From assembly GCF_037038585.1 (NCBI RefSeq), contig NC_092525.1, forward strand, positions 22,278,867 through 22,342,866: a stretch of DNA of 64,000 bases, written 5' to 3'. Position 1 is the first letter of the stretch. Each line of letters opens with the position of its first letter. The position numbers and the translations under genes were made by a program. Shown here in pieces: positions 1-64,000 of this stretch. Source of the stretch: Patagioenas fasciata (Eukaryota > Chordata > Aves > Columbiformes > Columbidae). The notes beneath the pieces are model-generated. The model had not been told where the DNA came from, searched no databases, and was given only the letters and a program-made list of their open reading frames with translations.

Positions 1-435
1 ACATGTTCCTTTACCTTTTTAAAACCCAAATGCATGAATTCTGACTCTCCTTTGCACCTAAACCATCTCTTTTGCAAAACAAATAACAGGCTGATGGATG
101 CAACCACTCTATAAAGCTCAGATGGGGTGAAAAATTGAATTTTAAAACTTTGCAAACAAGTTGCTCTGAGTCAATTTTCCCACAGCTGAATCTATGCTCT
201 TGTCTGTTCTCATTTCCCACAGGTAGTTATGGCATTGGCAATTTCAAGTATTTCATAAATAACTTGCTGGTATGCAGCATGTTGCTTTATTTCCTCTCCT
301 ATAATTGAGTTTGACATTTTGATTCAGCATTGTACAAAGAGCAGACTCAATTTACTGAAATTTCTGTGGTCGATGCACTTAGGAGAAAATACTGATTCCA
401 TTTTGCAGTACATTCATTAAGGGAAACGTACTTAC

Positions 436-678
436 CTTACATTTGTTTGCAGAACCAAGTAGTCATTATCAGGAACAAGAGTTATATCTCGCTGTCCTCC
501 CTGGGGTAAGTCACAGTGTTGGGCAGGGATGGTTCTGACCTGAGGCCTGGTTTCCATGAGGTTTTTCTGGTTTCCCAGGTGAAGTCCAGTCTCATGGCTG
601 TTTGAAAGCCACCTGCAGAGCCATTTTGATTCTGTCTGACCCAACATGAACATCTGAAGTGTTTCCATCTGCTACCTA
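436..678 (-). other. Unassigned candidate exon (possible first coding exon)
   Basis: A minus-strand segment with a good acceptor (pyrimidine-rich stretch ending TTTCACACAG) at its right side and a near-perfect donor (AAG followed by GTAAGTACG) at 435/434. One frame is open from an ATG at 668-666 to the donor, giving 77 codons plus two bases. A stop lies just upstream in that frame, so if coding this would have to be the first coding exon. The other two frames are closed within the exon. The peptide starts METLQMFMLG and ends DNDYLVLQTNVR. I do not recognise a family. It lies downstream of the SHISAL2A poly(A) signal, so a separate gene or a non-coding transcript running off the left edge is more likely than a SHISAL2A exon. 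Confidence 0.35.
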
Positions 679-3600
679 CTGTGTGAAAGAAGAGGGAGAA
701 CACAGAGGCAGTGATAATGGCAAAGCACCTTGTCGTTGAAAGGTGTTACCTGTGGAATCCAGATTATTACAGTAAACATGACAACCGACAACATATAATG
801 TTCATCAGCCAGCTGCCCTCTCTCCCCTGCTGCTTCTTTCTAATTCTGGGCCTTGCTTCAGCACACCCTTTTGGAATTGAAGGCTTAGGAGGCTCAGGAT
901 GCTGCCCCATCACCACCTCTATGCTCCTGTGCATCCACAGTTCGTCCACAGCCAACAAAAGCCTGAACAAGCCATTTTCTCCCAAAAACTCCCGGTGACA
1001 CTGCTTGGCCCAGCTGGTGTAGGGCTCAGCACTCCTGATGGAGCAGAGAGAAAAATCATGGTCCTTAACATTAAAAATAGTCACAGCCCCTGTAACCACC
1101 AGCTTACTTTTAACAAGGGGGAAATGGAAGCTGTGGTTTCATAAGATACTCTTCAGCTAGAGTGTCCTGAAACATCAGCTGCAAAAAAGGTGCTTATGTG
1201 CAGCTCTTTGTACTTGCATTGTCTCCACTAAATCAATTTCAACACTTTGTGTTGCTGTTGCCATCAAAACGTACTCTTCTGTACATAAAGCAAGGATCTT
1301 CAACAGTTTTTCTAAAGGATGTGGATTGGAAAAAGCATACGAATAATGGAGAAGACTAAAAATATGTTTTTAAGTAGCAAGTGTATAACATAACTAATAC
1401 CTGAATTTTAGTACATTGCTCAGAGACATGGATTCAAAAATACCTGGATAGATTCTTCCCATACAAAGGCATTTTCTACAAATGTGCTATATAGACACAC
1501 ACACATATTTATATATATAAAAATCAACTATTTCTACCTGTAGACCACACTCTCGAGGTCACTGAGGAACAACAGAATGACAGCAAAGAGAAGCCAAGTG
1601 CAGTTATCCTGTCGACCACTAGAAACCAGCACTCTGTTTCCAAAGATCTACTCCAGGAACAAATGGTGGTTGGGAACTGCGACAGATCCTGATCGTTGGT
1701 GGTTGTTCAGGTCAGGTTTTGGATTTTTTCAATTTCTTGGTGTAGCAGAGATCTCTTTTTTGAACCAGAAATAGCTTCATGTTGCTAGGAACTGACTTTC
1801 CAAAAACTTGTCCATTGCAGAATTCTCTCATCCTCTGCTTTTAATGCAATATATTAATGGATTTTTATCCAGCTATTCAGTATCTATTAAAATATGAAGT
1901 CCAGTTACATTTTTTCTTAAATTTCTAAAAAAAAGGCTAAGAAAATAATTACTATAATAGATCTTCCACAGACACCTACTAAAGCACCACTCCTCTGACC
2001 TTATAGCTATAATAACTTCTAAATCTATGTGACAAAATCTTAAATTCCTTACCTCAAATTAAGAGAGATTGGATTTCTGTGAGCTTCAGTCTAACAGATG
2101 AAAACTTAAAAGCTTCTCATTTGTACTCCTAGGAAGCAGCTGAATCTTTATGATTTTCCTGACCCATGTTCTCCAAAACTTGAAGGATGGAACAATCTTA
2201 AAGATCCATAGCATTTGTCACGTTAGGAAAACAATGAAAACAGACATTATTTTCATTCAGTAAAACTGTGAGTTTCATTTGGCCTTTCGTCCATAACTTA
2301 GAAATTGCAAAGGCCAAAGCTTTCAGGAATTATACTTAAATAAGGTGACTAATTACGAAAGTCATTGATATTGTGGAACCATTGACATAGTATTTTCTAT
2401 TTAGACCCAAAGTCAGATTAAAGATTACAAGTGAACAGCCAGTCTTTAATATCGAAATATCCAGAGAATGATAAGGATGGGAAGAGTGAATCACTTCGGA
2501 GTGAGTGGCTACTGGTGCCAGTGCAAGTCCAAGGAAAGCTGCAGGCAGTCCCAGAACTACCAGTAGGCCCCAGTCTGGTCCCAGTGAAACCAGCCAGGGC
2601 CTGCTGCTCGTACTGCTCTAAACACACAAAAGCACACTTTCTGTATCTTATAGTCTGCGAAACATATTGCACGCTGTTTCACGATTCTCCCATTTTTATT
2701 TTGCCCTCACGATTCAAAAAATCCCTCAACTTTGAAAAACAATAAAAAACTTTCATAGCAACTCCTGTGAGCTCTATTAGTGTTGGTATGGCTGACAGTA
2801 ACAGCACAGCCCTCAGTTTGCTTTATTATTGTAAAACAAACATAAAATGTCATCTGGGTGTAAATGAGGGCTATGCCTAACAGGTATATTAAGCCTTATT
2901 ATGCCTGTTAAGCACAGGGAGCCACCCTTGTTGCGACTGGAAATTATGTTTGAAAGCTGTTATGGGCAGCACACTGAATCCCCTCATCAAAGCAGTGTGG
3001 GAGGCACTTTTTTTGTGACATTTAGAAAGCCTCAATTATAAAATAACAGCTAAAAAGGCAAATAAATGAATTTTCCTAACAATACCAAGAAAACATAAAC
3101 AGACACTGGACACAGGCAAAGAACCAGAAGCATTTTTTTGCATTCTGGTTTTACTCTTCTGCTGTTACTTTGGTATTTTAAGATACTCAACACAAATGAA
3201 AAGGCCAATATCTGAGGGAAAAATAACCTTGTCACTTGTTGAATCAAGCATGTAGAAATTGCCCAAATGACAAAAAATCAAAGATATTTTTATCTGCAAC
3301 ATTCAAAATAGACTATATCTTTTATTACTTTAAAATTTAAAAATTAGAAGAGTGCTGGTTCAAGTTTGTATGAAGTTGAAATAACTTTTTTTTTTTTTTT
3401 TCATTATCTGCAAGTCTTTTCTCAGTGGTTTAAAATGACACAGACTTCCAGAACATGTATCTCAGGGCTGGGATCCTCAAAGGAAACCAGGTAGCAAAAA
3501 TCATAAATCATTTTCCCTTATGGTCTTTGACAGTCACAATCAACAAAGTTACGAGACTGAAAGACCAGTTTTATGTTCTATTAGAAATGTATTTTCTTCA

Positions 3601-4509
3601 TGCATCCAATGTGGTTTTAATTTTCTAGGAGTCCACAGTAGCAAATGCCAGTTTAGTGAGCTAGTATATGCAAATAGTTACAGAAAGAACATGTATCACA
3701 ATCTCTGTTTCTTCTGGAGGCATCAGCATCTTTCACACAAGTAATGTGACTTAAGAGTAGCTTAGACTGGAAACACTTGAGCCTTTTGATGCATAACACT
3801 GGACAGCTGTCAAGAAATTTAAATCTCAGGCACTATCATGCACAAAGATGTCACTCCCAAAGAGCAGACATGAACCTGGTCTTCCAAAGCTGAAATATAA
3901 CCAGAAACACAAGAGACATGGTAGGTAAATATTTTAGGCTTCATCTGCAAATGCAGGAGATAATCTATCTACTGCCTTCACATAAACAGCACAGTTAATT
4001 ATTCTAGAAATTCTTTTGATCATTGATCTTAAAGAACCCTCACAAGATAAAAAGAAATAATTATCATTCTTGTTCGTGATTTGGAGCCTGAAAGCTTGAA
4101 AGACTTGGAAGCTCAAATATGACAGTTAAGACTATGTTAGTTGTTTCTAAGACTTCTGGGGAAATAAAATGTGCAATTAGAGCTCTCTGATTACCTGAAG
4201 GAAGTTCAAGATTTCACAAATTAGTGCTCCGACCTGGAATACTACTGGAAAATTTTTAAAGTTTGCATCAAAATAAATATTCCAAGATATTTTGATGTAG
4301 AATCTGCAAAACATTTGTGGATTTTTATTTCAATTCATTTCAGTGTTTATAATTTCCTATGAAAACAGCTATTTAAATAAAAAATCCCCATAGAACTTCA
4401 TTTTTTACTAACTTCACTTGCTTTTGGAAAACTCTTCCATCAAAGTAATTTTAAGATCTGTGAAAATCTTCTGAGGAAATAAAGGTGGAATAAAATGATA
4501 AATTAAGAA
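679..4509. other. Intergenic stretch, no gene recognised
   Basis: Short open frames only, none with a recognisable protein or a convincing splice context. Contents are AT-rich single-copy-looking DNA, a short AT-rich dinucleotide-like tract near 1508-1520 and a poly-T run near 3386-3400. The block at about 2760-3015 is more balanced in composition and rich in homeodomain-like and GATA-like words, and is listed under findings as a possible conserved non-coding element. Confidence 0.4.
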
Positions 4510-4828
4510 AAATACAACACAAACAAATGCCAGATTTTATTGAGGTACTGTGTTCACATGTCTGTGCAGCAAACAATCACATTTGGCTACAGACAACCAG
4601 ATCCATGACGTGAAGACACCACATTAAGATGGCACACAGGGAGAGCTTAAAAGAAAGCTTGGTCAACATGATGTGCCAAATTCTGCTCTGCTTGACAACT
4701 GTGTTATCTCACTGAAATTGCACAGGGTATAGACAAAAACGTGCACAAAAATGATGAGCAGCAGTAGCTGGTATGTGCAAATCAAAGTATAGCACTCAAA
4801 ACCATACACAATTAATCCTGACACAGCT
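4510..4828 (-). other. SHISAL2A: SHISAL2A 3' UTR
   Basis: Follows the stop codon directly and ends just past an AATAAA on the minus strand. Its length, about 310 nt, is ordinary for a short vertebrate 3' UTR. The exact cleavage point is inferred. Confidence 0.55.
4536..4541 (-). terminator. Poly(A) signal AATAAA of SHISAL2A
   Basis: Perfect AATAAA on the minus strand (TTTATT as printed), about 290 nt after the SHISAL2A stop codon. Cleavage would be expected some 15-30 nt further left, near 4510-4520. Confidence 0.6.
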
Positions 4829-21739
<16,911 letters not shown>

Positions 21740-22379
21740 GCTGCGGCGCCCACTGGGCTGCCCAGCACCTCGGCTCCCGGGCGGGAGGTGGGACGGCTAG
21801 CGGGAGGAGCTGGGGCGGGCAGGGGCTGCACCGGCGGCGGGCGAGGCTGCCTGCGGGCGGGAACTGCTGTGCTCGCCCCTCCGACCCGGGGTCGCCTCAA
21901 GGCGGGACGCGGCGGGAAACCGCCCGCGCCGTGAGGTGAGGGGGCAATGAAGCCGCCCGCCCTTGGGAAGAGAGGGAGAGGGTTGTGTGGGGCCGAACGA
22001 CCACTTGGTTGCTCATCTCCAAGGCGGCACTCCCGCCTCGCTCGCCGGGGCTTCTTTTTCCCCTCAGCTCTCGGTCCCACATCGAGAGGCTCAGGGGTCC
22101 ATGCCCACTCGTGAGCCTCGGGGGGTCTCAGAACAGCGCAAGCAAGAAGGTAACTGAGAGGAATTGCACCTCAGTTGGGCTGAGGACCCCTTGGCTTCAT
22201 GAGGGGTAAAAATTCCATGCAATATTTAATGTTTCTGAGAGAACAGTCTACTACTCTTTTCAGAGGGCATTTCTATTTAGTGTTTTAGACCACTTTTTGA
22301 AAAAAAGTGGGACCTGGGCATTCTGTTTAATGAGCCATTCCTGAGGGAACGAGGGGTAGATCTCAGCTCCAGATACCAG

Positions 22380-22394
22380 ACACACACACACACA
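22380..22394. repeat. (CA)n microsatellite, short
   Basis: About seven CA units just upstream of the SHISAL2A CpG island. Confidence 0.9.
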
Positions 22395-22639
22395 TTGTGT
22401 GCGCTTCTGCATGGGATTTGGCTCTTGGAAATAAAATAAAAAGCATCCAGTGGATGTCTCCCACTCCAAAGACCTGGTCCTCAGTCTCCTCTCTAAGTTA
22501 CAAGAGAGCCCAGATCAGGTGCTTTGCCACGTAAGTGACCTCCTCAAGCAAAAGTTCAGGTTTTAGAGAGAAACGAAGTTGTGCATTGTCACTAGAGCAT
22601 GATTTGAATTAATAAGACCATATTAATTCAACTAACACC

Positions 22640-23110
22640 TTACATTTTAATTTCAGGTCTTGCCCTGAGATGAACTCCAGGCAAGTGGGAGTTCCACCTC
22701 TTGTAGCCAACTGTCAGGCAACAGCAAGAGCCAGAAGCCGTGGCAGCTTAGGGAAGACAGTGTCCTTACTGACCAGGGCACAGTCCTGCACGATCTGAAC
22801 AAGGCCATCAGCAGTCCCAGACCAAGTCAAATCCAGGGTCTGTCCAGGAGACATGAGGTAAGTTACCTACAGCATAAGCACAAAGTTTATCCAGGAGGAT
22901 CAGCAAGCAATCCAGACCAGCAGGAAACAGGACCAAGCACAGACATGAGTTCTAGTATAGCTTAGGGGAGGCCAGGCTGCCCTGGCATGAGTTTAAATGG
23001 GACTCATTGACCAGTGAGCAGAGGGTGTGGTGAGGGCCCAGGTGATGCTGATCAGGGCCTGTTAGTGGTCACCTGGAGCCCTGCCACTGATGTCTTCCAA
23101 TACCACATAA
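22640..23110. repeat. Possible unclassified dispersed repeat
   Basis: A GC-moderate block unlike its AT-rich flanks, full of CAG/CCAG-type words (gcagtcccagaccaagtcaa, gggtctgtccaggag, agcaatccagaccagcagga). It ends in a segment with ggcccaggtgatgctgatc and tggtcacctggagccc. The style resembles medium-copy repeats seen in reptile and bird genomes, but I cannot assign a family. It could also be single-copy. Confidence 0.25.
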
Positions 23111-23188
23111 ATTCCCCCTATGTTAGAGTGTTTGACTGTATGTGCTAAGAAGTATAAATATTCTTCAGTTGCTTAGTTGCTTGGCTGC

Positions 23189-23208
23189 TTTTTTTTTTTT
23201 TTTTTTTT
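23189..23208. repeat. Poly-T run (20)
   Basis: Uninterrupted T stretch in intergenic DNA; could be the poly-A tail of a minus-strand retrocopy, but no source sequence is recognised next to it. Confidence 0.9.
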
Positions 23209-26200
23209 ATGAATTCCAACCTGACTTAGCACTAAGTGAAATGAATGCAGAAATTCAGCCAGAGCCTGCCTGCTGAATTACAGATTTGGCTTCTTGTGAA
23301 TAGCTAGGGAAGATTCAAATTATTCAACTGTTGGATGCCTTAAGCTTGAGTAATTTGAGATTTTTACTTTAGGAACCTTAAAAATGGGCTCAATGCTTGA
23401 TGTTGTACTACACAACACAAGAGGATTAATGACAGTGATGTGGCTGGAGCAGACATTCCAGAAAAGAGGATACCAGAGGGAATCAAAGAGTATTGAACAT
23501 TAACAAAGAGACTAGATTACTATGATACTTTGTGGGAGTTGTAATTTCATCAGTGGTGCTGTTCAGATTAAATTAGATTTAATCAGATCAATTATTTTAG
23601 ATAAAAATGAGGAGTAATTTATTCTGACTGTATACAGGAAAATGGTCTACCAAAGACAAGAAGTTACAACCTCAGTTACGCCAACAGTGTCACTTCTGGT
23701 AAGGATTTAATCCTCACTCTTTGTGATACTTGAGGTCCTTTTCAGAGACCAGTCTCCTGGTCATTTGATTCAGAGGGGGTTTCACTTTAATACAGCAGTG
23801 TAGTCTTTCAAAAACATTGGGACCATGTTTCTGTGATTGAGGAAAGAGTTTCTAGTGAGGGGAAGATGGGTGAATGTCAGCTCAGAAGCCATTGGTTGGT
23901 CAGATAGTGTCTATGTACCAGTCAGCTCATCAACATGTGATGTGGTTGAAACCAAGCAGTGTTTTCAGAATTTATTACTGCGGGATTGACAGACCCACAG
24001 ACAGCATAGCTGTATAGACCTTGTTCTCTAATTCAGTTAGGTTTAAACAGACAATATGGAAGAAAAAATAAAATAATGCATTAACTATGTAATTGCTGGA
24101 GGATTGAAATTAAAAAAGCATTGTCTTTTGATCAGACATTCAGGAACAGCACTTGAAGTGGGAGTAGGAGGCTCTTTACAGACAGTGGATCATGTGCATA
24201 GTCTTTTGTGTCAGAAGAAAACCACATTGACTTGTTTTCCCATTCCGGTTACAAAACCTGGATCTCTTCTTCCAGTAAGAGCTAGTGGTTTGGACTTCAT
24301 AAAATATGCTACTCTTTCTGTGTCTCTGCTATTGCCAATATCAATTTAAGTTACTACATAGCTGCCTGCAACAGCTCTTTCCACTGAGGTATGTGTTTGA
24401 ACCTAACAATGAGGTCATTCAGCTTTCAGAGAAACAAATACAGATCAAAGGCCTTTGCAGGACATGTATAATTAACCGACAAATTTTCTTCAGGCCAAGA
24501 ATAAGCCAATACACCTCTAATGAAGCCTATGACAATCATTGTTCTTCCAGACCTGGAATTTGCACCAGGGATTTTGACAGGAATTGCTTCTGTGTTGCTT
24601 CTGAGGTGGAATGTATCAGTGCAGCTTACTGTCACAGGCATGAGTAACTTCTCAACAGAAATAGTCAAAGCAGAATCAAGCTATCAAGAGAAATTATCTT
24701 AATTTACAGTAGCATTGCTCTTTATCTTATGTCAGGGAATGCAATTATTTTATTTATCTGTTGCTGTCTATTTGTCCCTTTAACTGCTGCCAAATCAATC
24801 AGCTTTTACATAACATAACTTTCTTTCTCTTGTTTGATTGACTAATGGTGATAGATATATCTGTACAAACTTGGAAGCAGAAGATTAATTTCTGTTCTTT
24901 GCTTTTCATTCACTTGTTATGTGCTTTTGGGAAAACGGTGTCACTCGTATGCTTAGTTGCTTCATCTATAAGATCAATAACAAGTCCTTTTTCATGATGC
25001 TATGAGATTTCTATGAGTCTCGGTAACATGATACAGTCATCATCCTCGACTAAAAGTGTTCCTTATTATTACTATATTTCCTCCATCAGTAACAAACATT
25101 CTTGCTTTTCGTCTCTCTAAAAATATTAATGTTTTTAACCTCTTTGCATTCAGTATGGAATAAATTTAAAACGAGGCACATGCTGTTTCTCAAAAAACCC
25201 AGCAAAAACTGTGTTCTAAAATTTAAAAAAAAAGGACAACTGTTTGGGTTGTGTTACGTGTTGGGGTTTTTTGTCTTGTTTGTGGTTTGGTTTGTTTGTT
25301 TGTTTCCATAACTAGGGATGAATTTGAAAGTTAACAAAAACATCTGCTGAGAAATTGCCTTTCTGTTGGAACAAGTAAGAATACATCCTACTAGACTAAG
25401 AGTCAAGTCTTAATTGTTCACAAAATAACTGTCCAAATACTGTAAATTTATGAAGGCAGGGCAGCCAATGTCTGGTTGGTGTTAATAATTACAAGGGATC
25501 CTCTGATGAGGACAGAACTGCAAGACTTGTCTTGAGCTATGAATTCTAGATTGATTCACAAAAGCTAGAGCCTATGGACAGAGCTGCGTATAGCTAATGA
25601 AGTCATATAGTCAGGGGAAAAAGGCTACAAAAAAGACTGATGTCACTGTGTCACTTTTGGTCATGAATGTTTGCTAGCAGACTGTGTTGATTCACTTCAT
25701 GTTAGCAAGTTCTCTAAAGCAGCGCAAATGTTTTTCTAAATCAGCTGGTTTAGTTACTGGGGAACGCTTCCATCTTGCATATATACAGCTTTGTAGACAT
25801 ATTAATATATATGACACAAAGCCTCTTTGCCTCAGAACCAGTGCAATAACTCTGCTAGCTGTGAGTGCAAGTACATGAACATGATGAAATCATGTAGTTC
25901 GAGTGATTTTTGGCACACTTCTTTTTCCTATTTACTTTAATTACAGGATTTGTACCAAAGTAAAGAAAGATAAGAAAAAAAGAGGATGGAATTTCAATTT
26001 TACTTTTATTTGCTTTATTGGTTGCTATTTTGTAATCGATTTGCATTTTAAATTTCACATTCAAAATGTTCAGAATGAGACACAAGCACTGATCTCCCTA
26101 TTCCAAAGGAAATTGGAATTTTTAACTCATAATAGGTCTAAAGTTCAGAATTCTTATCACACTAGACATTTTTACATCAGAAGCTCCCACTCTAAATTCT

Positions 26201-29200
26201 ATCCTATTTTCTGCTTCAGGAAAGTACCCAGAGGACATCTCTAATGTTTTATATTACTGAAATTTGTTCTCAGAAGTTCTGAGATCTTCTTGTTTAGTTT
26301 GTTTTTTTGTTTTTTTTTAAAGGAAAAAAAAAAGGAAGACATGCAAGAATTGTAGTTGTATAAACAATTAAAGCCAGAATCCTATATGAGGACAAACATA
26401 AACAGTTATCCTCCAAACCGTTAAGGCTTTCCACATTACCTGTTAGGTGTATAAATTTTGAAAGCCTAGCTGTGCTACCAAAGTAGCCCTTATCTCTGAA
26501 AAGTCTTTGGGGTTTTAGGCAGAATGTGAATGAGATCCATTCAGCAGTATGGAAATATATGTCTTTAAGCATTAAAGAACTTTGTGGCCTTTCTTTCAAA
26601 ATATGGGGTATCATTTTATCACTTGTTTAAATCTTCCACCATTTATTATAACTTTGAAAGTAGTAATCTTCCATGGAAGAATGTAAAAGGATGAGAAATA
26701 ACAAGCGTACTGGTTCACTGCTGCAAACCTATGCCAAAAGCAAGCCGGACCTGACAGTTAGGAGAGTGCTGAGCTTTTATTACCTTTCTGGAAATACTGT
26801 GTGTTTTACTGTTGCCAGCCTGTTCCTTTTAGAAAGTAAACCATACAGCTCATCAATCAAGAGCTGAAATTTATTTAGAATAATGGTAACGAAGTCAGTG
26901 TCCCACCGTGGAGTCACTTTTTGATGAGCCACCATCTAGTCCCAGAGGTGTCATCCCACTATTCACAACAGGTAATTAATGCAAACAGGAAAGGGGGCCA
27001 CTAAGTGGAATACTACTTGTAAGAATTTGTATATATGTTGAAGGATTTTTTAAACTGATTTTGAAAGGTACTAAAGTGTATGAACTAAGATTGTTAACCA
27101 AACTACATTGATAGTGGGGTGCTAGAAGCACAACTATCTGTTTTTTCAAACGTATTTTACTTCATTATTCCCCAGTTGCCGTAGCTCAAGACGATTTGGG
27201 TTCCCGAGAACAGCTGTTTTGCTCATTTCTGCCATTCAAGCTGGTGGAGAGCTGCATGAAAGTGAGTTTATAACTGGGTGTTAGTGATGTAATAGACAAA
27301 AAAGGCCAAATCTTTATAGACACTCGGGACTCAACCTTCTAATACATTTGTGTAGCTATTGCCAATATCGAGCTCTGTTTGTTTCTTGGCTTATGACTTG
27401 TCTTCACATTCTATTGTATTTTTGGGCACCAGGTAGGATGTTGTTTCCTGCACTCATTAATTAACTCACAAATATTTTGTGTAGGATTATCAACTCTATT
27501 AAATGAGAGGAAAATGGCATTATAGACTGATTAATCCACATGCTCAGTATGAGAAAGGAGACGTTTACAATGCGAGAAACAAAGTCCAGTGCTGATAGTA
27601 ACCAGTCTGGATACCACATGATGCAGAAGTCTGCAGCAGCTTTTTCACATGCAGTGTTTTAGTGCACAAATAATGCTTTCAGAAGGAAGAAGAAAATTAT
27701 GTGTTTTGATAAAGCAACAAGCCTCCAACAAGAAGTTCAGAGTATAGCTTATTTGGAACGACCAGGTGCATTTCAGCCCAGTAGATAATATTTTAAGCAA
27801 GGATTCTTCAGGGGGATTGTTAATAAATATTAAAGTGCTTAGAAATGACCTTTTGAAGTATATAAAATAAACAGAGATGGGTATTCACTGTAAGACAGGA
27901 GTGCACAGTAAACTTGGATCATTTATATTCTTTGATACTGTAATCAGTAGCAGTTATGGAGCTCATGTATCAGGTACAGAATTTAAGAAGAACATATCTT
28001 AGGACAGACTCCAGAGAATTTTTTTTACCTTGATCCTGGCCAACTGAATTCACCTACATCAGAGCAATGTTTTTTCTACCAGAAGCAGAGGTAGAGGGTG
28101 AGGCTCATTTCCTGAGTTTTATGGCACAAAAACATGGCCAGAGCATTCTTTGAGAGCCATGTCAGAATGATTCCACCAAGTAAGTGTAGTCCATTGTGCT
28201 AAAATCTATTACCAGTGCTCCTGCAAGCAAACTGGAATGATATTCTTCCATCCTGTGTGAAGACAGGATTCCCCCTTCAAAACATGCCAACAGAAGGATC
28301 TTAACATCTCTTTTATCCTTTGTTGTCCTATTATTAATAGAGAAAGTGAGAAAATCAACACTGATTATGAACTAAACCAGAAGAAAGGGAAAACAGAAAT
28401 GGGTTCAAATTATTGCACCTTCCACTGGATCCCTTTTTCTCCTTTGATCTATTGTGTTTTGATGTACTAACAGATATTTTAAGAATACATTTTAATAGGT
28501 ATGGTGATACTTTGTGGAGTGAGGCTTTCAACTTGTGTCAGAAAGAGACATCAGGAAAAGAATCAAAAGAAATTATCAGAGGCAAAAGGCTGGAAAAGCA
28601 ATGAACTTTTCTAATTGCCAGGTAGAATTGACAGAGAACTAAATCAGACCAGATCAGACCACAGGGCAGAGAAATCTCCTGATAGATGATAAATGATTAT
28701 ACATCCACTTATACAGCTTTTTGTTAGTAATTGGTAACAAATAATGGCTCTGCTCTGTACTCTTCCTCTGGCATTGAAATAATTTACCCTGAATGTCATA
28801 TCTGCACATGCAATTATACCTTTTAATTGCCTACAACTTCACACCTGAAACTTGGGAAAGGTTTTTCCCAACCAGCTGGCTGTTCTCTTAACTTCTTAAA
28901 TCCTCGAACAAACAAAAAAGAAAAAACCCCAAAACTATATCATGTTATTTATTCATATTACTTGATTTTTTAACTCAGTTCTTTGAAATATTTTGGTTTA
29001 CTGGAATTGTTTCAATGAATTCTTGGTTACCGGTCTTGGGCTTGACAAACACATTTACTATACATGCAGTTAGCAACTAGAAGTGGCATCTGCAATTCCT
29101 GCTATTCAATAAAACCAAATGATTAATATAATTCAGTGACTCGATCTGGTAGTTTTACTCAATGATTTATTCCTGTTGATTTCAGTATAGCTATGAGCAG

Positions 29201-32200
29201 AATAGATTGGCAGCCTCTGAAGCTAGCAAATCTTTTGCAAAAGAACATTTCATTATTAGAAATTGTCTTACTTTTTAACCAAACTGTTCCATAAGCTGAA
29301 ACTTGTGGAAAAATATCTGGTTTGACAAAATTCATAATATCACTTTTTAAGTTTTAAAATGATCAAAGCTCTCTGTATTGGCACATAGAGTCTATTTCTT
29401 GGTTTGACATTATTGTCTCTTTTAATATTTTATTTATCTTTTTAAAGTTTTAAAATTTGAATATCAGCTTTAAAACATTTCTTATCAATTGTATCCAAAC
29501 AAAATGTTTCAGCTTAACCTGAGTGATGGTTTGGGGGTTACTTTTGTTTGAAAACTAAAAATATTTGTACTCCGAACAGATTTGGAAGAGCAGACTTCAA
29601 ATATAAAATGCTTGTATGACAGGAAAACATTTCCCTACCTATCTGTAGTGATTACTGGTCTCTCCAGAGGATGGTAAAGTACCAGTAATAAAATAACTAG
29701 TATTTTGCATCTATATAAGTAGTGACAAATCAGAATGAGTGGCGTGACTCTAATTAAGGGTTAGAGAATCTTACTTGTAATTTAAACTGAGAATTCAGCG
29801 AGCTCTTTAATCACAAGAACAGTTTGACTATTGTGCCCTTTTTTTAAAGGATAGATAAACAATCTGTGGGTTACAGACATTTGCATCTGCAGCTGTTTTT
29901 TTATTTATCATAGTCAGATTTATTTGCTCGATAAATAAAAATATAATGGCTTATCATATAATTTAGATGAAAGCATTTAATTATGATGAAACAGCAATGC
30001 CTTCAGGGAAAGGGCAACAAAAAGACAGAGGACTATTTTATGTAATGCAATAATAGCTTTCTAACTGCATCTTTCACTTTAGAAAACTAAAACTCCAGCT
30101 CCCTGAAGCTATGATTTCTGCAATTTCTGTCTAACAGGGAAGTGTTCCACGGAACTGCTTTTATAGATCAGGTGTTACAGAAGTTCGTTCTTCAAGAAAT
30201 TGTACTTCAGTCTTTTCTATTGTTCTAGAATACTATTATTTCCTTTTATTATTCTCGTTTCATCAATTAGTGCTTAGGAAAGAATCTGTCCCTGACTCTG
30301 TGGATGCTGTTATTTCTGTTTGAGTGGAAGAAAAGAACCTACATAAGCTGAATTGTCTCAAAAAGTTTATGTCTGTGCTTGCCTTCCAGAATACAAGCCT
30401 GCTCACTTAAAATGCAATGATCTTTCAACTCTTCTTATTTTCTGAAATTACTTTAGAAGATCATCTTGCTGAGCAAGTATCATGCAATGCTTTGAGATAA
30501 AGCAGCATGCCTTATCTCTTAGGCCTGTGGATTGACAGCTTGGATCAGGTTTTCTAGGCTAAGAATGGAAAGTTCCTCGGGGCTGACTTCAGCTCCTGTG
30601 TGGAGACAGCTGGAAAAGGTCAGACAAAGCACAGACAGGCACCCACTGTTGCCCATGCCCAGCTGCTGCAGAGTTGGCATAAAAGATGTGGCTGAGTTCT
30701 ATTGTTTCTCATCCCGTATTGTGAACATCACTATTTGTGAGCTGCCAGGTCGAGGAGCTGGCTGTGTAGCATTAGATCAGTCACCTCTGTGATGATGTTC
30801 CAATACAGCTCAGATATTTCCTTCTGCTCTGTGTATGTCTCTGCTATGGAACTTTTATATGGTTCAGGTTAGTTCTCAGTGCTTTCAGTATTTCATCCAT
30901 AAATGGTTTGTAAATTCCTTTTCGTTTTGTCAGTGATGTTTTTACTCCAGGGTCTGTTAATCATGTCACAGACTACCTGATTTCTCTGCTTACTCAACTC
31001 TGTGAATGAATCAGAGGTAATTTCATGTGGCTGTCCAAGTAGCTGCAGTAAAAATTTACATGTGTATAGGACATATTTGATTGATCTAATAATTGAAGTT
31101 AGCATAAAATTTGTTTTGCTTATCAAAGGGATGTCCAGTCTTCTGAAAATACTGACCATGGTTAGCAATTTCTTGAAGCACATAACAATGTATTTGAAAT
31201 TATAAACTGGGTACCATCCAGTAGAGAGAAATTATGTCTGGGTTGCTACTAAGGTTTCAGAATAGAAACTTGAGTGAAATGTCCCTAGCATGTAACTAAA
31301 ATACCAGAGGTGGCTGTAAGGATAACTGGGCTATTTGGTTTTGTTCTTACAGTGCAAAAAACCAAAAGGGGTTAAACCTCTCTGTATTGCTCCATTTAAT
31401 TGTTCTATTTCAATGTAGCATATTCCATTTCAAAGCAGAGCTTTGGATATATGTGGGTCTGATTTTACATTGTTTATGAGACAAAATTTTGAAAGATTAG
31501 AAGGTTCCTGTCTAATTTTGAACTGATCATTAAACTTTAAAAATATTTCTTTTCCCGCTGGTGTGCCACAGGGGGCACATGCCTCCATACTATCATGCAT
31601 CTAGGTGCTTAGTTTAGCATTTAAATCAACATGCCAAGAATTTACGCCTTCAAAGTTGTGTATTGTAAGAGATGGAGTCTTAAATGATCAACAGAATCAC
31701 TCACCATCCATAAATGTGCTCATCTGTTAATGCACACTAATATATTCTCTGCAAAGGAGACAAACTGCAAAGAAAATAATCTCGTGCTCTATATTCAGAG
31801 GTGTTTTACAGTTTTCAGGACTTGGTGTAGGGAAGATCTCTATCCAATGAGTATTGTAACTCATGAGCCAAGAAAGTAATTTCTGATCTCTGTATGCCCT
31901 CTATATAGTTTCAACAGACAAATTCAACCCAGTGCAATTTACTTTGCAGTTTTTCTGAGCAGAAAATCATGAAGCATACCATGACTAGATATGAGTTAAT
32001 CGACAACTAAGAATATTTACTTTTCCTCTGTAACTTTGATTAAAGGACCAAAGCATTTGTTCTACAGACTGATTCCAGTGCAACAAAAGATGGAATACAT
32101 GCCACATGCTTAATTTAATCATGAAAATGTTTCTGTTAACTTCAGAGAGAATAGTTATGTGCTTAAAATCATGTACCTGTTCCAATGTATTGTTGTTTCA

Positions 32201-32293
32201 GAACTCGCATATGTAATACTTACCTTAGTTCCCTTTAAATTGCCAAACTGGTAAGAACACCAACTCTAACAGTTATCAGTATTAAGTTATTCA

Positions 32294-33703
32294 TAGCACT
32301 CAGACATCTGCTCATGCTTCAGACTGCAGAACTTCTTAGCTCATACTAAAATAATAACACTAACAATTACAGCCTCATTGTTCTTTGACAGAAATCCTTT
32401 GAAAGGATGTCAGCAAGAACTCTTTTTATCTGAACAAAAACACAATGTGCAGGTCCCCTGCTCTTAACCCCAGAATGTTTAAGAATCTAGTCTTGTCCAA
32501 TTGCAAAACTATTGACAAGTGAAAGATTTTTTTTTTCTTTGTAATGCTTTTTAAAGTAGCACAAACAATATTTGTCCATATAGTTGTCAGCACCCAAGTG
32601 TACAAATAAGCCTTAATTGACCTGACCATTAACTTTTTCCAACTCATCACTGCCACTATAGCTCTTCAGTATCAAACAGGCTCCAGTTGAAATCAATGGC
32701 AAGTCTTCCGGCTTTGCGAAACAAGAGGGGAAAGAAGAATACTGAAGAACTATTGGAAATAAAAGTGTCGATCCTAGAGTACATTCTATTTCCCATGCCT
32801 GAACAGCTGCTGTCTCCTGAAACCTTGGATTCATCCTATGGAGTGGTCTAAGGAAGTAGGAGCTAGAGGTACTTTACGATTTGCAGAAAGACCCTGAAGG
32901 GCAGTAACAGAAGTACAAGAGCAAAAAGAAAGATCAGGTAAGAAGGTAGAAAGCAGAAGGAAATGAGAAGACAGTTTGCAACCGAAGAATCTTCGGAACA
33001 CACAGGGCACGTGAACATTCAGGTCATACTAATACTAATGAGTATGTTCCAAACTGTATCAGCTACTTCTTACTTGAAGCGTAACTTGAGAGTGCAGGCA
33101 ATTCGTGCTCATGGCAGTGCATATGCCTGTATTTTCCTCCTCAGATGGTGAGAAAAGTGAACTCTACAGCAAGTGCTGCAGAGCTTAATTTTTTTTCCTT
33201 AGAAAGTATGTTTCTGTTTTATAACTGAAGCCTGGATGAGCCCAGACCATGCTTTGAAAGACACCTTAAGCCCTCTCTATTTGATTTATACATGTCCAAC
33301 TTCAAACATAACTATGGATTTGCATAGATATGATCTCACATTCTCTATTAGAGAAATTCTGGTAGTCTAAAGAGACACAATGGCAGTGATCAATCGGAAC
33401 AGGTTCATCCTATACAGACAAATGTTGTTTGTGCTGCTTTTAAAGGCATTGCGAAGCACAAAAAGAGCTTTCACTCATCAATAATACTGCAATTGGACGA
33501 GACTAGATTCTTCTTAAACATTCTGGGGTAAAGAGCAGGGGACCTGTACATTGTGTTTTTGTTCAGATAAAAAGAGTTCTTGCTGACAAAATTTTCAAAG
33601 GATTTCTGTCAAAGAACAATGAGGCTGTAATTGTTAGTGTTATTATTTTAGTATGAGCTAAGAAGTTCTGCAGTCTGAAATCTGGGCAGATGTATGAGTG
33701 CTA
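32294..33703. repeat. Long inverted repeat (about 1.4 kb, arms about 290-375 bp)
   Basis: The left arm 32294-32583 and right arm 33703-33410 are reverse complements, with an identical run of about 87 bp (32318-32404 in the left arm). The arms differ by scattered substitutions and small gaps elsewhere. A weaker inner match continues (32646-32670 against 33391-33366). The outer boundary is abrupt: TAGCACT at the left end, AGTGCTA at the right end, and no similarity beyond. The loop of about 0.7 kb holds no recognisable gene. TA at both outer ends would fit a TA target duplication, so a non-autonomous DNA transposon with long terminal inverted repeats is one reading. An inverted duplication is another. 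A transcript across it would fold into a long hairpin. Confidence 0.9.
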
Positions 33704-34462
33704 CATTTGAAAAAGATGCCATTAAACATTTGTACCACTAATGTAGTATTAAACAATGAAGCATTATGCAACAATTAAACATTTAAAAAATTATTTTAAT
33801 GGAAAAATGTTGATACTCTGATTTTGTCTGCACACGCAGCAAAATCAGATGGGGTTAAAAATTTTAAAATAGAATTGACATCAATTGTATGAGGAGAGAG
33901 TAATTCTTGTAAGGCAAAATGCTAATAGAAGAAATAAATAGTCTTTTCTTATAGGCTGTAGTCTTACAGATGTTCAAATGGCTATTTATATGTCACTGAT
34001 AATCTTTACTGGGTGAAAAGATACAGAAAATCGTCTCATAGTTTTTGGAGAATTTTCACAGACTTTGTCTTCACATTTCTTTCATTGAAGTTTTATAGAT
34101 GTCTTTTCCCCATGTCCTTCTTAATTGACTTCCTAGGCAGATGAAATTAAGTATATTTGGCCTTGGTAACTAAAGATGTATATGTAAGTCTGCCTGGTGT
34201 GAAGTTATGTTTTGGCCCTCTCCCGAGCACATGCCTTAATTCAATCATGCACTTTCTACTCTTTATTTTTTTATTCAGTTTGCAAACAAAATATGACAAC
34301 AGCATTGTAGATGTCAGTGAGATCCCAGTTGGGAAATTCTCATTATTCTGAGCCTTCTTCCTACAGATTCCTGAACCGAATTTGTAGTGTTACCAACAAT
34401 TAATAATTTGAATTGGGAAAGAAACAATTGCTGATGAGTTCTTCTTTCCCAGGAAGGTCAAA

Positions 34463-34468
34463 TTTATT
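34463..34468 (-). terminator. Candidate poly(A) signal of GPX7
   Basis: AATAAA on the minus strand about 185 nt after the GPX7 stop. Further AATAAA-like words occur on the same strand near 34262-34275, so the site actually used is uncertain. Confidence 0.4.
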
Positions 34469-34651
34469 TCAGTTGGAGAAAAAAAAATAAATTACTTTGA
34501 CCATGATAATTTTCTGTTTTCTACATTCTTAGGATGATTTATATAGATCATGATTTCACTTCCCTGTATTCTCTCTTTTGGAATGTGTAAAGAAAAACTC
34601 CAGCTCTAATTATCAATAAAGCTGTAACTGGAATGCTGGGATTTTGGAAAG

Positions 34652-34815
34652 TCATAATTCATCTTTCTTCTTCAGGATGATTTTCCTTACAAGTTCTGTA
34701 ACATAAGGTCTTATTTCTTCAACAGGGGCAGTGGAGTCCCAGGCCTTTACTACTTTCCCATTGGGGTCCACCAGGTATTTCCAGAAGTTCCAGGTTGGTT
34801 CTTCTCCTGTAGATT
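34652..34815 (-). CDS. GPX7: GPX7 coding exon 3 (C-terminus, KDEL)
   Basis: 164 nt with an acceptor ending CTCCCTGTAG. The split codon gives Glu, so the joined protein reads YLIESTGEEPTWNFWKYL, aligned without gaps to human YLAQTSGKEPTWNFWKYL. It ends EIRPYVTELVRKIILKKKDEL in effect, with TGA at 34654-34652. The terminal KDEL is a canonical ER-retrieval signal (human has REDL). Confidence 0.97.
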
Positions 34816-35082
34816 CTACAGGGAGGGGAAAAAAAAAGAAAAAAAACATGTGGAAACTTAGAAAAGAAAACCATGTTATCCAATTCCTGACATTTGTTCA
34901 TGTCAGTTTGATGATTACCTTCTCAGAGGAAGGAGTGTAAAATTAAGAGGGAGTTCAGACTGAATAAGATTAATTTTCTGACAGACAAGGAGCTTTAACT
35001 AGACAGAAGCCCTTGGAGACTAATGGAAACAGTCACCCTCCAGACAGACAGGACAAAGCAATATGATCGGTGTTAAAGTGTG

Positions 35083-35116
<34 letters not shown>

Positions 35117-38100
35117 TGCTATACAGATAAATCTGAAACAGTTGAACATTGATAGGAAAATGGAATTTGGCATAACAATATAGCTGTACCAGGACTATTT
35201 GCTTGCTTATCCAGAATTTTTCCTCCACAAGCACCCAGTATCATGTGCTTCAGAAGAACGTTTCCAGAAATGCTACATGAAGAAATAACAAAGTAATTTG
35301 TTCCAGCAGGTTTCTTCCTAATCCTCATCTACTACAGTTATTCTTTCCATGACCACACACTCATTTTACATGAGTCACATTCTTATACTCTGGTATTCTG
35401 CTACATGACTAACAAAATTTTCAGGATTTTCAATTCGACCTGGAGCCTCATCCCACTAATACAACTACAGATGCTACAAACAAATCAGCACCTTTTCCTA
35501 TTATTATACGTTGGGCAAAATCTCATAAAGACTCAGAAGATATTTCAAAGTCTCATAAGACACACCCAGACTTACACTGTTGACTATCTTGTCATTATGC
35601 TGTGTGAATATGCTGCCTCCAGCAGCCTCCCTTTGTGTGGACCAAGAGGGACTCAGAAGTTTTGCAAGTTCTGTGTGACAGGTCTGCAGTAACAACCCCA
35701 CTGGGCAAACAGAAACGGAAGGATGTCAAGAGGATTTAAGGTAAGTTTGGCGAGCAGAAAGATCCATTGCAGACACCTGGGAGGAGGTGTGCTTGGGGTA
35801 CCCCAAAATAACACTACCAACACTCCTTTAAATTCAGTGGTGTGTAGGAGAACACTGTGGTGCTGGAGAGAAGAAACAACAGAGTCCTTGCAGAATCCAG
35901 CTCAGGTGATACCATGTCATAAAATGGTATTTAGAGCATTTGTTCAGTGCATGAAATGTAGTGTCTTGATAAAGAAAGTAGTGCCTTGCTAGACAATATC
36001 CTGCCTTACAGTGTATTTTTTCAGCTGCACGCTAAGAACCAGCAAGATTTCTTCAGGTCTCAGTGCCAGCTATAATGCAGCTTAGAACTGGAGGAGCTGT
36101 ACAGCACGGCTATTCCAGTGCTTGGCAAGGAATGAGGAACATCTCGTAGTGCCTGGTTTCCCTTCTTCATTGTTGAAGTAAATTATGTAGGTGCTTCGCT
36201 TACATTTATCTTAAAGCTCTTGAGACGAATCTTATAAATCCAACCTGCAGCAATTGTGTCACAGGAGAAGTACTTATGAGACTGCAAAGTGGAAAAATGA
36301 AGACTGGGTATTGTATGCACACAGGAGAATATTGCAAGACCTGTATTCCACACAGAGGTTTATTAGACTAGTGCTTACAGAGCATTTGTTACTCTGTAAG
36401 CATTGTACTGCCTTCATCCCTGGAGATAATTTTAGAAGGTTAGACAAATCTGTGAGGAGTGACACAGAGAGAAATCCTGCCTTGTGCCGGAGGATGGACT
36501 AGGTGACTTCTGAACTCCTTGAGCTTGACAATTCTGTGCGATGAGTCTGTGAACGGTCATAGATATCTTTTTTATGACAAATGGCATTCTGTGTCAGAGA
36601 AATGGAACACTGGGAAACAACCCTCCAGTGTTCCAGATTACTCACCAATTAAGTATTTGAAGGCAGGAATCGCGCCGGCTCCGCTGACCGTAATTTTGCT
36701 GAACATAGGAAAGGAGGCACCATAAGTCTTTCGCGCAAAACTCTCGATTTCTTTGTCGGTGTCTGGTTCTTGCTGCCCAAACTGATTGCACGGGAACGCC
36801 AGCACATTGAAGTGATACGGGCCGAAGTCTCTCTGTAACTGTTGTAAGGCCTTGTAGTGGCTATCTGTGTACCCACACTCACTTGCAACATTGACAACTA
36901 GTGACACCTGAAGAAAAAGAGAGATTAAAAAATGCACTGCAGATGTCAGTTTTCCAACAGGTAGGGTGGGATGCAGATTATTTTTAAAAAATTAGAATGT
37001 CTAGAGAACTGTGAACACTTATGTTTGAAATTACATTGAGTTCTGTTCACAATGGGAATATTTAGTATTCCTTTTATGTATTCCCATTCGGCAACCATGA
37101 AGTTAATTGATAAACTGCTAAGCAATCATAATTCTCAGTTTACAGAGAATCTATGTTGTTCTGTTCTGCCTTTTGGATAGTTTCTAAGCACATTTAAGAA
37201 ATGACCATCCAGCTAAAGTATACCGAGTTCCATGGAAGAAACTTGCAAATTAATATATTTTGGTAGTTCATTTATCTGTAGTGAAGTATCTGTTCAGTGG
37301 CATCTTTCCTTATACAGAATGTAGATAATCTTATAAAGGAGAAGTTGATGTAATCTCCTTTGTGGTGTAGTGTGTCAACAGAATAAAATCAAAGTGACAC
37401 CTGTATACTTGCATATGAAATATGATCTGGAGCCATCTAGCTAATTCCCAAAGCATCACATTCATTCACACGACATTTACAAGCTCTCCCTGAAGTTTTA
37501 AATTCAGTCTCCTAAAACATCCAAAGGTATGACATATAGTTACATATGTTTTTGAGAAACAACAGGTAATTTTATGATGTATTCCTTTTGCAGACTGTCA
37601 GCATTTCAAATAGAACTTTAATAGTGAACATAAAAAATAACTATTGGCAGTTTTGTTGTTTTTCAGATAATCTGTATTTGCCAAGCATAGTGACAACTGT
37701 AGTTTAGTGTCATTGAAGTATATTGTGACACTAAGTGTTGAAGTCACACGTAGTTCTTTTATAAAAAATTCTAGAGAGTTTTAAAAATATAGTTTAAGAC
37801 TCAGCATTCTCATGATACAGAAGTATTCATATAACTTACCATATTCACATCTGTTGGTACTTTATCCCAGATCAGTAATGTAAGAATTTATCATTGGGAG
37901 TTTAGGGGAAATAAGGTTGTGTAGGTATTATGTTCATATTATAACAGATATGAAAGATGACTTGCCAATGAAAACAATCAAGCTTTTATAACTTTTATGC
38001 AATTTTGAAGTTAGGAGGGCTTGAAAGAATTCACTCAAAAAGAAACAACAATTTTAATTTTCAGCTGTTGAAAACCAGTGATTACTCAGCATGGTGGTAA

Positions 38101-41100
38101 AAGGCCCGAGAGCTCACACTGCAAATCCTGCAACCTTCCAAATGTTCTCTCACAAAACAGGAGGAAACTACACACAGCATTTCTGAGAATGGCAGAAACA
38201 TTATGCTCTTCTTTCTTGCTCAGAAAAATGCCCCCTATTACTGAACTCCATAATTTAATAGTGCCAACCTCCTTAAAGTATAACTAACACATATAATTAA
38301 AAACTTGGAAGATCTACTGTAATTTCATAAGCAATGTTTAAAATTATTTTTAAAAAATCTTTACTAAGTTATCTTTCTAGAATTGGGCAACACAAGTGGT
38401 TAAATGTGGTGATTTTTTGTGGGAGTCTTTATTTATGATAAATAACAGTCACTCTCTGTTCTTATGAAGAGGCTGCACTTATTACAACTCTTAATGATTT
38501 AAATTAAGTTCAGTATGCCTCTTGACTGACTCTAAGCTCTAAGCATGCAGGTCAAGTACACCACCTAGTGTGCAGTGCAAACAATTCATCCTGGGTCTTA
38601 CAAAAATAATTTAAGCTGAATTAGCCATTCTCTAATCTCTTAATACTACTCCTTCCTTCCCTTTGCTAAGAAAACCCATGCATTCTAGTAATGAACTAAT
38701 GTATTTAACATTGCAAAAATAGTTTATAGTTTACTTAGTGTTTACAGCAGGGTACATCCTTGAGGAAAACAACCCTGGGGAGATTTATGAATCTGCTGTC
38801 AGCTTCAAGTCACTGTGGATCTTTTAGCAGAGACAGTAGATTCTCTTGGTTTTTAGACCTAGAGTTTCTTAACTGGCTTCATCTGACTGATGGAAGAACC
38901 AGCCACAAGTGTCAGATTACACCAACTCAGAATTGTTACCTTAATGGAAAAAAAATTGCAATACTTTCTGCGGTAATTAAGTGGCTATCCTCTGTATTTA
39001 TACCCATTCAGTAATACTACATTCTCAAATTAGAGAGAGCTGTGATACAAAGTGCCTAGCATTACTTTCAATAGTAAAATAATACTTTACATTGTTACAA
39101 TGCCTAATGCTTTTCTATTATTATAGTACCTTTGGTTCAAGATTTCCAAAGCGCTGCACTTACATTGCTTAATTACAGCTCAGCACACTGTACTTAGCTG
39201 TGTTGTAGGTGGGTAGGCAGGTACTGTTACATCTACATAGGTATAACCACAGTGGGGAACAGCTGACCCTTGGGAGTTCTGACTCCCAGATAGTTACTAT
39301 TTTTGGTAAGAATACTGTCTCTTACAGCGTACCTGATAGAGATAATACAATATTGAATTAGGTAGATAGAATAGATTGAAAACTAATCTTATTTGGATCC
39401 TGTTGATTCTTTTCCGACCACACATCACTGCCCTTTATTTTTTATGTAGAAGGATCAACATCAGTGTGCTAGCCTGGAAGAAGTGTAAAATGATGGCCTT
39501 GTGCAACACAGTAGTACACACAGCTTTTTGATCTATTTAACTTCTGCCACTCTCTTTTTCAGTCACAATAGTCCTCGCTTTCTCTGCTTTCAGGCAGATG
39601 TAATAGCACACCTGATTTTGTAGCACTTATGCCAAGTTTTTAGCATTATGGCAATATAATTTCTTATGCCCCCATAAAAGGGGAGTACTCCCTCACATAT
39701 TTTTGACACTTTCATTAAAGTGGAAGGTAGGTTATGTCTGTGCAAATTTATTTCGGGAAAAAAAAAATTGTTCCTTAATTTTTTTTCATTTTTGTTATTT
39801 CAGAATGTTTAGTACATTTCTTATTTACTGTATAATGGAGGGTACTTTTGATCTGTATCAGGATACACTTGAATGGAAAATGAACTATCAGTCTTACTTT
39901 TTTCTTTACTAAGAGAAATTATGTCAATCATCTGAATACCCAATAATTTATATCAATAATGAGTTATTGGAGAAAGTTTCTGCAGGTAATTCATTGCACT
40001 GATTGTACTTAGCATAGCTCATGTTTTTAGAAGAAGCAGGCTTTATATATATATATATATATATATATTTGTAAACTCTGGAAGCTTTGAATCTTTTCTA
40101 ATTCCCAGTTACTTTCTTGACTACAAACTAAGTAGTTATTTAACTAAATTAGTTGAGTGACTGAATTGAAGAAAATCTGCCAGGAAGCTTAAGGCTGTTA
40201 AAAGCTGGTTTAGTAATTAGCAGACTATTGTTCCAGGGGCTAATGACTGACTCACTTTCTTTAAAATACCAGCAGCACGTACATAGTATTTGCTTTCTTT
40301 TAATAGCTTAAAAATACTATGATAAACTTACATCTTAACATTACTTATCTCAATGCAGATTTAAGTAGGTTTATTTTAAGAAATAAATGGGAGTTTTAAT
40401 TAAGCTTTGCCTACCTTGATACTGAGTTCTAGCAACATGACAACAGAATGGGATGTGGTTTATTGCTAAAATTTCCTTCAAAATTGTGCACATACATTAT
40501 CAAACAGCAGCTAGCCTGACCATTAATAGGCTCTCTGAATGCAAATCTTTTTGTTCCTTACAGAAGGTGGTCATCACTTTTTTTGGAGTAAACTATTTCA
40601 TATGGCCTCGCAGAGATCAAGGAGCAACATTCACTGATGGTATCACCTTTTCCAAGGTACCCCATGAAACCAGTCACATCTTGAGGAAATTGGAGCCCCA
40701 CCAGAGATACAGACACACCCCCCTAACCTGGCATGTTTATGAAATACCAGAGCAGGCTCTGCGGCTTGTTCCGGAGGGGATGAACACCCACAGCTCTCTG
40801 CAGGGTAATTTTGCAGAGTTTCCCTTTTATTCCTTTCCATGTGGATTCTGGCCCTGAGGTGGAGAAGCTACAAGTGATATTTGCTTATTCAGACAGATTT
40901 GCAGATGACCTGCAGACAAAATATGCCCCAGTAAAAAGATTTATTGACAGGCTTTGGAAGGAATACTTAAAAACAAACAAACAAACAAAAAACAAAACCC
41001 ACAATGAAACAAAACGGTACATATTGCTTAATATTAAATAGGTTCCATGGTTTTTCCAATGTAGATATTTGAGTGTGCATTGGACCAGTTCTGCTCTACC

Positions 41101-42594
41101 TGAATTGTGAACGGGGGGGAGGAGGAGTTTGATCAGAAAAGATTCAGACCTCTCATTTGGTCCAAAACTATCAGAATCCCTTTCTACTGAGCTCAGGACA
41201 ACATACATCTCCTCCCATGGGCCTTCTCTGGCTTGATGCCCTGGGCTAGTGAGCTCAGGCACCTCAGTAAGGTACCTGGACAGGGGGAAAAGGAAGGTGG
41301 AAACACAAAGCAGTAGAATAAGGGTGAAAACAAAAAGTGGTGCCTGCCTTTTTAGGCAGCAGATAAACTGTTGGACTGCCTGGCTGTATCACACAAGATG
41401 TGTTACTTGAGTGCTAAGAGGAGCAGTTGTGGGCTTTACGTTGATTTTAGCTTCTCTAAGCTGTGAACGTGGCTATAAGAGCTTATAGTATTATGCCCCC
41501 TGTGTGCTAACTTCCCTTTGCACTCTTCCACCACTACTGACAATCTTTCCCAGATGGTCAAACCACTGAAAATAAAAAATTTAAAACGTTATGTTCAAGG
41601 AAATAGTTCTTAAAATGGGAAGGAAGGCTCTGCCTTGAACTCCTTAATATGTAAATTAAATTTAAAAGACACCATAAAAAAATATATATGTCTATTATGC
41701 CCTTCTGCACATTGGTCTGGCACACTAAAAAGTGACAAAAGGGAGTAGCATGATGTTGCTACAATTTCACTCTACACTGATATTAATTATTTCATCATGT
41801 CTCTTGCTTTTTTACTAATTATGGTGAAATCTGTTAACTCCATTAGCCACTGATTTTTTTTTTTTTTTTTTCATGCAGAACATAACAATGGAATGGAATT
41901 TAGGCAAAAATAATTTACTAAAAGCCATGCAGTTACAAGACAGAAATAAGCTCCAAAAGTAAGTTACACAAAGGTACAAACTTCCTAAGCTTCAAATATA
42001 TTATAGAGTACATTTGTGTATATATATACATTATATAATGTATAACAGCTGCTACCCAGGGCAGTTCATCCCGCTGAAGGCAAAGTAGTCTGTCCGTCCG
42101 TCCCTGCCACGTCTGCAGGCAGCAGCCCTCACAAGAGCAGAGGCGAGACCGCGAACGTTCTACTGAGCGCAAAAAGCTGCAGAACGGTCCCAAAGGCAGC
42201 ATGCAGGAAGAAGAGCTGCGAACCCAAATCTAGGGGCACGCCGGCACCAAGTTAATGTACAATCTTGCCACCCCCACTCGGGTTTTTACAGACATGCGTG
42301 GACCGGCTGATTAGTGAGTCCGGGCCAGAGCTGCCCATCTCCGCGCAGACTTACCGAGCCCCTGTACTTCTCCAGGGAGACTAGTTTGCCCCTGATGTTT
42401 ACAACTTTGAAAGTGTAAAAATCAGGCTCTTTCTGCTGCGTAGCAGAAAACGCTAAGAGCAGGAATGCAGCGATCGCAAGGAGCATGGCTAGAGGGATGA
42501 GGAAAACTTTGGGAAAGGCAGAGGAAGGCTGGTGCTCCACACTGCCCTCAGGATCTAGCATGCTGCACCGCCCTGCTGCGGAGCCACTTGTCAT
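34652..42594 (-). CDS. GPX7: GPX7 gene (glutathione peroxidase 7), three exons
   Basis: ER-resident thioredoxin-fold peroxidase that uses a cysteine instead of selenocysteine. Known roles of the family are clearing H2O2 in the ER and passing oxidising equivalents to PDI. Exons 42594-42355, 36907-36646 and 34815-34652 join to 666 nt (221 codons plus stop) with agreeing phases 0 and 1. From the first ATG, the peroxidatic cysteine is C91 in ECGYTD, the second cysteine is C120 in the FPCNQFG signature, and the WNFWKY block (W176, N177) supplies the other catalytic residues. The C-terminus is KKKDEL, a KDEL ER-retrieval signal. The FKVVNIRGKLVSLEKYRGS segment and synteny with TUT4 and SHISAL2A identify GPX7 rather than GPX8. 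Oddity: starting from the first ATG gives a 36-residue extension ahead of a hydrophobic segment. Starting at M37 gives 185 residues, close to the human 187. Confidence 0.95.
35085..35115. repeat. (TG)n microsatellite
   Basis: About 15 uninterrupted TG units inside GPX7 intron 2; likely length-polymorphic. Confidence 0.95.
36400..36545 (+). mobile_element. CR1 3' fragment, diverged
   Basis: The words ccctggagataattttagaa, ccttgtgccggaggatgg, actaggtgacttctgaactcc and aattctgtgcgatgag follow the order of the CR1 3' UTR (gaggttttcaaggc, ccttgtgcagggggatgg, actaggtgacttcc, attctatga). The copy is 5'-truncated and old. Confidence 0.65.
36646..36907 (-). CDS. GPX7: GPX7 coding exon 2 (catalytic cysteine)
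   Basis: 262 nt with acceptor TTTTTCTTCAG and donor ATTG followed by GTGAGT. It encodes VSLVVNVASECGYTDSHY, then FNVLAFPCNQFGQQEPD, KEIESFARKTYG and PAFKYLI, close to human GPX7 over its whole length. It ends in phase 1. A CR1 3' fragment lies about 100 bp beyond the donor, inside intron 2. Confidence 0.97.
39115..39300 (+). repeat. MIR-like ancient SINE fragment
   Basis: Words in MIR order: ccaaagcgctgcacttacat, cttaattacagctcagcac, gtgttgtaggtgggtagg, then ggagttctgactcccag near the end. Compare aagcgctttacaaacatta, gtgaggtaggta and gagtcctgactcccag of MIR/CORE-SINEs. The order is kept and divergence is moderate. Confidence 0.55.
40044..40068. repeat. (TA)n microsatellite
   Basis: About twelve TA units in GPX7 intron 1. 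Confidence 0.9.
42355..42594 (-). CDS. GPX7: GPX7 coding exon 1 (N-terminus and hydrophobic segment)
   Basis: 240 nt, 80 codons, donor TCG followed by GTAAGTCTG. Residues 1-29 are polar (MTSGSAAGRCSMLDPEG onward), residues 30-51 are hydrophobic (VFLIPLAMLLAIAAFLLLAF), then QQKEPDFYTFK starts the peroxidase fold. ATGs occur at codons 1, 12 and 37. The M37 context (GCCATGC) has G at -3, and M1 (ATCATGA) has A at -3. The first start would give a signal-anchor or long signal peptide; the third gives an ordinary cleavable signal peptide like that of human GPX7. Confidence 0.9.
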
Positions 42595-42697
42595 GATAGG
42601 AAAGCGCTGCCGCAAAGAAAGGACTGCTGCAAACCGAGCTTTTGCAACAGTCCTGCTCCTGCAAGGGCTTGGGAGCTGTGGCCATAGCAGGACGATG

Positions 42698-42704
42698 TAT
42701 TTAT
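42698..42704 (-). promoter_or_regulatory. Candidate TATA-like box of GPX7
   Basis: ATAAATA on the minus strand about 100 nt upstream of the first ATG. This would place a start site near 42670 and a leader of about 75 nt. A short upstream ATG (near 42678) could lie at the very start of the leader. No other core-promoter signal was seen. Confidence 0.35.
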
Positions 42705-42709
42705 GGAGA

Positions 42710-45270
42710 ATTCAGATAGTCTACAATGGAGTATTTCGTAGTGGTAGTGGGGTATTAAGTAAGGCATTTATGGGTACAGGACGAATGAAAGTGCTAGTTG
42801 GCTCAAAACCAGTAGTACTGCATGTGGCTGTGGGACAGCAGTCAGATTTAGAGATCTGCTTTAACTATGCCCTAGGAAAATAAGGGATTCTTGTGATTTT
42901 TGATGGATTTGCAAGTGCCTTTTTTTAGTATACTAACTATAGCATCTAGAAACTACAGTGTAATGTCAAAGGATATCAGTGGCTTGGTTGCTAGTGGTTA
43001 CTGGTGCAAGTGCTCTGAACAAGTCTCACAGTGTACGGTCAGAAAAAACAGAGTTACAAACACGCCGTGCACAGTATTGTGTGAAATGGAGCAACACAAG
43101 CTCGGCCTTCAGGAAACTCACCTTGCATGCACCTGGCTGGCGAGAAGTGAGTGGCCAGACCACTGGTCTTCACAGTGCGATCCAGGAGAAACCACATTAC
43201 CAAAGGGTTTTTAAGCAAGAAAGACGCATTAAGCATCAGGAACTGAATTTGGTACCAAAGCTTTCAGATAAGCAGAGCCAAGCCACTTCTTCTGTGCACT
43301 GTTGGCATTCTTGGGTTGTCTGCACAAAAAAAATAGCCATTTGTACAATTTGCTGCTACACCTGCTGGAAGAAAAGGGTTTGTATATATAAAGTAACAGC
43401 AATAGAAAGCATTTGATGGTCATTGATTTCTTCTTGGACTGAGAAACTGGCCCTCCATGCCTATGATTCTGATAATTCTTGCCAAAGAAAAGCAAAACGT
43501 AGTGATTTACAGAAAACAATTAAGTAGCATATCTAAGGCATATTGGAAATCTATCTTTTGAAGAGCAATTTACATTTTATAATCTTACTTTATGCCTTTT
43601 TTTTTAGCTGAGTTTTGGTAGATCTTTGACATCGTGATTGTATTTTGTTAGGTAATTCAAGCATACTTGGCATTAATGTAAACAAAGAAGCTATGTATAA
43701 TTATTTGGAAAAAATCTACTTTTTTAAAATTTCAGATTTTTCATATTTTTATGTCGGCTTGACATCCAGTATCAAGAAATAATGCAATCTGCTACAAAAA
43801 TGTATAGATGGAAAATCATCTACCATGCTATCTATCTATGAAGAAGATACACTGTGCTAAGAATCCTAAGTTCTCATCTTCTCAGGTAAAATGTTGTCTT
43901 TCTGTTTACTTTCCTGGCTGCATTGTTGACCAAGAACCTTTCCCTTAGAAAGGTTTAGAGTTTCTTCAAACACAGCTGGAGACGGAGAATACATTTAAAT
44001 AAATTTTTAAAACCCAGTAAATCCTAAAAATACTTTTAAAAAATCATTCCAACAATGAAAACCATTAAACTAAGCATTTTTGGTGAGAAAATTAAGAAGA
44101 AATTTACAAAACACTTTTACATTTTTTGAGGCATGATGCTATAGCAGTTTGGATATGGGACTTAAAATGTGGCATCATACTGCAACATGAGACAAGCAAG
44201 GTTTTGCTCTGGAAAAGGACTTTACAAAATCTGCTTCCTGCAGGTTTATAATTATTGTCTCTGATTCCTAGATTAGATTTAGTGGCTTTCAGAATTGTAT
44301 TTTCTCCTACAAACTGAGCCCGGAATCTGAAAGTTTTTGATCACTGGCACTGAGTTGGGAATTCTTTAAATAATGGCCAGCTGGCAGTGTCACTCGGCAT
44401 CCTCTTTTACTGCCATATTTCTACACTGCTCTCCACAATAAACCATTTTTTTAAGATCAGCAAAGGAGGAAGAATTGTTGCTGAATACACACAGAGATAC
44501 ACTATGTCAAAGGTGTTGGCTTTATAATGATTCAAGTTTTTAGAGCCAAACTGCAGAAAGATTTTATATGAAAGTCTGTCCAGTTATTTGAACTAAATCT
44601 GATATATTCCAATACATTTCAGCTTGCAGGAAAAACGCCAGTCAGGTTTGCAAACTGGTGTATGTTTGCTCACTAGCATGTTTAAATGTTGATCTAGGAG
44701 CACCTGAGCCAGTAGCAAATATAATTTAGTTACTTTTGCAATTTACTCTTTGGCCTACTAGACCTAATAAAAATCTTTCTCAAATAGGGCTGGACAAACC
44801 CCCACCCAGCTAACCTTGGCTGTCCCCAGCGGCACTGCAGCAGCCATTTCTGTCACTGCTGACCTGGGCTGTGCTGGCCCGTGTTCCTGAAGGTGGGAGC
44901 TCTGCCCTACCCTCAGCCACCCAGTCCTGGTTTTGTACAATGTTAAGTTCAAGTGAACCACAAAAAGACAATTAGTGCTAAGGATCGGGCTGATTTTGCA
45001 ATATATTCAGAAGTATGTTTTGTCGACGTTTATGGAATCCAGCATTATAGATTTTGCAACTTTTGTTTATCTACATGGACTCACTGAGGTGGTGTTTCCA
45101 GCACTACTATTCACATTGTTTTTAATACTTTCCTTTGAGCCCCTTTAGCAGTTCAACATTAATCATTATGCTCCCTGTTTTCCTGAAAGGCCTCCTTAGC
45201 CTGGGCTAGGCAGTGCCAACACCATTTTGCTGCCAAGAAGGGGCAGTTCTGTCCCGGATCACTGCAAGAT
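42710..45270. other. Intergenic gap between GPX7 and TUT4 (head-to-head)
   Basis: About 2.6 kb upstream of both genes. Plus-strand open frames at 42900-43416 show no family features. The left two-thirds is AT-rich and the sequence turns GC-rich from about 45200 into the TUT4 CpG island. Confidence 0.5.
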
Positions 45271-45889
45271 TTGCCTTGCACAAGCACTCGCCAGTTTCTT
45301 TAGGTCACCCTCCAGCCCTGCCAAGAGCCGGGCCCTGCTCCCCCGAGACCTGCCAGGCTGCCAGCAGACACGCTGGCCAAGATGCTGGCCCTGCCTGCTG
45401 CCGGGCCGGCTTCAGAGCCAAGGTCAGGGAGCCAGGAGCCATTCCCCCCGGTAGCCCTGTTTACCACGGGCCGCTTTGTGCGAAGCACAACGGGAGCAGA
45501 GCAAGGGGGGGAAGCCCCGAGGACGGAGCACACAAAGCCCGGCATAGGGCAGACCCACCCGGCTGGTCCTAACTCTGGGGCCTAGCGTGTGTGAGGAGAG
45601 CTCCGGGGTGAAAAATAGGGAAAAAAAGGAAAATATTAGGGTGGCTGTGGGGAGCATTAAGGAAAAAAAGGAGCTGCTTATTCGCACATCCCCACTTCCC
45701 GCTGTCGCACGGGGAGAGAGAAGCCCTGCTCGCTGGAGGAGATGGAAGGGGGTTTCTGAGGGGCAGGGGGGGTCTCTGAGGGACAGGGGGCTCTCAACTG
45801 CAGAGGGGCTCCCCCGCTGGCCGGGCCGGCCATGGCGTCCTCCGCGCGCCCGGCAGCACCGCCCGCCCTCGCAGCTCTCCCGCCCGCCC

Positions 45890-46023
45890 TCGCCCCACAA
45901 TGCATCGGGCGGCGCGGCTGACATGGCGGCCGGGCCGGACTGAGCCGCTGGCGTCGGGGCCTCCAGCAGCTGGAGCCGGGCATGGCGGGGGCACAGCCCC
46001 GGCACCCCTAGCGCCGCAGCCAG
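45890..46023 (+). other. TUT4: Probable TUT4 non-coding first exon
   Basis: GC-rich segment ending in a good donor (GCCAG followed by GTACCG) at 46024. It contains a YY1-type ATGGCGGC word and two short upstream open frames that close before the donor (45923-45943 and 45982-46011). The next plus-strand exon of TUT4 is 8.5 kb away and carries the start codon. The 5' limit is a guess. Confidence 0.5.
45920..45931 (+). promoter_or_regulatory. YY1-type element (ATGGCGGC)
   Basis: The word GACATGGCGGCC matches the YY1 core often found just downstream of the start site in CpG-island promoters. It fits a TATA-less TUT4 promoter. Confidence 0.45.
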
Positions 46024-47936
46024 GTACCGGGCTCCAGGGGCCGGGGGGCCCCGCCCAGCTCGGTGGGCCTCCCCCGAGGGGAGGGGGTGGCTGGGCGCGC
46101 TCTGCTGTCTCTCCCCGAGCGGGGCGGGGGAAGGCGGGCCCGGGGGGGGACGGGGGGGTTGTGTCCTCGCCCGCGCCCCCCGCCTCGGTCCGCGGCGCCC
46201 CAGCTCCGCCCTGCCCCGGCCCTTCTGCCCTGCCCCGCCTCGGCGGCCCATCGCGGCCTCCCGCGGCCGGGCAGGGTGGCGGCGCCGGGGCTGCCCCGCG
46301 CACCCGGCCGGGGGTTCCGGTCATCGCCCGGGGGGCAGGGGGACACCCCCAAGGTCAGCGGAGAAACGGAGCGGCCCCACGGCCGCATCCCGGCGGGCGG
46401 CCCGTCCCGAGCGCAGCGCCCGAGGGCTCTGCGGGGCCGATTCTCCTGCCCGGTGGAATTAAATAACGGCGGGGGGTAGCCCCATTGCAGGTGGTGAAGC
46501 ACAGGGGAAATGCCCCCTGTCCTGGGCCGGCCCCGGGAGCGGTGCCTCCCTCAGCCGTTTCTTGCCAAAGAGGTTCTGCTTTCTGTGGGTTACAATGTGC
46601 CTGAAATGCCACACAGGCATCCCTTCGTCTATGTGCTTGTGCTCTTTTGTTGGTTTATCTTGTATACAAATACAGCTGAACGACTTTTCTGCTTTTGCAA
46701 TATGTTGCAATTTGCCAGTTGGCTGAATGTGTCGTATTACCTGAGGCCTTCTGGCTTTTAAGGTTGTTGCTGGGTATAATAAAGGAGGATGAGCTTGGAA
46801 CATGGAGAGGAACAATGTAATCAGGTTTAGGTTAAGGTAGGAATTAGTACATTAAAAAGATGGTTGTATCGAAGTATGGATCTAGCAATTTTTTTATATT
46901 CATGCTGCTTCCATGTTGCTTGGCTTCCTGTCCTGGATTCAAGACTCATTGCATTTGCTTGAAAATAGGGGATACATGTTATTTCTGATTTTATTTGACT
47001 TGTGCTCCTGGTTTCAGTAGGTACTTTTTGGATAGTCTGACCCCAGATAGATATGACATAATTATTTTCATGACAGGTAAACCATCCATGGAAGTAAGAC
47101 TTTATTACAGTATATGGCAGAAGATGCTATATTAGGAGTGAGAGTTCTCCTTTACAAACATCAGTTTTGCAATGAGCTTTTAAAATAATTTTTCTTCCTA
47201 ACTTTAGTGAAAATACCTTAATAAAATTAATTTTGGGGTGGAATTACTGTTTCCCAGAACATATGTGTTGGGATATGCTCCCAGAAGGTACATACAGGGG
47301 GATCAGAAAGTCACTTCTGTGTTCTGTTCTTGCACAGAAGACAGCCAGGCCTTTTCTCTCGTACCTCGCCTGGTAGAGGGAAAGAAACCACCAGATGCTG
47401 TGGGACACATGCCTGGTGTGGGAATTTACCTGGTTCTTCCTCTGAAGGGGAGAAGAGAGATGGGGGAGCAGGGTTTCCCTGTGTCCTGCTTCAAAGCCAG
47501 ATATCCCTGGCAAGCTCCTCTTAAATGTCTTGTCAGACTAATGGTTTTGGATTGTGTATTTGTGTTGATAGCATAAAGCAGTTCGAAATTTTGCCCAGCC
47601 TGTTTTCTAGTCGCAATGCTTGCTTTTGAAATTTTACAAATTGTTTCTACTAAATTAACTTTATTTTTGTTACTGTCTCAATGAAACAATGTAACACGCA
47701 TACTGACTTGTACCCAGAACTCTCGGAAAGAAGAATCACTTTAGCTTAGTGGATTCATTTGCAGAATGGAAGCAATCCAGGGGAAGTCAACGTTTCTGGT
47801 GCTTCTGACTCATTAAGACTATATTGTATATTGTTCGATAAATTGTTTAATTACACATAAATGGTAGTAAGTCTTTTAACTTGGAAGTACTAAAAGCTTA
47901 TTACCTAAATTTAGTAACAATGCATGTGAGTCTCAT

Positions 47937-47978
47937 TTTTTCTTTTTTCTTTTTTGTTTTTTCTTTTTTCTTTTTTTT
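47937..47978. repeat. T/C-rich low-complexity tract
   Basis: Repeated tttttct units over about 40 bases, followed by aaccag, so it looks like an acceptor polypyrimidine tract but without a supported exon after it. Confidence 0.8.
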
Positions 47979-50900
47979 AACCAGAGGTGGATGCACACAT
48001 TTATGTACTAATACTGTATCCCTGGTTCATAATTTTTGGTTCTAATGTTCTAGCAAATCTTTGGGTAAAGGCAATTTGTCCTGTGTTCTTAGATTATTTT
48101 TTTTTTTTCCTGTTGATGTATGAAATAGTATTTCTAGCAAGAAGTAACTTTCAGATTTTAGTTTTTGGTGTCAGCTAAGCGTGATTTGGGAGTCTGGAAT
48201 CAGTTTTGTGTTACAAACTGTTGTGACTCGGTCTGTATACCAACTGTATGGATATATTTTTGAAAACTTTTCTAAAGTAGTGGTTTTCAGCATATTACTT
48301 TCAGTAGTGAAAATGCTGGATCCTGGTAGAGCAGATGTGAGAATGCTGGTAGAAGATCCATTTTCTTTAGCTGTAGTTTGTGAACCAGTTTGCGACTGGT
48401 ATGAAGTAGTTAAAGGTTGCCCGTTCCTCAAGGTTTAAATTTGAGTGAAGGGATCACTATTGCTCAAATACAAGATCCAGATAAACTTGTACACCACAGG
48501 TACATACTGCTGTATTTTTATGTAGTGCAAACACCAAGTGTAAATGAAGGTTTAAGAATAAGATGGATAAATTGAGTTTAAATGTGTAGCTGCTGTTTAA
48601 ACCAGTTTTGTGATCCGTTTAGGCCTCTGGAACCTGGTTTAGCCTCTGAGAAGCCTTAAACCTAATCAGTGCTGTACTGTTTTTTTCCAGCCTCCTGTCC
48701 TGTATTGGTACAAATATTGTATTTGTTTGTTTTTAAAGTTAGAGCTACCTTGGATCAGTTCCCTGATCTGGTTACAGCGTGTATCTTGCAGCATACAGCG
48801 ACACTCCAGGCAGGTGGTTCCCCTCTTCTGGCTTCAGTGCTCACTTCAGTTGATTGTGAAATGTTTAAAGGACCATTACAGTAAAACCTAGGGTCAGAAC
48901 CAACAGGTACTAAAGCACTAGGAATCTTTACATGAAATACAGAGTTAAGGGAGGGTGTTGTAACTTCTTTACACAGCTGGTGTGACTGAGAGAGGGTGGC
49001 TTTCCTGAGTTTGGCACGGGGCTCATCGGCAGTGACAGGTTCAGAAAGCGGTAGTTCTTGGCGTTTGGTGATGTGCCTCTCTCTTACCTTCCCAGTGAGT
49101 CATACCGTGTTGTAGGAGAGACAGCGGGTGTCAGTGCAAAGAGAGAACAGTCTATAACAAGCACATCTTGTATGGATCTCTCCTATCCAGTGTCTTCTCC
49201 TAATTTCTTAATTTAATTGTAAGATATTTGCACCTGTTTATGTTACTATGTTTTGCATCAAGCAAAGCCTTTCCTGTTACTTCGGTCATTCAGTAGTACT
49301 TTTGTCCTTTATAATCTTGTTACAGTTATATAGGTGTTTATCTAATGATCAGCCCTTAGTTTTCAGTCTACCACGTTGTAAATACAACATCAGAGCTTCC
49401 TAGTGAGTTACAAGTCTTCCCTAAGCCCGGAATGCTAGTTTCATTTGCATCCCTGGTTTGTGTGTTAAATTTTGTGTGTGCTTCCTTCTAGATAGAGTTC
49501 AGTAGTATTACATTTACTAGCCTAAATTCTATAGCCTGGAGAAACAGGAAGATATGAAATGCTGTATAGCACTTATATGTCTGTTACTAAGAATACCAAA
49601 GGGTTTATTGCTGGAGGAGCCTGAGGCGCTTTAGTTACCAGTAATCTCTGATAGTTTTAGTTAGTTTGGAAAAACATCAAAGATTGAGGATAGCTTGTAC
49701 TAAGTTATGTCTAGTTCATCATAAAACAAACGTAAACATGTGATAACTTTTTTTAAAAACTATTGGCATAGAACATGGGAGAAGCTTGAATGGTTTGTAG
49801 AAGTCCTCAGACCAAAAAAAAGGGCCTAAGGCTGTAAACGGTCCAGGAAAGAGCCGCCCCTCCAGCACATTTGGGATGGCTGGAGACATTACCTGTGCTG
49901 CAATCTGAGCAGAGCACAGTGGACAACCTTTTGTCATGTCTCCGTCTGTAACCTTTGTTTGCTGAATTTCCGTTCATTTTTGCTGAGGAAGTTCAGCTGG
50001 GCTATATTGGTAATCAGGCCGGGGGGTTAATCACCTCACGTACTACTGGAAGGCTGGCTGGGGAGATTGGAGCTTACGGGACAATCATAATGGCACAGAT
50101 AAGAGCAGATAAAATAGAGGTCTCCCTATCTCAAAGGAGGAGTGTTTTATAGAAAGAGGACAATAACAATTATGTTTGTAGTACTTTCGCCGTTTATATT
50201 TAATCTAGTACTCCCTGGGGAAATGAAACTCGTGAGACTGTTGTCTTTGCCTTTAGTTGCGCTACTACACACTTGTTACTTTTGGACATTTCACCTAGTT
50301 GGTATCAAATTTTAGAACATATTTGCAATAATGTCAAAAGATGCTTGAGTTTCTTTATGTTTTCTGGAAAAATCATGCCTCGGTAGAGGAGAGCTCTCTG
50401 CTGAGGGGATGCAGGAGGAAGTTATGTTTCCTCTTAGGGAGTAGCTGAGAATGTTGTGTAAGTTCCTCCAGCATGTCTCCCGTGCTTGCCCCATGGGCTG
50501 TGATCGATAGTGTGACAGAGGAGCACAAAATGAATGTATAGGAAACCAGGTATAATCAGTTCTGCTGCTAATTAAATGATTACAAAAGAAATGCTTTGCA
50601 AAAGAGCAACTCAGAATGCCCACAGTTTAACTTGAGCTTCATCTTTGTCAAGGCCCTGTTATGGCAAGGTCTGACCCAAAATGTATGTGTTTGAAGGACT
50701 TGGATACAATTGAGCAACTTGAGAAGAACAAGTGGAAGGGCAAATGAGTAGAAATATCTTCTTGAAAGTGTTGGTTTTTTTTAAATTCTTATTTGGAGGT
50801 AAGCATTACCCTGGGTTTTTGCAATTCAAATGCAGGATTTTCTAATACTAGTCTGAGAGAAGAAGGAAACAAAAGAAACTGGCAGAAATGAAAGTGAAAC

Positions 50901-52642
50901 AATCTCATTCCTTCCTCTCGAGTCTAAAATGAATTCTACAGTAGTGAAGTCAAAGCTGATTTTAAACATTTTTAATTTGATTGTTGTAGGTGTCTATAAG
51001 TTTTATGATTTTCTGGAGTTTGAGGTCAGATGGTGCCTTCTCTGACCTCATGCTGTTGTATTTCAGCCAGATTAGTTTTCTTCCAAGAGCCAAGAGTTGA
51101 GGTAGATTTCAGAGGAGTGACTGGCACTTTACATTCAGAAAGCAGGGGAAACTGAATCACTTGTAACACCAGTGTACTGAATACAAGAAATATTTCAACA
51201 GGTTAATCAATCACACCCTACTTTGCAGATACAGGTGAAATAACTCAGTTTGTGCTGCTGGCCTGCCTTGGAGAAAATTCTTCTTTGATTCTAGGTCTGG
51301 CGATTTGGTATAAGCCTGTGAATAAGCTGTGCCATCCAGGTCTCTAACAAGGTGCCACCTCAGCACTGATTCACTCCGCTCTGGTGTTTTGTTTTCAACC
51401 ATGTTATTCTTTTTGGAGGCACTCCTTCCCCTCCTCCCATTCCTTTCTCTCCCCTCTCTCATATATAAATGGCCAATATCTGACAGGAGGAAGGATCTTT
51501 TTGAGAGTGTCTTGGGTTTAGTAGTGGTCTCTTTTTTTTGTTTTTCATGTGAAGTTTCATTAGTTCGTTTACTTTCCAGTTCTTTGTGAGATGGTAACGT
51601 GTTTACTGTTGAGTATGTTACAGCAGTTTAGATTATTATATTGTGTTTCCTAAGTAATTTTGGTATTAAAGAGCAAAAGGAAAAAAAAATCCTGAAGTAC
51701 AACAATATTACCATTGCACTTGCATTTCAGATTCTGAATTTCATTGTGGAACTTTTTTTTTTGTACACAATATTCTAGTCTTATGAAATTTTGTGACCTA
51801 TCTTTATTAATATTTCTCAGGAATAAAGAATGTATCGGGGCTTTTTAACCTTATCTACTCGCATATGGTTATACTCACTCTCTTACTATGTAATGTGATC
51901 ACAATACTCAATTTATTAGCTGGGTTATAGTTTTTACTAGCAGGTTTTTTTTCCTGTCACATTTGTACATTTGATTAAAGCTTATATATTCTCCTTGAGT
52001 ACATAACTGCATTTTATTGAATAGATGAGATCAAATACTTTGAGCCTACAGTAGAATTTTGTGGATTTTTTTTTAAGACTTGCAAAATATGAGTCTAACA
52101 ATTTGACACCTACAAAAAGCAAAACAAAATGAAGCCCTGCTTTTCCTCCAATGCCAGAGTTTCATGGTAGCTTTAAGCTGGAAGTGGTGCCAAGAGACGT
52201 TGTCCCCACCCGACTAGTTGTTTGCAATTACCAGCTCCTGCTCCTCCTCCTCCTCCCTTGTGCCAGTTTTATGTTCAGCCGATTGGGTTTCTGGGTTTGT
52301 TCACTGCAGAACTGCACAAGGGAGGGAGCAGCCCGAGGAGTGCGAGTAAGTACTTGGGGTTGGAGAGGGGGTGTTACTGCTCCTCTTGGAGTCGATGCCA
52401 ACCTACGGGAAGGTGGCAGTGCGGCCTTGGCGGGTTCCTGTCCGGAGCTGAAGGGTGATGTGAATGTCAGACATGAACTAGAAATGAAAATGAAACTGAT
52501 GTGTGTGGGGGGGGTTGTTGGTTGGTCTTTTTTTTCCCCTCTTCAGGTTGGGCAACTAAAACATAAGGAATAGTTTACAATTTAAAAAAAATCCCACTGC
52601 TTTTTTAGTAACATAAGAAAACTTCACGGTAGAGTACAGTTT

Positions 52643-52690
52643 AAAGATAGCAACATCCCTAAGTAGAAAGATAGCAACATTCCTAAGTAG
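52643..52690. repeat. 24-bp tandem duplication (two units)
   Basis: The unit aaagatagcaacatccctaa gtag occurs twice back to back, with one mismatch (ccct versus tcct). It is a local slippage product in TUT4 intron 1. Confidence 0.95.
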
Positions 52691-54474
52691 CTGTAACACC
52701 TCCCCAGTGCTCTATACTGGTTGTCAGAGACAAGAAGAATGTAGCCAACCTGGGGGACCTCGGGCTGTTGTTAACACCCTGCAGCTGGAGCAGCGGGTTC
52801 AGGTGGGCAGTGGTTCCACCAACCTTGAAAGAGCTGTGGTGGGCAAGACTGACTGTACGCCAAATGCAGATGCTGTTTAATCTTTTTGATTTTTGGTCTT
52901 TGACTTTTAGTCTAGAAGTAAAAGCCAGCTGTAATCAGTGTGTAATAGAAAGTAATTGTAATATTAACTAAATGTATTTGTGAGATGAATTACTTAGCTG
53001 TTGGAATGAATTTAGTAATACAGATTTTTTTTCTTTTCTATTTTACTGAAGACTTTGATGTTGACATTAACTTCAAGAAAATTCTTGTGTGTTTTTTGTT
53101 TGTTTTCATTTTTGAAAGGTAATATGTATTTTCAATTATGTCAATATAGGATTAAGATAACAATTTTTAGCATGTGCTTTGTGTCCTGAAGTATTTTCTA
53201 ATTCATGTCCCTTTAAAGTGACAGAGTAACTACAACATATAGCCTGAAAAAAAATTGTCTTTTATAGAGACAACATTCAGAAAGTTGTTTCAGTTGTTTT
53301 TTTTTTTTTTAACCAGACATTTTAATCTGATCCTTCCTTCTGGTTCTAAAGTACAGAAGTACATTGTGATACTTCTAGTAGTTGTAATTGATTGATTTTT
53401 ATTCCTTTTCTTCACTAAATGATAAGCTACTTATTTTGATGGGTTCTCTAAAACCTGGAAATTTCACTGGATTATGCTTTTACCTACCTAATATGTATGT
53501 GGACAGGAGAAAAACTGTATTTCCAAACTCCATATCTTGCTATAGTTTTATAAAATTTATTTTCTCCTATGTCTAATATTTCATGCTCATAATTTTTATT
53601 GCTATCTGAAGGTTATTTAAAAAATAAGTAAATCCAAGTTCTTGTTACAGATATCCCTTTTATTTTCTATATTTGTAAGAGCAATTCCTTACAAACAGAT
53701 CCACTGATTCATGCTCAGCTTCCCATTGGAAAAACAATCTTTGAGTTGTCTCCAACATGAAGCTCAGATGATATACCACTTAAAGAATGGAGGTTTAGAT
53801 AAATAAAATTAATCTGCAGCTAAGCAGATAATTTTCCAGTTGTGCCTTTTTTTTTGGCTAAGCAAAATCTTATTTCATTGGTGACAGTTCTATGAAAATT
53901 GTGTCAGAAATATGCTTAAGTATCTGTGGATACAGGTGATAGGTCAGGTTTGTTATTAATACTTTGAGCTGTATCTCTAAATACTTTAAAAAAATCAGTT
54001 AATAGTAAAGTGGAGCTTGCTTGCTGGAAACTGAATTAGATTTCTGTAGTTGCTAATTTGAGTGGTATGCTTATTGAGTGGTATTTTTTAGATGCGTGTG
54101 TTGGGTTTTTTTTTTTCCCAGTGTAGTTGCAGACATCTCGGTTCTTGTTTTTTTTCAGAAAGCCAAAAATAGGAAGGAAAGAAAAAAAGCAAGCTGTTGA
54201 CAGGTTTATCACTGAGTGTTTTTTACCATGCTCTGCCATTTTTTTTTGTCTCTTTGTATCCCCTTCTCTCTTAAATAGAAGTCAAGATGATCAAAAGTTT
54301 CATGAGTTTTACTTAAATATGGAATGTATTATGAAAATTCACTTATGCCTGTTGGGTGAATATCCTTTCTATAATGATTTGTTTTTCTTTGGAGATATTT
54401 ATTTTGATATATTGTCTACATAGGGCTTGGATATTTTTCCTCCACTTAAAAAATGTCTGTCATTATTTCTTCAG

Positions 54475-54588
54475 TAGACAATCAGCTACAATCCTTGCCT
54501 GTACTGTGGATTTAAAATCAACTGCAAATTGCTGAAGAATTGCACTTCAAGTGGTCCCAAGAGACAGGAGGAGCAGGTCTTCACTATA
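54475..54588 (+). other. TUT4: TUT4 5' UTR part of exon 2
   Basis: Between the acceptor (ATTTCTTCAG) and the start ATG at 54589. A few further AG dinucleotides could serve as acceptors, so the left limit is approximate. The frame stays open upstream of the ATG to about 54529 but without another ATG. Confidence 0.55.
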
Positions 54589-55150
54589 ATGGAAGAGGCC
54601 AAGAGCTCGAAGAATGGAAATCATGACCCAAGGAAGTCTGTCCGTCTTGTCTGTGAGGAAGGCAAAGCAGTCAAAGTTACAAATAATCAAAATTATAAAC
54701 ATAATAGAAATGACAAATCTGTGAAGGATGTTGGGAGAAGCTCTCCAAGTGGGAATAGCAGCAAAAAAAGTAGACAAAATGATGTTTGTTCTGAAAAACA
54801 AGGAGAAAATAAATCATGCAGAGTAAATAGTTGTATTTCTGGAGCTAAAGATACAGGGTCAAACGTCCAGGATCGAAGTCATGGAAAAGCAAAAAAATTT
54901 TCTAATTTATCAGCAGCAGTGGAAAACCTGAAACAGACAAAAGCTCAAGCAGTGGGAGAAAACTTTCCAAGCTCCCATGTTTCAGGGAATGGGCTCGGTA
55001 CGGAAGGCTTAACAGCTGCACAGAAAGGGAAACTGGTGTTGGAAAATCCACTGGGAGTTCATCCGTTGAAGACTGGTGTTGATCAGACTGGTGAGCCTGG
55101 TAAGACTGCTTCAGATCAAAGGAAAATGGAACATAAGCCTGATGACTTCA
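54589..55150 (+). CDS. TUT4: TUT4 coding exon 1 (start codon, disordered N-terminus)
   Basis: 562 nt, donor CTTCA followed by GTGAGT, phase 1. It begins MEEAKSSKNGNHDPRKSV, matching human MEESKTLKSENHEPKKNV. It continues with NDKSVKD, NSSKKSRQNDVC and HGKAKKF blocks that also match human. The middle is low-complexity, Lys/Ser/Asn-rich and poorly conserved, and it looks shorter than the human region between AKKF and the YLEN motif. In-frame near-cognate extension upstream has no support. Confidence 0.94.
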
Positions 55151-58100
55151 GTGAGTATTATTCACCACTGCTCTATTCAATTTTCTCCTCGTAAAATTGT
55201 TAACAATCTGAAACGGGCTTTGAAATGTTTCTATTTGCATGTTTGTTGTTTTTTGGTTCTTTTTTTCACATATAGTAAGTTGCTGATTGCATTTAGAGAG
55301 AGCATACTATTCATTGATGCATATTACTTAGAGAATAAGAGATTATGATAATAGCTGTCCTTTTATCTCATGCCTAAGACATAAACATCTTTGCAAGATA
55401 CTTAGTGTGCATGGGTTTCAGGCAATTTTGTGAACATAGTGTCCTGAGAGGGGAGAACCCTTCATAATGTCATTGCTACTTGTGGAAATCCCAGCTATTT
55501 CTGCTTTTCAGAAACATCAGAGGAAAAATTGTCAATAAAAGTTTTTTTTATAGGTGGGAGAAAATATTTACATTAAGTTCTGTGATAGTTTTGCTCTTTT
55601 TGTTACTAAAAGCATTTAGGGTATGGTTTGGCAGATGGCTTTCAGTTTAGGGAGTTCTGGAATACATACCATCCATCAGTGGTTACCCTCATGAGTGTTC
55701 AATTCTTATACATATTTTTCAGTTTCAGAATTAAATATATGGATCAGGCTTTGTCTCGCTTCAGGTTAACTCCTTAGTTCAGGATTTTCTACCCTTTTTC
55801 AAAATGTAGCTCTTTCTAATAAAAATGCTGTTTCAAGATGACGTGCTAGTGCAGACCTTCTGTTTGAAGTGTTTCTCACTATTGCAACAGCCACAGCAGT
55901 TGCTTGTATGGGAATACTAGGAAAATATTAAAGTGCATATTTTTTTAGCTATCTTAAAAAAATTTAACAGGGAAAATATGTTGAAATAGCAGCATTCTGT
56001 GAGCAGTCAGGTCTTTGGGAACCACCATCATGTACTGTAGGGACCATCTGTCACTGAGAAATCAGGACTTGAAAACTTGCTCAATTTTGATTCCTAACTA
56101 GTCTGGGGGCACAGATCTCATTTGAAAGGAAAGAAAAAAATGATCCGAACCACAAATAACCCTCAGTTTTGCTGATGTGAAAACTACCGGGATAATTTAA
56201 GATGTAGATGTTTGTCTAGATGACTGGACTATGAACAATTCGTAGGCATCTGGAGGAACTGGCCTTTCGGAGTTGCCGTGCGTGTTTGTGCGTAGCAGCG
56301 TTCCACAGTTCTGTGGTTGCCAGCCGTGGGTGTCACGGTGTCGCCAAGGGTTCAGGTGCGACTCCAGCAGCCTTCTAAATCCAGGGCTTGGAACACCTGA
56401 TGTCTGGCTCTGTAGGATCATTTGGGTGAACGTCTTTAAGGTAGTTCTGTGATTGTTTCCTTAACAAAATGTATTGTGTAAAAAATTTTAAGCCTAATAT
56501 TTCTTATTTCTGTTACAGTAGAGCATGAGGATCTTGTGTACTTTGTCCTGCATAACAAAAAAAAAACCTTTCTTGCCTTGAAGAACTTTAGAGATTGTGA
56601 AGTTATGACTGAAACACAAAATGAATCTACCTTTTTTTTTTTTTCTCTTTTTGATAAGCACTCTTAGTAGCGCACTGATTTCTGAAGTGACTTCAAAATA
56701 CTGGTTGACATACTGAAAAGATTCTAACATCTAAGGGGATGTTGGCCAGCCTTTGGACAAAAAACTGGAATGTAGCTCTAATTTGTGTCTGGCTCTAACT
56801 GCTCTGTACTTGCACTTTTCTTCTCCTTGAGTTACTCTGAAGAAAATCACTATTTCTTTCTTTAGGTAAAATAAAGAATTCTGAATCAACTAAAGAACAT
56901 ACTTTGGAAGCTGATTATTTAGAAAACACCACTGTTATTGATGAATCTAATCTGACAGTTGAACAGCAACTAGGATTGAAACAAGCTGAAGAACGTCTGG
57001 AAAGAGATTATATCTCCCGACTTGAAAAAGTAGGTTGAGTTATTTGTCAGATGAAAAAGAAAATAGGTGTCTTCTTTCATTATAATCACTATATTTCTGG
57101 TTGGGTGGCATTTCAACTAGAGCCTATTGCCTCTGTTTCTTTCTTCTTTATAATGAATCACTTCAGCAGTCTAAGACATTATCCCTAATAGTTAACTAGT
57201 CATTCATCATGGCAGATGATGTGGACTGAAAACTTAGCCTTCCTTTTGTGGCACATGTGGCCTGTATTTTTTAGTTTTACAGACCTAAAGGTTTACAGTT
57301 CCATTACTTACCTAAGATTTTCTAGAAGGTCTGGTTACCTGGAAACTTGGAATACAAGATCGAGAGGCACCTTGCGCTATCTTCAGTATATTAGCACCTT
57401 CATCTGCACTGAAGATGACTCCTTAAAAATGTTTGTCTAAACTGTTCTTAATATTATCTCCAGTGAATCAAATTTCAGAGGCAGTATAGGTAACCCAGAA
57501 GTTTTTCTTAATGTCTAATATAAGTGTCTCTTACAACATTTTAATCCCTCATATGTTGTCCTAGCAAAATAAACATAAATTTACCACTTTTTTTTTCAGC
57601 AATTTTCTACATTACCATTCCTACCGTCTTATCTTCTTGAGACTTGCTCTTTTTTTCTTTGGTCTTGGGTTTTTTTAGTTACTGGTTCATTGTTGTTGCA
57701 TTTCTGTAGGCATCTAACGTGTGACTGGTATCCAGAATTGGACATGCAATTTCAGCTGAGGTCTTACATGGAAAGGGGAAAGCTGACTTCATCTGTCCAA
57801 AATACAGCATTTGTGTTTAGGATATCTGCTTTTTTAGCAGCAATAGGATATTGGCTTGTAGTTTGACCAGCAGTGATCCCTGTATCTTTTTCTTAAGAAA
57901 TATCCAATCAAGTCTTCCCAGCCCTTGATTTTCTTTGTACTTGATAATACCTAAGGAGGAATGGTACTTTGCTTTGATATTATTTAATTGCAGCCTTTTT
58001 ATTCAATTTCTGATTTGTTGTGATCACTGAATTTTTGTCATCATATGTCTTCTGTAACCTCTGCCAACTTGGTATCTTTTGTGTTTGTAGTCAGCACACC

Positions 58101-61100
58101 CTGTATTGAATTTCCTAAGTCTTCAACAAAAATATGAATGTTTTGACCCCAGAAGGACTCCTGTTGAAAAGTATTTGGCACTACATTGGTGGTGAGCCAG
58201 TGTGTGTATGTGTAGTCCGAGGACAGTTTTCTGAGCAGTTTTGCTCTCACCTTACTGTTCTTTATTTATTTTAAAAATTCAAGGTACAACATCTGCTGGT
58301 GCTTTTTCAAGTGTTACGATTTTATTTAAAAAAAAAAAAATCTTAAAATTGGTGTATTGCAATTTGTTTATAGCAGATCAGTTTGTCACCTATGACCTAT
58401 TTTATGTGCTTATTAATAACATAATTTATTACAGAATTTTTCTAGGTACCACCTCTGACTGGTCTTTAATTCCTTGGCTCATTCTCTTTAGCCATTTAAA
58501 TATATTCTTAAGTTTCTCTTTCCTAGTGGTCTGGAACCTTCCCATTCTCTGAGTTCTTTAAAATACAACCACCTCTGAGATGGGTTAGTATCCAAGCACT
58601 AATGTCATGAGGCCTGTCTTGTTTAGATGCATCCGTCTTACCCAAGTAGTAGTCTGTAGCTTTTTTTGTCTTGCTATTTTGAGTTCTTGTCCCTTTCATT
58701 AGTCTTAAGCGTAACTAGATGAGTAAGAAAGGCTTTGCAATAGAGACAAAAGGCATTACATGATTCCACCTTTCTGCCAACATCTGTTGATATAATACTG
58801 CTGATCAGTATTGTAAAGAAATAGTCCATTTCTTTTAATATTATTATTGCTAATATTCATTCCGTTTTAGAAGAGAGGTAAAATATTTTTATCTCCTTCA
58901 ATCATCGGATGTTGGATACTTGAATCTTCCGAGCTAGGCAAGTGTAACTACCTATAAGTTGTTTTCCAAATAGATGCTTAGTTTCATCTTATAAGGTATC
59001 TATCTCATAGAAAATGAGGATTAAGAGAATTAGTAGTAAAAGCATAATGACCATGTTATTTTAAAGTGATATTTACGTTTAGTTGAAGGGTATCAGACTT
59101 TTTTTTTTTTTTTCCAAAAGCAAAAGATCAGACACAGTTAAGTGGAAAAACTTGCCCAAATTTAGCAGTGGTTTAAGTTTCCTTGTAGTGAGTCAAATTT
59201 GTTTAACTGATCTATAGTCCACCTTAGTGTTGTTATGTCACTGTTTAAACATCTGGTGTTTTCAGTGTACTTCTCGGTTTTGGTAAATATAGATGTATTA
59301 GAACTAGGATGAAAATGATAAGCAGGGGTTTTAACCGGTATTAGTTATTGGAAGAATGCTAACAAGTCTGTAAAAAAACTAAGGCCTTTTTATCTTTCCA
59401 AAGAGCATATAAAAAAGTTTCAAATATCTATAACTGTGTTGTTAGAGCAAGAAAATAGAACTGCAGGATGAGACAGTTTAAAGTGGAGTATTTGCAAACA
59501 ACCCCTCATCATTGCAGAGGTGGTCCTGTCTGCCTTTTATTCTAGTAGTTCTTAGTGGTTTCCTGGTTGAAAAGACTCCCCAGTACCCCCTCTTAGACCT
59601 TAGGAAAATAGTCATTTCCTCCCCCTTCATCTTCTCCTGAGGCTTTGCAGCTTCTTGCAGATTCTCAGAGCTCTCCATCTGTGCGCTCTATCTCTCCCAG
59701 CCTGTCTTTACAAAAAGATGCTTGTTCTTCACGTTTCTCCAGTTTTAAGCATTGCAAATTATTCGTCAAAATGGCATAATCTTACCCCTTCTCAGAGGAT
59801 CCCACATTATCCAGAGTATAGTCATTAGTAAGTCAGAAACTGGCTATCTTCCTACTTCCTGGCCAGCCGCACCCTTTTTAATGGAACAAAAACTGCAGTA
59901 CTTGCAGAGTACGCTGCAGATACGCCAGCCAAACACCACCACCATCTGTCATAACGTGTATAGTAGATGTGATGAACACTCCACATTTTCTCATCAGAGA
60001 AAAGAGGATAGATGCTGAGATTTCATAAATCCATAGTTATTAAAAGCTTGAGCTGTCAGGGGAGCAGCTTACTGGCCTTTAGGTCAGCCCTAAGAGGCAT
60101 AAACTCTTCAGTCTTAATCTTGCCTCACTAGAAGTTACTGAGGTGTTTCTGCTCCGGCAGGGGGATTGGACTGGATGATCTTTTGAGGTCCCTTCCAATC
60201 CCTAACATTCTGTGATTCTGTGATTCTGAGAAGTGTCATATTCAAGTTATCTCACTTCTTTTCCTCACTTTCCCCACTTGTCATATGGGTAAAAATTAAT
60301 TTCCACTGTGTTTTTTGGAGATTAATGTTTGCAAGGCACCTTGACATTTCAAGTGTTGCATAATTGTTAAATACAATTTATTACTCAAATAATTTTTTCA
60401 GACACTATTGGCAGCAACATTTTCTTTTAATCTATGGCCATTTTTCCTCAGCGCTCCCCAGAATACACCAGCTGTCAGTATCTATGCAAGCTCTGCTTAG
60501 TTCACATTGAAAATATCCAGGGAGCTCACAAGCATATTAAAGAAAAACGGCATAAGAAAAATATAATGGTAAGTTAACAAATTTGATTTTTGACTGATAT
60601 ATGTTCCCCCCCTTTCTTTTTTTTTAAATGAAACAATTTTTTTTTTTTTTTTTTTTTGTTATGTGGTACGTTTCCTCTGTTTGGTCATGCTCATTCAGCT
60701 GAAAGTTTGTGTGCTGAGCAGGGATCCACAAATTTCTGTTGCTTTTTTTTTCTGTTTGAGAGTAAGGACTTGATGATCTGTCCAAGCAGAGAGGAAAGAA
60801 CATTTTTGATTATTGCTTCTGAATTAGTGTCTCTGAATAGTGGGCAGTTGTTCATACTTGTAGAAACAGAAAGCAGGATAACTTAAGGTAACTTACTTGA
60901 AAACATGTTTAGTTTTTCTGTTTCTTAAAAAGAAAAAATAATTGCTGGTAGCAAGACCTCCAGGGACTGGAGGTGGAGTTGGGGATGTAGTTTTTGTCTG
61001 TTTTTTTCTCTGTTATCTGACTTGTGAGATTTTTAGCAACATCCTTTCTGTTGATGGATAAGCAGAGGGGATAGTGTGTCTAGACTAAAAAAACAGAGTT

Positions 61101-62935
61101 AAAGCAGGGAGAGATTCAATTCCTGAGTCACTCATCATTGCCCTGGGTTTATGTCTAATATGAAAAACAGTTCTAAGCTTTTCAAAGAGTAAAAGAGTTT
61201 CCTTATCAGATACTATGGTGTTACCATTTGCTTTGCTTTAAAGAACTGTTACATGCATGAAATCCAGTAAATGGCACAGAGGTTTTCTTGCCAACCTGTT
61301 TTTTGTAAATGCTGATGACTACAAATTCCCAAGTGTGTAGGTTTTTGTGATTCAGGTGGTTAAAATTACTCTTCCTACAACCATTCCCCCAAACTCAGTC
61401 ACCTAGTTACTCCTGTTTCCACGTATTTCTTGCAATACTTACTTTGTAATCATTGCTCTTAATTCTATCATATATGCAAGCCATCACCTGGAAAACTCTG
61501 AACACCATAAATCCAGTTTACATCTCAGAAAGTAACATATTTTTATTACGTTGAGTTAGTATTTGTAAAGGATTCTGGTTCTTTTGCTGTCTGCTAAATT
61601 GTGTAATGAAAAAAAATTAATAAACTGGCAACAAACCAGCCCCATGTCTGATACGGAAACGCTTTCATACCATGTTTTTTGTGTGCTCAAGGAGAGAGAA
61701 ATTGAGGAATGAGGTTTCTGTACCACTAAATGGAAATGCTAGAGGAAAGGGAGCAGTTTCAGCTTTTAACACTTGTCTTCAAATAGCTTTACATTGTGTG
61801 CCACATCAGTGATAAGAAGTATCTGTCTAAATGTTACTTCATAAAATACTCCTGTTTACTGCTCTTACTATGAGATACATGACTATCAAATAAGCTTAGC
61901 AGCAGCTGTGGTTTCCCCACTCAAGAAAAACCCTAAAGCAGTGACATTAAAAAACCCACAGTCCTTTACAAAGGCACATACTCTTTCTTCTGTTCTTATT
62001 TGAACAAATTTAGCATAAGATTTGAGAGATGCAGCCTAGAAACAACCAAACATTTTCATACTGCACTGTGTTTTCTTAGTGCATAATTATTTTCTCGTGA
62101 CTATTTATTTCTGTTGTCAGTCACATATTCCGTTTAGTTGATGAATTTGTGAAACAAGTGATGTACTTACTCCCAATGACTCGATGCATCTGACATTTCT
62201 TGCTGTTGGATTAAATTGATTGAAATTTGATACACTAAAAATAGCACTTTTTGGCACCAGCTGTTCAGGCAGCAATGAGGCTCAGCCCCAAATTTCTTGG
62301 AGCCAGGAATACTTTTCTGCTTCTGATATCTTTCCTTCAAGTACAGTCCACCCTGAAAAAAATCTGTGTGACTCTAGAAAAACTTTCTCAGCTCAGTTCC
62401 TTTGACTATATAGGAACAATTACAGCTTTTCATTTCCTTGGATGAATTTGGTTTCGGAACTGTCAGCAAACGTGGTTCAGGAATGTAACACAACAGATTT
62501 TCTCCCCAGTTGCCAGCTGTGAAACAACATGTTCTCTTTAAGTACTGAGCATCTACTGCCATTTCTGGGAGCCACACAAGCACATTGGCCAGTTAGGCCG
62601 GGCTTAATTCCTACCTTTGAAAGTGTTTGGTCAGGATACCATGGAAATAGCAGAGCACAAACGGCAAACAGTATGTTCTAATATCATGCAGTTGTACGAG
62701 ATAACCTTTTTCTCTTAAAATATCAGTTTTTGCTTTTATCATCCAACAATTATTCAGGAAAAGCAAGAAGAAAATGAGCTGCGTGCCCTTCCACCCCCCT
62801 CTTCTGCACAGTTGGCTGCTCTGAGTTTTACACTCATTGAGGCAGCAAATGAACAAGGCATATCAGATGATGACTTCAGAATTCGTCAAGAAATTGTAAA
62901 CGAGATGGAGAAAATTATTCAACAGCCCTTACCAG
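54589..62935 (+). CDS. TUT4: TUT4 gene, first four coding exons (partial, runs off the window)
   Basis: Terminal uridylyltransferase 4 (ZCCHC11), a cytoplasmic enzyme that adds U residues to let-7 precursors (with LIN28) and to mRNA tails. Coding exons 54589-55150, 56866-57029, 60452-60568 and 62758-62935 give 340 codons plus one base, with consistent phases 1, 0, 0 and 1. The visible part covers the disordered N-terminal region (about residues 1-205), a conserved helix with ERLERDYISRLEK, the C2H2-type zinc finger (LCKLCLVHIENIQGAHKHIKEKRH split over its motif) and the linker toward the first, catalytically inactive nucleotidyltransferase module. The active domain and CCHC knuckles lie outside. 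TUT7 has a similar layout, but the N-terminal sequence, the KEKRHKKNI exon and the GPX7/SHISAL2A neighbourhood fit TUT4. Confidence 0.95.
55151..56865 (+). other. TUT4: TUT4 intron between coding exons 1 and 2
   Basis: 1.7 kb, AT-rich, with the canonical GTGAGT donor and a CTTTCTTTAG acceptor. A somewhat GC-richer patch lies at about 56220-56410. Nothing recognisable is inside. Confidence 0.9.
56866..57029 (+). CDS. TUT4: TUT4 coding exon 2
   Basis: 164 nt. After completing a Ser codon it reads to ADYLENTTVIDESNLTVEQQ and LGLKQAEERLERDYISRLEK, matching human MDYLENATVIDESALTPEQR and LGLKQAEERLERDHIFRLEK. The donor is AAA followed by GTAGGT, phase 0. The exon is too short and too frame-shifted relative to its flanks to be noticed without homology. 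Confidence 0.96.
57690..58720 (-). mobile_element. Ancient CR1-type LINE remnant
   Basis: As printed, the order of phrases (ccagaattggacatgcaatt, cagctgaggtctta, agcacaccctgtattgaat, actggtctttaattccttgg, gtctggaaccttcccattct) follows the long reverse-complement CR1-like repeats common in reptile and bird genomes. On the minus strand this corresponds to the middle of the RT ORF. It is highly diverged and broken by unrelated AT-rich pieces, such as around 58240-58430. Confidence 0.5.
60145..60230 (+). mobile_element. CR1 3' tip, short truncated copy
   Basis: About 85 bp matching the 3' end of the copy at 15.5 kb nearly base for base (cagggggattggactggatg, ttttgaggtcccttccaatc), with a tail of repeated tgtgattc units. 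It is severely 5'-truncated, as most bird CR1 copies are. Confidence 0.92.
60250..60385 (+). repeat. MIR-like ancient SINE fragment
   Basis: The segment ctcactttccccacttgtca, tatgggtaaaaattaatt, then ttaatgtttgcaaggcacct follows MIR order (ctcagtttccccatctgta, aaatgggaataat, ttaatgtttgtaaagcgctt). Divergence is moderate. Confidence 0.55.
60452..60568 (+). CDS. TUT4: TUT4 coding exon 3 (C2H2-type zinc finger)
   Basis: 117 nt, exactly 39 codons, acceptor TTTTTCCTCAG and donor ATG followed by GTAAGT, phase 0 at both ends. It reads RSPEYTSCQYLCKLCLVHIE and NIQGAHKHIKEKRHKKNIM, almost identical to human. Ligands visible are the LCKLC cysteine pair and the histidines of AHKHIKEKRH. In TUT4 this N-terminal finger contributes to RNA and LIN28 recognition. 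Confidence 0.97.
60569..62757 (+). other. TUT4: TUT4 intron between coding exons 3 and 4
   Basis: 2.2 kb, AT-rich. It contains a 21-base poly-T run (60637-60657) close to the donor side and ends in an acceptor with AACAATTATTCAG. No gene or clear transposon is seen. Confidence 0.9.
60637..60657. repeat. Poly-T run (21)
   Basis: Uninterrupted T stretch within a TUT4 intron; a likely indel hot spot in assemblies. Confidence 0.9.
62758..62935 (+). CDS. TUT4: TUT4 coding exon 4
   Basis: 178 nt, acceptor TTATTCAG, donor CCAG followed by GTATAC, phase 1. It reads EKQEENELRALPPPSSAQLA, ALSFTLIEAANEQGISDDDF, RIRQEIVNEMEKIIQQPLP, matching human EKQEESELRSLPPPSPAHLA and onward. The split codon would give Glu if the next exon continues the human LPECSLRLYGSS, where the first nucleotidyltransferase module begins. 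Confidence 0.96.
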
Positions 62936-64000
62936 GTATACATAGTGTTCTCCATTTTCTTTAGGTGAAAATTTTTCTTTTTATTTGTTTTTACACGGAT
63001 TTTGATACCTTCATTAATGATTAATTAATGCATTTTGGGGTTAAATTATGTTTATATTATACAATACAAATATATACAGGCATTTTAATACAGACTGGCA
63101 GTTGATTTAAAAGAAGCTAACAAACCTACAAAAAGAGAAAAATACAGTTGTGCTTATTTTTTGCTTCTTTCTCATATGTGTTTATTGAAGCTATTAGTCC
63201 TCTTTGAAGTGATGATTTCTGCTGAAAAGTGGAAATTTCCAGGGCACAAAATATTTCCTTCCATGTTTAAAGCCTCAGCCACTGAGGATCTCCCTCAGGC
63301 TCTAATCCTACAAACCTTCACACCTGTACCTTGCCTAGCATTACTGAATATCTGTGGCTGTTAAGGTAGAGATTGTGGTTTGGTGTGGTTTTTTTTTTTT
63401 CCCAAGTGGGGAAACTTAATTAAACTAATATAAATGTAGCAGGAGGGGAAAATGAGGAGGACTTTCAAATACATTTTTTCCTACTGGACCTTCAGTTGTT
63501 TATAACATCTTTTAGTGCAGATAAATGTTGCATGAGACAATTTTTTTTAAAAGCAGAGTTCTAGGAAGAAAAAAACTAGACCTCAGCTATGAGTGATTTT
63601 GGTAAGCATATGAGACATTTGCAGTACTTAATTGTGATCTGAAATACCTGCAGGTATTAAGCAATAGCTGTTAAAACAAATAATTAAAACCAACAACAGT
63701 TATTGTTTAGCAGATATTTCTTCTCCTGTATATTTATAGTTTGTGGGTCCCAAAATGAGCAGAGGTGTTCTTTGAGATCAACTATGGCTTCCCAAAGTCT
63801 CTTGAATTGTCTTAAATAAGTACAAATGTTAAATTCAGTTAACCACAAATAAATGTCATACCTCATCTGCCTTTTTCTTGATTGAGTGCTTTATGTTGAT
63901 TAAAAATTAGAGTAATTAAAAAAAAGGTCTGAGTAGGTTAAATGTTTGTTCCACTTTTTTTTTTTTTTTCCATCAGTGGGTTAGTGAAGTTCAGTACATT
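62936..64000 (+). other. TUT4: Start of the next TUT4 intron (to window end)
   Basis: AT-rich, no exon matching the expected CSLRLYGSS segment. A strong acceptor-like site (long T tract ending CCATCAG at 63977) precedes the window end, but the sequence after it does not continue TUT4 in the required phase. Confidence 0.8.

Follow-up and report, generated by a model that had tools for sequence, protein, structure and literature searches.

Two processes, gene conversion and template switching during replication, have both been proposed for inverted repeats (PMC1803023; PMC8604942). Template switching is reported to homogenize the arms of inverted repeats and to make multi-base changes, and the passage from a near-perfect to a perfect inverted repeat is given as typical of short-range template switching (PMC8604942; PMC7954356). 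In yeast, the instability of inverted repeats falls steeply with spacer length and with divergence in normal cells (PMC10164571). The rule of Lirex classes a long inverted repeat as recombinogenic when the ratio of arm to spacer is at least as large as the mismatch rate (PMC5414712). For transposons, the avian mariner galluhop carries mariner-type terminal inverted repeats (TIRs), which in that superfamily measure about 28 bp, and has several to many copies in each of 6 genomes, with 4 to 10,158 in the published table (PMC5556988).

The locus analyzed here is an inverted repeat of Patagioenas fasciata, located between GPX7 and SHISAL2A in a window of 64 kb, by which we mean the whole stretch of DNA that was analyzed. 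It is real, well delimited, single-copy at the sensitivity of the searches used, and of a known kind. We favor, with a probability of roughly 0.7, the reading that single-copy DNA was long ago duplicated in place in inverted orientation, and that arm-to-arm conversion or template switching later homogenized part of it.

Comparison of the window with itself aligns the two arms as reverse complements, at 89.1% identity over 294 columns, in agreement with the original prediction of two arms of about 290 bp. The pair resolves into pieces of 111 bp at 95%, 78 bp at 97%, and 103 bp at 83%, with a further inner piece of 42 bp at 74% (Table 1). The mismatch-free run of 87 bp that had been predicted at 32318-32404 is also present, and pairs with 33593-33679. 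The loop, previously put at roughly 0.7-0.8 kb, measures more exactly 826 bp between the 290-bp arms and 697 bp inside the inner match. A further diverged match on the inner side had likewise been anticipated and is seen at 32628-32669 and 33367-33408, where it stands above chance in place (0/300 shuffles, or 4/300 when the whole inner interval is allowed); inside 32670 and 33366, no arm-to-arm similarity was found. The 44 bp at 32584-32627, which face 1 bp, represent either an insertion on the left or a deletion on the right. As for the outer side, the sharp stop in similarity that had been claimed holds: beyond 32294 and 33703, the similarity score of the flanks is matched by 136/300 shuffles for 800-bp flanks and by 300/300 for 60 bp (gap costs 5/1). 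A laxer alignment reaches 7 columns further out, with 6 matches, across a 4-bp gap, and we take this extension for chance. The similarity was thought to fade gradually on the inner side; what we observe instead is a stepwise drop in identity near 32490.

Table 1. Parts of the inverted repeat between GPX7 and SHISAL2A, in window coordinates
Feature	Position	Strand	Description
Left arm	32294-32583	+	290 bp; 89.1% to the reverse complement of 33410-33703 over 294 columns
Right arm	33410-33703	-	294 bp; same alignment as left arm
Near-identical tract, left arm	32318-32480	+	2 substitutions in 160 clean columns; one complex difference of 3-4 bp; 3-bp indel at inner edge
Near-identical tract, right arm	33516-33679	-	Partner of 32318-32480; coordinates from matched pairs
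Palindrome ATCCTTT-G-AAAGGAT	32394-32408	+	15 bp; at the sole complex difference between the arms; right arm reads AAAATTTT
Unmatched 44 bp, left arm	32584-32627	+	Faces 1 bp on the right; gap between matched blocks
Diverged inner continuation, left arm	32628-32669	+	74% to 33367-33408
Diverged inner continuation, right arm	33367-33408	-	74% to 32628-32669
Spacer	32670-33366	.	697 bp; arm-to-arm similarity reached by 239/300 shuffles

Chance is ruled out as the origin of the repeat. The longest exact inverted repeat in the window is 87 bp, falling to 24 when the element is removed; in none of 30 simulated 64-kb sequences (first-order Markov) does it exceed 20. When BLAST compares the window with its own minus strand (E 1e-3, dust on, at least 40 columns), this pair is the only one returned; an ungapped repeat finder gives 20 window pairs, three of them pieces of the GPX7-adjacent repeat and the remaining 17 being 30-50 nt long at 70-77% identity. 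As a background, 14 stretches of 10 kb from the same genome (140 kb, including 1120 N) hold nine inverted pairs of at least 40 columns (E 1e-3, dust on), the longest of which covers 507 columns at 69%; none of the pairs in these stretches reaches 80% over 100 columns. An inverted pair such as ours looks uncommon in its genome, as judged from a small sample of 140 kb. We also note a separate inverted pair (L022 and L028, on C1 near 174.43 and 174.47 Mb), met via the terminal pattern discussed below, whose members lie about 45 kb apart, with 89% identity in an alignment of 674 columns and 98% in one of 336; inverted duplications are therefore present elsewhere in this genome.

The two arms have diverged unevenly along their length. 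Measured by block, the K2P distance is 0.248 at 32294-32317 (24 columns), 0 at 32318-32404 (87), 0.028 at 32408-32480 (73), and 0.205 at 32481-32583 (103), such that two substitutions in the 160 clean columns of the tract compare with a K2P of about 0.2 both in the inner part and in an outer block of only 24 bp. Altogether, 28 of the 290 aligned columns differ, in addition to indels. When 28 differences were permuted over 290 columns 20,000 times, 0.095% of the outcomes held a mismatch-free run of 87 columns and 0.045% a stretch of some 160 columns with five differences or fewer, under the assumption that neighboring changes are independent and for a region that is the one singled out by the finding. 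Homogenization would be recognized by a block in which the arms are much more alike than elsewhere, and they contain such a block (permutation frequencies of 0.00095 and 0.00045). A very rough dating (T = k/2r) puts 32481-32583 at about 54 Myr and the tract at about 3 Myr, using a rate of 1.9e-3 for Gallus, quoted in PMC5556988, which may not be that of the host.

The sole complex difference between the arms, at 32405-32408, falls inside a short quasi-palindrome. A perfect palindrome (7 + 1 + 7 bp) is found there in the left arm only, the right arm being without any that has arms of at least 6 bp; comparable palindromes, with an arm of at least 7 and a loop of 0-1, number 30 in the 64 kb. The right-arm version also folds with a neighboring word, as a hairpin, and the change can therefore be read in either direction. 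On a slightly larger scale, about 41 bp of the left arm (32380-32420) are quasi-palindromic, with 79% identity to their own complement over 43 columns; this small hairpin is nested in the long one and coincides with the only complex arm difference.

In the reading that we prefer, some 340-380 bp of single-copy DNA between GPX7 and SHISAL2A would have been duplicated locally in inverted orientation, with about 0.7 kb left between the copies as a spacer; fold-back or a template switch at a replication fork is the presumed route. Divergence of the arms to about 0.2 substitutions per site would have followed, and the middle 163 bp of one arm would later have been overwritten from the other, in one or more events, by arm-to-arm gene conversion or by a template switch; we infer this overwriting because the identity is patchy. 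Afterwards, the tract would have gained two substitutions, one multi-base change associated with the palindrome, and one 3-bp change in repeat length. Such a history would lie behind what is directly observed, namely the arms, their single-copy status at the sensitivity of the search, and the step in divergence. The palindrome-associated difference inside the tract fits this reading. On the other side, and by analogy, the length of the spacer, 0.7-0.8 kb, speaks against homogenization, given the steep loss of instability with longer spacers in normal yeast cells (PMC10164571), as does the shortness of the template-switch repeats in PMC8604942. The uneven divergence could also stem from uneven constraint, which would look much the same, or from arms that were unequal from the start. 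Of the two readings offered in the original prediction, a transposon and conversion inside an older inverted duplication, the latter is the better, being supported by the permutation-tested clustering and by the steps in K2P, and the transposon is less likely.

The question of copy number was addressed in the genome itself (1,453,922,657 bases, 359 contigs), which at 1.45 Gb is large for a bird. The left arm has two matches from two candidates, and these are both arms of the GPX7-adjacent locus; the 2-kb stretch 32000-34000 matches only itself, apart from the cross-matches of its arms. For a positive control, we used the ORF at 15121-15447, a CR1-like LINE fragment, which gave 40 scored matches, itself included, at 95-100% from 418 candidates. 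The search thus detects abundant young repeats, and diverged or very common words could be missed. The CR1-like fragment at 15121-15447 shows no Pfam match; its family is young and abundant in this 1.45-Gb genome. At the sensitivity used, the arms are single-copy DNA with no detectable repeat family, and the contrast between a left arm whose sole matches in 1.45 Gb are at this locus and a control with 40 scored matches counts for a local duplication. Dispersed copies of a single arm, for which the original prediction had allowed, are absent from the genome as searched. A chance head-to-head pair of dispersed repeats is ruled out, as neither the left arm nor the 2-kb stretch matches anything else. 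Also ruled out is contaminating DNA from viral or prokaryote sources: an exact 26-mer of the tract has, as expected, 0 occurrences in viral_contigs and 0 in genome_contigs (viral and prokaryote contigs).

An ancient non-autonomous DNA transposon inserted at a TA, with very long TIRs and with relatives that have since vanished or become too diverged to detect, is in our view an unlikely identity for the element. Its sharp outer edges, which read TA-GCACTC ... GAGTGC-TA and beyond which the flanks are no more similar than shuffles, would suit a transposon, as would the declining inner similarity, a feature that some long-TIR elements show. The locus also illustrates that sharp, TA-bounded ends do not alone prove a transposon. 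The TA is present at both edges but is also part of the inverted repeat, the best direct matches in the flanks are imperfect and of 4-10 bp, and no flanking duplication beyond the TA itself was seen around the element. Between the arms, identity is lower in the outermost 24 bp than in the 163 bp that follow, and poorer identity at the very ends is not what a transposon predicts. None of the 5 stop-to-stop ORFs of at least 60 codons that overlap the element has a Pfam match at E 0.1. That neither the left arm nor the 2-kb stretch recurs in the genome as searched further argues against a transposon. Galluhop, with its mariner-type TIRs, is found in several to many copies per genome (PMC5556988).

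The termini lead to the same result. With up to two mismatches, the terminal 21-mer occurs at 27 places in the genome, two of which are the arms. Ten of the 25 other places were fetched and compared. Their resemblance to the element covers 29 columns or fewer at the terminus; apart from that, they show a few faint similarities, none better than E 0.15, and one of these (L029) runs into an A/T run beside the terminus. Our own estimate of the chance expectation is about 17 (19 fixed bases, two mismatches, 1.45 Gb, equal base frequencies), and the 25 places are not far from chance level. A backward-read control of the pattern gave 0 and 0, which alone would speak against chance, but we regard this control as a weak one because of its two CpG. 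We reject a transposon family defined by shared termini, the ten fetched places of 25 never extending past those 29 columns, and the TA-targeting non-autonomous element of the original prediction is not supported.

The repeat had been placed between SHISAL2A and GPX7, and this position is confirmed by protein searches with human sequences and by a Pfam GSHPx match in the middle exon of GPX7 (E 3.8e-30). Both genes lie on the minus strand, with GPX7 matching at 42295-42432, 36650-36955, and 34655-34819, and SHISAL2A at 21548-21739 and 16453-16623. TUT4 matches on the plus strand from 54589; upstream of its start match, there is a 24-bp tandem duplication at 52643-52690, with two copies at 95%. 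The GPX7 stop codon and the repeat, which lies on its downstream side, are about 0.95 kb apart, and the minus strand in this interval carries AATAAA at 34468, 34275, and 34267 and ATTAAA at 33800, followed beyond the repeat by ATTAAA at 32119 and 31400. Judged from these hexamers only, the repeat is probably outside the usual GPX7 mRNA, because polyadenylation-type hexamers (AATAAA/ATTAAA) precede it.

A long double-stranded RNA (dsRNA) hairpin, which could be a substrate for ADAR, is structurally possible in the folding model: 270 of the 290 left-arm bases are predicted to pair with the right arm, the longest uninterrupted helix is 88 bp, and the minimum free energy is -654.4 kcal/mol for 1438 nt, a value that has no shuffle control at that length. 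It appears quite improbable, though, that the pairing is kept by selection and that a transcript, for example by read-through from GPX7, serves as dsRNA for ADAR or small-RNA pathways. The predicted stem, the position downstream of the GPX7 stop codon, and the ATTAAA at 32119, which would permit a long 3' end that includes the repeat, are all in keeping with this function, and intergenic inverted repeats of nematodes have been argued to be actively maintained (PMC1803023). Against it are the four hexamers between the stop codon and the repeat, the absence of Rfam matches in the window at the gathering threshold, and the 18 substitutions in 98 columns at 32486-32583 together with the 44 unmatched bp, which strict selection for pairing would not predict. 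We give slightly less credence still to a single-copy stem near GPX7 that is actively kept paired over the long term by conversion, as a putative dsRNA source or cruciform element. Finally, although near-identical inverted pairs can arise in assembly, it is very improbable that such an error produced one of the arms here from the other, because the divergence is uneven (28/290 aligned columns, plus indels) and the spacer and flanks are distinct sequence, and the window is without N inside a contig of 56 Mb.

Among the titles listed by literature searches that were not aimed at gene names, none is on this locus, which says little about the published record. Otherwise a fairly ordinary genomic feature, the locus offers a clean single-copy case of a partly homogenized inverted repeat, of intermediate size, in which the step from the old part to the recent tract can be dated with orthologs. 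It resembles galluhop (PMC5556988) in having a terminal inverted structure that ends in TA; it differs in being single copy, in having arms about 10 times the 28 bp of the superfamily, and in having no family member found, a separation made by description and not by sequence. Long inverted repeats in the sense of Lirex are defined by arms of more than 30 bp that share over 85% identity and have a GC content over 20% (PMC5414712), and ours compare at 290/294 bp, 89.1%, and a GC of 0.27-0.37 in the aligned blocks. An arm/spacer ratio of 0.35 against a mismatch rate of 0.11 would place the repeat among the recombinogenic ones, a class that comes from the published rule applied to our measured figures. 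A difference from the repeats of Lirex is that the arms here are single-copy at the search sensitivity, rather than dispersed repeats such as Alu in opposite orientation.

There is also a likeness in structure to homogenized inverted repeats, as described in yeast (PMC8604942) and nematodes (PMC1803023). The arms in the table of the yeast study are of 7-16 bp; those found here, at about 300 bp, are far longer, as is the spacer of 0.7-0.8 kb. The nematode example, with 2207 bp at 99.7%, is in turn longer and more alike than the GPX7-adjacent repeat. Relative to both, the arms of our repeat are without detected paralogous genes. What it shares with them is a patch of near-identity inside older, diverged arms, and a multi-base change tied to a local palindrome.

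What the first reader, a model, noticed from the sequence alone, without database searches (positions are those of the whole stretch)
32294..33703. Long inverted repeat with near-identical arms in the SHISAL2A-GPX7 intergenic region
Two arms of about 290 bp are reverse complements, including an 87-bp run without a mismatch (32318-32404), with a loop of roughly 0.7-0.8 kb. Similarity stops sharply at the outer TAGCACT/AGTGCTA ends but fades gradually on the inner side, with a further diverged match at 32646-32670 versus 33366-33391. The sharp outer edge flanked by TA suggests a TA-targeting non-autonomous DNA transposon with very long terminal inverted repeats. The uneven identity instead suggests gene conversion within an older inverted duplication. 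If transcribed it would form a long double-stranded RNA hairpin, a candidate for ADAR editing or for small-RNA production. I cannot name a known family.
Basis: partly seen in the sequence, partly recalled or inferred. Interest (0 to 1): 0.72.

Follow-up and report, generated by a model that had tools for sequence, protein, structure and literature searches.

The report
Inverted repeat patched by gene conversion
Between two genes in what is likely a bird genome lie two mirror-image copies of a roughly 290-base sequence whose outer two-thirds are nearly identical and whose inner third differs at about one base in five, a scar most likely left when one copy partly overwrote the other, and probably an ordinary one.

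Summary
The inverted repeat is real: arms 32294-32583 and 33410-33703, 294 columns, 89.1% identical, E 5e-106. No other inverted pair of 40 nt or more within 5 kb was reported in the window. Identity does not fade smoothly. From outside inwards mismatches are 5 of 24, 2 of 173 and 16 of 83 columns, and step models fit better than a gradient or uniform divergence. The outer edges end in TA inside the palindrome; no flanking duplication of 4 exact or 7-10 near-exact bases was found. Ten of 16 internal frames had no Pfam match, and no second arm copy was found in the window. Most likely this is an old inverted duplication whose outer arm was later homogenised by arm-to-arm copying. A transposon with long, inwardly degenerate terminal repeats is the main rival. 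Both strands are predicted to form a long hairpin if transcribed, but candidate GPX7 poly(A) signals precede it and no RNA data were available. No bird genome was searchable: the own-genome search was unanswered in 10 of 10 tries, so copy number and empty site remain untested. Probably ordinary.

The parts
32294..32583 (+). Left arm of the inverted repeat
   Evidence: Self-blastn, 294 columns, 89.1% identical to the reverse complement of 33410-33703, E 4.8e-106
33410..33703 (-). Right arm of the inverted repeat
   Evidence: Same match
32318..32493 (+). Low-divergence tract of the left arm, inferred to be homogenised: 2 mismatches in 173 ungapped columns, plus one replacement of 32405-32407 by four other bases and one 3-base indel
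   Evidence: Best-scoring low-divergence block, 0 of 2000 permutations as good; differences listed
33500..33679 (-). Counterpart of the low-divergence tract in the right arm
   Evidence: Alignment
32494..32576 (+). Inner arm block, 16 mismatches in 83 columns, taken (inference) as the undisturbed divergence of the arms
33417..33499 (-). Counterpart of the inner block in the right arm
32294..32317 (+). Outermost 24 columns, 5 mismatches, 4 of them within 32312-32317 adjoining the tract; whether this is a separate old segment or one clustered change is open
32628..32669 (+). Diverged inner match to the reverse complement of 33367-33408, 74%
   Evidence: 6 of 500 shuffles reach its score
33367..33408 (-). 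Right counterpart of the diverged inner match
32584..33409 (.). Loop between the arms; no Pfam match in 10 of the 16 frames of 40 aa or more that overlap the element, no Rfam match

Best explanation
This is an inverted repeat whose two arms likely arose long ago as an inverted duplication and whose outer roughly 175-200 bp were probably overwritten later by copying from one arm to the other. Shown: the arms, their collinearity, and the step from about 1% to about 19% mismatch. Inferred: that the 19% inner block records the original age and the 1% block a later homogenisation, by non-reciprocal arm-to-arm gene conversion (preferred) or by polymerase template switching between the arms. How the first inverted copy arose (break repair, template switch, or a decayed element) is not known. 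No function is needed to explain the pattern. At recalled avian neutral rates of 1.5-2.5e-9 per site per year the inner block would be roughly 46-76 My old and the tract roughly 2-4 My, with very wide error.
For: Mismatches are 5 of 24, 2 of 173 and 16 of 83 columns along the arm; 0 of 2000 permutations reach the score of the low block, and Fisher p is 5e-8, for a block chosen from the same data. AIC 137.8 (two steps), 147.1 (one step), 156.5 (gradient), 161.0 (uniform); BIC orders them the same way. Kimura distances are 0.012 for the tract and 0.229 for the inner block. The alignment stays collinear across the step, so one duplication can account for both blocks. Arms of inverted repeats are known to be homogenised: mammalian sex-chromosome palindromes by gene conversion (PMC8981503 and PMC3723533, titles and abstract openings in the listings), and short repeats by template switching (PMC8604942 and PMC8794818, passages). 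Conversion frequency is reported to fall with distance between copies (PMC2720389, passage); here the arms are about 1 kb apart.
Against: No outgroup is available, so the direction and even the occurrence of copying are inferred from two sequences. Conversion between copies that already differ by about 19% is thought to be inefficient (recalled), so repeated early events may be needed. The outer breakpoint is not robust: with the 32312-32317 cluster counted as one change, a single step fits better than two (BIC 137.0 against 142.5; uniform 149.0; the gradient was not refitted for this case), which leaves room for an element with near-identical outer and degenerate inner terminal repeats. In that fit the step lies slightly further in (5 of 204 against 15 of 71 columns). 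The sharp outer edge is as expected of a mobile element as of a duplication breakpoint.
Confidence: 0.55

Rival explanations
1. A non-autonomous DNA transposon, about 1410 bp, inserted at TA, with long terminal inverted repeats that are near-perfect outside and imperfect inside.
For: Sharp outer edges, no homology above chance in the 40 bp outside them (489 of 500 shuffles as good); TA at both ends; the single-step fit when the outer mismatch cluster counts as one change. Mariner-type elements and their deletion derivatives with TA duplications do exist in birds (galluhop, PMC5556988, passages).
Against: TA is inside the palindrome and not informative; no duplication of 4 exact or 7-10 near-exact bases within 3 bases of the edges (shorter or more diverged ones were not scored). 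The galluhop paper gives about 28 bp as the usual Tc1-mariner terminal repeat, against about 290 bp here. No Pfam match in the 10 of 16 frames tested, which a non-autonomous element need not have. No other copy of either arm found in the window; the 17-base outer word has two other places with 4 mismatches (48332, 49567), not tested against chance but unremarkable at that laxity.
Confidence: 0.25
2. Two independent insertions, in opposite orientation, of one unnamed ordinary dispersed repeat, partly homogenised later.
For: Both arms share the same outer end; close inverted copies of repeats are the usual source of double-stranded RNA in animals, in chicken chiefly CR1 (PMC5625713, passages). 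Genome copy number is untested.
Against: No second copy of either arm in the remaining 62.6 kb: 16 arm hits at E up to 1, the best at 0.13, 10 of them over the T run at 32527-32536. The arms lack the CR1 3' end motif, though CR1 bodies were not searched for. Equal outer ends and a collinear inner match need coincidence of two truncations (inference).
Confidence: 0.12
3. A functional long hairpin RNA locus in which selection for pairing keeps the outer stem near-perfect.
For: Predicted folds are dominated by the arm duplex, -641 kcal/mol on the minus and -655 on the plus strand for 1441 nt (no shuffle control is given at this length). On the plus strand 10 of 15 transition differences would be G-U wobbles, 5 on the minus strand.
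Against: The 10 to 5 split was not tested formally and is weak. No Rfam match at E up to 1 in 32000-34000. Candidate GPX7 poly(A) signals at 34463, 34270 and 34262 come before the repeat; no transcript data were available. Compensated changes, the usual sign of selection on pairing, cannot be seen in one genome.
Confidence: 0.05
4. Assembly or read artefact.
For: Fold-back artefacts do create inverted copies (recalled).
Against: The arms differ at 23 of 280 ungapped columns and by indels, which a copied read would not.
Confidence: 0.03

Closest known systems
Gene-converted palindromes of mammalian sex chromosomes (PMC8981503, PMC3723533; titles and abstract openings in listings only)
   Same: Inverted arms kept near-identical by arm-to-arm copying
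   Different: Those have arm identity above 99% and, for one human palindrome, multi-kilobase tracts; here a block of about 0.2 kb in a 290-bp arm, not shown to be sex-linked
Template-switch homogenised inverted repeats (PMC8604942, PMC8794818; passages)
   Same: Imperfect inverted arms turned into perfect ones
   Different: The yeast study searched arms of 7 bp or more with spacers up to 70 bp; here the tract is about 175 bp and the spacer about 0.8-1 kb
Galluhop mariner elements and their deletion derivatives in birds (PMC5556988; passages)
   Same: Similar size class (full-length about 1.2-1.3 kb) and TA at the ends
   Different: The paper gives about 28 bp for terminal repeats of the superfamily and reports TA duplications in most galluhop-like sequences; a duplication is not shown here.
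Inverted CR1 pairs likely to form edited double-stranded RNA in chicken (PMC5625713; passages)
   Same: Two inverted copies close together that could pair if transcribed
   Different: These arms lack the CR1 3' end motif and no transcription is known

Membership tests
Gene-converted inverted repeat | Inverted arms in one locus | tested here: met
Gene-converted inverted repeat | A block of arm identity significantly higher than in the adjoining homologous sequence | tested here: met
Gene-converted inverted repeat | Arms of one species more alike than each arm is to its orthologue | not testable with these tools
   No bird genome in the collections searched; own-genome search unanswered
TA-targeting DNA transposon with long terminal inverted repeats | Terminal inverted repeats with a sharp outer edge | tested here: met
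TA-targeting DNA transposon with long terminal inverted repeats | Target-site duplication outside the repeats | tested here: inconclusive
   Only TA, which is part of the palindrome
TA-targeting DNA transposon with long terminal inverted repeats | Several dispersed copies with the same ends | tested here: inconclusive
   None found in the 64-kb window (two 4-mismatch matches of the 17-base end word); the genome could not be searched
TA-targeting DNA transposon with long terminal inverted repeats | Transposase or its remnant (autonomous relatives) | tested here: inconclusive
   10 of the 16 frames of 40 aa or more, no Pfam match at E up to 1; non-autonomous elements lack it anyway
Functional hairpin RNA | Strand folds into a long duplex | tested here: met
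   Predicted only
Functional hairpin RNA | Transcription and small-RNA or editing signal | not testable with these tools
   No RNA data available

The most novel reading that the evidence does not exclude
A single-copy hairpin locus in birds, tens of millions of years old, whose outer stem is repeatedly re-perfected by arm-to-arm copying and which makes long double-stranded RNA downstream of GPX7.
Probability: 0.05. Interest if true: 0.55.

Novelty: new member of a known kind. Interest (0 to 1): 0.2.

Why it matters
As it stands, it is one more inverted repeat in intergenic DNA, useful mainly as a small example of likely arm homogenisation over a short tract with a spacer of about 1 kb. If orthologues showed an ancient repeat re-homogenised several times in different birds, it would give a natural assay of conversion between short inverted arms.

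Tried and rejected
Rejected or weakened: smooth inner fading (step models fit better). CR1 origin of the arms: the CR1-type 3' end motif is not in the arms, but CR1 bodies were not searched for, so this is weakened, not excluded. Rfam RNA gene: no match at gathering threshold in the window or at E up to 1 in 32000-34000. Flanking duplication: none of 4 exact or 7-10 near-exact bases. Position inside the GPX7 3' UTR: three AATAAA signals precede the repeat; weaker variants, such as ATTAAA at 33795, also lie there, and read-through is not excluded. Strand bias of wobble pairs: 10 to 5, not tested formally. An AT/GC asymmetry in the inner block (12 AT-left/GC-right to 2, p 0.013, one of several tests made) could not be polarised without an outgroup.

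Led nowhere: exact scans of viral and prokaryote contigs with a 30-base core word (0 matches each), as expected of collections of viruses and prokaryotes. Nine literature searches (one search returned no paper) gave analogues; none was made with the gene names, so they do not show that this repeat is undescribed.

Full report
Observation. A self-comparison of the 64-kb window finds the inverted pair 32294-32583 / 33703-33410, 294 columns, 89.1% identity, E 4.8e-106. One search splits it into three ungapped pieces. (seed 11, arms of 40 nt or more, up to 5 kb apart) reports those three pieces and no other inverted pair in the window; it does not list the diverged inner match, so weak pairs can be missed. 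The perfect 87-bp run 32318-32404 is as described. The diverged match, 32628-32669 / 33367-33408, is reached by 6 of 500 dinucleotide shuffles; nothing above chance lies further inside (395 of 500 as good) or in the outer flanks (40 bp: 489 of 500; 300 bp: 82 of 500).

Setting. GPX7 is on the minus strand: the exon 2 frame matches glutathione peroxidase 7 (2p31) at 7e-47 and Pfam GSHPx at 3.8e-30; the exon 1 and exon 3 frames (42286-42711, 34652-34897) are assigned by recall of the protein and had no Pfam match. Shisa_N at 21554-21796 minus (1.5e-9) fits SHISAL2A, and a TUTase match at 62719-62964 plus (2.6e-20) fits TUT4; these two gene names and the expected gene order are recalled. An avian-type CR1 3' end at 60206-60225 (motif recalled) suggests a bird; the species is not known. 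The repeat edge lies about 0.95 kb past the GPX7 stop. Minus-strand AATAAA signals at 34463, 34270 and 34262 lie between the stop and the repeat, so it is probably outside the GPX7 mRNA (predicted).

Anatomy. From the outer edge inwards the mismatches are 5 of 24, 2 of 173 and 16 of 83 ungapped columns. A scan for the best low-divergence block returns left-arm 32318-32493, and 0 of 2000 permutations reach its score. AIC is 161.0 for uniform, 156.5 for a gradient, 147.1 for one step and 137.8 for two; BIC 164.7, 163.8, 158.0 and 155.9 (breakpoints counted as parameters). The outer boundary is less certain: if the cluster 32312-32317 is one event, one step is preferred (BIC 137.0 against 142.5; uniform 149.0), with 5 of 204 columns against 15 of 71, and the gradient was not refitted for that case. 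An inner step, near 32494-32506, appears in both treatments. Exact 95% intervals for the three mismatch rates are 7-42%, 0.1-4.1% and 11-29%.

Mechanism. A collinear repeat with about 19% divergence in one block and about 1% in the adjoining block is most simply read as an old inverted duplication with later homogenisation of one block. Two routes are known: gene conversion between arms (mammalian palindromes; titles and abstract openings of PMC8981503 and PMC3723533 seen in listings) and template switching (PMC8604942 and PMC8794818, passages). The yeast template-switch study searched spacers up to 70 bp, and this tract and spacer are much longer, so conversion is preferred, by inference. Against it: conversion across 19% divergence is thought to be inefficient (recalled), so homogenisation may have been recurrent from an early date. 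The rates used for the ages are recalled, and the intervals are wide.

Transposon rival. The outer edges are sharp and end in TA, but TA is its own reverse complement and lies within the match, so it cannot show a duplication; no duplication of 4 exact or 7-10 near-exact bases was found within 3 bases of the edges. Ten of 16 internal frames of 40 aa or more had no Pfam match. Neither arm has another copy in the window: a lax search outside the repeat gave 16 arm hits, the best at E 0.13, 10 of them over the left arm's T run; the loop gave one marginal hit, 32860-32958 against 34512-34606 inverted, 64.7% over 102 columns, E 0.021. The 17-base outer word has two further 4-mismatch matches in the window (48332-48348, 49567-49583). 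Genome copy number, the decisive test, could not be run: the own-genome search was unanswered in 10 of 10 attempts. This rival therefore keeps 0.25.

RNA rival. Both strands are predicted to fold into the arm duplex (-641 and -655 kcal/mol; no shuffle control at this length). The metazoan editing study attributes most hyper-editing to long double-stranded RNA formed by inverted repeats, in chicken chiefly CR1 (PMC5625713, passages), so editing would be expected if the region is transcribed. Nothing here shows that it is.

Verdict. Interest is low (0.2) because the pattern needs no new mechanism.

Noticed in passing
15449-15527 and 60141-60219: A 79-bp direct match, 91% identical, that looks like the 3' end of CR1 retrotransposons; the second copy runs into the CR1-type terminal motif at 60206-60225 (identification recalled).
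   Followed up: partly
6262-6516 and 15121-15450, + strand: Two reading frames alike at 47% over 55 residues, probably decayed C-terminal ends of the CR1 reverse transcriptase protein (recalled).
   Followed up: partly
32684-32708: A stretch in the loop resembles a palindromic motif that I recall as frequent in reptile genomes; possibly an old element relic, not verified.
   Followed up: no
32860-32958 and 34512-34606: Marginal inverted match between the loop and the GPX7 3' end region, 64.7% over 102 columns, E 0.021; may be chance.
   Followed up: no
34652-34897, - strand: The GPX7 frame ends in KKDEL, an ER-retention-like tail; the human tail is recalled as REDL.
   Followed up: no
52643-52690: Two tandem copies of a 24-bp unit, 95% matching.
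   Followed up: no
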